Below, in pieces: positions 1 to 53,802 of a stretch of DNA of 53,802 bases. Position 1 is the first letter of the stretch, and each line of letters begins with the position of its first letter. The notes beneath the pieces are model-generated. The model did not search any database, was not told the origin of the DNA, and saw nothing but the letters and a program-made list of their open reading frames with translations. The position numbers and the translations under genes are program-made. The stretch comes from an uncultured Bacilli bacterium (GTDB lineage Bacteria > Bacillota_I > Bacilli_A > RF39 > UBA660), in NCBI GenBank assembly GCA_944358875.1, contig CALVRZ010000004.1, forward strand, positions 1 to 53,802. Direction: 5' to 3'.

Positions 1-79
1 TATGACTACAAACAAGGTTTACCTTTGTTTGTTATCTACATTATAAATCGGTATCATTTTAACTAATGTTTAACAGCTG

Positions 80-379
80 TTAACTCAATTTTTCAATTTC
101 TAAAGTTAACCTATCAATTTCTGTCGATAATTCATTCATTTTTCCAATTAAAGATTGTTTCTTATCTATTAACTCTTGATTATTACTATTAATAATATCA
201 CCATCACTAATTAACAAATTATACATTTCATTATCTTTACAAATTTGATTATATTCAGCAATATCATCTGTCAATCGTTCATTGTTCGCCTTAACATCTA
301 CACTAAAATAATAAACAACTCCATTAAAAATAACAAAACTTAAAATGACAAATATCATCATAATTCTTATTTTTTTCAC
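80..379 (-). CDS. small membrane-anchored coiled-coil protein
   Basis: Unrecognised 99-residue protein. Residues 1-25 form a basic start followed by one hydrophobic segment, so it is probably a single-pass membrane protein with the rest outside the cell. Residues about 60-99 are Leu/Ile/Glu/Lys-rich with heptad character (coiled coil). It is the last gene of a three-gene minus-strand set (1971 to 80), starting 9 bp after the C39-like protease gene ends. That upstream protein also carries a membrane anchor followed by a coiled coil, so the two could associate. Function unknown. Confidence 0.6.
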   Translation of the reverse strand: MKKIRIMMIFVILSFVIFNGVVYYFSVDVKANNERLTDDIAEYNQICKDNEMYNLLISDGDIINSNNQELIDKKQSLIGKMNELSTEIDRLTLEIEKLS

Positions 380-388
380 ATCACACCT

Positions 389-1387
389 CTAATAATACAA
401 ATTCCTTTTCCCATAATAATTATATCGACTTTCAAAAAGATTACGATCTTGGTATTTAATCTTACCATCAATCGGATCAGATATAATAACATAATCTTCA
501 TTAAAGCCAACAATTACAACGACATGTTCATTCGCCGGCCAATTAATAATTTCATTTGTCTCCGGATAAATCCAAGAACGAGAAACATAAGGTAAAGCTA
601 AATACATAGATGTCCAAACCATAACTGGTCTACCTTGACTAACAATGCCTAATACAGTATCTAAATCATTTCCTTTACCACTCACTATTCCTTCTTTATA
701 CTGTAAAGCCACATTATATATCGGAACATCAAAAACCCCAAAAGAATCACTAGAATAAGGACTACCAACAAATTCAAGATAAGGATTGCCACCATATAAA
801 ACTTCATCTTTATAATAAGGAATATCCCCTTTTGGTAATTTACTAATTATATCGTCAACCGTCACATCAACATCATAATATCTAAGTAAAATATAAAGTG
901 CAACACTCTCACATCCTGTTGGATAATTAGGATATTGATTAAAAGTTATTACATCATCAATCAAATAAGTATCATAAGAAGAAGTATTTTGCATCTCTTC
1001 CTTTTTCTTTTTTAAAACATTATATTGTTTTTCTAATTGTTCTACTTTACTATTCAAAGTTTCAACTTCATTATTCAAAGCCACTATTTCTTCCTCAATT
1101 AAATTATTTGAACTATTAACTTCATCAATAAAAGCATTAATTTCTGTAGTATCAATTGTCTCATATTTTTCTAATAATTCATCCTCTAATTTACTTTTTT
1201 CCAAATAAACCGAAGAAAGGTCAATATCACCATAATCGTTCAAAATACCTAATTTTAAAGCTTCATTCTGTAATTCCTTCTTCTTATCTAAAAGTTGGTA
1301 GTAATCACTAACAAAATACCAAGATATAACTCCACCTAAAATAATAATTATTACATAAAAAGTACCTTCTAAAATTCTTTTTTTCAC
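389..1387 (-). CDS. membrane-anchored C39-like (papain-fold) cysteine protease
   Basis: 332 residues. Residues 8-26 are a transmembrane anchor, about 60-132 a charged coiled coil, and about 140-332 a Peptidase_C39_2-like domain. The likely catalytic Cys159 lies in YPTGCESVA, His288 in ANEHVVVIVGF and Asp304 in IISDPIDG, the expected order and context for this fold. The family includes cell-surface or exported cysteine peptidases of Gram-positive bacteria; this one should act outside the membrane. The start overlaps the stop of the upstream gene by 4 bp (ATGA type), so the genes are translationally coupled. Substrate unknown. The fold assignment comes from motif reading, not from an alignment. 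Confidence 0.75.
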   Translation of the reverse strand: MKKRILEGTFYVIIIILGGVISWYFVSDYYQLLDKKKELQNEALKLGILNDYGDIDLSSVYLEKSKLEDELLEKYETIDTTEINAFIDEVNSSNNLIEEEIVALNNEVETLNSKVEQLEKQYNVLKKKKEEMQNTSSYDTYLIDDVITFNQYPNYPTGCESVALYILLRYYDVDVTVDDIISKLPKGDIPYYKDEVLYGGNPYLEFVGSPYSSDSFGVFDVPIYNVALQYKEGIVSGKGNDLDTVLGIVSQGRPVMVWTSMYLALPYVSRSWIYPETNEIINWPANEHVVVIVGFNEDYVIISDPIDGKIKYQDRNLFESRYNYYGKRNLYY

Positions 1388-1971
1388 GATATCACCTCAA
1401 TATTTCTTACATATAGTTTATCATCATCACGACCAAAAGAAAATTTAAAAGATGATATCGCACAATCATTATCATAACTAACTAAAACCAAAACTTCACT
1501 ATCAGTATCACTTATAATATTCATATCACTAATATCTAATTTAAAACGTTTATTATACAAATCAAGTTTAACCATTCCATCACTAACATCATTAACATAA
1601 AAGTCTCTTTTATCAAAAAAATAATCTGTAATTTTATAAACTTCATCCAAAGAAATCATATTGTTTTGAATATTATCATAATCATCCTTATGATCAATAA
1701 CATAATTAACCGCTACTTTCACCATATAATCGTAATTTTCATCCAAATAATTACTCATATTATAAGAAGATAAACCAATTAATAAATCATCATTTTCCAA
1801 GATAAAATCATAAATTCTTTGATATAAAAAATCATCATCTTCTTCATATTTCAAATAACTTAAATTAGTTTTTTGCAAAGGATCAAGTGCTAAAGATGGT
1901 TGTATAACTAAATAACTAACACCCAAAATTAAAGTTGAAAAAATTAAAACTAAAATAATTATTTTCTTCAT
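1384..1971 (-). CDS. predicted exported or membrane-anchored protein, unknown function
   Basis: 195 residues. Residues 4-23 are strongly hydrophobic after MKK, so this is a signal peptide or N-terminal anchor; no lipobox Cys is present. The mature part is Asp/Tyr-rich with alternating helix and strand, and I do not recognise a family. It is first in the three-gene minus-strand set with the C39-like protease and the small coiled-coil protein, and overlaps the protease start by 4 bp. The shared topology of all three products suggests one envelope-associated function. Confidence 0.6.
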   Translation of the reverse strand: MKKIIILVLIFSTLILGVSYLVIQPSLALDPLQKTNLSYLKYEEDDDFLYQRIYDFILENDDLLIGLSSYNMSNYLDENYDYMVKVAVNYVIDHKDDYDNIQNNMISLDEVYKITDYFFDKRDFYVNDVSDGMVKLDLYNKRFKLDISDMNIISDTDSEVLVLVSYDNDCAISSFKFSFGRDDDKLYVRNIEVIS

Positions 1972-2043
1972 ATTAATCCCTCACATTATTATAATTATAT
2001 TTAATCTTATTATAACATTAAATAAAAATAAATCAAACAAAAA

Positions 2044-2065
2044 AACTAGCCATAATTGACTAGTT
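2044..2065 (-). terminator. terminator after the ytxH-like gene
   Basis: AACTAG (2044-2049) pairs with CTAGTT (2060-2065). The A-run on the + strand just to the left gives a U-run in the minus-strand transcript. It lies 10 bp beyond the ytxH-like stop. Confidence 0.6.
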
Positions 2066-2074
2066 CATAATACA

Positions 2075-2491
2075 TTATTTAGTTTTCTCTAACTTAGCTA
2101 AAACATCTTCTGTAACTTGAATAGCTTTATCACGAAGATCCTCTGCTACTTTACTTAGTTCAGCAGTGCCTTTCTTTTTAGCATATTTAACTAAGTCTTC
2201 AGCATTTTTCTTAATTTTTTTAGCCATAACTTGAGCATCTTTAGCAACCTTTTCTTTGTCTAAATCTGCTAAATCTTTCTTAATTTCATCAACTTTATTG
2301 TTAATGTATTCCTTGACATCTTCAGGTTTAATATTCTTAACTTTACTTATAAGTTCATTACATTTGCACATTAACTCTTTTCTTGTTTCACTCCCTTTTT
2401 TTGGTGCAAATAGAACTCCTAAAGCTGCACCAACGGCAGCACCTCCAGCAATACCTGCTGCTACTTTTGTTCTTGTTTTCATTTTTTTCAT
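2075..2491 (-). CDS. YtxH-like small membrane/stress protein
   Basis: 138 residues. A Gly/Ala-rich hydrophobic segment (about residues 10-29) is followed at once by LFAPKKGSETRKEL, the hallmark of the YtxH family (a Gly-rich N-terminal segment, then APKSG.ETR). The rest is a highly charged Lys/Glu/Asp amphipathic helix. YtxH proteins are linked to general stress in Bacillus but have no defined biochemical role. Stand-alone gene with its own terminator; the neighbour to the right is spoVT. Confidence 0.8.
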   Translation of the reverse strand: MKKMKTRTKVAAGIAGGAAVGAALGVLFAPKKGSETRKELMCKCNELISKVKNIKPEDVKEYINNKVDEIKKDLADLDKEKVAKDAQVMAKKIKKNAEDLVKYAKKKGTAELSKVAEDLRDKAIQVTEDVLAKLEKTK

Positions 2492-2608
2492 CCTCTCTTT
2501 CTTTAAATTTTTACATATTTATCCTATTACAAATAAATCATAACACATCTAAATTTAATCGTCAATTAATATCCCAAACTTCTACATTTTTTACACTCCC
2601 ATTTGTCA

Positions 2609-3139
2609 TTAATCAACAAATTGATTACTTAACATCTTAGCCAAAATAACAGCCATTTTCTCTTCGACATCCGTAATAGGAACATCAGTAGACAATATAA
2701 TAACGGCACCTAATGCATCACCATTATTAACAATTGAACTAAATGAATAATAACCAAATTCTTCTTCACCTTGAACAAATGAGAATGTTTTTTTCTGCCT
2801 TTCGACAAAACTATCTCTTCTCTCAATACTTCTTTCCGTAAATTCACTAATTTCCTTATCCAAATATTTTTTCTTTAAAGGACCTGCAATTGCAATAACT
2901 TTATTTCGATCTGTCACTATTACATTATGCTTAATAACCTGATTAAATGTGTTAACAAATTTTAATGCAATTGTATCCAAACTTTCAACAGGAGAATATC
3001 TTTTTAAAATAATATCCTCATCATCGACAAATATCTCCAAAGACTCACCATTTTTAATTCTTAAATTTTTTCTTATTTCCTTTGGAATAACAATTCTCCC
3101 TAATTCATCAATTCTTCTAATAATACCAGTCGTCTTCAT
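2609..3139 (-). CDS. spoVT: stage V sporulation protein T (AbrB/GAF regulator)
   Basis: 176 residues, close to the 178 of B. subtilis SpoVT. Residues 1-50 are an AbrB-type swapped-hairpin DNA-binding domain (MKTTGIIRRIDELGRIVIPK). Residues about 60-176 fit the GAF-like domain (HNVIVTDRNKVIAIAG; GALGAVI-like segment near the C terminus). SpoVT modulates forespore sigma-G genes. The internal ATG at 3139 is chosen over an upstream in-frame start at 3271 because family members begin MKATGIVRRID. Its place beside mfd mirrors Bacillus, except that ppa is interposed. It is evidence that the organism sporulates. Confidence 0.9.
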   Translation of the reverse strand: MKTTGIIRRIDELGRIVIPKEIRKNLRIKNGESLEIFVDDEDIILKRYSPVESLDTIALKFVNTFNQVIKHNVIVTDRNKVIAIAGPLKKKYLDKEISEFTERSIERRDSFVERQKKTFSFVQGEEEFGYYSFSSIVNNGDALGAVIILSTDVPITDVEEKMAVILAKMLSNQFVD

Positions 3140-3249
3140 TATTTCACTCCGTTTCTCTAACATTATTCTAACTAAATAACATAATTTTATACTAAAATAA
3201 TTGACTAAAAAAATTATTTTTTTTATACTTAAAATGGAGGTAAAAAAAT

Positions 3250-3738
3250 ATGAATGATATCGTTGAAGCAATAATTGAAATTCCTTTAAAAACCAAAAAC
3301 AAATTTGAAATTAAGGAAGGTAAAATTAAATTAGACCGTGTTTTATATTCTGCAATGACATACCCTGCCGAATATGGTTTTCTCAAAAACACTCTATCCA
3401 ATGATGGTGACCCATTAGACATCTTAGTTATTACATCAGAAAGTACTTTTCCAGGATGCATTGTTCCTGCACGCGTTATCGGTTATCTAAAAATGATTGA
3501 TAATGGCTTTGAAGACTATAAGATTATATCAGTTGTCAGTGTCGACCCAAGATATGATGAAATTAAAGACTTAAACGATCTATCAGAGTTTACCAAAGAA
3601 GAAATAAAGAACTTTTTTGAAAACTACAAAACACTTCAAAATATCAAGGTTGAAGTTAAAGATTATCACAACAAAGAAGAAGCACTAAAATTAATTGAAA
3701 TCTGCAAACAAAAATACCAAGATAACAAAAAGAACTAA
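3250..3738 (+). CDS. ppa: inorganic pyrophosphatase (family I)
   Basis: 162 residues. Hydrolyses pyrophosphate to phosphate in the cytosol, pulling biosynthetic reactions forward. The family signature is present: YPAEYGFLKNTLSNDGDPLD contains the metal-binding D-x-D-P-x-D, with a further Asp/Lys-rich active-site region at VVSVDPRYDEIKD. The SD is GGAGG, 8 bp before ATG. The gene is divergent from spoVT and convergent with mfd, sharing a bidirectional terminator. It is the only plus-strand gene in the left 25 kb and so the only one facing the fork there. Confidence 0.95.
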   Translation: MNDIVEAIIEIPLKTKNKFEIKEGKIKLDRVLYSAMTYPAEYGFLKNTLSNDGDPLDILVITSESTFPGCIVPARVIGYLKMIDNGFEDYKIISVVSVDPRYDEIKDLNDLSEFTKEEIKNFFENYKTLQNIKVEVKDYHNKEEALKLIEICKQKYQDNKKN

Positions 3739-3785
3739 AAGATTAAAGAATCAAAAATCTTCAATCTAAATTAGTTCTTTTTTTA
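3727..3785. terminator. bidirectional terminator between ppa and mfd
   Basis: Long interrupted stem: AGAACTAA (3731-3738) with TTAGTTCT (3771-3778), plus inner AGATT/AATCT and AAGA/TCTT pairs. It has an A-run to the left and a T-run to the right, so it can serve both converging genes. Confidence 0.8.
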
Positions 3786-6700
3786 TTCTTTGCAATAATT
3801 CAATCAAATATACTAAAAAATGTTTATCTAAATTTACAATATCTAAAATTATATAAATATTACCATTTCGATAACTAAAACGGAAATTTTTTGAAATTTC
3901 ATAAGCTTCCATGAATAACTTCTCACCATCGAGTTTATCATTCATACTTTTATCAAATGCTAATTCAATAAAAGTCTTCGTTTGTCTAGAATTAACAATC
4001 CCAACATCCATAGCCAACTTTTCAAACCATTCTTCCATCATATAAATTTCCATATCGTCACTAATCTTACCAAAGCGATCTTCTAATTCATGCTTGACTT
4101 CTTGTAACTTCTCAAAAGAATCGATTTCGTTAATTTTCTTATGAACATCTATTTTCAAATGCTCATCATCAATATATTTATCACTAATATGTGTAGCAAT
4201 TTCCAAAAGTGGTTTGCCAGTATCGACACTTTCATCTTCCAAATCAATCTTTTCACCTTTCAATTGACAAACTGCATCATGAAGCATTTTTAAATAAAGT
4301 TCAATTCCAATTGTATCAATAAAACCAGACTGTTCACTACCCAAAATATCACCAGCACCCCTAATAGATAAATCACGCATAGCAATCTTAAAACCACTAC
4401 CTAATTCAGTAAACTCTTTAATAGTATTTAACCTTTTTACCGCGATATCATTTAAAACTTTATGTTTATCATACATCAAATAAGCATAACCAATCTTATT
4501 GCTTCGCCCTATTCGTCCTCTAATCTGATACAACTGTGCTAAACCAAAACGATCAGCATCAATGACGATCAAAGTATTAACATTAGGAATATCAATACCT
4601 GTTTCAATTATCGTTGTACATACTAAAACATCAAACTTATAATTAATAAAATCGAGCATTTTATTTTCAAGTTCTGTCTTCGTCATCTGACCATGAGCAT
4701 AGTCAATCCGAGCTTCAGGCACCAATTTATGAATTTCTTCTACTTTATCTATAATGTTTTCTACACTATTATAAAGAATAAAAGCTTGTCCTTGTCTTGA
4801 TAATTCCTTATAAATAGCATCTTTAATAACACTATCATTTTCTGGCAAAACATAAGTTTGAATTGGCAATCTTTGTGCCGGTGGTGTCTCAATAAGTGCT
4901 AAACTTCTAACTCCCGTCATTGACATTTGTAATGTCCTTGGAATTGGTGTTGCCGACAATGTAAGAACATCGACCGTCGATTTATATTGTTTAATCTTTT
5001 CTTTATGTGTAACTCCAAACCGTTGCTCTTCATCGATAACTAAAAGCCCTAAATCTTTAAAATCAATATCATTACTTAAAATACGATGTGTTCCAAACAA
5101 AATATCAATTTTTCCCTGTTTTAAATCTTCAAGAATTAATTTCTGTTTAGACTTATCCACAAATCTGTTCAAAAGAGCAATTCGAACTGGAAAATTAGCA
5201 AATCGAGCCAAGGCACTTTTATATTGTTGATTAGAAAGAATAGTCGTTGGACATAAATAAGCCACTTGTTTTCCATCGTTGACAGCCTTAAACATTGCCC
5301 TAAAAGCAACCTCTGTTTTACCATAGCCAACATCACCACATAAAAGCATATCCATTGGTGTATTCTTTTCCATAGCTTTCTTAATAACATCAATAGCTTT
5401 AAGTTGATCGGGTGTCTCCTCATAAGGAAATTCACTTTCAAATAATACTTGACTATCGTCATCAAAACTAAATGCATGTCCCTTTTTTGCTTCTCTCATC
5501 GCCGATACCTTAATCAAATCAGCAGCAATATCCATAAGACGTTTTTTAACTCTTGCTTTTTTCCTCTTCCAATCATCACTACCTAGCTTGTTAATTTTAG
5601 GCGTAACACCATCCTTACCAGAAAATTTACTAATACGATCAATTTTTTCTACAGGTAAATATAAAACATCAGAATTAGCATAAATAATTTTAATATAGTC
5701 TTTATCTAAACCATTTTTCTTAATTGTACAAAGTGAATCATAAATACCAATACCATGTGTTTCATGAACCACATAATCACCATGATTAATTGCATTAATA
5801 TTATCAAGTCTCACACCTGTTTTATAATGACTTTTATAATTCTTCTTAAGTTCTTTCTTACCAAATAGATCATTCTCACTAATAACGATAAGATCATTAT
5901 AAATAAAACCATTAGTAATTGATCTTACGACAAAATTAATTTTATTAGGAGTAAAATTATCAATATCACTAATAACAATATTATCTAATTCTAAATATTT
6001 ATATACCCTCTGTAAGTTATTATTTGAATTAAAACAAACAATTACCGTCTTCTTATTTAACATGTATTTTTCTAAATCTTTTTTAATAATTTGATAGTTA
6101 CTATCATAATTATCAATATTAAAACTCAAATAATTTTCTTGATGATTTAATTTAATATCTGGCAATATATTAACAACATTCATTAAGAAAATTTCCGTCT
6201 TAAAATTCAAATCTTTAATATCAAACATATAATCAGTCTTAATACTTCCATGATTATCAGCATCATATTCCATGATTGTCTCACGAAGTAAACGATATGC
6301 ATTAACAATTTGCGTATAATCACTATAAAAACATATATCATTATTTAAATAATCTGCAAGCGTTTTGACTTCTTTGGCATAATGTTTCAAATATTTTTGT
6401 TTTCTCTCTACATTCTCTTGATAATCATCAAGTAAAAACTCAGAAAAAGGTAGTATTCTAACACTATCTATTTTATCAGTTGAAAGCTGCGTCTCTACAT
6501 CAAAATATTTAATACTGTCAATGGTATCTCCCCAAAATTCAATTCTGATTGGTTTTTCCTCACCAACTGGAAAAATATCAATAACAAATCCTCTTACTCC
6601 AACTTTACCACTTTCGGTAACAATTGTCTCCCTCTCATAACCAAGATTATAAATACTATTTAACAATTGTTCACGAGGAATATCTTGACCTACTTTTAAC

Positions 6701-7080
6701 TCTATAATAGAATTTTTCCACACCTTAGGTGCTGGTAGATATCTTAAAGCCCCCATTAAATTAGTCACAACAATATATTGCTCATTTTCCACTAATTTGT
6801 TAAGAGTATTAATCCGTTCTGCTTTAAATTCAGGGCTGATTGCAATTGCTTCACTCGTAATAAAATCATCCATCGGAAAAAATAATACTTTATCAGTATA
6901 GTTGAGTAATCTTTGATAAATTCCATTAGCTTCATATAAAGAATTAACAATAACCAAAATATTTTTCTTCTTTTGGATAAAAGTATCATAAATATAAATA
7001 ACATTTAATTCACTAGTTAAACCTGATACACCATAATAATTATCATCACTAATATTAAAGAGTTTATTAAAAAAAGTCAT
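3766..7080 (-). CDS. mfd: transcription-repair coupling factor Mfd
   Basis: 1104 residues. Removes RNA polymerase stalled at lesions and recruits UvrABC. Visible parts: N-terminal UvrB-like region, CarD-like RNAP-interaction domain (GDYVVHETHGIGIYDSL), SF2 translocase motifs GDVGYGKTEVAFRA (Walker A), DEEQRFG (motif II), LTLSATPIPRTLQMS (motif III) and QIRGRIGRS (motif VI), then the C-terminal TRCF domain. ATG 7080 is preferred to an upstream in-frame start at 7131 because GGAGG lies 8 bp upstream. Bacillus order pth-mfd-spoVT is kept with insertions. Confidence 0.97.
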   Translation of the reverse strand: MTFFNKLFNISDDNYYGVSGLTSELNVIYIYDTFIQKKKNILVIVNSLYEANGIYQRLLNYTDKVLFFPMDDFITSEAIAISPEFKAERINTLNKLVENEQYIVVTNLMGALRYLPAPKVWKNSIIELKVGQDIPREQLLNSIYNLGYERETIVTESGKVGVRGFVIDIFPVGEEKPIRIEFWGDTIDSIKYFDVETQLSTDKIDSVRILPFSEFLLDDYQENVERKQKYLKHYAKEVKTLADYLNNDICFYSDYTQIVNAYRLLRETIMEYDADNHGSIKTDYMFDIKDLNFKTEIFLMNVVNILPDIKLNHQENYLSFNIDNYDSNYQIIKKDLEKYMLNKKTVIVCFNSNNNLQRVYKYLELDNIVISDIDNFTPNKINFVVRSITNGFIYNDLIVISENDLFGKKELKKNYKSHYKTGVRLDNINAINHGDYVVHETHGIGIYDSLCTIKKNGLDKDYIKIIYANSDVLYLPVEKIDRISKFSGKDGVTPKINKLGSDDWKRKKARVKKRLMDIAADLIKVSAMREAKKGHAFSFDDDSQVLFESEFPYEETPDQLKAIDVIKKAMEKNTPMDMLLCGDVGYGKTEVAFRAMFKAVNDGKQVAYLCPTTILSNQQYKSALARFANFPVRIALLNRFVDKSKQKLILEDLKQGKIDILFGTHRILSNDIDFKDLGLLVIDEEQRFGVTHKEKIKQYKSTVDVLTLSATPIPRTLQMSMTGVRSLALIETPPAQRLPIQTYVLPENDSVIKDAIYKELSRQGQAFILYNSVENIIDKVEEIHKLVPEARIDYAHGQMTKTELENKMLDFINYKFDVLVCTTIIETGIDIPNVNTLIVIDADRFGLAQLYQIRGRIGRSNKIGYAYLMYDKHKVLNDIAVKRLNTIKEFTELGSGFKIAMRDLSIRGAGDILGSEQSGFIDTIGIELYLKMLHDAVCQLKGEKIDLEDESVDTGKPLLEIATHISDKYIDDEHLKIDVHKKINEIDSFEKLQEVKHELEDRFGKISDDMEIYMMEEWFEKLAMDVGIVNSRQTKTFIELAFDKSMNDKLDGEKLFMEAYEISKNFRFSYRNGNIYIILDIVNLDKHFLVYLIELLQRIKKELI

Positions 7081-7174
7081 TGTATAAACCTCCAACCAAG
7101 AAAAGATACGATAAACATCGTACCACCTCAAAAAATCAAATATATTCTAACATAAAATAACACAAATAGCAATA

Positions 7175-7966
7175 TCAACGATTAAACATATATATAACTA
7201 ATGCTACAACAATCAAAGATACAGAAGAAATAATTGTAATAACACTAGCATAACCACCCTGTTTTTGTTGTTTTAATTTAATTGGATTTTTCATTGCCAT
7301 CGTTAAAACCTTAATTGAATTATATTTACTTAAATCATTTCTAAGTGATGCAAAAGCATTTTTAACTCGTTCAAATTTTTCCCTATCTAAGTTGCATTTA
7401 GCCAAAAAAGCAAAATCAATTCTATCTTTATTGCGATTAGATAAATATTTGCTTATTGTAACAACTTCCAAAGACATAAGACGAATATCATCTTGTTTAT
7501 CTCTCTTATATATTGTTATATAATCTGATTTATTTAAACCTGGATATACTTTACTCTTTACTTCTCTCGTAAAAGGATCAAAACTATTCTGTTTAATCCC
7601 ATCTATTTTTTTCTCATATGGAAAAATCCCTACCGGAACACCATCAACTAAGAAAGAAAAACCATAATCTTCTCCATCATTTTCATAAGATAGACTATCC
7701 CATTCTGGAATATACAATTTAGCTTTTTTAATCATCTCTCTTAATGTTTCTATATCAAATTTATCGCACACTAAATCCAAATCCTCATGTAGCCTCGTCG
7801 AAGGTGTATTTAAATATAAGTAAGGTGCTAATCCACCAGATACATAAACCATTGTCTCAAAGCCTTTAATTTCATTTAATTTTTTCAAAGCATTAACTAG
7901 TTGATTGTAACTAAAGACATCACCCTTATAACTAAGATCAACTTTGTCCATAACTGCCTGTGTCAT
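7175..7966 (-). CDS. nucleotidyltransferase-fold protein with C-terminal membrane tail
   Basis: 263 residues. Residues 30-70 read as a minimal nucleotidyltransferase core: a GG (44-45) followed by HEDLDLV, with Asp62 and Asp64 as the likely metal-binding pair, as in AbiEii/AbiGii- or LinB-like proteins. The middle region (about 90-200) is a conserved-looking alpha/beta extension. Residues about 240-260 are one hydrophobic segment ending in the basic C terminus, suggesting a tail anchor at the membrane. It sits between pth and mfd where Bacillus has the small gene fin. No antitoxin-like partner is adjacent, so a toxin role is not supported by context. Activity and substrate unknown. Confidence 0.6.
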   Translation of the reverse strand: MTQAVMDKVDLSYKGDVFSYNQLVNALKKLNEIKGFETMVYVSGGLAPYLYLNTPSTRLHEDLDLVCDKFDIETLREMIKKAKLYIPEWDSLSYENDGEDYGFSFLVDGVPVGIFPYEKKIDGIKQNSFDPFTREVKSKVYPGLNKSDYITIYKRDKQDDIRLMSLEVVTISKYLSNRNKDRIDFAFLAKCNLDREKFERVKNAFASLRNDLSKYNSIKVLTMAMKNPIKLKQQKQGGYASVITIISSVSLIVVALVIYMFNR

Positions 7967-8054
7967 ATTATCACCCCTAGCTTATTATTACTAACATAAT
8001 ATCACAATTTTCTTAAAAATACTAGTCTTTTAAACAAAATCCCTTATTTTTCCA

Positions 8055-8098
8055 CAAAAAAATTATTTCCCGGGAAATAAAATTTCCTGGGAAATAAT
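8055..8098 (-). terminator. terminator of the pth transcript
   Basis: ATTATTTCCC pairs with GGGAAATAAT across the loop. The A-run at 8055-8061 gives a U-tract in the minus-strand RNA. The element begins at the pth stop codon. It contains the exact Noc-site palindrome listed separately, so it may be dual purpose. Confidence 0.7.
8065..8078. promoter_or_regulatory. exact Noc-binding-site (NBS) palindrome
   Basis: ATTTCCCGGGAAAT at 8065-8078 is identical to the B. subtilis NBS consensus, within an 18-bp perfect palindrome (8063-8080). A one-mismatch copy, ATTTCCTGGGAAAT, follows at 8082-8095. The noc-like gene at 35862 carries Noc-type specificity residues. The site overlaps a plausible terminator hairpin, so sequence alone cannot separate the two roles. 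Confidence 0.55.
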
Positions 8099-8658
8099 CA
8101 TTTATTATTATATTTAGTCATAAGTAAATTCAAATTCAACTCACAAAAGTCCTCAATTACATTATCTAACTTCTCAAAAGTATGATTTAAAGTTTTACTT
8201 TCTTCTTCATTAAATTTACCTAATACATAATCCTTAGTATCAATATCTTTATTATGGGCAATACCTATTTTTAAACGAGCATATTCTTTCGTCTTTAAAT
8301 ACTTTTCAATATCTTTAATACCATTATGACCACCACTACTGCTATTATAGACAAATTTTATTTTCCCCATAGTCATATCCAAATCATCCTGAATAATTAA
8401 AAGATCTTTAATATCAATCTTAAAAAAATTAATATATTTATATACAACTCCCCCTGATAAATTCATATATGATAATGGTTTAACTAATATTACCTTCTCA
8501 CCATTAACCATATATTCAGCATACATTCCATTAAATTTTTCTTTATCAAAACTAAAACCTTTAATCTTAGCCAAATAATCTAACAAAGAAAAACCAATAT
8601 TGTGTCTTGTTTTAATATATTCACTACCAGGATTACCAAGCCCTACAATTAATTTCAT
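8098..8658 (-). CDS. pth: peptidyl-tRNA hydrolase
   Basis: 186 residues, normal length. Releases tRNA from peptidyl-tRNA dropped by ribosomes. The N terminus MKLIVGLGNPGSEYIKTRHNIGF holds the signature Asn and catalytic His (TRHNIG). LSYMNLSGG and LLIIQDDLDM with GGHNGIKDI are the other substrate-binding motifs. The start overlaps the rsmI stop by 4 bp, so it is the last gene of the long minus-strand operon running down from holB. It ends in TGA, showing that UGA is a stop codon here. Confidence 0.97.
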   Translation of the reverse strand: MKLIVGLGNPGSEYIKTRHNIGFSLLDYLAKIKGFSFDKEKFNGMYAEYMVNGEKVILVKPLSYMNLSGGVVYKYINFFKIDIKDLLIIQDDLDMTMGKIKFVYNSSSGGHNGIKDIEKYLKTKEYARLKIGIAHNKDIDTKDYVLGKFNEEESKTLNHTFEKLDNVIEDFCELNLNLLMTKYNNK

Positions 8659-9506
8659 TTTTTCCTCCCTAAATGATACTCTTTATATATAACATTCTTA
8701 CTAACATTACGATCTTTAGCAGCCCTCTTAATTGCACTCATAATATCCATTTTTGTTTTACCATTAACATACATATCAACATGATCAATAATACTTAAAT
8801 CATTATAATTAAAACTGTCATTTGATCCTTCAACAACAATTACAAATTCCCCTTTTAATTCTTCGTTACTTTTTATTAGATCACTAATTTTTCCACGATA
8901 AATACTTTCGAACTTCTTCGTAATCTCTCTTGCAACACAAATATTGCGATCACCAAGAACTTCTAACATTAACTCTAAAGTAGAAATAATACGATGAGGC
9001 GCCTCATAAAAAATCATACTCCACTTAATATCTACCAAATCTTCTAATTCTTTTTTTCTTTTACTATCTTTACTATTTAAAAAACCATAGAACATAAAAG
9101 GTTGAGGTGCTAAACCAGAAGTAATTAATGCTGGAATAAAAGCACAAGGACCAGGAAGAGCTATAACGTTATAATTATTATCAGTCACATATTTAACTGT
9201 CTTATAACCTGGATCACTAATTACAGGTGTTCCACGATCTGTCACTAAAGCAACATTTTTTCCATCTTGCAAATACTGCAAAACTTTCTCTTTAATCGTA
9301 TCTTCATTGTGATCATGTAAGGCAATTAACTTCTTCTTTATTCCAAGATGATCTAGTAACATTCCCGTTACTCTAGTATCCTCAGAAAAAACAACATCGA
9401 CCATCTCTAAAGTATCAATTGACCTTTTAGTTATATCATCCAAATTACCAATTGGAGTAGCAATCAAATATAAAGAAGGACTACCATCATAACTTTTTTG
9501 CCACAT
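8655..9506 (-). CDS. rsmI: 16S rRNA C1402 2'-O-ribose methyltransferase
   Basis: 283 residues. Tetrapyrrole-methylase-fold SAM enzyme. Motifs: LYLIATPIGNLDDIT at the N terminus, FSEDTRVTGMLL, VALVTDRGTPVISDPGY and YGFL..K..R, followed by FYEAPHRI. ATG at 9506 is chosen because GGAGAG lies 8 bp upstream; an in-frame GTG at 9515 would overlap the preceding gene. Neighbours trmN6-like and ricT match the Bacillus yabB-yazA-rsmI-abrB region, but abrB and yazA are missing. Confidence 0.95.
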   Translation of the reverse strand: MWQKSYDGSPSLYLIATPIGNLDDITKRSIDTLEMVDVVFSEDTRVTGMLLDHLGIKKKLIALHDHNEDTIKEKVLQYLQDGKNVALVTDRGTPVISDPGYKTVKYVTDNNYNVIALPGPCAFIPALITSGLAPQPFMFYGFLNSKDSKRKKELEDLVDIKWSMIFYEAPHRIISTLELMLEVLGDRNICVAREITKKFESIYRGKISDLIKSNEELKGEFVIVVEGSNDSFNYNDLSIIDHVDMYVNGKTKMDIMSAIKRAAKDRNVSKNVIYKEYHLGRKK

Positions 9507-9511
9507 AACTA

Positions 9512-10237
9512 TCACTCTCCAAACATCTTTCTAACCTCTATTGTATATTCTCCCTTATCATCATACACATAAAGAGGATCCATAATTTTCAAGTTACCAT
9601 CATTACCATTTTTCGTGGCCTCTATTAACAAAATATTACTATCAGAACCACGCTTTGGATAGACAAATCTTACTCTTTTAGGAACCATATTATATTTTTT
9701 CATTAACATAATTATTTCCACAAAACGATCTGGTCGATGAACTAAAGCTAATCGTCCTCCATTTTTAAGTAACTTACTACTAATAGCAATTACATCTTCC
9801 AAAGTTAATTCCTGTTCATGTCTAGCAATAGCTTTAATCTTATTCTCATTAATGTTACTACCCTCTTTATATTTAAAATAAGGCGGATTACAAGTTATAA
9901 CATCAAAACTATCACTGGCAAAATATGATAATAAATTTTTAACATCATCATTTATAATTTTAATTCTATCACTTAATTTATTTTCCTTAATTGACTTAAC
10001 AGCTAAATCATATACCTCATTTTGAAGTTCAATACCATACATATTAGCTTTTGTTCTTAACGACAATAACATCAAAACAGGTGCATTTCCCGTAGCTAAA
10101 TCAATAATTTTTTTATCTCTTAAATTAATTGTCACAAAATTAGCAAGCATTACCGAATCTAAAGAAAAAGTAAACCAATCATCATTCTGAAAAATATACA
10201 TATCTTTAAAATTAAGTAATCTATTCTTGACTAACAT
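9512..10237 (-). CDS. tRNA1(Val) A37 N6-methyltransferase-like (YabB/TrmN6 family)
   Basis: 241 residues from ATG 10237 (GGAAGG 5 bp upstream). Class I SAM methyltransferase: DLATGNAPVLMLLS is motif I, ELQNEVYDLAVKS motif II, and FDVITCNPPYFK carries the NPPY catalytic motif of N6-adenine/amino methylases. The neighbours (rsmI downstream, ricT upstream) match yabB of Bacillus. The start lies inside the ricT 3' end by 17 bp, implying coupled translation. The exact modified base is inferred from the family. Confidence 0.85.
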   Translation of the reverse strand: MLVKNRLLNFKDMYIFQNDDWFTFSLDSVMLANFVTINLRDKKIIDLATGNAPVLMLLSLRTKANMYGIELQNEVYDLAVKSIKENKLSDRIKIINDDVKNLLSYFASDSFDVITCNPPYFKYKEGSNINENKIKAIARHEQELTLEDVIAISSKLLKNGGRLALVHRPDRFVEIIMLMKKYNMVPKRVRFVYPKRGSDSNILLIEATKNGNDGNLKIMDPLYVYDDKGEYTIEVRKMFGE

Positions 10238-11012
10238 GACTACCTTCCACTTCAACTAAAGTATTTTGTTCCGTAAGAACTGTATATTTTCTTTTAAATA
10301 AATTAACATTAATAACTTTTCCCTTTACCCCATTAGTAGTAACATGATCTCCAACCTCAGGTAAACCTTCCTTATATTTTGTATAACAATCATTCTCATA
10401 TTTTAAACAACATAAAAGACGACCACATACCCCATTAATTTTAGTAGGATTTAAAGATAAAGACTGATTTTTAGCCATATTTATTGAAACACTATCAAAT
10501 TCTTTCAAAAAATTACTACAACATAATTTTCTTCCACAAGGTCCTAAACCTCCAACTTCTTTAGCCTTATCTCTAATACCAATCTGTCTTAATTCAATTC
10601 TTGTTTTAAAGTAAGACCCTAAATCTCTTGCTAACTGTCTAAAGTCAACTCTCTCATCCGCAACAAAACGAAAAACCAATTGCGATCTATCAAAATTATA
10701 ATAAGAATCAATAATACTCATATTAAGATTATTAGAGGCAATCATTTCTTTACATTTGTTAATAGCTAATTTAGCATCTTTAAGATTAGTTAAATGTTGT
10801 AAATAATCCTTTTTTGTTGAAATTCTAACAACTTTACGATATTCAAGTTCATCATTAATTTCCTTTTCAGGCACAAAACTAGCAACTGTTCCAAATTGTA
10901 AGCCCTTATCAGTATCCACAATTACCGTTAAATTCTTCTTTAATTTAAGTCCATTATCATCAAAGTAATAAACCTTATTTCGATTATTAAACTTAACACC
11001 GACAACACCCAT
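10221..11012 (-). CDS. ricT: RicT/YaaT, PSP1-domain regulatory iron-sulfur protein
   Basis: 263 residues. Contains the PSP1 C-terminal domain and the Cys-rich block GPCGRKLCCSNF...GVCGRLLCCLKYE typical of YaaT/RicT, which in B. subtilis joins RicA and RicF in an Fe-S complex that stimulates RNase Y processing and supports biofilm, competence and sporulation. ATG 11012 is used because AGGAGG lies 8 bp upstream; a GTG 9 bp earlier is the alternative. It starts within 2 bp of the holB stop, as in Bacillus. Confidence 0.92.
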   Translation of the reverse strand: MGVVGVKFNNRNKVYYFDDNGLKLKKNLTVIVDTDKGLQFGTVASFVPEKEINDELEYRKVVRISTKKDYLQHLTNLKDAKLAINKCKEMIASNNLNMSIIDSYYNFDRSQLVFRFVADERVDFRQLARDLGSYFKTRIELRQIGIRDKAKEVGGLGPCGRKLCCSNFLKEFDSVSINMAKNQSLSLNPTKINGVCGRLLCCLKYENDCYTKYKEGLPEVGDHVTTNGVKGKVINVNLFKRKYTVLTEQNTLVEVEGSHVSQE

Positions 11013-11013
11013 C

Positions 11014-11967
11014 CTAAACACCTCCTAAATCAATAACTAATTTATCAACCATTAAAGTTGGATTCAAATTAAACTTAATATTTTCTTTCACTTCTAATAA
11101 AATATTAAGTTTTTTAAGTATTTTATCCATTTCATTATTCTTATTAACAAAATCAAAAATATCTAAATACTCTTTATAAAAAATCCTCTCAATACCAATT
11201 TTCATTCGAAGAACATCATAGTAAAAATTAATAAGTAAATCAATACCAATAATATTACCTTCTTTATCTTTAAAGATATCATGCCACATTTTTTTATTAT
11301 AAATTATTGTATCGTATTTATATTTTTCTAAATAACTAATAAACTGCGTAGCGCCATCAATCATCTTTTGATATTTATCATCATTGATAATTTGATCATA
11401 CATCGTCTTTGAATTACCTATTAAATTTGCCAAAGATTGAATCGTTTTATCAAAATTTTCCTTTTCACTTTTCATCGTCAATATCTGGCACCTAGAAACA
11501 ATTGTTTTTAAAACTCTATTAATATTATCAGTAATCAAAAAAGCATAAATATTATCTACTGGTTCTTCTAAAAATTTTAATAAAGAATTAGCAGCTTGTC
11601 CATTCATCCGATCACAATTCTTAATAATATAAATACGCTTTTCATTTTCCACACCTTTTTTCGTAAATTCATCTTGTAAATCTAACAATTGCTCTTTTTT
11701 TATCCACAAACCGTCTGGTTCAATAATTTTAAGTTCTGTAAAATTACCATCATCAATGCGATCACAAAGATGACAATCGTTACATAAAGTAGAATTTGTA
11801 TAATGATTAGGACAAACAATAGTCTTAATAATTGCTAAAACAAAATCATCGACTGTTATATTTTTATTTGATTCAATTAAATAAGCATGAGATATTTTAT
11901 TATTATTAATTGCTCTAATCATCAAATTATAAATTAGATCTTGTTTATCTTTATAATTATCAAGCAT
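11014..11967 (-). CDS. holB: DNA polymerase III delta-prime subunit
   Basis: 317 residues. Clamp-loader subunit. An AAA+ like fold with SHAYLIESN in place of a true P-loop, a zinc-binding cluster (CPNHYTNSTLCNDCHLC), and GQAANSLLKFLEEP followed by a degenerate sensor region ending SRCQILTM. The missing Walker A is normal for delta-prime and distinguishes it from DnaX in the same neighbourhood. It lies directly upstream of ricT. Confidence 0.92.
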   Translation of the reverse strand: MLDNYKDKQDLIYNLMIRAINNNKISHAYLIESNKNITVDDFVLAIIKTIVCPNHYTNSTLCNDCHLCDRIDDGNFTELKIIEPDGLWIKKEQLLDLQDEFTKKGVENEKRIYIIKNCDRMNGQAANSLLKFLEEPVDNIYAFLITDNINRVLKTIVSRCQILTMKSEKENFDKTIQSLANLIGNSKTMYDQIINDDKYQKMIDGATQFISYLEKYKYDTIIYNKKMWHDIFKDKEGNIIGIDLLINFYYDVLRMKIGIERIFYKEYLDIFDFVNKNNEMDKILKKLNILLEVKENIKFNLNPTLMVDKLVIDLGGV

Positions 11968-11983
11968 TGTCCATCACATCCTT

Positions 11984-12172
11984 CTAAAATACTACTAAAG
12001 AAAATATAATTAAACCAAATAAGCCTGGTATTCCTAATACACAAACAATTAAAATGGTAATTAGATTTATCGGCACAATTGTATTAAGTGGTGTTGCTAT
12101 AACATTGTAAGCATAAATAAATAAAGCACTCATAATAATTTTTTTAATAATAACAAAAATTTTTTTGATCAT
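11984..12172 (-). CDS. bofA: BofA-family protein (pro-sigma-K processing inhibitor type)
   Basis: 62 residues, nearly all membrane: an N-terminal helix (about 4-25) and a second segment, PINLITILIVCVLGIPGLFG, the diagnostic C-terminal motif of BofA. In Bacillus, BofA holds SpoIVFB protease inactive in the outer forespore membrane and lies just after recR, as here. ATG 12172 is preferred (TAGGTG 6 bp upstream) over the GTG at 12181. It is a second sporulation marker in the window. Confidence 0.82.
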   Translation of the reverse strand: MIKKIFVIIKKIIMSALFIYAYNVIATPLNTIVPINLITILIVCVLGIPGLFGLIIFSLVVF

Positions 12173-12210
12173 CGCATTCACCTAATGCATAATATGACCA
12201 AAAAAAGTAA

Positions 12211-12807
12211 TTATGAAATATCTTTACGTTCTTCCAAAGCCATTTCTAAAGTCATTGTATCAATATACTCAATATCTGTACCAATTGGTACCCCTGTTGC
12301 TATTTTACTAACTTTAACTTTCTCATTTTCCAATATTTTTTTTATATATTGCATTGTTGTTTCACCCTCAATACTAGGCTTTAAAGCTAAAATAATTTCA
12401 CTAACATCATTATTTTTAACTCTATCAAGTAAAGACTTAATATTAATATCATCTGGATTAATACCTTCCAAAGGCGAAATTAAACCATCTAAAACATGAT
12501 ATAAACCATTATATACCCCTAGTCTTTCAAATAAAGCAACATCTTTAGGCTTTTCCACCACAAAGATCGTATCCTTTTTACGATTACTATTTCCACATAT
12601 CGGACATACAGCAGTTTCACTAATATTATTGCAAACAGAACATCTTCTTATTTTATCCCGAACATCACTAATAGCTGTTGCAAAAGTTGTAAGTCTATCC
12701 TTATCAAACCCTAACATTGCAAAAGCCAAACGTTCAGCACTCTTTTCACCAATACCAGGCAAATCCTTAAAACACTCTATTAAACTACTAACACTCTTAG
12801 GATACAT
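12211..12807 (-). CDS. recR: recombination mediator RecR
   Basis: 198 residues, full length. A helix-hairpin-helix (DLPGIGEKSAERLAF) is followed by a C4 zinc finger (CSVCNNISETAVCPIC), a Toprim domain (IFVVEKPKDVALFER... EIILALKPSIEGETT) and a C-terminal Walker B-like segment (ATGVPIGTDIEYID). Acts with RecF/RecO to load RecA on gaps. It starts 2 bp before the ybaB stop in the conserved dnaX-ybaB-recR operon. Confidence 0.97.
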   Translation of the reverse strand: MYPKSVSSLIECFKDLPGIGEKSAERLAFAMLGFDKDRLTTFATAISDVRDKIRRCSVCNNISETAVCPICGNSNRKKDTIFVVEKPKDVALFERLGVYNGLYHVLDGLISPLEGINPDDINIKSLLDRVKNNDVSEIILALKPSIEGETTMQYIKKILENEKVKVSKIATGVPIGTDIEYIDTMTLEMALEERKDIS

Positions 12808-12808
12808 A

Positions 12809-13117
12809 TTACATCAATCCAGTTAAGCCACTACCATATTTACTTAATTTAGCTTCTTTATCATTACTAGCCTTCTTAACTGCATCATTTATAGCAACAA
12901 TAACCATATCTTCTAACATTTCCATATCATCCATTGCAAAGTCACTATCTAAATTAAACTTAACTGATTGTACCTCATGCTTACCATTAATCACAACCTT
13001 AACAAGTGAAGAGTTACCTTCATAAGTAGTTTGTTCTAACTCCTTTTGTGTTTTTTGCAATTGAGCTTGCATTTTTTGAGCTTCACGCATTAAATTTTGC
13101 ATATTCATAATTTTCAT
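12809..13117 (-). CDS. YbaB/EbfC nucleoid-associated protein
   Basis: About 102 residues. Dimeric small DNA-binding protein. The helix LMREAQKMQAQLQKTQKELE and the following GNSSLVKVVINGKHEVQSVK strand region are characteristic. Several Met codons near the 5' end (13117, 13108, 13102) make the exact start uncertain; 13117 sits 2 bp from AGGAAAGGTG and 13108 has a more usual spacing. It lies between dnaX and recR as in most bacteria. Confidence 0.93.
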   Translation of the reverse strand: MKIMNMQNLMREAQKMQAQLQKTQKELEQTTYEGNSSLVKVVINGKHEVQSVKFNLDSDFAMDDMEMLEDMVIVAINDAVKKASNDKEAKLSKYGSGLTGLM

Positions 13118-13125
13118 CACCTTTC

Positions 13126-14850
13126 CTAATTTTCAAATTCTATAATATCACTACCAACCATATCGATAAGATCATCGACTGGCGTTCTTTCTTTAACTTT
13201 TTTTTCATCACTAGTTTTTTCATTAATATAACTATACTTTTTAGAAGATTTCAAATTATCAATATATTTTTTCTTTTCATCTTCCCACTCATCATTAGTT
13301 AAACAAATAACTGTATAATCACTATTTAGTATTTCTTTTAATAAACTTGATACAACATCTGTAACTTCATTAATTCTTTCCACAACTGCATCATATTTAC
13401 CAAGTAAAATCAAATTTCTCGTTCCCGCCGCGACGGGTGTAGTATCATTAAGTAAACCAGATACAACCGAATATTTATTAGATAAAAGATAATCATTAAC
13501 CAAATTCCATTTATTTTTAATATCTATTAGTATCTGTTTAGAAGCATCGACAAAAGTATTATTAATTCTTATTTGTTTAAGATTATCATCAATTAAATTA
13601 ACTTCTACTTTTACCATTGTCTCTTCTTTAGCATCATTTTTAACTTCTTCATCAATTTTATCATTTTCACTATTTGAAACAATTATCTTTTCTTCTTTCT
13701 TTCCTTCATCATCTTTTTTTTCTAATAAAATATCCTTTTTTTCCACAATTCTAACATTATCATTTAAATTATCCACAGCAATGTTATTATCTACAAATTC
13801 AAGTATGCTAACTACAACCACAATCGCCGGATAACTAGAAACTTTTATTTTATTAACAATATCATTCAATGTCATAATTAAAGTATATATTTTTTTCTGA
13901 TCCATTAATGACTCAATTTCTTTTAACTTTTCATTTTTAGAACTAATTTCACTTAATTTACTATTATTAACATAAATAAGTGTATCTTTTAAAAATATAA
14001 TAACTTCATCGATAAATTTAATAATACTTTTACCCGTATGATCAATTTCTTCAACTACATTAATAATTTCTGATTTATTACCAGCATTAATATCAACAAT
14101 AAATTTATATATATCATCATAACTAACGGATCCATTTACTTGATAAACATCATCGATTGTAATTTCAGAATCTTTATAAGAGATTAATTGATCCAAGAAA
14201 TTAATAGCATCACGCATCCCACCATCAGATAATCTAGCTATTTCATACAAAGCATCATCTGTTATTTGGACATTTTCATTATCCACAATTTGTCTAAGTC
14301 TATTTACTATTTGATCATCACTTACTTTAGAAAACTGAAATTTTTGACATCTAGAAGCAATCGTCAAAGGAATCTTATGAGGTTCCGTTGTTGCCAAGAT
14401 AAAAATTACATGTGATGGTGGTTCTTCCAAAGTTTTCAACAAGGCATTAAAAGCTTGAACTGTAAGCATATGAACTTCATCGATAATATAAACTTTATAT
14501 TTAGCTAAAGTAGGAACTAAATTAACTTTATCACGTAATTCTCTAATTTCATCAACACCATTATTTGAAGCAGCATCGATTTCCACAACATCATTATTAT
14601 TAAATATATTTTTACAACATTCACAAACGCCACAGGGCTTACCATCTACTAAATTAGTACAATTAACCATACGTGCAATTATCTTTGCTGTCGTTGTTTT
14701 ACCTGTACCTCGAGGCCCTGAAAATAAATAAGCATGTGAAATTCTATTTGTTTCAATAGCATGTTCAATTACCTTAACAACTTTGTCCTGACCAACGACA
14801 TCATCAAAATTATCAGGACGATATTTTCTATATAAAGCCAAATACTGCAT
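13126..14850 (-). CDS. dnaX: DNA polymerase III tau/gamma subunit
   Basis: 574 residues. AAA+ clamp-loader ATPase with GPRGTGKTTTAK (Walker A, near residue 45), zinc-binding CGVCECCKN, IIDEVHMLT (Walker B), LEEPPSHVIFILATTEP and SRCQKFQF (sensor and Arg finger). Residues from about 380 form a Lys/Glu/Asp-rich linker followed by a C-terminal tau-like domain. The SD is GAGGTGA. First protein gene of the ybaB-recR-bofA set and immediately downstream of tadA. Confidence 0.97.
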   Translation of the reverse strand: MQYLALYRKYRPDNFDDVVGQDKVVKVIEHAIETNRISHAYLFSGPRGTGKTTTAKIIARMVNCTNLVDGKPCGVCECCKNIFNNNDVVEIDAASNNGVDEIRELRDKVNLVPTLAKYKVYIIDEVHMLTVQAFNALLKTLEEPPSHVIFILATTEPHKIPLTIASRCQKFQFSKVSDDQIVNRLRQIVDNENVQITDDALYEIARLSDGGMRDAINFLDQLISYKDSEITIDDVYQVNGSVSYDDIYKFIVDINAGNKSEIINVVEEIDHTGKSIIKFIDEVIIFLKDTLIYVNNSKLSEISSKNEKLKEIESLMDQKKIYTLIMTLNDIVNKIKVSSYPAIVVVVSILEFVDNNIAVDNLNDNVRIVEKKDILLEKKDDEGKKEEKIIVSNSENDKIDEEVKNDAKEETMVKVEVNLIDDNLKQIRINNTFVDASKQILIDIKNKWNLVNDYLLSNKYSVVSGLLNDTTPVAAGTRNLILLGKYDAVVERINEVTDVVSSLLKEILNSDYTVICLTNDEWEDEKKKYIDNLKSSKKYSYINEKTSDEKKVKERTPVDDLIDMVGSDIIEFEN

Positions 14851-14890
14851 ATTTCACCTCAATTCCATATTAATTATAACATAAATAATA

Positions 14891-15316
14891 TTATTTTGAG
14901 CGTTTTTTAATAAAAAAATCTGATAGTATTTGAGCACATTCCAACATATTTAAGTTTTCAACAATTACATTTTTCCCATATTCACAATAACTAAACATTT
15001 GTTTGTCTCTAGCCGTACCATAATAAACTCTCTTAATACGACTTTCCACAATTGCTCCCTTACACATCGGACATGGTTCCAACGTAACATATAAAGAGCA
15101 TTCATCAAGACGCCAATCGCCTATTTTTTTGCTAGCTTGAGCAATAGCAATCAATTCAGCATGCATAATAGGATTACCTGTTTTTACTTTTTTGTTATAA
15201 CCACGCCCTATTATTTTACCTTGATATACAACAACCGCTCCCACTGGCACTTCATCAATCAAAAATGCTTTTTTAGCCAATTCATAAGCTTTATTCATAA
15301 AAAAATAATTATCCAC
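14891..15316 (-). CDS. tadA: tRNA-specific adenosine deaminase
   Basis: 141 residues. Converts A34 to inosine in tRNA-Arg(ACG). The zinc and catalytic motifs are intact: MHAELIAIAQA (HAE) and LEPCPMCKGAI (PCxxC). The start is a GTG that aligns with known TadA N termini; an ATG seven codons in is the alternative. The SRP RNA lies immediately upstream, a slight rearrangement of Bacillus, where that RNA sits between tadA and dnaX. Confidence 0.95.
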   Translation of the reverse strand: MDNYFFMNKAYELAKKAFLIDEVPVGAVVVYQGKIIGRGYNKKVKTGNPIMHAELIAIAQASKKIGDWRLDECSLYVTLEPCPMCKGAIVESRIKRVYYGTARDKQMFSYCEYGKNVIVENLNMLECAQILSDFFIKKRSK

Positions 15317-15350
15317 AACACATCACCATCTTTAAATTATAATAAAAAAA

Positions 15351-15423
15351 GACACACACAATAAGGAAGTGTTAAAGCTGCTGTTTTCCAACCCTGACTT
15401 GATTCCACTATTATTGTTGTGTC
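15351..15423 (-). ncRNA. ffs: small bacterial SRP RNA (4.5S / scRNA type)
   Basis: Read on the minus strand, the core GTCAGGGTTGGAAAACAGCAGC matches the conserved SRP helix 8 (GTCAGG..GGAA...AGCAGC). The ends GACACAACAATAA and TTATTGTGTGTGTC pair into the terminal stem, and a U-run follows at 15350-15344. A promoter is placed correctly upstream. The RNA is about 75 nt, shorter than the Bacillus scRNA and without an Alu domain. Binds Ffh for co-translational membrane targeting. Confidence 0.88.
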
Positions 15424-15429
15424 AACAAT

Positions 15430-15458
15430 ACAATACTATAATTTAAGTTATTTTGCAA
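15430..15458 (-). promoter_or_regulatory. promoter of the SRP RNA
   Basis: On the minus strand, TTGCAA (15458-15453), 17 bp, TATTGT (15435-15430), placing transcription start about 7 bp on, at the first base of the RNA stem. Confidence 0.55.
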
Positions 15459-15578
15459 GTATATTTCAACTATAAACTTAAAAAACTGATTTTTTCAAAA
15501 AAAACAATCATCTCTAATTCCTTTATTCATACCGGGAAATAATCTATTCACTGCAGTTTTTATTAATTAAAATTTCCA

Positions 15579-17424
15579 TGTTTCACGTGAAACATAAGTA
15601 CATAATATAAGTACTAATATCAAAAATGATATTATCAAATATACTTATTATCAATATTACTAAATCTATGTTCCACGTGAAACATAAACTTAACTAATTA
15701 AGAATATATAATATAATAAAATCATTTATAATTATGATCATTTTATAGAATTCATTTTTTTCATTTAATATTAACAATTCATGTTCCACGTGAAACATGA
15801 ATTGTTATATAATAATATAGATATCAACAATTATATATTAACTGGATTATATTTATACTATTATCTATGTTCCACGTGGAACATAGATTTTCTTTTTCAA
15901 TAAATATAAAAGCACATTAACATTAAAATTTCTGTTTTTTTTAAATAAATATCACCTTATAAACGCTTTATTCACACCGGGAAATAATACATTCATTACA
16001 GTTTTTATTAAATAAATTTTCTATGTTCCACGTGAAACATAAGTAAAATTTATTATATAATATATATTATTTATAGTTATAATCATTTTATAAAATTTTT
16101 TTATTTATAATTAATAAGTTCATGTTTCACGTGAAACATGAACTATTATATATAAATATCAACAATTATGTATTAACTAAATCATATTTATATCGTTATC
16201 TATGTTTCACGTGGAACATAGATTATTTCTACATAAATTAATAGAAATTTATAAAATAATATCCTACAAATAAATTTAATAAATAAATTATTTACTTAAA
16301 GAATTATGTTTCACGTGGAACATATAATTACACAAAATAGATTTATAAATTATTTATTTAATTTAAAATTACTTATTATTTCATGTTCCACGTGGAACAT
16401 GAAATAGACTTTATATACAAATAACATTAATTCTAGAAACATAATTTCTGTTTTTTATAAACAAATACAATCTTGTAATGGCTTTATTCACACCGGGAAA
16501 TAATCCATTTGCTACAGTTTTTATTGAATAAAATTTCTATGTTCCACGTGAAACATAAGTAAAATTTATTATATAATATATATTATTTATAGTTATAATC
16601 ATTTTATAAAATTTTTTTATTTATAATTAATAAGTTCATGTTTCACGTGAAACATGAACTATTATATATAAATATCAACAATTATGTATTAACAAAATCA
16701 TATTTATATCGTTATCTATGTTTCACGTGGAACATACAATTTCATTTTCAACAAATATTAAATGCATCAACATTACAATTTCAGGTTTTTAAAAATAAAT
16801 ACTATCTCGTAATACCTTTATCTACACCGGAAAATAATACATTCATTGCAGTTTTTTCTAAATAAATTTTCTATGTTTCACGTGAAACATAAGTGCATAA
16901 TATAAGTACTAATATTAAAAATAAAATGAAAATAATTATATTGAATATAAATATTATTAATAATGCTAAATCTATGTTCCACGTGGAACATAGATTATTT
17001 CTACACAAATTAATAAAAATTTATAAAATAATATCATACAAATAACATTAATTCTAGAAACATAATTTCTGTTTTTTATAAACAAATACAATCTTGTAAA
17101 GACTTTATTCACACTGGGAAATAATCTATTTGCTACAGTTTTTATTGAATAAAATTTATGTGTTCCACGTGAAACATAAGTAAAACTCATTATATAATAT
17201 ATGTTTTTTATAGTTATAATCATTTTATAAAACTTTATTTTATGATTAATAAGTTCATGTTTCACGTGAAACATGAACTATTATATATAAATATAGATAT
17301 CAACAATTATGTATTAACTAAATCATATTTATGTCGTTATCTATGTTTCACGTGAAACACATACTCACATCAATAATAGATCTATAAATTATTCTATTAC
17401 TGAATTCATGTTTCACGTGGAACA
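15579..17424. repeat. parS: parS array: 18 ParB/Spo0J-binding sites
   Basis: 16-bp sites TGTTYCACGTGRAACA start at 15579, 15669, 15782, 15868, 16024, 16123, 16203, 16307, 16384, 16540, 16639, 16719, 16874, 16975, 17161, 17258, 17344 and 17409. Six have the TTTC/GAAA palindrome, three TTCC/GGAA, nine are mixed; every site matches the Bacillus parS consensus. Spacing is 65-186 bp. Many sit inside longer inverted repeats. The whole gene-free stretch 15425-17674 is this array plus AT-rich spacer. It lies about 8-11 kb from dnaA, a normal distance for parS, but the site density is extreme. Confidence 0.95.
16021..16735 (+). repeat. ~200-bp direct duplication inside the parS array
   Basis: 16021-16219 and 16537-16735 are near-identical at a 516-bp offset, each carrying three parS sites (16024/16123/16203 and 16540/16639/16719). 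A diverged third copy spans about 17157-17360. Other segments are also repeated (16431-16560 with 17051-17180; 16731-16873 with 17421-17554). The array therefore grew by segmental duplication. Confidence 0.85.
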
Positions 17425-17639
17425 TACAATTTCATTTTCAACAAATATTAAATGCATCAACATTACAATTTCAGGTTTTTAAAAATAAATACTACCTCGT
17501 AATACCTTTATCTACACCGGAAAATAATACATTCATTACAGTTTTTTCTAAATAAAAAAATTGTTTTCAACAATAAATAATTATCGATAGTAACATAGAA
17601 AATATTAATTATCAACAAAGATTTGGAAAGAAAAATGAG

Positions 17640-18635
17640 TTTTCCACAGGTATAGATAAAATAAAAGAAGGCTCTTAGCCTTCTTCAACACTTTCCGACA
17701 ATTCCGTACTTTCCTCTTCTTTATCAATAACTGCTATTGAACTAACTTTTTGATCATCTTTTAAATTAATAAGCTTAACACCCTGTGTCACACGACTCAT
17801 AGTAGAAATACCATCAATATCTAACCTAATAATTATTCCAGTATCTGTAATAATCATTAAATCCATCTTATCCACAACTGTCTTAAATGATACAATAGAA
17901 CCATTTTTATCAGTAATATTTAAAGTTTTTACACCTTTTCCACCACGATTAGTAATACGATACTCATCAATAGGAGTCTTTTTACCATATCCTTTCTCTG
18001 TAACAACAAGAACATTGACGTTTTCCACAGCTATCTCCATACCAACTAGATATCCACCATCTAAATTAATACCGCGTACACCTGAAGCACTTCTTCCCAT
18101 AACTCTAATATTATCTTCTGCAAATCTAACCATACGACCAGTTGAAGAACCCATCAAAATTTCATCATGACCAGTTGTTTTTCTAACAGATATCAAAGCA
18201 TCGTCATCTCGTAAAGTAATCGCTTTCTTACCATTATTTCTAATACTACCAAATTCAGATATATCCGTTCTCTTAATAAAGCCTTGTTTAGTAGCAAATA
18301 CTAAATACTTATAATCTTCATCCTTAGAAATAGGTAATAAAGAAGTAATATATTCATCTTTATCCAAACTAAGCAAATTAATAATTGGAAGTCCTTTAGA
18401 CTGACGACCATATTCAGGTATCTCATATCCCTTCAAACGATATACTTTTCCACTACTTGTAAAGAATAAAATATAATCATGCGTCGTAACATTAATCAAG
18501 TTTTCCACAAAATCCTCTTCATTCGTAGCCATTCCTTTAATACCAACACCACCACGATGTTGCGTACGATACATATTAACAGGTACTCGTTTAATATAAC
18601 CCTTATTCGTTAAAGTAACAACTACGTTTTCCACA
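17640..18635 (-). promoter_or_regulatory. DnaA-box cluster across the gyrA 3' half
   Basis: Same-orientation 9-mers TTTTCCACA at 17640-17648, 18021-18029, 18501-18509 and 18627-18635, and TTATCCACA at 17868-17876. Four lie inside gyrA, where three encode Val-Glu-Asn using GTG-GAA-AAC and one spells Val-Asp. The cluster is immediately beside the parS array. Whether DnaA binds is inference. Confidence 0.4.
17665..17685 (-). terminator. terminator of the gyrBA transcript
   Basis: AAGAAGGC (17665-17672) pairs with GCCTTCTT (17678-17685). The gyrA stop codon lies in the loop and the minus-strand RNA continues with a U-rich tract. Confidence 0.75.
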
Positions 18636-20137
18636 GGTATTAAAGACTCATCTTCGATATAATCCACCGCCGTCATATCAATAGTAGTACGTCTATCATC
18701 AGCATATTTATCTTTAATTTCTAACATTTCCTTCTTAATAATTTCCATTATCTTAGCTTCACTAGCCAAAATCTCATTAAGTTCATTAATTAACTTATTA
18801 AGCTCAGCGATTTCATCAAGAATTTTTTCCTTTTCTAAGCCCGTTAAACGTCTTAACTTCATCTCCAAGATAGCTTGTGTTTGAGCATCAGATAATCCAA
18901 AATTAACTTTTAGTTTATTAGCGGCTTCCTCATCTGTTTCTGCCGATCTAATAATCTTAATAACTTCATCAATATTATCAAGAGCAATTTTCAATCCCTC
19001 TAAAATATGAAGTCTAGCTTGATATTTTTTAAGTTCAAATTGACATCTACGATAAATAACATTCTTTTGATGTTCCAAATACTTCTCTAAAATCAATTTA
19101 AGACCCATTATTCTAGGCTTACCAGCATCCAACATCAAAAAGTTAATACCATAAGATACTTGTAACTGCGTATGTTTATATAAATTATTTAAAACAACAT
19201 TAGCATTAGCCTCTTTTTTAATATCAATAACAATTCTAATACCTGCTAGAGCCGTTTCATCAGTTAAATTACTAATACCATCAATAACCTTATCCCTAAC
19301 AAGTTCTGCAATTCTAGTAATCAAACTCTTCTTATTAACCTGATAAGGTAATTCCGTAATAATAATTCTATCCTTACCATGATGTTCCTCAATTTCAACT
19401 TTAGCTCGTAAAGTAATTGTCCCACGACCCGTTTCATACGCTCTTCTAATACCACTATTACCTAGGATAATACCACCCGTAGGAAAATCAGGTCCCTTAA
19501 TATATTCCATTAAATTATTAAGTTCAATATCAGGATTATCAATATAAGCAACACAGGCATCAATTGCTTCACCCAAATTATGAGGTGGAATATTAGTAGC
19601 CATACCAACAGCAATTCCCATATTACCATTAACTAAAATATTAGGAAAACGACTTGGTAAAACCGTAGGTTCTTTTCTCTGACCATCGTAGTTTGGAGAA
19701 AAATCAACCGTATCCTTATTCAAATCACGAAGTAGTTCCATGGAAATCTTACCTAATCTAGCTTCCGTATATCTTGATGCTGCCGCTCCATCGCCATCGA
19801 TAGAACCAAAATTACCATGACCATCGACTAATACATGACGATAAGTAAAATCCTGAGCCATTCTAACCATCGTATCATATATTGCACTATCACCATGAGG
19901 ATGATAATGACCCATTACAGCACCAACCGCATTAGCACTCTTCTGATATTTCTTATCCGGTGTCATACCTTCTTCATAAAGCGTATATAATACTCTACGA
20001 TGAACTGGTTTCAAACCATCTCGTACATCTGGAATAGCTCTGGCCACAATTACACTCATCGAATAATCCAAAAATGATGTACGCATCTCATTAACTATAT
20101 TGACATCAACTTTTTTATCTCTTTCATTCTCGTTCAT
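17675..20137 (-). CDS. gyrA: DNA gyrase subunit A
   Basis: 820 residues. Catalytic Tyr123 in AASRYTEARL. The quinolone region GDSAIYDTM has the wild-type-like Ser84 and Asp88. The C-terminal beta-pinwheel carries the GyrA box-like QRRGGKG variant (QHRGGVGIKG), supporting gyrase rather than topo IV, as does adjacency to gyrB. Introduces negative supercoils ahead of forks. It starts 11 bp after gyrB ends. Several Val-Glu-Asn triplets in the C-terminal half create DnaA-box 9-mers. Confidence 0.97.
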   Translation of the reverse strand: MNENERDKKVDVNIVNEMRTSFLDYSMSVIVARAIPDVRDGLKPVHRRVLYTLYEEGMTPDKKYQKSANAVGAVMGHYHPHGDSAIYDTMVRMAQDFTYRHVLVDGHGNFGSIDGDGAAASRYTEARLGKISMELLRDLNKDTVDFSPNYDGQRKEPTVLPSRFPNILVNGNMGIAVGMATNIPPHNLGEAIDACVAYIDNPDIELNNLMEYIKGPDFPTGGIILGNSGIRRAYETGRGTITLRAKVEIEEHHGKDRIIITELPYQVNKKSLITRIAELVRDKVIDGISNLTDETALAGIRIVIDIKKEANANVVLNNLYKHTQLQVSYGINFLMLDAGKPRIMGLKLILEKYLEHQKNVIYRRCQFELKKYQARLHILEGLKIALDNIDEVIKIIRSAETDEEAANKLKVNFGLSDAQTQAILEMKLRRLTGLEKEKILDEIAELNKLINELNEILASEAKIMEIIKKEMLEIKDKYADDRRTTIDMTAVDYIEDESLIPVENVVVTLTNKGYIKRVPVNMYRTQHRGGVGIKGMATNEEDFVENLINVTTHDYILFFTSSGKVYRLKGYEIPEYGRQSKGLPIINLLSLDKDEYITSLLPISKDEDYKYLVFATKQGFIKRTDISEFGSIRNNGKKAITLRDDDALISVRKTTGHDEILMGSSTGRMVRFAEDNIRVMGRSASGVRGINLDGGYLVGMEIAVENVNVLVVTEKGYGKKTPIDEYRITNRGGKGVKTLNITDKNGSIVSFKTVVDKMDLMIITDTGIIIRLDIDGISTMSRVTQGVKLINLKDDQKVSSIAVIDKEEESTELSESVEEG

Positions 20138-20148
20138 AACACAACCTC

Positions 20149-22074
20149 CTAAATATCTAGATTCATAACTTGAAGAGCATTTTCCTCAATAAACTTACGT
20201 CTTGGTTCAACATCCTCGCCCATCAAAATTTGGAAAATTTCATCAGCTTGAACCGCATCTTCTAAATCAATTCTCTTAAGTACACGACTTTCAATACTCA
20301 TCGTTGTATCTCTTAACTCAACAGGATCCATCTCTCCCAAACCTTTCATTCGACCAATTTCAGGTTTAGCATTTTCAGGTAACGTTTTTAAATAATCATT
20401 AAGCTCATCATCATCTAGGACATATTTAATCGTTTTACCATGCTTAATTGAATATAAAGGTGGTTGGGCAGCATATACATGTCCCTGTTCAATAAGTGGT
20501 CTAAAATAGCGGTAAAATAGCGTTAAAAGCAATGTTCTAATATGAGCACCATCAACATCAGCATCAGTCATGATGATAATCTTATGATATCTAAGTTTAC
20601 TAATATCAAATTCTTCACCAATACCAGTACCAAATGCCGTAATAATTGTTCTAATTTCTTCATTGCCTAAGATACGATCTAAACGAGCCTTCTCCACATT
20701 CAAAATCTTACCACGAATAGGCAAAATAGCTTGTGTTGCCGGATCTCTACCCGTTTTCGCACTACCAGCGGCACTATCACCCTCGACGATAAAAATCTCT
20801 GATATAGTTGCATCCTTAGAAGAACAATCCGTAAGTTTTCCCCACTGATTAGTAAGTTCGAGTCCTCCCTTACGTCTTGTTAATTCTCTAGCTTTTTTAG
20901 CCGCAACTCTAGCTCTTGAAGCCGTAATAGCTTTTTCCACAATTATCTTAGCTTGATCAGGATGTTCTAGTAAAAATCTTTCAAATTCACCGGCAAATAT
21001 ATTGGCAGCTATTTTTCTTACCTCACTATTACCTAACTTAGTTTTCGTCTGTCCTTCAAACTGTGGATCTGGCACTTTTGCCGATATAACCATCGTAAGT
21101 CCCTCACGAACATCATCCCCTGTTAAAGCATCAGAATTATCTTTAAGTAACTTATTAGCTTTACCATAACTATTAATAATTCTTGTTAAGCTATTCTTAA
21201 CTCCATCTTCATGTGTACCACCTTCAGGTGTCGTAATATTATTAACAAAAGAATGAATAGAACTATTATATCCATCATTATATTGAAGAGCTACTTCCAA
21301 TGTAACATCATCTTCAACTCCCTCAATATAAACAATATCTTCATGAATTGGCGTTACATTTTTATTAAGCATCTTAACAAATTCTTTAATACCACCCTCA
21401 TAAACAAAGATATCTTTCTTATTCTCTTCTCTATCATCTCTTAAAATAATTCTAAGACCCTTATTCAAGAATGCTAATTCTCTTGCCCTAATTCTTAAAA
21501 CATCATAGTCAAAAGTTGTTGTTTCCTTAAAAATTTCAGCATCAGGCATAAAAGTAACTGTCGTACCTGTTCGATCAGGACTACAATCACCAATAACGGT
21601 AAGAGATTGATCAGTATGACCTCCATTAGAAAACTTAGCATTATAAATTTTACTATCTTTATATACTGTTACATCGACCCATTTACTAAGAGCATTAACA
21701 ACACTAGCACCAACACCATGAAGACCTCCAGATACTTTGTATCCTCCACCTCCAAATTTACCACCAGCATGTAGTACCGTATAAACAGTCTCTACTGTCG
21801 AAATTCCCGTTTTAGGATGAATACCAACCGGAATACCTCTACCATCATCTTTAACTGTAACAGAACCATCTTTATTAACAATAATTTCAATATCGTCACA
21901 ATATCCTGCTAAAGCTTCATCAATAGCATTATCAACAATCTCCCATACAAGATGATGTAATCCTCTTGCACTAGTAGTTCCTATATACATACCAGGTCTT
22001 TTTCTTACAGCCTCTAACCCCTCTAATACCTGAATATCAGAAGAATCATAATGTTCAATCGGTTTATTTGTCAT
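20149..22074 (-). CDS. gyrB: DNA gyrase subunit B
   Basis: 641 residues. GHKL ATPase domain ([41 protein letters not shown]), transducer domain, then Toprim ([28 protein letters not shown]) and the C-terminal GyrA-binding tail ([12 protein letters not shown]). The length is typical of Gram-positive GyrB. Downstream of recF by 17 bp in the classical recF-gyrB-gyrA order. Confidence 0.97.
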
Positions 22075-22091
22075 AATATCACTTATCCTTC

Positions 22092-23213
22092 CTAATCACT
22101 AACTATTTCTTGTGTTATAATCTTTCCATCATTAATAACATAAACATTAGCGTTTTCCACTAATTTCGTATCAATTAAATTAATATCAGTCGTCGTAATA
22201 ATCGTTTGTACATCATTTAAAATATAATCTATCAATTTATTTTTCTTAGTAACATCAAGCTCACTAAAAATATCGTCCAAAAGTAAAATAGGACTTTCTC
22301 CACTATACTTTGTAAATATATCAATTTCAGATAATTTTAAAGCCAAAATAGCCATTCTAAGTTGCCCCTGTGATCCATACAAAGAAATATTTTTTCCTCC
22401 CAAATAAAAATAAAAATCATCACGATGCGGTCCTATAAATGTCATACCATAATTTTTATCCTTATCAAAAGACTTTTTTAATTTATCATATAGATTATTA
22501 ATCATAACTTTCTTATCTTCATCATAATCTATATTTGAATGATACTTAATCATTAAATCACTAAAACCAGCAATTTTCTCATAAATCTTACTAATTTGTT
22601 CATTTACTTGATCAATAAACTTCTTCCTATAACCATAGATATCCACAGCTAGCTGTGCAAACTTATTATCAATCACATCTAAATAACTAAGATCACTATT
22701 ACTACTAAGATTCATAATTCTAATAAATTCATTTCTCTGTTTCAGTAAACCATTAAAATCATTGACTAATTTAACATATTTATTTGATAACTGACTAAGT
22801 TCAACATTTAAAAATCTCCTTCTAATTCCTGGTCCTTCTTTTATCATCCTAATATTATCTGGACTAAAAAGAATAACTCTAAAATTAGATACATAATCAC
22901 TAAGTTTCTTAATCTCTTTATTATTAATTTTAATTTTTTTCCCATTATCATTAATAATAATCTCTAGATTTTTCAAACTATCTTCCTTATCAATTACCGC
23001 TTTTATGAGAGAAAACTTATTACCTATCTTAATTAAATTCTTATCACTTACTCCAAGATAAGATTTTGTAACTGCTAAAACATAAATAGCTTCTAATATA
23101 TTTGTTTTACCTTGAGCATTATCACCAATTATAATATTTAATTTTTTGTTAAAATTAATATTAAGTTCATCATAATTTCGATAATTATTTAACTCTAAAT
23201 TCTTAATAATCAT
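22092..23213 (-). CDS. recF: DNA replication/repair protein RecF
   Basis: 373 residues. SMC-like ABC ATPase loading RecA at gaps with RecR. Walker [12 protein letters not shown] (residues 30-40), a signature region around [14 protein letters not shown], Walker [15 protein letters not shown]. Lies upstream of gyrB as usual, but the small S4-domain gene yaaA that normally sits between dnaN and recF is absent; a comK-like gene occupies the position. Confidence 0.96.
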
Positions 23214-23278
23214 TTAAACCACGTTTTTCACTCAAAATATCACCTTTTTTCTAAAGTAAGTATCCCTCTCTATACATA

Positions 23279-23297
23279 CTAATTATACCATAATTAG
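23279..23297 (-). promoter_or_regulatory. recF-gyrBA promoter -10 within an inverted repeat
   Basis: CTAATTAT-ACC-ATAATTAG is a perfect 8-bp inverted repeat. On the minus strand it contains TATAAT (23287-23282), about 70 bp upstream of recF. No good -35 is visible. The symmetry overlapping the -10 suggests an operator. Confidence 0.45.
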
Positions 23298-23310
23298 ACC
23301 TAAAAAAAAA

Positions 23311-23342
23311 GCAAAAACACATAATTTATATGTATTTTTTGC
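23311..23342 (-). terminator. terminator after comK-like gene
   Basis: GCAAAAACACATA pairs with TATGTATTTTTTGC across a short AT loop, overlapping the comK-like 3' end. The A9 run at 23302-23310 becomes the U-tract. Confidence 0.7.
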
Positions 23343-23778
23343 TTTCATTTAAAGCTTTTTCTAACTTTATGCAACGAGTAACTTGATTATCGATAATATA
23401 ATAAGAAGAATTAATCTCATACATGTTATTTTCCCCAAAAACAAGTACTGTTTTATCATCTCTTTTTATAAATCGTTGTAAGTTATTCGCCGATACCCAA
23501 ACACAGTTTTCATCTCTTGGTGATCTTGTAGGAAAAAAGATAACCTTTTTAGTCTCTTCAATAATAATAGGAGCTTTAACTGTCACATTGATTAAATATT
23601 TGGTGCCCATACATCTTCCCTGATAATTATTACCAAAAAACTTACAACTATCATCAATTATTTGTTTAGGTTTTCTTTTAACAAACACAGTCCTATCCCT
23701 TTCGATAACTTTAGCATAATCAGTTCGATAAGGAATAATCATCAAAGTTGAAGCATTAATCTCATACTCTTTAAGCAT
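23326..23778 (-). CDS. ComK-family competence transcription factor
   Basis: 150 residues against 192 in B. subtilis ComK; shortened at the C terminus. Family landmarks: KVIERDRTVFVKRKPKQIID, SCKFFGNNYQGRCMGT (residues 44-59; the most conserved ComK block), FFPTRSPRDENCVWVSANNL, and DNQVTRCIKL near the end. ComK activates DNA-uptake genes by binding paired AT-boxes. An SD-like GGGGGG lies upstream of the ATG. Located between dnaN and recF, an unusual place. Three Spo0A-like boxes precede it. Whether it drives competence here is unknown, since no com uptake genes are in view. Confidence 0.8.
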   Translation of the reverse strand: MLKEYEINASTLMIIPYRTDYAKVIERDRTVFVKRKPKQIIDDSCKFFGNNYQGRCMGTKYLINVTVKAPIIIEETKKVIFFPTRSPRDENCVWVSANNLQRFIKRDDKTVLVFGENNMYEINSSYYIIDNQVTRCIKLEKALNESKKYI

Positions 23779-23821
23779 TGCTACTTCCCCCCTTTCGCTT
23801 AAGTATTAAAACATATCATAT

Positions 23822-23848
23822 TGTCGAAAAAAGTCTAAAAATGTCGAA
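23822..23848. promoter_or_regulatory. Spo0A-box-like triplet upstream of the comK-like gene
   Basis: TGTCGAA at 23822-23828, degenerate AGTCTAA at 23832-23838, TGTCGAA at 23842-23848: exactly 10 bp apart, so on one face of the helix. TGTCGAA is the B. subtilis 0A box. The triplet starts 44 bp upstream of the comK-like start, in the dnaN-comK gap. Confidence 0.5.
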
Positions 23849-23865
23849 AATCTTCAAAAAATGCC

Positions 23866-23896
23866 AAAAAAAGAACATTTTCTTAAAAAATGCTCT
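23866..23896 (-). terminator. probable terminator after dnaN
   Basis: AGA-CATTTT pairs with AAAATG-TCT (23872-23896) with one bulge on each side. The A-run at 23866-23871 gives a U-tract on the minus-strand transcript. Confidence 0.5.
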
Positions 23897-23920
23897 CTTT
23901 TCCATATCTATTTTTCAAAT

Positions 23921-25036
23921 TTAATAAGTTTTTATTGGCAATACTAACTGAACTAACGAAATATCTTCATCAGATTTTACCACAATTGGATTACTATCAT
24001 TATTCATATAAATTTTAATTTTATCAGTGTTAAAACTCTTAATTGCATCAAGCATAAACTTTGAACTAAAAGATATTTTAATTTCACTATCACTATTAAC
24101 AACCATTTTTTCTTCAACTTTACCAATTTCTGGTGAATTTGAAGATATTGTTAAATCATTCTTCTCCAAAATCAAACTAATAGTATTCTTATCTCGGTCT
24201 GATGTTAATAATGAAGCTCTATCGATCATATCGTAAAACTCATCAGCTCTACATTCAAATTCAATTTCAAAACTATTAGGAATAATTGAAGAAGTCGCAG
24301 GATATGTACCACTAAGTAATCTTGATAAAAACAATATATTCTTATACTTAAATAATATCTTATTATTAAATAAATGTAATTCAACACTATTATCATCATC
24401 ATCAAAAATCTTCGATAATTCTAACAAATTCTTTCCTGGAATAACAATATTAATCGCATTATCAAAAACTTTATCAATAACAATCGTCTTCTTAGCTAAT
24501 CGATAAGAATCTGTTGCCATTACTTCTAACTCACTACCTTCAATTTTAAAATTAATACCTGTAAGTAAAGGTCTTGATTCATTTTGTGAAGTCGCAAAAA
24601 AGGTTTGATTAATTATTGTTTTAAAGATATTTGTCTGTAACAAAATAGGTTCCTTTGTTTCCTCTAACTCTAAATTAGGAAATTCATTAGGATTAACCCC
24701 ATTTAAATTAAATTCAGTGTTACTTGTACTGACAATCATCTTATAACCATCAAGTACTTCAATTGAAATATTAGTATCAGGTAACTTTCTAACAATATCA
24801 ACAATATATTTACCACCGATAACAATACTTCCCAATTCTTTAATTTCTTCTATTTCTTCTGCTGGTATAAAACATTGAATCGAAATATCCGTATCACTTG
24901 CTGATAAATATAACCCCTCATTCTTTAATTCAAACTTAATCCCCGTTAAGATAGGAATCAAATTTCTAGATGATATTGCTTTACTAGCATGATTTAAATT
25001 ACTTAGTAAAACATCTCTTCTAATTACAAATTTCAT
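23921..25036 (-). CDS. dnaN: DNA polymerase III beta sliding clamp
   Basis: 371 residues, the three-domain clamp. N-terminal MKFVIRRDVLLSNLNHASKAIS, central LLTGINFKIEGSELEVMATDSYRLAKK (highly conserved) and C-terminal LPIKTY ending typical of the protein-binding pocket strand (VLPIRT). Directly downstream of dnaA with the unwinding element in the gap between them. Confidence 0.98.
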   Translation of the reverse strand: MKFVIRRDVLLSNLNHASKAISSRNLIPILTGIKFELKNEGLYLSASDTDISIQCFIPAEEIEEIKELGSIVIGGKYIVDIVRKLPDTNISIEVLDGYKMIVSTSNTEFNLNGVNPNEFPNLELEETKEPILLQTNIFKTIINQTFFATSQNESRPLLTGINFKIEGSELEVMATDSYRLAKKTIVIDKVFDNAINIVIPGKNLLELSKIFDDDDNSVELHLFNNKILFKYKNILFLSRLLSGTYPATSSIIPNSFEIEFECRADEFYDMIDRASLLTSDRDKNTISLILEKNDLTISSNSPEIGKVEEKMVVNSDSEIKISFSSKFMLDAIKSFNTDKIKIYMNNDSNPIVVKSDEDISLVQLVLPIKTY

Positions 25037-25044
25037 TTTTCATT

Positions 25045-25193
25045 CCTTCTTTCTATTTATTTTATTATTATATATATTATTTATTATTATACAGTGGAAA
25101 CTGTGGAAAACTTCCTTTTTTCTTTTATTTATAAGGCTTTATTTATCCACAAACCCTGTTGATAACTTGTGTAAAACTTTTTATTTATCCACA
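25045..25193. other. oriC: oriC part 2: AT-rich unwinding element with DnaA boxes (dnaA-dnaN gap)
   Basis: 25045-25092 is almost pure A/T. Read leftward from the box TTTTCCACA (minus strand, 25110-25102), it shows TAA/TAT triplets resembling DnaA-trios. Boxes TTATCCACA lie at 25143-25151 and 25185-25193. This mirrors the incB side of the bipartite B. subtilis origin. The 20-mer AGTGGAAACTGTGGAAAACT at 25093-25112 recurs at 26850-26869 in the other half. Confidence 0.75.
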
Positions 25194-25194
25194 A

Positions 25195-26577
25195 CTATGT
25201 TGATAATTGTTTTTTTAAGTCTCGAATGACAACTTTTAACTGATCATTTTTTTCGAGATCTTTTTTTATCTTTTCATAAGCATTTATAATCGTGGAATGA
25301 TCTCTTCCTCCAAAATATGTTCCTATCTTCGGATAAGACTCATTTGTAAGCTCTCGGCACAAATAAATCGCTACTTGCCTTGGATAGTTAATATTCTGAC
25401 TTCTTTTCTTTCCTTTTATATCATCGATGGTTACTTTAAAATAGTCACAAACAACTCTTTGAATTCGATGAACATCATTTTTATAGACACTTCGGTCCGT
25501 TAATTGATCTTTTAAAGCATCCACTGCCGTATCCAAATCAATATTTCCTCGGTTCATCATTAAAGCATAAGCAAATACTCTCGTAATGGCTCCTTCTAGT
25601 TGCCTAACGTCAGAAGCAAAGTTATTAGCTATATATTCAATAACTTCTTTAGGTACCATCGCCGAAGTTTCCTGATGAGCTATCTTTTTCTCGATAATAT
25701 TCATTCTAAGTTCAAAATCAGGCGGTGTAATATTCGCGGTAAGTCCCCAGTTAAATCGGGTTAAAAGCCTATTTTCTAGCATCTTCAAATCATCGACCGA
25801 TCTATCAGAAGCAATAACAATCTGTTTATTAGAATTATATAGTTCATTAAAAGTATGGAAAAATTCCTCTTGTCCTTTCGTTGCACTTCCTAAAAATTGA
25901 ATATCATCTATCATTAAAACATCAATATTTCGGTATTTGCTTTTAAAACTATCAATCCGATCAAAATTATTATTATCATTATTCCGCACGGCATTAATAA
26001 AATCATTAACAAACTTATCACTAGAAATATATAAAACTTTCTTATTCGAATTTTCAATAATATAATTACCAATCGAATGCATCAAGTGGGTTTTACCTAA
26101 TCCACTTTTTCCATATAAGAATAAAGGATTATAAGCTTTACCAGGTTTTTCTGCGACGGCTCTCGCGGCCACAAAAGCAAACCTATTACTATCTCCGACA
26201 ATAAAATTATCAAAAGTATAATTACTATTTAAATTAGCATCTTCACTACTTTGATAAGGAACACCAGCCTCATTTTCAAGTTCCTTAATTAAATCAGCAT
26301 TAGCATTATTTCCATTCTTATTACTTGCATCCTCATCTTCTGTTATAAAAATAAAGTTAAAGTTAGTTCCTGTAATAGAATTAAAGACATCTTCCATAAT
26401 CTCCAAATAATTTTCTACTAAATGCTTTTTATGAAGAATCATAGGTACTACGACCACAGCATTATTATCTTCTAAACTAGCAAGCCTCGTATCTTTAAAC
26501 CAAGTATCGTAAGATAATGATGAAACCTGTTCTTTAATCTTTTCTAAAAAGCTATTCCATATAATATTGATGTCCAT
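25195..26577 (-). CDS. dnaA: chromosomal replication initiator DnaA
   Basis: 460 residues. Domain I (1-80), a short Asn/Asp-rich domain II (to about 120), AAA+ domain III with GKSGLGKTHLMH (156-167) and DVLMIDDIQFLG (Walker B), and domain IV with GGRDHSTIINAYEKI (DnaA-box recognition). Flanked on both sides by DnaA boxes, so likely autoregulated. The SD TTAGGAGG lies upstream of the ATG. Confidence 0.98.
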   Translation of the reverse strand: MDINIIWNSFLEKIKEQVSSLSYDTWFKDTRLASLEDNNAVVVVPMILHKKHLVENYLEIMEDVFNSITGTNFNFIFITEDEDASNKNGNNANADLIKELENEAGVPYQSSEDANLNSNYTFDNFIVGDSNRFAFVAARAVAEKPGKAYNPLFLYGKSGLGKTHLMHSIGNYIIENSNKKVLYISSDKFVNDFINAVRNNDNNNFDRIDSFKSKYRNIDVLMIDDIQFLGSATKGQEEFFHTFNELYNSNKQIVIASDRSVDDLKMLENRLLTRFNWGLTANITPPDFELRMNIIEKKIAHQETSAMVPKEVIEYIANNFASDVRQLEGAITRVFAYALMMNRGNIDLDTAVDALKDQLTDRSVYKNDVHRIQRVVCDYFKVTIDDIKGKKRSQNINYPRQVAIYLCRELTNESYPKIGTYFGGRDHSTIINAYEKIKKDLEKNDQLKVVIRDLKKQLST

Positions 26578-26605
26578 AAATCCTACCTCCTAACCGCATA
26601 ATTTC

Positions 26606-26633
26606 ATTTTAGCATAAAAAAAAGATTTGTCTA
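26606..26633 (-). promoter_or_regulatory. dnaA: dnaA promoter
   Basis: On the minus strand, TAGACA (26633-26628), 16 bp, TAAAAT (26611-26606), 29 bp upstream of the dnaA ATG, abutting the first DnaA box at 26639. Confidence 0.5.
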
Positions 26634-26651
26634 CACTTTTTTCCACAAAAT

Positions 26652-26717
26652 TTCGACATTTTTCAACATTTTTTCCACAATACCTGTGGAAAACTCATTT
26701 TTCGACTTTTTCCGACA
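26652..26717. promoter_or_regulatory. Spo0A-box-like sites in the origin
   Basis: TTCGACA at 26652-26658 is the exact complement of the 0A box TGTCGAA. One-mismatch versions are TTCGACT (26701-26707) and TCCGACA (26711-26717, 10 bp apart). They are interleaved with DnaA boxes. In B. subtilis, Spo0A~P binds such sites in oriC to restrain initiation at sporulation onset. Confidence 0.5.
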
Positions 26718-26888
26718 AATTTAAACAAACAGGCTTATCCACAAGTTTTCCACAAGCTAAATACCTATTATAAAAGGCTTTACACCACTTTTCTACAGTT
26801 ATAAACTTTGAACAGATTTTTATCCACTGTTGAATTTTTTCCCCTTAAAAGTGGAAACTGTGGAAAACTCAATTTAAACATAAAAAAA

Positions 26889-26912
26889 ATAAGTTTAAAA
26901 CCTTAAACTTAT
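26889..26912 (-). terminator. terminator of the HerA-like gene
   Basis: ATAAGTTTAA (26889-26898) pairs with TTAAACTTAT (26903-26912), loop AACC, with an A-run to the left (U-tract on minus). It protects the DnaA-box region from read-through. Confidence 0.8.
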
Positions 26913-26976
26913 CAAAAAAAATTACTAATCCCTGTGGAAAACCAAAAAAAGCTAAAGAAATAAAATCTCTAGCTTT

Positions 26977-28737
26977 CTAATTTTTCCACTCAATAATCCA
27001 TTTATCAAAGATACTAGCATTACTACTCATTGGTTCTGGATTAGGTTTTTCCATTTTAACAATTAAAGGAATCTTCATCATATTACCAAAGGCAACACAA
27101 GTACCAGACTGTAACGATTTTTGTTTTTCGATAACATCATTACTAATATTAGGAACCATCTTTCTAATATATTCCATATCTGTTGGATGATTGATTTTAA
27201 ATATTAAGAAATTACTACATTGTGAAATAACCGTTTCTGATAATTCTGTTGGTCTTTGGGTAATCAAATCCAAAACCAAACCAAATTTACGACCTTCTTT
27301 AGCAATTCTCTCGAAGATATTATATCCTAATATACTATTATCTGTATCTTTCTGAACATATCTATGTGCTTCTTCTAACATAATATGAATAGGCATTGAA
27401 CCACGATTTGGTAAACCTTTAGTAAATCTAAATAATATTCTCGAATAAATCTTAACTAAAGTTTTAGCAAAACGATCATCGACCCCCTCTAAAACAAAGT
27501 TAATAATTTGCGCCCTTTTATTAGTACCTACCATAATCAAATTATTAATAAATTGATTAACATTAATAAAATTATCATATTTAAAGAACTGTCCTAAAGA
27601 ACTATTATTAATTGTGTGTAACTTAACTTTTAAAGCCATTCCTTCACTATAAGATTTTTCATTAAGTAAAAGTCCTTCTGAAATAAGAGTAAAACTAAGA
27701 GCAATTTCCAAGTCATCAAGGGTAAAGAAAACAGGCTCATACTCTTCTTTCCATTTGGTATTATTATCGACAAATTGTTGAATATATCCTGTAACTAAGA
27801 TTCTTTCGACAAATTCCCCTTTACTATCCAGATCAAAACATTTTCTGAATTCTCTCTCGTAACCAACCCCAGGAACCATAACATCTAAATTAAGTTCTGC
27901 CGTATGGCAATCATTAAGAACTGTAAAAATTTGGTCCCTAATACGAGCCGGTGTCTGATTAGAATACATTACCGAAATAATAGCCTTCGCAATTAAATGA
28001 TTTTTATATCTTGTCGCTTCCGCATCATCTTTCGCAAATACCGAAACGAAACCTAACATTCTTTCAATAACACTTAACTGTGTATAAGAAGTAACATCAA
28101 GTAAATTAGCATAATCATCGACACTAAGTAACCATAAAGGAATTCTAACTAATTCAGCATCCTTATAATCAAAACTAGTCGTATACATCTTGTAATTAAA
28201 ATTAACATTATAACTATTAATACTTCTAAAAGCATTATCATATTCATTTGTATTATTAAAGATAAAAATATTACTATTAAAAGGAATACGCCCTTTCATC
28301 AAAAATAAATTCTGTACAAGTCTAGCCACTCCATAAGTTTTACCAGAACCAGTATTACCTAAAATGGCAGAGTGATTACTCCACATCGCATCAATATCTA
28401 TTTTAATAGGATAATCATTATAAAGAGGAGCTAAACCTAATATCATACTTCGAACATTATTATCGCCTACTAACTCGCCTAGTTCTTCTTTATTGATCAT
28501 TCTAACTTTAGCAGTAAAACTAGGTTTACGAATAATACCCGATAAAAAACGACCATTAACAAATTCCCCTAAAAAAGTAATAGTAATATCATTACCGTTA
28601 ACTTCTTCAATTTCTCCTAGTATTCGCTTATTTTCTTCTTCAAAAACAACGTTATAGTTAAGTAAGTCCTCACTACCCATTCCTTCAAAACGTACAATTG
28701 CATAGTTTTTACTAATAGCTTTAATTTCTTTAAACAT
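26977..28737 (-). CDS. HerA-type hexameric ATPase (DUF87/FtsK-HerA superfamily)
   Basis: 586 residues. An N-terminal HAS-barrel-like region (1-80) is followed by a RecA-fold ATPase with Walker A ILGNTGSGKTYG (125-136), Walker B IHIMLEEAHRYV, sensor VLDLITQRPTELSETVISQC and a C-terminal segment SLQSGTCVAFGNMMKIPLIV typical of HerA. HerA translocates DNA, in archaea with NurA nuclease and in bacteria often in repair or defence. No NurA or Sir2 partner is adjacent. It sits between dnaA and rpmH, a junction normally without genes. It has its own promoter and terminator, so it is an independent unit. Role here unknown. Confidence 0.82.
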   Translation of the reverse strand: MFKEIKAISKNYAIVRFEGMGSEDLLNYNVVFEEENKRILGEIEEVNGNDITITFLGEFVNGRFLSGIIRKPSFTAKVRMINKEELGELVGDNNVRSMILGLAPLYNDYPIKIDIDAMWSNHSAILGNTGSGKTYGVARLVQNLFLMKGRIPFNSNIFIFNNTNEYDNAFRSINSYNVNFNYKMYTTSFDYKDAELVRIPLWLLSVDDYANLLDVTSYTQLSVIERMLGFVSVFAKDDAEATRYKNHLIAKAIISVMYSNQTPARIRDQIFTVLNDCHTAELNLDVMVPGVGYEREFRKCFDLDSKGEFVERILVTGYIQQFVDNNTKWKEEYEPVFFTLDDLEIALSFTLISEGLLLNEKSYSEGMALKVKLHTINNSSLGQFFKYDNFINVNQFINNLIMVGTNKRAQIINFVLEGVDDRFAKTLVKIYSRILFRFTKGLPNRGSMPIHIMLEEAHRYVQKDTDNSILGYNIFERIAKEGRKFGLVLDLITQRPTELSETVISQCSNFLIFKINHPTDMEYIRKMVPNISNDVIEKQKSLQSGTCVAFGNMMKIPLIVKMEKPNPEPMSSNASIFDKWIIEWKN

Positions 28738-28775
28738 AATTTTCCCCTCTATTCTTTAATTCTGTATTTATATTC

Positions 28776-28804
28776 ATTATAACAAAAAACCAATAAAAAA
28801 CCAA
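28776..28804 (-). promoter_or_regulatory. promoter of the HerA-like gene
   Basis: On the minus strand, TTGGTT (28804-28799), 17 bp, TATAAT (28781-28776), about 40 bp upstream of the start codon; back-to-back with the rpmH promoter. Confidence 0.55.
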
Positions 28805-28832
28805 TAAAAAAGTAAAAAAAAATCAAAAATCC

Positions 28833-28861
28833 TTGACATCCCCTTTATTAAAAGCTATAAT
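28833..28861 (+). promoter_or_regulatory. rpmH operon promoter (consensus sigma-A)
   Basis: TTGACA (28833-28838), exactly 17 bp, TATAAT (28856-28861). Perfect hexamers and spacing; the strongest promoter visible in the window. Confidence 0.85.
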
Positions 28862-28894
28862 AAAATAGCATTTTACTTTGGAGGTGTTATAAAT

Positions 28895-29017
28895 ATGAAA
28901 AGAACTTATCAACCAAATAATCGTAAAAAAGCTAAGAAACATGGTTTCTTCAGCAGAATTGAAGGTAAAGTTATTAACAGAAGAAGAGCTAAAAAAAGAA
29001 AAAAATTATGTGCATAA
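28895..29017 (+). CDS. rpmH: ribosomal protein bL34
   Basis: 40 residues, starting [18 protein letters not shown] and ending [12 protein letters not shown], with an SD GGAGGTG. Four residues shorter than B. subtilis L34 (44): the central segment between HGF and RRR is condensed. It opens the rpmH-rnpA-yidC-jag cluster and is expressed from a consensus promoter. Confidence 0.95.
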
Positions 29018-29039
29018 ACCACTAACTACGTGGTTTTTT
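29016..29039 (+). terminator. attenuator hairpin between rpmH and rnpA
   Basis: AAACCAC (29016-29022), loop, GTGGTTT (29030-29036), then Ts. It overlaps the rpmH stop and probably lowers read-through into rnpA, matching the much higher demand for L34 than for RNase P protein. Confidence 0.65.
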
Positions 29040-29063
29040 GTTTATGTTTAAAAGGGTGATCCA

Positions 29064-29396
29064 ATGAAAAAGAAAGATATTATCAAAAAGAATACCGAAT
29101 TTTCTGAAATTCTTAATTTAAATAATAATGTAAAAAATAAATATTACTCTATTTACTATCGCGATAATTCAAAATCTCCTAGGTATGGTATTTCTGTTCC
29201 TACCAAAACAGGAAAAGCCGTTATCCGTAATAAAATAAAAAGAAGAGTAAAAAATATAATTGATAATAATCAAAAATATATACAAAAAGACAAAGACTAT
29301 GTTATAATAATAAGGAAAGGTTTAAAAGATTTATCCTACCAAGATATGGAAAAAGAATTTTTAAATCTAATGAAAAAGATAGGAGCTAAACAATGA
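29064..29396 (+). CDS. rnpA: ribonuclease P protein component
   Basis: 110 residues, small and basic. The RNR signature is present: KAVIRNKIKRRVKNII. The N terminus MKKKDIIKKNTEFSEIL and the strand YGISVPTKTGKA match RnpA. Binds RNase P RNA to process pre-tRNA 5' ends. The ATGA overlap with yidC couples translation. Confidence 0.95.
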   Translation: MKKKDIIKKNTEFSEILNLNNNVKNKYYSIYYRDNSKSPRYGISVPTKTGKAVIRNKIKRRVKNIIDNNQKYIQKDKDYVIIIRKGLKDLSYQDMEKEFLNLMKKIGAKQ

Positions 29397-30304
29397 AAAA
29401 GAAAATATTAATATTATCATTATGTTTATTTATGTTATCAGGATGTACGCAAGTTTTAAAAGATAGTGATAATAAAACTGTAACTAACGATAAAACAGGT
29501 CAATCAATCACCGAAAATATTATTTGTCGTCCAACTGATGAAGATGTTATAAAAATATATGAAGAAAATGATGTTGATTTAGATAAATTACCTGAATGTA
29601 CTAAATTTAATCCTAATCCTACTCAAAATTATGAAGGAATATGGACTAGTGTTTTTGTTAAACCACTAGCATGGGTTATTATTCAAATTGGATCTTTAGT
29701 AAATAATTATGGTCTAGCAATTATCTTGACATGTTTAATTATTCGTCTTATTTTAATGCCTATTACTAAAAAGACCGCGATGCAATCTGAATTAATGAAA
29801 AAAGCCCAACCTGAACTACAAAAATTAGAAGTGAAATATCGTGGTAAAGAATCACAAGAAGATCAAACTAGAAAAGCTCAAGAAATGTTAGCTATATATC
29901 AAAAATATAAAATTAACCCTATTTCAGGATGTTTATTATCATTTATCCAATTACCATTACTATTTGCTTTCTTAGAAGCTATCAATAGAACCCCATCCAT
30001 CTTTGAAAATAACTTCTTAGTTTTCCAAATGGGAACAACCCCAATCATAGGCATTTCTCAAGGTAATTATTGGTATATTTTATTACTTGCCTTAATTCTT
30101 TTAACTTCTTATTTCTCTTTCCGTAAGACTCTTCAAGACCAAAGTACTCAAGCTAAGCAAATGAAATTTACCATCTACTTTATGTTAGGAATCATTTTCA
30201 TTGCTTCATTCACATTACCTACAGCTTTAGGACTATACTGGATAACATCAAGTCTATTCACTATCGCTCAAAACATATGGGTAGAAAGAAGGAAGGATAA
30301 ATAA
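29393..30304 (+). CDS. yidC: membrane protein insertase YidC/SpoIIIJ
   Basis: 303 residues. Lipoprotein signal MKKKILILSLCLFMLSGC with lipid Cys18, a large extracytoplasmic stretch, then five membrane segments starting at about residue 80. The conserved Arg of the hydrophilic groove is in CLIIRLILMPITKK, followed by the cytoplasmic amphipathic hairpin QPELQKLEVKYRGK. In sporulating Bacillus the equivalent SpoIIIJ is needed for forespore development. It overlaps jag at the stop. Confidence 0.95.
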   Translation: MKKKILILSLCLFMLSGCTQVLKDSDNKTVTNDKTGQSITENIICRPTDEDVIKIYEENDVDLDKLPECTKFNPNPTQNYEGIWTSVFVKPLAWVIIQIGSLVNNYGLAIILTCLIIRLILMPITKKTAMQSELMKKAQPELQKLEVKYRGKESQEDQTRKAQEMLAIYQKYKINPISGCLLSFIQLPLLFAFLEAINRTPSIFENNFLVFQMGTTPIIGISQGNYWYILLLALILLTSYFSFRKTLQDQSTQAKQMKFTIYFMLGIIFIASFTLPTALGLYWITSSLFTIAQNIWVERRKDK

Positions 30305-30915
30305 TGAAAAAGTATTATTATGAAGCTAAAACCAAAGAAGAAGCAATTGAAAAAGCTCTTACTGAACTAAATACCAACCGTGATAACATTACTGTTAAAG
30401 TTGTTGAAGAAAAAAATGGTTTGTTAAAAAAGTTAGTTAAAATAGAAGTAATAACGTATAACGATATTATTGATAATTTAAAAGATACATTAAACGATAT
30501 CTTGACTCTTATGAATATCAATGCCAACTTAGAAGTTAGAAAAAGAGAAAATAATATCACTGTAACGATCTTTTCTGATAACAACTCTATATTAATAGGA
30601 AAAGGCGGTCGCAATTTAAGTTCTCTTCAAACTATTATTAGACAAATTATCAATAATCAAACTAATGAACACTTATCTATTATCCTAGATGTTGAAAACT
30701 ATAAAGAAAAGAAAAATAAAAATCTAGAAGTTCTTGCTAAAAGAGTTGCTCGAGAAGTAGCCAAAACTAAAGTTGAAGCTAAATTAGATCCAATGAATTC
30801 CTTTGAACGAAGAATCATTCATAGTACTCTTAGTAACGATAAATTTGTCTATACCGAAAGTGCTGGCGAAGAACCAAATCGTTGTGTTGTTATTAAACCA
30901 AAAGAAAGTGAATAG
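30304..30915 (+). CDS. khpB: RNA-binding protein KhpB/Jag
   Basis: 203 residues. Jag N-terminal domain (1-50, KYYYEAKTKEEAIEKAL), KH domain with GKGGRNLSSLQTIIRQI (about 98-115), and a C-terminal R3H domain ending NSFERRIIHSTLSND...EPNRCVVIKP. Partner of KhpA, linked to cell-division and membrane-protein mRNAs. Immediately after yidC as in nearly all Bacillota. Confidence 0.95.
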   Translation: MKKYYYEAKTKEEAIEKALTELNTNRDNITVKVVEEKNGLLKKLVKIEVITYNDIIDNLKDTLNDILTLMNINANLEVRKRENNITVTIFSDNNSILIGKGGRNLSSLQTIIRQIINNQTNEHLSIILDVENYKEKKNKNLEVLAKRVAREVAKTKVEAKLDPMNSFERRIIHSTLSNDKFVYTESAGEEPNRCVVIKPKESE

Positions 30916-30927
30916 AACTTTCTTTTT
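30901..30927 (+). terminator. terminator at the end of khpB
   Basis: AAAGAAAGT (30901-30909) pairs with ACTTTCTTT (30917-30925), followed by Ts; the khpB stop lies in the loop. Confidence 0.65.
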
Positions 30928-30987
30928 TCTATGTACTTTAAAATTATTCAAAAATATGATAAAATAATTACCCAAGGAAGTGATACT

Positions 30988-32331
30988 ATGGATAATACTA
31001 TCGCCGCTATTTCAACGGCTCTCGGTATCGGTGCTATCTCTATTGTTAGAGTAAGTGGTAAAGATGCTATTAATATCGTAAATAAAATATTTAAAGGTAA
31101 AGATTTAACTAATGTTCCTACCCATACCATTCACTATGGTCATATCGTGGAAGAAGATAATATTATTGATGAAGTATTAGTGAGTGTAATGCGTGCTCCT
31201 AAGACTTTCACTGCTGAAGATGTTGTCGAAATCAATTGTCATGGTGGTATTGCTACTACTAATAAAGTTTTAGAGTTAGTTTTAACAAATGGTGCTATTC
31301 TAGCGGAACCCGGTGAATTTAGTAAAAGGGCCTTTTTAAATGGTCGAATTGATTTAGTGGAAGCTGATGGTATTATTAATCTTATCAATGCCAAAACAGA
31401 TAAAGCAAGAACTATGTCTATTAACCAATTAAGTGGTTCCGTTTCTAATCAAATCAACTCTCTTCGTAACCATTTAGTGAATATTATTTCTAATATTGAA
31501 GTTAACATTGATTATCCAGAGTACGAAGATATTGAAGTAGTTACCAATGAAAAAATCTTGCCTGATTTAAAAATTCTAAATCAAGAACTAAAACATCTTA
31601 TAACCAAATCTGAAGACGGTAAACTTATTAATGAAGGTATCAATATAGGTATCATCGGGCGTCCTAATGTTGGTAAAAGTAGTTTATTAAATGCTCTTCT
31701 TGAAGAAGATAAAGCTATTGTTACCGATATTGAAGGCACTACTAGAGATATCGTCGAAGGAACAATTACCTTAAATGGTATCATTTTAAACTTTATTGAT
31801 ACGGCTGGTATTAGAGATACCAACAATATTGTGGAAAAAATTGGTGTTGAAAAAAGTAAGAGTATCATAAATAAATCAGATCTCATTATTTATATGTTAA
31901 ATAATAATGAGCCATTAACGAAAGAAGATGAAGAACTACTTAGTCAACTTCATACCCAAAAACATATTATCGTTATCAACAAAACCGATTTACCAACCAA
32001 ATTAGATTATCCCGCTGAAGCTATCAAAATTAGCATTAAAAATAATGTGGGAATTCAAAAAATCAAAGATAAAATTATTGAATTATTTAATTTAGAACAA
32101 TTAGAACAAGAAGATTTAAGTTATTTAAGTAATGCACGTAGTATTGCTTTACTAAAACAAGCTCAAAAATATCTAAATGAAGCTCTTAGTAATATTACCA
32201 GTGGCGATCCTATAGATATTGTCGAAATAAACATCAAAGAATGTTGGTCAAAATTAGGTGAAATCATCGGTCAAACATATACTGATGAATTAATAGATGA
32301 AATGTTCTCACGTTTCTGTCTTGGAAAGTAG
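30988..32331 (+). CDS. mnmE: tRNA modification GTPase MnmE
   Basis: 447 residues. N-terminal formyl-THF-binding domain (MDNTIAAISTALGIGAISIVR), then a G domain with GRPNVGKSSLLN, DTAGIRD and NKTDL, and the C-terminal FCLGK, whose Cys is needed for catalysis. With MnmG it makes cmnm5U34 in tRNA. ATG 30988 is selected over an in-frame ATG at 30931 because the protein family starts there and AAGGAAGTGA precedes it. Confidence 0.97.
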   Translation: MDNTIAAISTALGIGAISIVRVSGKDAINIVNKIFKGKDLTNVPTHTIHYGHIVEEDNIIDEVLVSVMRAPKTFTAEDVVEINCHGGIATTNKVLELVLTNGAILAEPGEFSKRAFLNGRIDLVEADGIINLINAKTDKARTMSINQLSGSVSNQINSLRNHLVNIISNIEVNIDYPEYEDIEVVTNEKILPDLKILNQELKHLITKSEDGKLINEGINIGIIGRPNVGKSSLLNALLEEDKAIVTDIEGTTRDIVEGTITLNGIILNFIDTAGIRDTNNIVEKIGVEKSKSIINKSDLIIYMLNNNEPLTKEDEELLSQLHTQKHIIVINKTDLPTKLDYPAEAIKISIKNNVGIQKIKDKIIELFNLEQLEQEDLSYLSNARSIALLKQAQKYLNEALSNITSGDPIDIVEINIKECWSKLGEIIGQTYTDELIDEMFSRFCLGK

Positions 32332-32339
32332 GTGTAAAA

Positions 32340-34211
32340 ATGGAATATGAAATAATTGTTGCCGGCGGTGGTCATGCTGGCTGTGAAGCCGCTCTTGCTG
32401 GTGCCCGTCTTGGTCATAAGACCCTTCTTATCACGGGAAATAAGAATAACATTGCCACCATGCCCTGTAACCCATCGATCGGTGGTTCTGCAAAAGGTAT
32501 CATCGTTAGAGAAATAGATGCTCTAGGCGGCGAAATGGGTATTAATGCTGATAAAACATTAATTCAAATGAAAATGTTAAATTCATCTAAAGGTCCTGCT
32601 GTAAGATCACTAAGAGCCCAAGCTGATAAAGTTACCTATCCTAAAGAAATGTTAAAAACATTAGAAAGTACACCAAATCTAACTATCAAAGAGGCAATGG
32701 TTGAAGACTTAATCGTCGAAGATAATACTGTTAAAGGTGTCATTACTAAAGAAGGAGTAAAAATATCATCTAATATTGTTATACTAACTACAGGTACCTA
32801 TTTAAAAGCGGATATCCTTATCGGTAATACCAGAACTAGAAGTGGTCCTCATGATGAAGAACCATCATTACACTTAAGTGATAATCTCAAAAAATACGGT
32901 TTAGATATTTTAAGATTAAAAACAGGTACTCCTCCTAGAATTAAGCGCGATACCATTGATTTTAGTAAAACCAAACGTGAAGATGGCGATTCTACAATCT
33001 ATACTTTCTCTCATGACTATCCTGCCACTTACGATGTCAACCATCAAGAACCATGTTATCTAATCTATACTAACCAAAACACTCACAAAATAATTTTAGA
33101 TAACTTAAATAAATCTGCCATGTATGGTGGCTTAGATGACATCACGGGTGTTGGACCAAGATATTGTCCATCAATTGAAGACAAACTTGTTAAATTCAAA
33201 GATAAAGAACGTCATCAACTTTTCCTAGAACCTGAAAGTCTTTACTATGATGATATATATCTTCAAGGTTTTTCTACTAGTATGCCCAAAGATGTTCAAG
33301 AAAAAATGGTTCATTCTCTAGAAGGTCTAGAAAATGCTAAGATTTTAAGATATGCTTATGCTATTGAGTATGATGCTATCTACCCCACACAAATCAATGC
33401 TAGTTTAGAAACCAAAAAAATCAAGAATCTCTTTACAGCCGGCCAAATAAATGGAACCAGTGGTTATGAAGAAGCTGCAGGTCAAGGTTTAATCGCTGGT
33501 ATCAATGCCAGTTTAAAACTAGAACATAAAGAACCATTAATTTTAAAAAGAAACGAATCATATATTGGTGTTTTAATCGATGATTTAGTTACTAAAGGTA
33601 CTATTGAGCCATACCGTATGTTAACATCTCGTGCTGAGTATCGTCTCCTTCTTCGTCATGATAATTGTGATTTAAGACTAAGAGAATATGGACATCAAGT
33701 TGGTTTAATTGATGAAGAAAGATATCAAAAATTCTTAACTAAGAAAAAAGATATTGAAGAGTTAAAAGAATACTTAAGAGAAACCAAGATAACTCCAACA
33801 AAAGATACCATTGCTAGATTAAGTCAAATAACTGATATAAGTATCAAAGATGGTATTAGTCTTTATAATCTTCTTAAGCGTCAAGAAATAACTATTCCAA
33901 AATTAGAACAAATAAACTTACTAAAAATTAATTATTCCAAGGAAGTTATCGAAGAAGTTGAAATACAAATCAAATATGAAGGCTATATTAATAAAGTTGA
34001 ACGTGAAGCCGAAAAAATGCTAAAAAACGAAGCCAAACAAATTCCTGAAGATTTAGATTATCAGAAAATACCTAATCTAGCTAGTGAAGCCCGTCAAAAA
34101 CTAGAACTTATTAGACCTAAATCTTTAGGCCAAGCTCTTCGTATCAGTGGTGTTAATCCATCCGACATTTCTATTCTAATGATCTATTTAAAGAAGTATT
34201 ATAATGAATAG
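32340..34211 (+). CDS. mnmG: tRNA uridine-5-carboxymethylaminomethyl enzyme MnmG
   Basis: 623 residues. Dinucleotide-binding GGGHAGCEAALAGARLG at the N terminus for FAD, the signature CNPSIGGSAKG, LKTGTPPRI, and AGQINGTSGYEEAAGQG. The C-terminal helical domain binds MnmE. It starts 8 bp after mnmE and overlaps rsmG by 8 bp. Confidence 0.97.
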   Translation: MEYEIIVAGGGHAGCEAALAGARLGHKTLLITGNKNNIATMPCNPSIGGSAKGIIVREIDALGGEMGINADKTLIQMKMLNSSKGPAVRSLRAQADKVTYPKEMLKTLESTPNLTIKEAMVEDLIVEDNTVKGVITKEGVKISSNIVILTTGTYLKADILIGNTRTRSGPHDEEPSLHLSDNLKKYGLDILRLKTGTPPRIKRDTIDFSKTKREDGDSTIYTFSHDYPATYDVNHQEPCYLIYTNQNTHKIILDNLNKSAMYGGLDDITGVGPRYCPSIEDKLVKFKDKERHQLFLEPESLYYDDIYLQGFSTSMPKDVQEKMVHSLEGLENAKILRYAYAIEYDAIYPTQINASLETKKIKNLFTAGQINGTSGYEEAAGQGLIAGINASLKLEHKEPLILKRNESYIGVLIDDLVTKGTIEPYRMLTSRAEYRLLLRHDNCDLRLREYGHQVGLIDEERYQKFLTKKKDIEELKEYLRETKITPTKDTIARLSQITDISIKDGISLYNLLKRQEITIPKLEQINLLKINYSKEVIEEVEIQIKYEGYINKVEREAEKMLKNEAKQIPEDLDYQKIPNLASEARQKLELIRPKSLGQALRISGVNPSDISILMIYLKKYYNE

Positions 34212-34905
34212 AACTAAGTTTATTGAAGAAATAAAAAAATTAGGAATAGAAATAACGGATGAACAACTAAATCAATTAGATTCATATTTCCACCTTCTTG
34301 TGGAAACTAATAAAAAATTCAACTTAACCGCGATTACTGAAGAACAAGATGTATACTTAAAACACTTTTATGATAGTCTAACTATCGTCAAGGCCATTAA
34401 ATTAGACAATCAAAGTCTATGTGATGTTGGCACTGGCGCCGGTTTTCCTGGCTTAGTACTTAAAATAGTTTTCCCTAACTTAAATGTAACTCTAATTGAC
34501 TCTACTAATAAAAAATGTTTATTTTTACAAGAAGTAATTACCCAACTAAATCTAAAAAACATTCAAGTAATTAATGCTAGAATTGAAGAATATAGCAAAG
34601 TCAATCGTGAAAAATTTGATATTGTAACTTGTCGTGCTGTCGCACCTTTAAAACATCTATTAGAATATAGTATTCCTTTAGTTAAAGTAAATGGCTTATT
34701 TATTCCCTTAAAAGGAAATATAAATAATGAATTAGAAAATATTGATAATTATATCAAAAAATTAGATATTACCAAAGAACAAGATATAGTTTTCAACTTA
34801 CCTGTTGAAAACAGTCATCGTCATATCTTAGTTTTTCACAAAAATAACATTACTAATTCTCTTTATCCAAGAAGATACAGTGATATTAAGAAAAAAGAAA
34901 TCTAA
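34204..34905 (+). CDS. rsmG: 16S rRNA G527 N7-methyltransferase
   Basis: 233 residues. SAM-binding DVGTGAGFPGL, ARIEEYS and CRAVAPLKHLLEYS motifs, and a C terminus SLYPRRYSDIKKKEI typical of GidB. The last coding codons (GAA ATC TAA) and the terminator that follows are duplicated 780 bp downstream. Confidence 0.96.
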   Translation: MNRTKFIEEIKKLGIEITDEQLNQLDSYFHLLVETNKKFNLTAITEEQDVYLKHFYDSLTIVKAIKLDNQSLCDVGTGAGFPGLVLKIVFPNLNVTLIDSTNKKCLFLQEVITQLNLKNIQVINARIEEYSKVNREKFDIVTCRAVAPLKHLLEYSIPLVKVNGLFIPLKGNINNELENIDNYIKKLDITKEQDIVFNLPVENSHRHILVFHKNNITNSLYPRRYSDIKKKEI

Positions 34906-34965
34906 TTGTATTAAAAATCAATAACTATAACGTCTAAAATTGCTTAAACATTTTAGACGTTTTTA
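34894..34965 (+). repeat. direct repeat copy 1 (rsmG 3' end + terminator)
   Basis: About 72 bp beginning AAAGAAATCTAATTGTATTA, repeated at 35674-35745 with about five mismatches. This copy is the native rsmG end. Confidence 0.85.
34929..34965 (+). terminator. rsmG terminator
   Basis: AACGTCTAAAA (34929-34939) pairs with TTTTAGACGTT (34951-34961), then a T-run. 34966-35217 holds only AT-rich sequence and one promoter. Confidence 0.85.
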
Positions 34966-35050
34966 AATTATTAGAAAATAAACCTATTAATAATTGATAT
35001 GTATAGTAAAATTTATTCCTTAAATCATTTTCAAAAAACAAAACATTAGG

Positions 35051-35080
35051 TTGTAGTTATATAAAAATGTGTAGTATAAT
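35051..35080 (+). promoter_or_regulatory. promoter for the frameshifted small membrane gene
   Basis: TTGTAG (35051-35056), 18 bp, TATAAT (35075-35080); about 137 bp upstream of the ATG at 35218. Confidence 0.45.
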
Positions 35081-35217
35081 AAGTTGGAAGGCATAATAGT
35101 TAAATTCACTTTAAAAAATGCATCTTAATAGTAATATTCTTTCTAATAAAATAGAGATAATCAAAATAAATTATTTGCTTTAATTAAATAAATATAAAAG
35201 AAGTGGGTGAATATTAT

Positions 35218-35651
35218 ATGAAAAAAAATATCTTATTCTAATTTTAATAATTGCAATAATAGTCATTATTAGTTGTATAATAATTGTAAAATTCAAAGAT
35301 CAATCATTAACAAACAATAAGTTACAAATAAGCAACAAAGTAAGTGAATATTCCTTAACTATGAGTGACATACCAGGCATTCCATTTACAATTGATTGTA
35401 ATTTTGACCAAATTGAAATTAATATAGATAATGGCAAAATTATCGAAGCTAAAGAAGTAGAATTAGTAAAAAATGGTGAATATATAGTAAAATGTAATAC
35501 AACAATATATTGGAGTCCTCTAGATGATAATGTTAATTCATATGATAATACAACAAATATCAAGTTCTATGATAAAGAACATATAGTTATAAAAGAGTAT
35601 GAAATAAATAAATCAAACGATAATAAATATTATGTTACAACTATAAATTGA
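35218..35651 (+). pseudogene. frameshifted small membrane-anchored protein
   Basis: An ATG with a GTGGGTGA SD opens at 35218 but stops after seven codons. The +1 frame then reads a perfect hydrophobic anchor (LILILIIAIIVIISCIIIVKF) and continues without a stop through the soluble part to 35651 (total about 145 residues). The break falls at an A8 run (35221-35228); a ninth A would give one open protein. This could be a real pseudogene, phase variation by slippage, or a homopolymer sequencing error. The soluble part (MSDIPGIPFTIDCNFDQIEI onward) is not recognised. It lies between the two copies of the rsmG terminator repeat, so it looks inserted. Confidence 0.6.
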
Positions 35652-35673
35652 TATAAATTACCATTATTCTATT

Positions 35674-35745
35674 AAAGAAATCTAATTGTATTAAAAATCA
35701 ATAATTAAAACGTCTAAATTTGTTTAAATATTTTAGACGTTTTTC
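35674..35745 (+). repeat. direct repeat copy 2, with terminator
   Basis: Second copy of the rsmG end repeat, including a working-looking hairpin (AAACGTCTAAA 35708-35718 with TTTAGACGTTT 35732-35742, then Ts). It terminates the small membrane gene and insulates noc. Confidence 0.85.
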
Positions 35746-35796
35746 ATATCTTGTCCATCAAAAATCAACTTTTATCCAAAAATAAATCAAAAAAAC

Positions 35797-35825
35797 TTGT
35801 AAAAATCTTGAATCTATTGTATGAT
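35797..35825 (+). promoter_or_regulatory. noc promoter
   Basis: TTGTAA (35797-35802), 17 bp, TATGAT (35820-35825), 36 bp upstream of the noc ATG. Its position rules out translation from a TTG-start extension at 35751. Confidence 0.55.
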
Positions 35826-35861
35826 AATAATAGAATAAAAAGAATAAAGAGAGGTTGTCCT

Positions 35862-37880
35862 ATGAATACGAATAATCAAATTATTAAAGTAAAAATAGAG
35901 GATATAGTACCCAATCGTTTCCAACCAAGAATAAATTTTGATAAGGAAGCTTTAAATGAACTAGCAGCTTCTATCAAACGATATGGTATTATTCAACCTC
36001 TAACGTTAAGGCAAATTGGTCCCAAATATGAAATAATTGCCGGTGAACGTCGCTATAAAGCCGCCATCATCGCTGGTTTAACCGAAGTACCTGCCATGAT
36101 AGCGACAATGGACGATCAAACAAGTGCTGAATTAGCTATTATTGAAAATCTCCAACGAGAAGAATTAAGTGCCATTGAAGAAGCCAAATCATATAAAAGA
36201 TTAATCGACTTTAGTAATATCACCCAAGCCGAATTAGCTAACAGACTTGGTAAAAGTCAATCAGCAATTGCTAATAAATTAAGACTTTTAAATTTAACTA
36301 AAGAAGTTCAAGAAGCCTTAGCCAAAAATCAAATATCTGAACGTCATGCCAGAAGTTTACTTGCGGTTAAAGATCCAAACCAACAAGTTGATATCTTAAA
36401 TCGTATTATAAAAGAAAGATTGACGGTTAAAGATACAGATCAAGTTATTAAAGATTTAACCAATAATGATTCTAATATTAATAAAGATAACAATATTGAA
36501 AAACAAATACCTGTTATTGATAAATCCAAAATAAATATTGAATTCAATCAGCCAGAGCCACAACCAGAGGAATTACCAAGTATAACAAAATTTGAAAATC
36601 CTGATATTATCAATCTTAATGATTTAAATAGTGATAATATTTTTCAAAGATATTTAAATCAATCAACCCAAAAAGAAGAAAGAAAAGAGGAAAAAAATAT
36701 GAATAATGAATTAAATAACCAAATTCCAAGTTTTGATAGTTTATTACAGCCAGAAGCACCAAAAACAGAACCGGTTGCTGCACCAACAACACCACAAGTA
36801 CAAATACCAGCGCCAACCCCAGCTGGAAATAAGTTTTTCCCTGATTTAGAAGATGAAAGTTTAAATATGGGTAATGTGAGTGCAAATCCAATGCCAACAA
36901 GTGATCCATCATCATTAAATAGCTTTTTAAATAGTGCTACCCTAACCCCTGTCACTCCCGTTACTCCTGCTAGTGCACCTGAGCCAGAGCCTCAAGCGCC
37001 AACCCCTGTTGTGCCACCAATTGAATCAGTAAATACTATGCCAAGTATTGAACCAATCAGTCCAATTGCGCCAGTCACACCAGAACCAATGGGAGCTTCT
37101 CCAGTTGATTCACTTCCAGGAACAGTTTCACCAACCTTAACACCAATTAATGATACTCCACCAGTAACCGTTCCAGGAGCATCTGCTAATCCAATTCCTA
37201 ATATAACTCCAATTGTAAACGAAAATGTTACGGTAACTCCAGTATCTGAAAGTGGATCACCAACTCCTACGATTGAACCAATTAGTCCAATTAGCCAGGT
37301 ACCTCCAGTCGAGGCAAACCCTATTCCTGAAACACCAAGTCCTATCTCACCTATTGGTTTAAATACAACTCCAATTGCGGGTGTTCCTAATAATGAACCA
37401 AATAGCGTTCAAACACCTAGTTTAGATCCAATTAGCCCTATCAGTGAGCCAATACCAAGCCCTATTCCATCTATTGATACAAATACAGCTCCAATTGCGG
37501 GTGTTCCTAATAATGAACCAAATAGCATTCAAACACCTAGTTTAGATCCAATCAGCCCTATCAGTGAGCCAACACCAACTGTTAGCCCTGTTAATGAAGG
37601 ACCAATCACTCCAGTAATGCCTGCACCAAGTATTGAGACAGCAACTCCTGCTCCTGCAACACCAGAAACTGCTATGGAATTACCATCAATTCCAGAACCA
37701 ACCGTAGCTCCTGAGCCTGTTGCCCCTACTCCTACTGGATCCCCAACTAATAACGTAACTAATGCTGTTAATCAAGTACGTGATTTAATAAATAATTTAG
37801 AGAATAATGGCTATATTGTTGACATTCAAGAATTAGATCTACCAGATAAATATCAATTAACCATATCAATAAAAAAATAA
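35862..37880 (+). CDS. noc: Noc-type ParB-family nucleoid occlusion protein with giant Pro-rich insert
   Basis: 672 residues; Bacillus Noc is about 283. Residues 8-115: ParB N-terminal CTP-binding domain (PNRFQPR, GERRYKAA 61-68, ENLQREEL). Residues 120-165: HTH with Gln133, Lys139, Asn144 and Arg161, matching three of the four Noc specificity positions (QKKR) rather than those of ParB/Spo0J (RTAG). Residues about 225-629: Pro/Thr/Ser-rich, low-complexity, with a 40-residue repeat. Residues 630-672 (VNQVRDLINNLENNGYIVDI...YQLTISIKK) match the Noc C-terminal dimer domain. The location after rsmG is the Noc position in Bacillus. The N-terminal amphipathic membrane helix of Noc is not visible. 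No soj/spo0J follows. Confidence 0.88.
   Translation: MNTNNQIIKVKIEDIVPNRFQPRINFDKEALNELAASIKRYGIIQPLTLRQIGPKYEIIAGERRYKAAIIAGLTEVPAMIATMDDQTSAELAIIENLQREELSAIEEAKSYKRLIDFSNITQAELANRLGKSQSAIANKLRLLNLTKEVQEALAKNQISERHARSLLAVKDPNQQVDILNRIIKERLTVKDTDQVIKDLTNNDSNINKDNNIEKQIPVIDKSKINIEFNQPEPQPEELPSITKFENPDIINLNDLNSDNIFQRYLNQSTQKEERKEEKNMNNELNNQIPSFDSLLQPEAPKTEPVAAPTTPQVQIPAPTPAGNKFFPDLEDESLNMGNVSANPMPTSDPSSLNSFLNSATLTPVTPVTPASAPEPEPQAPTPVVPPIESVNTMPSIEPISPIAPVTPEPMGASPVDSLPGTVSPTLTPINDTPPVTVPGASANPIPNITPIVNENVTVTPVSESGSPTPTIEPISPISQVPPVEANPIPETPSPISPIGLNTTPIAGVPNNEPNSVQTPSLDPISPISEPIPSPIPSIDTNTAPIAGVPNNEPNSIQTPSLDPISPISEPTPTVSPVNEGPITPVMPAPSIETATPAPATPETAMELPSIPEPTVAPEPVAPTPTGSPTNNVTNAVNQVRDLINNLENNGYIVDIQELDLPDKYQLTISIKK
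37361..37572 (+). repeat. 120-bp-period tandem repeat within noc
   Basis: 37361-37452 and 37481-37572 are near-identical (four or fewer differences) at exactly 120 bp, encoding PIAGVPNNEPNS-V/I-QTPSLDPISPISEP twice. The surrounding region has looser repeats of the PISPI motif. Confidence 0.85.
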
Positions 37881-37932
37881 ATCAGTTAAATGATGAAACC
37901 TATTTCTAGGAAACATCATTAACTGATTTTTT
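37881..37932. terminator. bidirectional terminator between noc and the PBP gene
   Basis: ATCAGTTAA and TGATG (37881-37895) pair with CATCA and TTAACTGAT (37914-37927), flanked by A-run and T-run. Confidence 0.85.
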
Positions 37933-39920
37933 TATTCATTTTCTTCTTCCTCACTAACAACATGATTTTCTTCCTTAAAAGCCTCATCTAAATCATTACT
38001 GACATAGCTGACATTAGGTTCTGTCCCTTTAATAAAATAGAAAATCTTACTCTTATTACCTTCACCCTCTTCAGCTAGTTGCCCCGTAATAGGGTTAACT
38101 AATACCCCGACCACATTGTCGGGAATATCATACCAACCAGGATCCTTATCTTTAAAATAAGTTTCCATCGTCTCTACCCAAATATTCTTATGATACCCAT
38201 TATCTTCACTACTAACTTTCCGATTATCATCATAACCATTCCATATACCTAAAACAGCATCCTGATTAAAACCCATAATCCAATAATCCGTATCCGTTGT
38301 TCCCGTTTTTATTCCATATTTATGTGTCATCTTTGGCAGTAAACTAAGAACCGTCGGCGTATTATAGTCAACAAATGATGTATCATAGGTATAAGTAAGC
38401 ATATCATTTAAAATAAAGACATTACTAGAATTAAGTACTTGTTCCTTGGTATCTTTAAATTCATATAAAACATTTCCTTTACTATCCAGTACCTTTTCAA
38501 TAAAATGAGGTGTTACTCTACTACCTAAATTAGCAAATGCCGAATAACCCGTTACCATATCAATCATACTAATCTCTTCACTTCCTAATGCTAGTGATGG
38601 AATAGGTTCAAGTTCACTCGTAATACCCACCTTTTTAGCCATATCCACTAACATATTTTCTCCTAAGAATAGATGCGTTTTAACAGCATAAATATTATCA
38701 GAATAAGAAACAGCCGCCCCCATCGAAATAGGCATATTAGCATAAGTATCATTATAATTATTTGGTGTATAAGTTTTATTATTAGAAAAAGAAAAAGTTG
38801 TTTTTTCACTCGTAAATGCTGAAGAAGCCGTAAAACCACTTTCTAAAGCAGCATAATAAAGAAAAGGCTTCATTGTCGAACCGACCTGTCTTTTCGCATT
38901 AGTAGCTCGATTAAATTGACTCGCACTATAATTAACACCCCCGATTAAAGCCATAACACCTCCATTATTAGGATCCATCATCATTCCCGCTACCTGCAAT
39001 TCCTTACTAGAATCCATATTATTATTAACCGCATCCTCTAAAGCCTTCTGGGCATCCACATCCAAAGTTGTATAAATATATAAACCACCTGTTTCAATCA
39101 AAGATTTAGGTATTGTTTCAATACTATTAAGCTCTTCTATTACCGCATCTCTAAAATAAGCCACTGCTGTTAATTCATTATTATCCACCGTCGTTGCATA
39201 AGTTAATTTTGTCTTAATCGCATCGTTCATTTCCTCTTCGGTAATAATCCCATTTTCCATCATCATTGTTAAAACAAGTTCTTGCCTACTTTTTGCCTTC
39301 TCAGGATTAGTCAAAGGAGAATTATTCGCTGGTGACTGAGGAATTCCTGCTAACATTGCACTCTCTGCTAAAGTAAGGTCACTAGCATTTTTATTAAAAT
39401 AATATTTAGAAGCATTCTGAATTCCCATCACCCCACCATAATTAATCGTATTTAAATATCCCTCCAAAATCTCATCTTTCGTATAATGTGTTTCCAATTC
39501 AAAAGCCAAAACAGCTTCATCAATTTTTCTTGACCAATTCTTATCAAAGTTCAAAAACAAATTGCGGGCATATTGCTGTGTAATTGTCGATGCCCCTTCT
39601 GACATCGAACCACTAAGAATATTATTAACCATCGCTTTTGCAATTCTAAAATAATCAAAACCAACATGATAATAAAAATATTGATCTTCCGTATTAATCG
39701 TCGCTTCAATCAAATAAGGACTAATATTATTTAAGCTAACCCATTCATCCCCATCATCAAAAACTAGTTTACTTTCATTATCATAAAGATAATAAGATTG
39801 TGATTTATTAATATCCATTTTAGGAGTAATTAGACAATAAACATATAAGGCGGCATGTGCCAAAACAAAAACACCTAATAAAACTCCGCCAATTTTTAAA
39901 AAACGTTTTAAAATTTTCAT
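37932..39920 (-). CDS. class A penicillin-binding protein (PBP1A-like)
   Basis: 662 residues. One N-terminal membrane anchor (about 8-30), a glycosyltransferase-51 domain with catalytic Glu78 in NTEDQYFYYHVGFD, and a transpeptidase domain with GSTMKPF (SxxK, active Ser), SYSDN (SxN) and KTGTTDTDYW (KTG). The C terminus is acidic. Polymerises and cross-links peptidoglycan outside the membrane. ATG 39920 follows GTGAGGG at 7 bp; an earlier in-frame ATG at 39944 has no SD. A peptidoglycan enzyme argues against a wall-less mollicute. Confidence 0.95.
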   Translation of the reverse strand: MKILKRFLKIGGVLLGVFVLAHAALYVYCLITPKMDINKSQSYYLYDNESKLVFDDGDEWVSLNNISPYLIEATINTEDQYFYYHVGFDYFRIAKAMVNNILSGSMSEGASTITQQYARNLFLNFDKNWSRKIDEAVLAFELETHYTKDEILEGYLNTINYGGVMGIQNASKYYFNKNASDLTLAESAMLAGIPQSPANNSPLTNPEKAKSRQELVLTMMMENGIITEEEMNDAIKTKLTYATTVDNNELTAVAYFRDAVIEELNSIETIPKSLIETGGLYIYTTLDVDAQKALEDAVNNNMDSSKELQVAGMMMDPNNGGVMALIGGVNYSASQFNRATNAKRQVGSTMKPFLYYAALESGFTASSAFTSEKTTFSFSNNKTYTPNNYNDTYANMPISMGAAVSYSDNIYAVKTHLFLGENMLVDMAKKVGITSELEPIPSLALGSEEISMIDMVTGYSAFANLGSRVTPHFIEKVLDSKGNVLYEFKDTKEQVLNSSNVFILNDMLTYTYDTSFVDYNTPTVLSLLPKMTHKYGIKTGTTDTDYWIMGFNQDAVLGIWNGYDDNRKVSSEDNGYHKNIWVETMETYFKDKDPGWYDIPDNVVGVLVNPITGQLAEEGEGNKSKIFYFIKGTEPNVSYVSNDLDEAFKEENHVVSEEEENE

Positions 39921-40024
39921 CTTTATTCCCTCACTTCTTTCCATATAAAATAAGGCTTTAGATCAAGCTACTATTAATATTAGCAAAAAAAGTTAAAATA
40001 TAAGTTTTATTTTTTACAATGTTG

Positions 40025-40033
40025 TGGTATAAT
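40025..40033 (+). promoter_or_regulatory. extended -10 promoter for the ywiB-argS-rpoE unit
   Basis: TGGTATAAT is a TGn-extended -10 element; no clear -35. 35 bp upstream of the ywiB-like gene. Confidence 0.5.
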
Positions 40034-40067
40034 GTCAAAGAACAATTATTAAACAGGTGGTGATGTT

Positions 40068-40448
40068 ATTAAAGTTAGAGTAAATGGTTACCTTGAAAAC
40101 ATAACCGAAAACACTAAAATTCCTATTACAAGTAAAGGAATAAAAGATAAACATAAATTAACCTATCATGAAAAAGATACCAAGAATATCTTAAAAATAA
40201 ATTCTAATCAAGTCATTCTCATAAGAGAAAATGAAGAATTTAAAAATATTCTTATCTTTACCTTAGATAAAAATACAGTAAGTAGCTATCTAGTTAAAGA
40301 AAATAATATTGAATTAGAATTAAATATCAAAACAACAGAATTAACCATCAAAGATAATCATATCAATGTTGTATATAGTGTAATTGAATCAAATTGTGAA
40401 TATGAGTATAATATAGAAGTGAGTGATGAATATGAGTATAAAAAATAA
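40068..40448 (+). CDS. YwiB-like (DUF1934) beta-barrel protein, apparent ATT start
   Basis: 126 codons open from ATT 40068 (IKVRVNGYLENIT...) to TAA 40448. The frame has a stop 15 bp before the ATT and no ATG, GTG or TTG between. The SD AGGTGGTG sits correctly before the ATT. An overlapping ATG frame at 40063 stops after six codons; a 2-bp deletion there would give MIKVRV. Strand-rich sequence and the place directly upstream of argS match Bacillus ywiB. Either a rare ATT initiation, as in infC, or a 5' frameshift. The end overlaps the argS start by 17 bp. Confidence 0.6.
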   Translation: MKVRVNGYLENITENTKIPITSKGIKDKHKLTYHEKDTKNILKINSNQVILIRENEEFKNILIFTLDKNTVSSYLVKENNIELELNIKTTELTIKDNHINVVYSVIESNCEYEYNIEVSDEYEYKK

Positions 40449-42048
40449 TCTAATACATATCATAAAATGTAGCTTAAAAGAATTAGGTATTGACAAAGAA
40501 GATATTATAGTTGAAATACCTAAAGATAAAACCAAAGGAGACTATTCTACTAATGTAGCTTTAACTCTATCAAGTATTATGCACAAAAAACCTGAAGAAA
40601 TAGCTAAAATAATTAAAAATCAAATTAATGATCCTCTAATTGATCATATTGAAGTAGCCTATCCTGGTTTTATCAATTTCTTTTTAAGTAAAGAATATCT
40701 TCTTAATAACATTAACACTATTAACGAACAAAAACGAAACTATGGTAAAAGTAATGTTGGTCAAAACAAAAAAATCAACATTGAATACGTAAGTGCTAAC
40801 CCTACTGGTATTTTACATGTAGGTCATGGTCGTGGTGCTACTTATGGTGATAATCTAGCCCGTATCATGTCTTTCATCGGTTATGATGTAACTAAAGAAT
40901 ACTATGTTAATGATGCTGGTAACCAAATGAATAATTTAGGTATATCTATCAAAGAAAGATATAAAGAAATATGTGGCCTTCCTTTCCAAATACCAGAAGA
41001 TGGTTATCATGGCAAAGAAATAATTACTATCGCTGAAAAAATCTATAATACTTACAAAGATCAAAAAATTAAAGAAGATGTTTCCTTCTTCCGTAAAGAA
41101 GGTTTAAATATTCTTCTTGATAAAATCAAAAAAGATCTAGACAAGTATCGTGTTAATTTCGATATCTTCACCAGTGAACAATCATTGTATGATCATGGTC
41201 TTGTTGATAACACTTTAGAACAACTTAAAAGAAGTAATAAATGTTTTATCGATGAAGATGCTCTATGGCTAAAGACGACTGATTATGGCGATGAAAAAGA
41301 TCGTGTCTTAATTAAAAGTGATGGTAACTATACCTATTTCTTACCAGATATAGCTTATCATGTTGATAAAATGAATCGTGGTTATGATAAGTTAATTGAT
41401 GTCTTTGGTTCTGATCATCATGGCTACATCAACCGTTTAAAAGCGGCCCTTAAAATCTTAGATAAAGATCCTGATCTTTTAGATATCAAAATTCTTCAAA
41501 TGGTCCGTCTCATCAAGGACAATGAAGAAATAAAACTAAGTAAAAGAACTGGTAAGACCATAACTCTTATCGACTTAATCAATGAAGTTGGCGTCAATGC
41601 TACTAGATATTTCTTTTCATCTAAAAGTATTGATACCCAAATGGACTTTGATTTAGATTTAGCTATCAAACAATCTAACGAAAATCCTGTTTATTACATT
41701 GAATATGCCAATGCTAGAATTTCATCAATTTTAAATTTATATCATAATAAAGTTGAAATAATTCCTAAGTTTAACACTATCGACAGTGAAATAGCATATA
41801 CTATTTTGAATAAATTATATGAATTTGAAGATATTGTCATAAGTGCTGGTCAAAAACAATTACCTCATTTAATAGCTAATTACACTTATGAACTAGCAAG
41901 TCTTTTCCATTCATACTATTCTAAAGAAAAAATAATCACGGAAGATGATATTTATACTAAAGAAAGAATAGCCTTTCTAAATGCTATTAAGATTGTTATT
42001 AATAATGCTTTAGAATTAATAGGCATCATTCCAAGAGAACAAATGTAG
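40432..42048 (+). CDS. argS: arginyl-tRNA synthetase
   Basis: 538 residues. N-terminal Arg-tRNA D-loop recognition domain, catalytic HVGHGRGATYGD (HIGH), KLSKRTGKTI (KMSK-like) and the C-terminal DALR anticodon-binding domain (NPVYYIEYANARISSIL). ATG 40432 is favoured by its spacing (8 bp) from GAAGTGAG; an ATG at 40426 is the alternative. The ywiB-argS-rpoE order is as in Bacillus. Confidence 0.96.
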   Translation: MSIKNNLIHIIKCSLKELGIDKEDIIVEIPKDKTKGDYSTNVALTLSSIMHKKPEEIAKIIKNQINDPLIDHIEVAYPGFINFFLSKEYLLNNINTINEQKRNYGKSNVGQNKKINIEYVSANPTGILHVGHGRGATYGDNLARIMSFIGYDVTKEYYVNDAGNQMNNLGISIKERYKEICGLPFQIPEDGYHGKEIITIAEKIYNTYKDQKIKEDVSFFRKEGLNILLDKIKKDLDKYRVNFDIFTSEQSLYDHGLVDNTLEQLKRSNKCFIDEDALWLKTTDYGDEKDRVLIKSDGNYTYFLPDIAYHVDKMNRGYDKLIDVFGSDHHGYINRLKAALKILDKDPDLLDIKILQMVRLIKDNEEIKLSKRTGKTITLIDLINEVGVNATRYFFSSKSIDTQMDFDLDLAIKQSNENPVYYIEYANARISSILNLYHNKVEIIPKFNTIDSEIAYTILNKLYEFEDIVISAGQKQLPHLIANYTYELASLFHSYYSKEKIITEDDIYTKERIAFLNAIKIVINNALELIGIIPREQM

Positions 42049-42057
42049 GAGGAAAAA

Positions 42058-42504
42058 ATGAAATTAAGTAAAATGAGTCAAGAAGAATTAGAATTATTAT
42101 CATATACGCAAATCGCAGCCTTATATTTAGAAGAAAATAAAAAAACAATGACTACTGCTGAATTATTTAAAGAAGTATGTAATCTTTTAAAATTAGATGA
42201 AAGTGAATATCATGATAAAATTGCTGATTTCTTTCAGTCATTAACAACATCTAAGGATTTTATTCTCTTAAATGATGGTAATTGGGATTTACGTAAAAAT
42301 CACAAAGTAAAAGTTGAAATCGACGAAATATATGAAGAAAAAGATGATGAACCAATCGAAGAAGAGGAAGAAGAGTTAATCGATGAACCTGAAGAAGATC
42401 CTATCGATGATTTCGACTTAGATTTAGATGATGACTTATCAGATGACGATGATGATTTATCTGATTTAACCATTGTTACTGAAGATGAAGAAAACGAAGA
42501 ATAA
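42058..42504 (+). CDS. rpoE: RNA polymerase delta subunit
   Basis: 148 residues. HARE-HTH winged-helix domain (1-85, SYTQIAALYLEENKKTMTTAELFKEV) and an acidic tail of Glu and Asp (about 95-148). Delta increases RNAP recycling and transcriptional specificity in Bacillota. The SD AGGAGG immediately follows the argS stop. Confidence 0.93.
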   Translation: MKLSKMSQEELELLSYTQIAALYLEENKKTMTTAELFKEVCNLLKLDESEYHDKIADFFQSLTTSKDFILLNDGNWDLRKNHKVKVEIDEIYEEKDDEPIEEEEEELIDEPEEDPIDDFDLDLDDDLSDDDDDLSDLTIVTEDEENEE

Positions 42505-42521
42505 CCTTTCTTCGCTTTTTT
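42495..42521 (+). terminator. rpoE terminator
   Basis: CGAAGA (42495-42500) pairs with TCTTCG (42509-42514), then six Ts, overlapping the rpoE stop. Confidence 0.7.
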
Positions 42522-42527
42522 AACGAT

Positions 42528-42620
42528 AAGAAATTAACAATTAATTTCTTTTAATAATTATTTACTTATTTATCTCATCGTTTTATTAAAATAGTACTTT
42601 ATCAAGTATTATTTTTTTTG
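42528..42620 (+). other. two further hairpins before the activase-like pair
   Basis: AAGAAATTA/TTAATTTCTT (about 42528-42551), and an AATAGTACTT/AAGTATTATT stem followed by eight Ts (about 42586-42620). The second looks like an intrinsic terminator 30 bp before the next gene, so that gene may be attenuated or start after it. Confidence 0.45.
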
Positions 42621-42649
42621 GCCAAGCATATATTACTTTAGGTGATACA

Positions 42650-43573
42650 ATGAAGAAAAAAATAAAAATAGGTATTCCTCGTGCTTTCCTTTATTATCGG
42701 CATCATATTTTATGGAAAAACTTTTTCGAAAAACTAAATTGCCAAATCGTCCTAAGTCCCGATACTAACAAAGAGATAATTGCCTTAGGTAAAGATTATT
42801 CTATCGATGAATCATGTCTATCGTCAAAAGTATATATGGGACATGTTGCCTATCTTATTGATAAATGTGATTATGTCTTAATTCCTAGAATATCTGACTA
42901 TGGCAAAGATGAAAAAGTGTGTATCAAATTCAGCGGTCTTTATGATATTGTCAAAAATACCTTCCCGAATTTAAAAATCTTAAACTATAATATTGAAATA
43001 AGTACACATCATAAAGAAGCCTATGAATTCTTTAAAATGGGCCTAAAAATAACAAAAAATCCTATTAAAATAATTCGCGCCTATTATCATGCTCATAAAA
43101 AAGAAAAAAAATATAACCAAGAACTTATGCAATGCCAAGCTAACAATCTAAAAAATAATAAATTAAAAATTCTTATCATTGCCCATCCTTATAATATCTA
43201 TGATAAATATATTGGCTACCCAATTACTAAATTCTTTAAAGAAAATAATATTGACATCATTTATGCAGACCGTTTAGATAAAAAAATAGCTATTGAATAT
43301 TCTAAAGAATTATCTGAGACCCTCTATTGGACCTATTCTAAAGAAATCATCGGCGCGATTAATTACTACCAAGAAGCCGTCGATGGTATTATCTTTTTAA
43401 CAGCCTTTCCTTGTGGTCCAGATTCTCTCGTCAATGAATTACTTATTCGTAAAATCAAAAATGTCCCTATTACCAATATCATTATAGATGAATCATCCGC
43501 CGAAGCTGGTCTTCAAACAAGATTAGAAAGTTTTATCGATATTATCGAAGGAAGGAAAAATAACCATGAATAA
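42650..43573 (+). CDS. 2-hydroxyacyl-CoA dehydratase/activase-related protein (DUF2229 type), first of pair
   Basis: 307 residues. N-terminal KIGIPRAFLYYRHHILWKNFFEKL is the DUF2229 opening. Conserved cysteines in SIDESCLSSK (Cys56) and TAFPCGPDSL (Cys255) are likely Fe-S ligands, and DESSAEAGLQTRLESFID closes the domain, as in HgdB-like subunits. In many Clostridia this module is part of a roughly 1400-residue protein with BadF/HgdC ATPase; here it is free-standing. It overlaps the next gene by 8 bp. Substrate unknown. Confidence 0.75.
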   Translation: MKKKIKIGIPRAFLYYRHHILWKNFFEKLNCQIVLSPDTNKEIIALGKDYSIDESCLSSKVYMGHVAYLIDKCDYVLIPRISDYGKDEKVCIKFSGLYDIVKNTFPNLKILNYNIEISTHHKEAYEFFKMGLKITKNPIKIIRAYYHAHKKEKKYNQELMQCQANNLKNNKLKILIIAHPYNIYDKYIGYPITKFFKENNIDIIYADRLDKKIAIEYSKELSETLYWTYSKEIIGAINYYQEAVDGIIFLTAFPCGPDSLVNELLIRKIKNVPITNIIIDESSAEAGLQTRLESFIDIIEGRKNNHE

Positions 43574-44633
43574 AAAAATAACATTCCCTCATATAGGAAA
43601 TTATTACATTCCTATTTCATATTTAATATCTAAAGCTACTCGTCAAGAAGTAATTGTCCCACCTCCTATTACTAAGAAAACAATTAATCTTGGTAGTAAG
43701 TACTCTCCCGACTACGTCTGTGTCCCCTTTAAATACAATCTAGGTAATTTCATTGAAAGCTTAGAATTAGGCGCCGACACTATCTTTCAAGCGGGTGGTG
43801 GTTGTCGCTATGGCTATTATGCTGAATTACAAGAACAAATCTTAAAAGATTTAGGCTATCATTTTGAATTTGTTAACTTTATCAAAAACAACCATGTCTC
43901 TTTAATCAATATCTACAAATATGTCAAAAAAATAAATCCCAAAATTAATATTATAACTTATAGCTATTACTTATTTAACACTTTTCTTATGATTATTATC
44001 ATGGATAAACTAGGCAAGTATCCCCGTGAAAACATGGGTTTTGAAGTAAATAAAGATAGCTTTATTAATATTGAAAAAGATTTCTTAAATAGCTTAAAAG
44101 GTCATATTAATCCTCTCAAATTAATTAAGATCTATTTCAAATATAAAAAACGTTATCGCAAGTGTCCTATCAATAAACCTCAAGATCATCTTAAAATAGG
44201 CATTGTTGGTGAACTTTATTCGATCATGGAGCCCTATACTAGTTCTAATATTGAACGTAAATTAGCTAGTCGCGGTATTGAAGTAAAACGCTTTACCACC
44301 TTCACTTATCTCCTTCTTATTAAACAATTTAATCTAAAAAGACTTTTAAGAAAAGGCAAAAAATATCTCAAATACCATCTTGGCGCCGATGCTACTGAAA
44401 GTGTTGTTTTAAGCCAAGAGCTAGCCAAAAAAGGCTTCGATGGTATTGTCCATATCAAAAGTTTTGGCTGTACACCTGAGATCAGTGCTATGCCGATCAT
44501 GGCCGAAGTAAGTAAAGATTATCACATTCCTATTATTTATTTCAGTTTTGATTCCAATGACTCAGAAGTCGCCGTCGAAACAAGAATTGAGGCCTTCTAT
44601 GATATGATTGTTGCTAAAAAAGAACAAAAATAG
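43566..44633 (+). CDS. 2-hydroxyacyl-CoA dehydratase/activase-related protein, second of pair
   Basis: 355 residues. Starts ITFPHIGNYYIPISYL, with cysteines in SPDYVCVPFK (Cys52), QAGGGCRYGYY (Cys80) and KSFGCTPEIS (Cys302), and ends DSNDSEVAVETRIEAFYD, parallel to the first protein's end. The two look like the alpha and beta halves of one Fe-S dehydratase-like unit. No ASKHA ATPase reductase is encoded nearby, so the electron donor must be elsewhere or the pair has another function, such as a double-cubane-like reductase. Confidence 0.75.
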   Translation: MNKKITFPHIGNYYIPISYLISKATRQEVIVPPPITKKTINLGSKYSPDYVCVPFKYNLGNFIESLELGADTIFQAGGGCRYGYYAELQEQILKDLGYHFEFVNFIKNNHVSLINIYKYVKKINPKINIITYSYYLFNTFLMIIIMDKLGKYPRENMGFEVNKDSFINIEKDFLNSLKGHINPLKLIKIYFKYKKRYRKCPINKPQDHLKIGIVGELYSIMEPYTSSNIERKLASRGIEVKRFTTFTYLLLIKQFNLKRLLRKGKKYLKYHLGADATESVVLSQELAKKGFDGIVHIKSFGCTPEISAMPIMAEVSKDYHIPIIYFSFDSNDSEVAVETRIEAFYDMIVAKKEQK

Positions 44634-44653
44634 TATTTCCTCTTTAAAATATT

Positions 44654-44681
44654 TTGTATCTTAAACAAATTATGATATAAT
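44654..44681 (+). promoter_or_regulatory. promoter for the tandem membrane-protein genes
   Basis: TTGTAT (44654-44659), 16 bp, TATAAT (44676-44681); 28 bp before the ATG at 44709. Confidence 0.5.
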
Positions 44682-44708
44682 ATATATAAAGAATAAGAAG
44701 GTGTCATA

Positions 44709-45377
44709 ATGAGTGAAATTATTTTCTTGATTATTACAATAATAAGTATGATAACAATACCCCTTGCTTACAACTATTTAGACAAAAAAGGTTTATATAT
44801 AATGTTGATTATCATGACAATTGTATCTTATCTTTTGTCTTTTAAAGTTCTAAACATCTGGGGTCTAAGCGTCAATGCTAACGTTATAACTACTATCTCT
44901 ATCTTAGAAATAGTATATCTTCTTATCGAGAAAGAGACTAAGAAGAATCATTATAACTATTTGTTTTTAACCATCTTTTGTTTAATTGCCACAGCTTTTG
45001 CCATTTTAACAACAAGTAGTTATATTCCATCAATTAATGATACCCTATCAACCAATATGAAAGGATTATTCATTGATAATTATCAAATTCTTATTATCTT
45101 TCCTCTCTTGTTAATAATAACTGAAATAATTTCTCCCCAAATATATCTTACTTTAAATCAAATTTACCAAAACAAAATAATAAGTATCAACTTAATTTAC
45201 ATGGTCCTAGGCTTACTTAATAGTTTAATCTTTAGTTTTATAGCATATGCTAGTGATCCAAGCTTTCTAAGTAAATTAAATATTGCTTTAGCCACCTACT
45301 TTATTGGTTTAATCATCAGTATCTTATATACTCCTATCTTTAATTATTTAACTAGTAAAAAGAAGGTGCGCTTATGA
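44709..45377 (+). CDS. multi-pass membrane protein, VUT-like, first of tandem pair
   Basis: 222 residues with about six hydrophobic segments. The region FKVLNIWGLSVNANVITTISILEIVYLLIEKETKKN resembles the central motif of VUT/YhhQ (queuosine-precursor transporter-like) proteins, but the usual charged signature is weak. Overlaps its neighbour by 4 bp. Possible transporter; no riboswitch or queuosine gene is adjacent to support the substrate. Confidence 0.45.
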   Translation: MSEIIFLIITIISMITIPLAYNYLDKKGLYIMLIIMTIVSYLLSFKVLNIWGLSVNANVITTISILEIVYLLIEKETKKNHYNYLFLTIFCLIATAFAILTTSSYIPSINDTLSTNMKGLFIDNYQILIIFPLLLIITEIISPQIYLTLNQIYQNKIISINLIYMVLGLLNSLIFSFIAYASDPSFLSKLNIALATYFIGLIISILYTPIFNYLTSKKKVRL

Positions 45378-46030
45378 ATCTTATTTATTTAATTATTGAA
45401 ATAATATTATGCTATACAACTATTATTATTCTCTACCAAAAGAAACAAAAAGAAGGCTTATATCTCTATGCTATTGTTGGTTTAATCCTTTCTAATATTA
45501 TGGTTTTAAAAAGAACTGAGATTTTATCTCTGGAAATAGCTTTAGGTTTCACTATCTATGCTTCTATCTTTATAACAAGTAATATCATCGTTCAAAAATA
45601 TGGACCTGAAGAAATCAAAAAACTCATCCTTGTCTTAGTAGGAAGTACCGTCGTAAGTACCATTATTATCTTTTTAGCTACCTTAATTAATGGTAATACC
45701 AGTATGTCTATCATGAATGAAACATTTGATTATACTTTCCAAAATCTTCGTATCATGCTAGCTAATAGTATATCCATTCTAATTATCTTATGGTTTAATG
45801 CTATTCTCTATCATCAAATCAGAAGAGTAAAGAACAAAATAATAATAAGTAATATCTTAACATCCATTATTGTTTCATTTATGGCTACGATTATCTTTAG
45901 TTTTATTGCCTACCTAGGTCTTGTCAACATCAAAGAATTATCTATCTTAATTTTAATTAGATATCTTATTATTTTAATTATTGAAATAATTGGAACCATC
46001 CCTATTTACATTATTAACAAAATAAAATAA
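45374..46030 (+). CDS. multi-pass membrane protein, VUT-like, second of tandem pair
   Basis: 218 residues, about six membrane segments. LEIALGFTIYASIFITSNIIVQKYGPEEIKKL matches the VUT-family pattern (helix, then D/N-x-I-x-x-K-Y-G-x-x-E-A) better than its neighbour does. Probably a diverged duplicate or a hetero-oligomer partner of the 44709 product. An HTH regulator gene follows 13 bp later. Confidence 0.5.
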   Translation: MNLIYLIIEIILCYTTIIILYQKKQKEGLYLYAIVGLILSNIMVLKRTEILSLEIALGFTIYASIFITSNIIVQKYGPEEIKKLILVLVGSTVVSTIIIFLATLINGNTSMSIMNETFDYTFQNLRIMLANSISILIILWFNAILYHQIRRVKNKIIISNILTSIIVSFMATIIFSFIAYLGLVNIKELSILILIRYLIILIIEIIGTIPIYIINKIK

Positions 46031-46043
46031 AGGAGGAATATAT

Positions 46044-46709
46044 ATGCGTACTAAAAAGCAAGAATTAGTAAGTGACGAATTAAAACCCTTTGTTGCCAAA
46101 ATTTTAAAAGAAGCAAGGGAAAAATATAATTATTCTCTAGAAGATCTATCTAAAGCTCTAAACCATCAAAAAAATAGACAGACTCTTCATAAATATGAAA
46201 CAGGAACTCTTAATATTCCTTATGATATCTTTTTCGAAATTTGTCGCATCTTTAAAATAGATAATTTAGTTTTAAATGAAATACCTATGTCGAAAGAAGA
46301 AAAAGAAATCTTTGAAAAAAAGATGATTAAAGAATATATGAGTAGTATTAGACCTGATAAAAATTTAACTACCAAGACTGAAAAAATCATTAATACTTAT
46401 AAAAATGCAACTTATGAAGCAACAACAAGTCATAAAGATCTAGCTATCAAAATAACTGATGATTCAATGAATCCTGTTTATCAAAAAAATGATAAAGTCT
46501 ATTTTGAAAAAAGAGAAGACTACCAAAATGGTGATGATATTGTCATCGCTGTTAAAGGTAATACTCTCTCGGTAAGAAGATTATATCGCTATCCTAAAGG
46601 TATTATCCTTCAAGCCCTTAATCCTAAATATCCAACCTTAAATATTAATATCGTATCTAATGAAATGATTTTAGGTAAAGTAACTGCTATCTACCGTGAA
46701 GTAAAATAA
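46044..46709 (+). CDS. HTH regulator with S24/LexA-like domain, catalytic Lys replaced
   Basis: 221 residues. Residues about 10-75 form an XRE-type HTH (YSLEDLSKALN...RQTLHKYETG). Residues about 130-221 are a LexA/S24 fold with Ser141 in TDDSMNPVYQKND. The position 37 residues on, where LexA has its catalytic Lys (S119/K156), holds Arg178 in LSVRRLYR. Self-cleavage would therefore be impaired. SD AGGAGG. Directly follows the membrane-protein pair and may control it; LexA targets are not evident. Confidence 0.75.
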   Translation: MRTKKQELVSDELKPFVAKILKEAREKYNYSLEDLSKALNHQKNRQTLHKYETGTLNIPYDIFFEICRIFKIDNLVLNEIPMSKEEKEIFEKKMIKEYMSSIRPDKNLTTKTEKIINTYKNATYEATTSHKDLAIKITDDSMNPVYQKNDKVYFEKREDYQNGDDIVIAVKGNTLSVRRLYRYPKGIILQALNPKYPTLNINIVSNEMILGKVTAIYREVK

Positions 46710-46710
46710 A

Positions 46711-46745
46711 AACAAGTTAATTTTCAATCATTAACTTGTTTTTTT
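46711..46745. terminator. bidirectional terminator between HTH gene and hup
   Basis: AACAAGTTAA (46711-46720) pairs with TTAACTTGTT (46731-46740), flanked by A-run and T-run. Confidence 0.85.
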
Positions 46746-46757
46746 CATATTAATCAA

Positions 46758-47030
46758 TTAGTTTAAAGCATCTTTTAATTTATTACCAGCTTTAAATCCA
46801 GGAACAACACGAGCAGCAATTTGAACAGCTTCTCCTGTTTGAGGATTACGTCCAGTACGAGCTTCTCTCTTTTTAGCAGTGAAAGTACCAAATCCAACTA
46901 AAGTAACTTTATCACTTTCTTTTAATCCTTCTATAATTCCTTCCATAGTAGCTTCTAAAGCACGAGCAGCATCAGCTTTTGTTAAATCAGCTTTATCAGC
47001 AATAAAATCAACTAATTGAGCTTTTGTCAT
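46758..47030 (-). CDS. hup: HU-type DNA-binding protein
   Basis: 90 residues. Canonical [45 protein letters not shown] (the DNA-intercalating arm with its Pro), ending [12 protein letters not shown]. Nucleoid architecture. SD GGAGG. spoIVA lies to the right, the same pairing as hbs/spoIVA in Bacillus, though here a plus-strand gene separates them. Confidence 0.97.
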
Positions 47031-47205
47031 TTTTAAATTCTACCTCCATTTTCATATTAAGCATTTTATTATGCTTACTCATAAAGAATACCACGAAAAG
47101 CCATTAAAATCAAGCCCTTTTCCAAAAAATATACATAAATTAATAAATTTTATAGTGAAATATTCCAAACTATGTTATAATATATCTGATAGTAAGGTGA
47201 TAAAT

Positions 47206-48204
47206 GTGAAAAAAGAACGAAGTAATTGGCCCGTAACTATCTTAATGGCTATTATTTTAATATTAATTGGTGTTATCGCTTATGTTCTAACTGATATGTT
47301 TTATCCTCGCGAAAATCATATTGAAAAGCCCACAACTAATAGTGAATTAAAGGATGTTGAATCATTCGCGGTCAAAGAAAATCAAGATAATACCAAAGAA
47401 TTAGTGGCTTTAATTCAAACAGGTCAAGAAATAAAACTAGCTGATCTAAGTCAATACAACAATAATATTTATTATGATTATAATGGTGAAAATATCTATA
47501 TCTATTTAGAAGATAGTAATGTAGGTTCACTTTATAATATCAATCTAACTAATGGTAACTCTAACTATTCCTTAGATAAAATTGCTGACTTACCAACATC
47601 TATAACGGACCTAGATGTCTTAGATAATCATATCTATTATCTCTCTGATAATCATATCTATACATATGATATTAGTACTAACGAGGAAAAACTATTAAAC
47701 ATCAATAATAATAATCAAATAACTAGTCTCTACACATCCGCTAGTGCTGGTAGTATCATTTATAATCGTAATAATGAAATTTATGTCTATGATGGAAGCG
47801 AACTAACTAATATAGCTACTGGTCATATTGAATTTAATCTAGGTAACAAAGTTGTTTATTCCATCAAAGGAACTAATTCTATTAGTTACTATGAATATAA
47901 CTTAACTAATAATAGTAGTCTACTTATTGTATCCAATATACCTCTTACTTACAACCAAATTATTCCTTATAATTCAGGCTATATCTATATCAATAATGAT
48001 CAAGTAATGATGACTAATGCTGATTATGTAAGAAGACTATATGAAACAGATCGTCATATTACTAGACTAATTTTAACATCTGCTAATGAAATGTATATTG
48101 AAATTGAAAATCAAGAGGAATTATTAAAACTAAATATGCGTAATTTAAAAACCAATAATGTTACTCTTAATTATGATTATCATCATCAAATCTTTTATCG
48201 ATAA
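47206..48204 (+). CDS. membrane-anchored beta-propeller-like protein
   Basis: 332 residues from GTG 47206 (AAGGTGATAAAT precedes it; the in-frame ATG at 47071 lacks an SD and lies before the -10 TATAAT at 47176). One N-terminal anchor (about 8-30) is followed by repeated strands with the pattern D-N-H-I-Y-Y-L / D-N-H-I-Y-T-Y-D (for example 47610-47690), suggesting a propeller or DUF5050-like sensor outside the cell. Asn/Tyr-rich. No enzyme motif seen. Function unknown. Confidence 0.6.
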   Translation: MKKERSNWPVTILMAIILILIGVIAYVLTDMFYPRENHIEKPTTNSELKDVESFAVKENQDNTKELVALIQTGQEIKLADLSQYNNNIYYDYNGENIYIYLEDSNVGSLYNINLTNGNSNYSLDKIADLPTSITDLDVLDNHIYYLSDNHIYTYDISTNEEKLLNINNNNQITSLYTSASAGSIIYNRNNEIYVYDGSELTNIATGHIEFNLGNKVVYSIKGTNSISYYEYNLTNNSSLLIVSNIPLTYNQIIPYNSGYIYINNDQVMMTNADYVRRLYETDRHITRLILTSANEMYIEIENQEELLKLNMRNLKTNNVTLNYDYHHQIFYR

Positions 48205-48210
48205 TAATTT

Positions 48211-48236
48211 AACTAGTCACAAGTAGACTAGTTTTT
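48211..48236. terminator. terminator between the propeller-like gene and spoIVA
   Basis: AACTAGTC (48211-48218) pairs with GACTAGTT (48226-48233), followed by Ts; serves the plus-strand gene and possibly spoIVA. Confidence 0.75.
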
Positions 48237-48250
48237 ATATTAAAAAATTG

Positions 48251-49720
48251 CTATAAAACTATAGCAATCATGTTTGAAGAACCCTTATTAATAACTTTTG
48301 TTAAAGTTTGCCCTAATTTAAATCTAATATTTTCTGGCATCATCGATAATTTAGCTTGAATACCTTCTTGAACGATAACATCTAGACTACGACCAAAGAT
48401 TTCACTCTTCCAAATATCGTTTGTTTCACTATCCTTAGTCAAATGATCGATAAGCTCTTTACTTTGTAATTCACTACCAATAATAGGTTCAAAAGTACTT
48501 TCAACGTCTACTTTTATCATGTGAATTGAAGGCGCTTTAGCTTTTAATTTCACACCATATCGTCCACCCTGTTTAATAATTTCTGGTGTTTCCAAATTCA
48601 TATCAGCAAGGGTTGGTGCAGCTATTCCATAACCCGTTTGTTTGACCATCTTTAAAGCCCCTTTAATTTGATCATATTCCGTTTTAGCTTCATTAAACTC
48701 TTGGAATAAAGATAACAAACTAGCTTTAGAAGTAATATCAGTACCAATAATATCATTTAAGACTTGATTATATAATCCACTAGGAGCTTCTAAGTTGATG
48801 GTAACTTCTCCTGTCGCTGGATTTACTTCTGATAAGTAAGCTTTACTAATAAACTCACAATCAGTAAAAGCTTGATTAATTTTATCAATATCCTTAAGCT
48901 TATTAACTTCAATAACACTATTTTTTATTTTTTCAATATAAGCTTTCTTAATATCATGATTATGATTTAAAATGGCAATCCAATCAGGCATATTAACTTT
49001 AACTTCTTCGATTGGAAATTCATATAAAGCTTCTTTTAAGATACCATACATATCTCTTTCTTGCATATTTTCTACACTAATAGGAATAACAGGTACTCCA
49101 TAATTTTCTTTCATTGAGAGAGCTAATTTTTCCGTTTCTGGTAACATTGGATGAGCTGAATTTAAAATAACGATAAAAGGTTTATTCAAACTCTTAAGTT
49201 CTGTAATAACAGTCTCTTCAGCTTCTAAATATTCATTTCTAGGAATATCGCCAATTGAACCATCGGTTGTCATGACAATTCCTATTGTTGAATGATCTTT
49301 AATAACCTTTTCTGTTCCGATCTCTGCCGCTTCGACAAAAGGAATAGCTTCTGAATACCAAGGCGTCATAACATATCTAGGACCATTCTCATCTTCATAT
49401 CCTTTCGCCGCATTAATAACATAACCAACACAATCAATCATTCTAATATTAGCACTAAAATCATCGATCATAATCTTCGTCGCCGTCGCAGGCACAAACT
49501 TCGGTTCCGTCGTCATTATTGTTTTTCCTGCCGCGGCTTGTGGTAACTCATCTAAGGCTCTTTTTCTTTCAATTTCATCTGGAATATTAGGAATAACTAA
49601 CGTTTCCATAAATCTTCTAATAAAAGTTGACTTACCTGTTCTAACGGCTCCTACAACCCCTAGATAAATATCTCCACCCGTTCTTTCCGCAATATTTTTT
49701 ATAACATCAATTTTTTCCAT
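48251..49720 (-). CDS. spoIVA: stage IV sporulation protein A (coat basement-layer ATPase)
   Basis: 489 residues, close to the 492 of B. subtilis. Walker A GAVRTGKS (24-31) in a TRAFAC-like domain, FSANIRMIDCVGYVINAAKGYEDENGPRYV and TDGSIGDIPRNEYLEAEE, which are near-invariant in SpoIVA. The C-terminal region ends SNMIAIVL, the membrane-targeting tail that binds SpoVM. Hydrolyses ATP to polymerise around the forespore and anchor the spore coat and cortex. Strong evidence for endospore formation. Confidence 0.97.
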   Translation of the reverse strand: MEKIDVIKNIAERTGGDIYLGVVGAVRTGKSTFIRRFMETLVIPNIPDEIERKRALDELPQAAAGKTIMTTEPKFVPATATKIMIDDFSANIRMIDCVGYVINAAKGYEDENGPRYVMTPWYSEAIPFVEAAEIGTEKVIKDHSTIGIVMTTDGSIGDIPRNEYLEAEETVITELKSLNKPFIVILNSAHPMLPETEKLALSMKENYGVPVIPISVENMQERDMYGILKEALYEFPIEEVKVNMPDWIAILNHNHDIKKAYIEKIKNSVIEVNKLKDIDKINQAFTDCEFISKAYLSEVNPATGEVTINLEAPSGLYNQVLNDIIGTDITSKASLLSLFQEFNEAKTEYDQIKGALKMVKQTGYGIAAPTLADMNLETPEIIKQGGRYGVKLKAKAPSIHMIKVDVESTFEPIIGSELQSKELIDHLTKDSETNDIWKSEIFGRSLDVIVQEGIQAKLSMMPENIRFKLGQTLTKVINKGSSNMIAIVL

Positions 49721-49796
49721 AATCTACCTCTTTTCTTTTATTCACTAAATCATATTCCATATAACTAAAAATATAACCAAATATTAAAAAAGAAGA

Positions 49797-50432
49797 CTAT
49801 TTTTTCATAAGTCTTCTTTTCAACGTTTCACTAATAAAGAAGTTATAAAGATCATCCATATTATTCATGTCTTCTGGATGCCATTGTACTCCTATAATCA
49901 GATGATCATCATCGATCCACTCAATTGCCTCAATAACATCATCTGTACTCTTAACACTGACAATCAAAGGTTCACTAACACTATCAAGTTTATATAAATG
50001 TCTTGAATTAACATAAATACTTTTTCCTAGTATTTTTTCTAAATAAGTACCAGGCATTAAGTTCACAAGATGAAGTTCATCCTTACTATAATGATTATCT
50101 ATTTTCACTAGATCACTTTCTTCTAATTTTTGATTATATAGACCAATAATCTGATGCCCCATACAAATACCAAGTAAAGGAATATTATTATTTATCGCAT
50201 ATTCCACAATTTGAAAATGATAAGGATAAATATCACTTCCCCCTTGAATAATAATACCATCACATAAATTCAAAACATCATAATCAACACTATCATTATT
50301 ATCAAAAACAACAATTCCAATATAACTACATCTATTATGTAAATATTTTAAATTATTTTTAACAATTGCTTGTATTTTAGTCCCATTAACATCTTCATCA
50401 CGTCCCACAATTCCAATAATAATATTTCCCAT
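49797..50432 (-). CDS. class I glutamine amidotransferase, peptidase C26 type
   Basis: 211 residues. Nucleophile elbow LGICMGHQIIG (Cys90) and GVQWHPEDM (His185, Glu187). N-terminal IIGIVGRDEDVNG and IIQGGSDIYPYHF (oxyanion region) resemble PuuD-like gamma-glutamyl hydrolases. It overlaps spoVIF by 1 bp, and spoIVA follows. Bacterial members hydrolyse gamma-glutamyl compounds; a role in the spore wall or cortex is only suggested by context. Confidence 0.8.
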   Translation of the reverse strand: MGNIIIGIVGRDEDVNGTKIQAIVKNNLKYLHNRCSYIGIVVFDNNDSVDYDVLNLCDGIIIQGGSDIYPYHFQIVEYAINNNIPLLGICMGHQIIGLYNQKLEESDLVKIDNHYSKDELHLVNLMPGTYLEKILGKSIYVNSRHLYKLDSVSEPLIVSVKSTDDVIEAIEWIDDDHLIIGVQWHPEDMNNMDDLYNFFISETLKRRLMKK

Positions 50433-50677
50433 TAATCTAAATACTTATCTAAATTATTAGGAACTTGATTATTAAGAACTGCATTAATAATCTTTTGTTC
50501 CTTTTCTTTAGATACCTCTTTTCCTGTCATTTTCGAAATATCCCTAATAACTTCTTTCAAAGTATCTTCATTTTTCATATCTCCCTGTTGTAACTTTGAT
50601 GCTAAAGATAAAATGGTCTCTTTATTAACGTTCGTTTTCTTTTCAATTTTCTTAAAAAAATTATCTGAAAAAGCCAT
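50432..50677 (-). CDS. spoVIF: stage VI sporulation protein F
   Basis: 81 residues. NFFKKIEKKTNVNKETILSLASKLQQGDMKNEDTLKEVI, then VSKEKEQKIINAVLNNQ, follow the SpoVIF pattern (FFKNIEKKTGV...; K-VS...E..I...I). SpoVIF supports GerR-dependent coat assembly in Bacillus. Adjacent to spoIVA and the amidotransferase, forming a small sporulation cluster. Confidence 0.8.
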   Translation of the reverse strand: MAFSDNFFKKIEKKTNVNKETILSLASKLQQGDMKNEDTLKEVIRDISKMTGKEVSKEKEQKIINAVLNNQVPNNLDKYLD

Positions 50678-50728
50678 TAAAAAACCTCCTACAATAATAT
50701 TTTATGTAAAAGGCCTAAATGTGTTATT

Positions 50729-52042
50729 CTAATTTTCTCCCTTACTTTTAAACTGAAGTACCATTGGTGTTCCCTCAAAATCAAAGTTTTCTCTAATCTT
50801 ATTTTCTAAGTATCTCTCATAAGAAAAATGCACAAGTCCCTTACTGTTAACATTAAAAGTAAACTTTGGTGGTTGAATTCCTGTTTGACTAGCAAAATAA
50901 ATTTTTAATCTCTTTCCCTTATAACTAGGTGGTTGATTTAATAAAACAGCATCTCTAATAACGTCGTTTAGTACACTTGTCTTAACTTCTTTTCTCGCAT
51001 TTTCATAAACTCTAATAATTTCCGGCATTAAAGTATGAATTCTTTTCTTTGTTAAAGCTGATAAGAAGACGACTGGAACATATGTAATAAATTGAAATTC
51101 ATTTCTAATTAACTTAGTATAACTAGCAATATCATTTTTATCACTGACTGTATCCCATTTATTAACCACAATAACCATAGCTTTACCCGCTTCTAGTGCG
51201 TAGCCGGCAATATGTTTATCATGTGCCTTAATTCCCTCTTCTGCATTAATAACAAGAACACAGACGTCACTTCTCTCAATCGCTTTCATACTCCGAATAA
51301 CACTATATTTTTCAATATTTTCATAAATCTTACCACTTTTTCTAATTCCCGCGGTATCAATAGCTACAAAATCTTTTCCCTCATATCTAAAAGGCGTATC
51401 GACCGCATCTCTCGTTGTTCCAGCAATATCCGAAACTATCGCTTTTTCTTCATTCAAAAGAGCATTAACCAAACTACTTTTCCCAACATTAGGTCGTCCA
51501 ATAATCGAAAATTTAATAATATTATCATCATATTGGATATCATCGATAGGTTTAAGTAAAGAAGTAATCTCATCTAATAGTACTCCTATTCCAATATTGT
51601 GTTCTCCTGATACCCCAATCACCTTTTCAAAACCAAGCTCATAAAAATTATAAACATTATCTTCTCTTTTCGTATTATCAATTTTATTCACAGCAACAAT
51701 AACATCTTTACCTGATTTCTTAAGCATATCTCTAACGACATAATCATTTTGATTAAGCTCGGCCATTCCATCGACAATGAAAACAACAATATCTGCTTCA
51801 TCGATAGCAATCGCAGCCTGAATTTTAATTTCATCATTAAAGACATCATCAGTAACATCAATTCCACCCGTATCTATCAAATGAAATTTAAAATTCTTAT
51901 ATTCAACATCCCCATAAATTCGATCTCTCGTAACACCGGGTGTATCATCAATAATAGAAATTCTTTTTCCTACTAAGCGGTTAAAAATAGTACTTTTTCC
52001 AACATTAGGACGTCCTACTAAAGCAACTGTACTCATGCGCAT
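50729..52042 (-). CDS. der: ribosome-associated GTPase Der
   Basis: 437 residues. Two tandem G domains: GRPNVGKSTIFN, DTGGIDV, NKID in the first; GRPNVGKSSLVN, DTAGIRK, NKWD in the second; followed by the C-terminal KH-like domain (KIYFASQTGIQPPKFTFNVN). Assembles the 50S subunit. ATG 52042 (GAGGTG 6 bp upstream) is chosen over alternatives at 52051 and 52036. Confidence 0.97.
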   Translation of the reverse strand: MRMSTVALVGRPNVGKSTIFNRLVGKRISIIDDTPGVTRDRIYGDVEYKNFKFHLIDTGGIDVTDDVFNDEIKIQAAIAIDEADIVVFIVDGMAELNQNDYVVRDMLKKSGKDVIVAVNKIDNTKREDNVYNFYELGFEKVIGVSGEHNIGIGVLLDEITSLLKPIDDIQYDDNIIKFSIIGRPNVGKSSLVNALLNEEKAIVSDIAGTTRDAVDTPFRYEGKDFVAIDTAGIRKSGKIYENIEKYSVIRSMKAIERSDVCVLVINAEEGIKAHDKHIAGYALEAGKAMVIVVNKWDTVSDKNDIASYTKLIRNEFQFITYVPVVFLSALTKKRIHTLMPEIIRVYENARKEVKTSVLNDVIRDAVLLNQPPSYKGKRLKIYFASQTGIQPPKFTFNVNSKGLVHFSYERYLENKIRENFDFEGTPMVLQFKSKGEN

Positions 52043-52099
52043 AAAAATCACCTCACATTTTTACCAATATTATACCAAAAAAAAATAAATATAGCTAGC

Positions 52100-52570
52100 C
52101 TAAATATTAATAACGATCCCTTCTCTAATAATACTTAAATCCTTATATAAAATTTCTCTAGCTTCTAATAGATAACAAAACAACTTATCACCAATATCAT
52201 GATTAATCTCTAAATAAAATTTATTATTATAATAGTATATTGTATGTCCTTTAAAATCAAGATCTTTTATATCAAAATAATCAATCTCATACAAAAAAGA
52301 ACTATCAATATGAAAGACAATCTTAACATCGATTTTATCGTCAATATCATCCCAACTTCTATTTTCAATTTCAATTATCATTCCATAAAATAAATCAATA
52401 TAAATATCTAGAAAGACAATTCCTTTTATCTTTCTTTTCCTAAGAATTCTCACAATAACAATCTTCACAAATTCCTCAATCTCATCCCGATTATAAATAT
52501 CAATTTCATCAAATAAACCTCTAGGTATTTTTAATAAAGATTTATTTTTATCAATAATACTATAAACCAT
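52100..52570 (-). CDS. conserved-looking protein of unknown function
   Basis: 156 residues, soluble, very Ile/Asp/Tyr-rich, no membrane segment. Strands dominate, with a short helix near FVKIVIVRILRKRKIKG. SD AGGTGAAG precedes the ATG. Lies between der and engB, two ribosome-assembly GTPases, on the same strand. I cannot assign a family. Confidence 0.55.
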   Translation of the reverse strand: MVYSIIDKNKSLLKIPRGLFDEIDIYNRDEIEEFVKIVIVRILRKRKIKGIVFLDIYIDLFYGMIIEIENRSWDDIDDKIDVKIVFHIDSSFLYEIDYFDIKDLDFKGHTIYYYNNKFYLEINHDIGDKLFCYLLEAREILYKDLSIIREGIVINI

Positions 52571-52610
52571 ATCTTCACCTAAAATAGTTTATTCTAAAAT
52601 AAAAAAGAGG

Positions 52611-53198
52611 CTACTCTCCACTTACCTCTTTCTCAATAATATCAAAGACATCTTGTTTACCAATTTTAGTAATTGTTGAAAATAATATTAAATCTTCATT
52701 CTTAATTCCTAAAGTTTTTATAATAATATTTTTATTTTTTTCAAATGCACTTTTCTTAACTTTATCTGCTTTAGTCGCCACAATTGTGACTGGTATCTTA
52801 TAGTAAGCTAAGAAGTTGTACATTAAGACATCATCTTCAGTTGGTTTATGTCTAAAGTCTACTAGCATAAAGACTCTTTTTAAATTTTCTCTAACTTCTA
52901 GATAATCTTCAATAATCATTCCGAATTTATTTTTAAGTTTTTTACTTACTTTAGCAAATCCATATCCTGGTACATCGACAAAATAAAAACTATCGTTAAC
53001 TTTAAAAAAATTAAGTGTTTGTGTTTTACCCGGTCTAGATGAAGTTCTAGCAAAATTCTTTCTATTAATTAAAGTATTAATAAAACTACTTTTACCTACA
53101 TTACTTCTTCCCACGAGTAAAAACTCTGGTTTATTATCTTCAGGATATTGACTTCTTCTAACTGCAGAGATAACAAGTTCAATACTTGTAATCTTCAT
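52611..53198 (-). CDS. engB: ribosome biogenesis GTPase EngB/YsxC
   Basis: 195 residues. Single G domain: [12 protein letters not shown], the switch region [29 protein letters not shown]. Needed for late 50S assembly. SD GAGGTGA. It marks the right end of recognisable core genes. Confidence 0.97.
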
Positions 53199-53262
53199 AA
53201 TATCACCTCGTCATAGATGTATTATACCAAAAAACAAGAAAATAAGCAAATCAGCCAAAAAA

Positions 53263-53316
53263 ACTGACAGATACTTATATCAAAAAATAAAATTCATATA
53301 AGTCTTATCTGTCAGT
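53263..53316 (-). terminator. long hairpin upstream of engB
   Basis: ACTGACAGATA pairs with TATCTGTCAGT (11 bp perfect), then a 3-nt bulge and inner CTTATAT/ATATAAG. An A-run to the left gives a U-tract on the minus strand. It would stop leftward transcription entering from beyond 53.3 kb, although no gene is visible there. Confidence 0.55.
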
Positions 53317-53377
53317 ATTTATAATATACCCATATTTTTATCTTTTATACATTATCTCTTTATATAAAGAGTAAAAA

Positions 53378-53503
53378 TTGCCTTTGTTCGCTTGTTTTAC
53401 AACAATTGAAGCCGCTTATAAAAAAGATTTACTAATAACTTTTCTAATCATAATTATCATTTTACTAATAGTATCTTTAATGATACTTTGTATAAAGAAA
53501 TAG
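53378..53503 (+). CDS. possible small hydrophobic peptide (type I toxin-like)
   Basis: 41 codons from TTG 53378 to TAG 53503. After a short head (PLFACFTTIEAAYKKD) comes one strongly hydrophobic helix and a KK end, the layout of type I toxins. The start codon is TTG with only a weak AAAGAG SD. Just downstream, AAGTACTT-like repeats (about 53531-53580) could be antisense-RNA or terminator sequence. No family match is recalled. Could be non-coding. Confidence 0.3.
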   Translation: MPLFACFTTIEAAYKKDLLITFLIIIIILLIVSLMILCIKK

Positions 53504-53740
53504 TACTCAATCTGCAATAGATTAAGTACTTCACCAAACATGTAGGGTAAGTACTTAGGCGTGCTAAAGTTAAGTATTTCCCTTTTTTATTTTATGCCAT
53601 TTCTTTTGACATATTCATTATAGCATAAATATATTTTTTTAGCAAATGTTTATTAGAAAAAAATATCTAAAAATATCAAAGTAAAATCATAAAAATTACT
53701 TAAATATTCAAAAAAAATTTACATTTATGTGATTTATTTT

Positions 53741-53786
53741 TTAAAATGTCCGTTTTTTATTAATGCGTTTTTAAGTTAAAATGTCC
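53741..53786 (+). repeat. short direct repeat at the right edge
   Basis: TTAAAATGTCC at 53741-53751 and 53776-53786, 35 bp apart. Similar short repeats occur at ends of some transposons, but no transposase is in view. The rest of 53504-53802 is AT-rich and shows no gene. Confidence 0.35.
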
Positions 53787-53802
53787 TACTAAAAAATTTT
53801 GA

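Follow-up and report, generated by a model that had tools for sequence, protein, structure and literature searches.

Adams et al. reported in 2015 that an N-terminal amphipathic helix was present in every Noc homologue they examined (PMC4331003), and Jalal et al. reported that this helix is controlled by CTP (PMC8429893). The membrane model of Noc is based on it (PMC4331003, PMC8429893). In Staphylococcus aureus, Noc was found at 41 loci by ChIP, all but one of which lay within ±700 kb of the origin, and Pang et al. wrote in 2017 that the search for an elusive protein partner of Noc should go on (PMC5540599). The residues that set specificity for Noc-binding sites (NBS) or for parS are provided by a published key (PMC7383237). 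We analysed a noc gene in a DNA stretch of 53,802 nucleotides (the window) from an uncultured Bacilli bacterium (GCA_944358875.1, contig CALVRZ010000004.1), together with its relatives. A literature search found no long-linker Noc, no Noc in RF39 and no interleaving of NBS with parS, in accord with the first-pass annotation of this DNA, which knew of no described Noc of this architecture.

The noc gene of the window adjoins rsmG and is one intact ORF of 672 aa (35862-37880, forward strand). Upstream of its ATG at 35862 lies an alternative in-frame TTG at 35751. The ATG, a credible start codon, was preferred on account of a terminator-like hairpin (~35707-35745) and the Shine-Dalgarno sequence gagagg. 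The product was divided into the following parts.

35862..36467, forward strand: Noc head, aa 1-202, ending at 36467 (Pfam, TIGR04285, alignment and PDB matches)
36468..37748, forward strand: disordered, acidic linker rich in Pro, Thr, Ser and Asn, aa 203-629, 427 aa, 21% Pro (composition, AlphaFold2)
37331..37578, forward strand: in-frame tandem repeat inside the linker, 120-bp unit (about 40 aa) in 2.1 copies
37749..37877, forward strand: C-terminal dimerisation domain, aa 630-672, 43 aa (TIGR04285, AlphaFold2)

Pfam recognised ParB_N (aa 6-98) and HTH_ParB (aa 100-200) in the head, whose CTP-binding ParB_N domain carries the GERRY and ENLQREE boxes. The top NCBIfam model was TIGR04285 (nucleoid_noc), which matched with 285 bits in two stretches, the last 43 aa aligning to model positions 213-255, and the best PDB matches of the head were the Noc crystal structures 7ng0, 7nfu and 7ol9. 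AlphaFold2 returned a head (aa 1-210) with pLDDT mostly >90, a stretch without structure (aa 211-629) with pLDDT mostly <55, and a folded C-terminal domain (aa 630-672) of one helix and two strands with pLDDT of about 95. Pfam, TIGR04285 and PDB matches thus agreed with the first-pass annotation, which had read the gene as a Noc-type CTPase/HTH part and a 43-residue C-terminal domain separated by a Pro-rich, probably disordered insert of ~400 residues, and the structure and disorder prediction that it had proposed bore out the insert. The 40-residue repeats it had listed there exist as the 120-bp unit, but in 2.1 copies only.

The window protein is a Noc by descent. In its HTH, Q133, K139, N144 and R161 correspond to Q173, K179, N184 and R201 in ParB numbering; the parS-type residues R173 and G201 are replaced by Q and R. 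These NBS-type residues were kept throughout the family (Q in 128/130, K179 in 127/130 and R in 129/130), and the CTP-binding boxes were invariant in the family alignment. The ParB of the same genome (L001) carries R, T and G, the residues that read parS. Three tested features of Noc failed, namely the membrane helix, the cut-off of the curated model and the spread of NBS. The scores of the window protein (285 bits) and of eight relatives (269-305 bits) fell below the TIGR04285 cut-off of 315 bits; the linker splits the model.

A ParB-type head was detected in 144 of 145 same-family genomes (143 of 144 genera), and the best match in most of them was a long Noc frame. Those relatives that have names, among them Candidatus Onthousia, Coprovivens and Ventrenecus, are MAGs of uncultured Bacilli, and animal guts are the source of many. 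From this one Bacilli family we extracted 129 complete noc genes, that of the window included; rsmG was present at 116 of 130 noc loci, and several of the remaining loci were cut by contig ends. The comparison of linker length among rsmG-adjacent homologues, suggested in the first-pass annotation, indicated that the long linker is a family-wide trait. Head, linker and C-terminal domain were encoded in a single frame in 129/129 genes, and linker length ranged from 79 to 477 aa (median 205). The window linker is the fourth longest of the 129 and has the highest Pro content, so that the ~400-residue insert, which had been regarded as an oddity of this Noc, is real but represents the long end of the family's range. 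ParB, the paralogue in these genomes, was not lengthened (about 290-306 aa). Outgroups were taken from a class-level search, the order-level search having returned the same family only; Noc frames in these other Bacilli families were mostly 254-306 aa, with one family (f17) as the exception.

That the insert is a product of misassembly or of a frameshift is hardly conceivable. We found no support for such an artefact, and it is contradicted by the only other genome of the genus searched, which has the same noc gene with 98% identity across aa 1-527 and one 120-bp repeat unit fewer. Both assembly fusion and frameshift fail as explanations because all 129 complete genes share the design.

Judged from the reading frames, the N-terminal membrane helix is lost in the family, in agreement with the earlier observation that none was visible here. 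As in most relatives, 16 aa separate the ATG of window Noc from the PNRFQP box (family median, 16 aa), and the codons open upstream of this box number 30 or fewer in 110/129 frames, too few for a helix and spacer. An N-terminal amphipathic helix is therefore absent in window Noc, and nearly all family frames leave no space for one. Since some other sampled Bacilli families also have no N-terminal helix, its absence is by itself not unique.

NBS were counted as consensus matches with up to one mismatch, and the reversed pattern served as control. The sites in the window were as follows.

8065..8078, no strand assigned: perfect NBS, ATTTCCCGGGAAAT
8082..8095, no strand assigned: second NBS with one mismatch, 17 bp further on
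15579..17424, no strand assigned: array of 18 parS (TGTTYCACGTGRAACA) between tadA and gyrA

The NBS pair (8065-8095) lies between pth and a gene without assigned function and is also present in the same-genus genome; beyond it, the window genome showed two-mismatch background only. Consensus NBS were found in 121 of 136 family genomes, mostly 1-8 in each, and the reversed control almost always gave 0. In 18 genomes chosen because noc and the sites lay on one contig long enough to judge, including two near-complete chromosomes (contigs 1.26 and 1.04 Mb long), all 55 NBS were located 0.1-32 kb from noc, within 35 kb. When 16 relatives were compared by gene order, most NBS fell in the block pth-trmN-ricT-holB-recR-dnaX-tadA-gyrA, and ten of the 16 had at least one NBS between tadA and gyrA, where it was usually interspersed with parS. 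In the fragmented relatives G016, G013 and G002, NBS occurred on more than one contig. The 18 parS, clustered in 1.85 kb, account for every parS detected in the 1.31-Mb window genome at up to two mismatches; relatives had about 2-11 in or beside the tadA-gyrA gap. As far as consensus matches show, NBS are confined to the oriC side, often beside parS. Weaker functional NBS could be scattered elsewhere: Noc of S. aureus occupies 41 loci by ChIP, yet the staphylococcus-like genomes in our set showed few consensus NBS.

The origin restriction of the NBS had gone unnoticed in the first-pass annotation. Several other features were observed in these regions. Within the parS array (15528-17530), a second repeated element resembling CACACCGGGAAATAAT recurs about every 350-500 bp, and several of its copies include an NBS-like half (CCGGGAAAT). 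One relative (G023) had 23 consensus NBS, far above the usual 1-8. A 263-aa ORF (7175-7966, reverse strand), whose 5' end points towards the NBS pair, had no NCBIfam match at E up to 0.001. A HerA-type helicase ORF (26977-28737, reverse strand) occupies the usual oriC gap, with dnaA on one side and the rnpA-yidC block on the other; tblastn found no counterpart in this gap of the relatives compared by gene order.

Although the linkers are otherwise unalignable, three short motifs were conserved across genera. Motif A (I...A.DI) occurred in 52/129 linkers (0.6 in shuffled linkers), motif B (D[LI]DxLL) in 18/129 (0.0 in shuffled linkers) and motif C ([KR]FFN) in 39/129 (0.3 in shuffled linkers); 45/129 linkers were without motif A even in a relaxed form. 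An A-B pair was present in 37 linkers at a distance of 15-21 aa, mostly 15-18 and exactly 15 aa in 21 of them, and was found 0.0 times in shuffles. In the window linker, C is clear, and A and B are degenerate.

36606..36629, forward strand: motif A' (IINLNDLN), aa 249-256, module A, first half, in its own-clade form
36723..36746, forward strand: motif B' (IPSFDSLL), aa 288-295, counterpart of family module B
36828..36869, forward strand: motif C (NKFFPDLEDESLNM), aa 323-336

AlphaFold2 placed a weak helix at aa 260-266 of window Noc; in a relative with the full A-B module, it gave a local rise in pLDDT and a short helix at the module. That the module docks on the head of Noc itself found no support in AlphaFold2, which showed no confident contact, only the local rise in pLDDT. 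A profile of the A-B module scored strongly inside noc genes only (58 genomes). The module was sought in other proteins and none was convincing, the best non-noc matches having E of about 3e-4 in single genomes. Mimicry of the FtsZ tail was retained as no more than a lead: motif B is loosely like the family FtsZ tail (DIPPFLRxR), but nearly all relatives lack its Pro and Phe.

The early part of the linker may also contain a translation start.

36699..36701, forward strand: candidate internal start codon at aa 280, preceded by AAAGAGGAAAAAAAT (family-level enrichment)

In the first 90 linker residues, an in-frame ATG with a Shine-Dalgarno-like lead was found at 32 sites in 29 genomes. Synonymous recoding gave an expectation of 18.1 ± 3.4, and none of 300 recodings reached 32; the rest of the linker showed no excess (8 such ATGs, 8.7 expected). 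From its coding sequence, a start at 36699 would give a 393-aa headless product composed of linker and dimer domain, which is possible, and internal starts of this kind may yield a headless form in about a fifth of genomes. L060, L093, L102 and L105 are among the other genes with such an early-linker ATG.

From this architecture and from the sites and motifs visible in the sequence, we infer a partner, a clamp activity and a cellular function as follows. The family noc orthologue would be an origin-loaded clamp with a long disordered arm that recruits a partner, a reading whose chances we put at about even. Noc would load at the few origin NBS, close as a CTP-dependent clamp and spread across the origin region. 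Many Noc copies would then present their linker motifs and thereby recruit or tether a specific protein partner, and not lipid directly; the arm would take the place of the membrane helix and couple division, segregation or the control of replication to the origin region, and a headless linker-plus-dimer form could tune the complex. We propose more tentatively, and think it somewhat less probable than improbable, a fuller version with a second centromere-type clamp on NBS beside or among parS, a noc-specific A-B-C arm for a dedicated partner, and the headless isoform as a regulator.

The first-pass annotation had offered three roles for the insert: binding of another partner, spanning a long distance, or driving condensation. 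The first fits best, given the cross-genus motifs and the noc-specific module, and spanning is possible as a by-product. It is rather unlikely that spanning is all there is, that is, that length alone counts and a larger ring passes bulky obstacles or reaches far while the sequence drifts. Such a passive spacer would be consistent with the low-complexity composition, with lengths of 79-477 aa between genera and with the difference of a whole repeat between two same-genus species, but its motifs would not be expected far above shuffles or at a fixed relative spacing, and ParB clamps in these genomes were not lengthened. The motifs could, on the other hand, be remnants of shared ancestry. A long low-complexity region on a dimerising protein that spreads on DNA might suggest that Noc-DNA complexes undergo phase separation with the help of the disordered linker. 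We consider this very unlikely: sticker residues are few (Arg 0.5% and Tyr 0.2% in the window linker; Arg 0.8%, Tyr 1.1% and Trp 0% in family linkers) and the charge is strongly net negative (D+E 19% against K+R 6%), so that condensation, as one of the three proposed roles, is weakened.

The same charge bears on whether the membrane anchor was relocated rather than lost, with motif C or helix A replacing the N-terminal helix and DNA-loaded Noc binding lipid directly. The loss of the N-terminal helix coincides with the presence of the motifs, the helical moment of motif A is high (0.44), and motif C (RFFNFLEDE) may be loosely akin to the N-terminus of Bacillus Noc. However, motifs A and C carry a net negative charge (-1.9 for A and -1.25 for C per 13 aa), whereas outgroup Noc N-termini have about +0.4, acidic residues also outnumber basic ones in the linker as a whole, and AlphaFold2 gave no confident helix at motif C. 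We regard a relocated anchor as quite unlikely; the acidity of the motifs points to a protein partner rather than lipid.

A natural Noc without the helix but with a conserved noc-specific module, found in a whole family, provides a defined bait in the search that Pang et al. called for (PMC5540599). The NBS beside or among parS suggest that Noc can serve as an origin factor, not a chromosome-wide marker.

Compared with known systems, the family Noc shares its fold, CTP motifs and site clusters beside the origin with ParB/Spo0J and parS. ParB/Spo0J differs in having R/T/G residues at the specificity positions, where family Noc has Q/K/R, and in its length of about 299 aa without a long linker. 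The Noc of family f17 (L248, genome G221; L249, genome G232) also has an extra long region, and an NBS cluster lies near noc in the L248 genome. There, however, the extra region comes after the C-terminal domain, and L248 retains an N-terminal MALFNRKDK segment, so that the f17 arm looks independently gained. The f17 tail of L248 is acidic and ends in DGFWNLFK. With the Noc of Bacillus subtilis, Geobacillus and S. aureus (TIGR04285; PDB 7nfu, 7ng0, 7ol9, 6y93), the family has in common the CTPase head, the NBS-type HTH residues, the NBS itself, the C-terminal domain and the place after rsmG. The classical Noc has the N-terminal amphipathic helix (PMC4331003), whereas the family Noc has none and carries a linker of 79-477 aa in addition; and NBS lie across the origin-proximal chromosome in S. 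aureus (PMC5540599), but consensus NBS are no more than about 35 kb from noc in the family.
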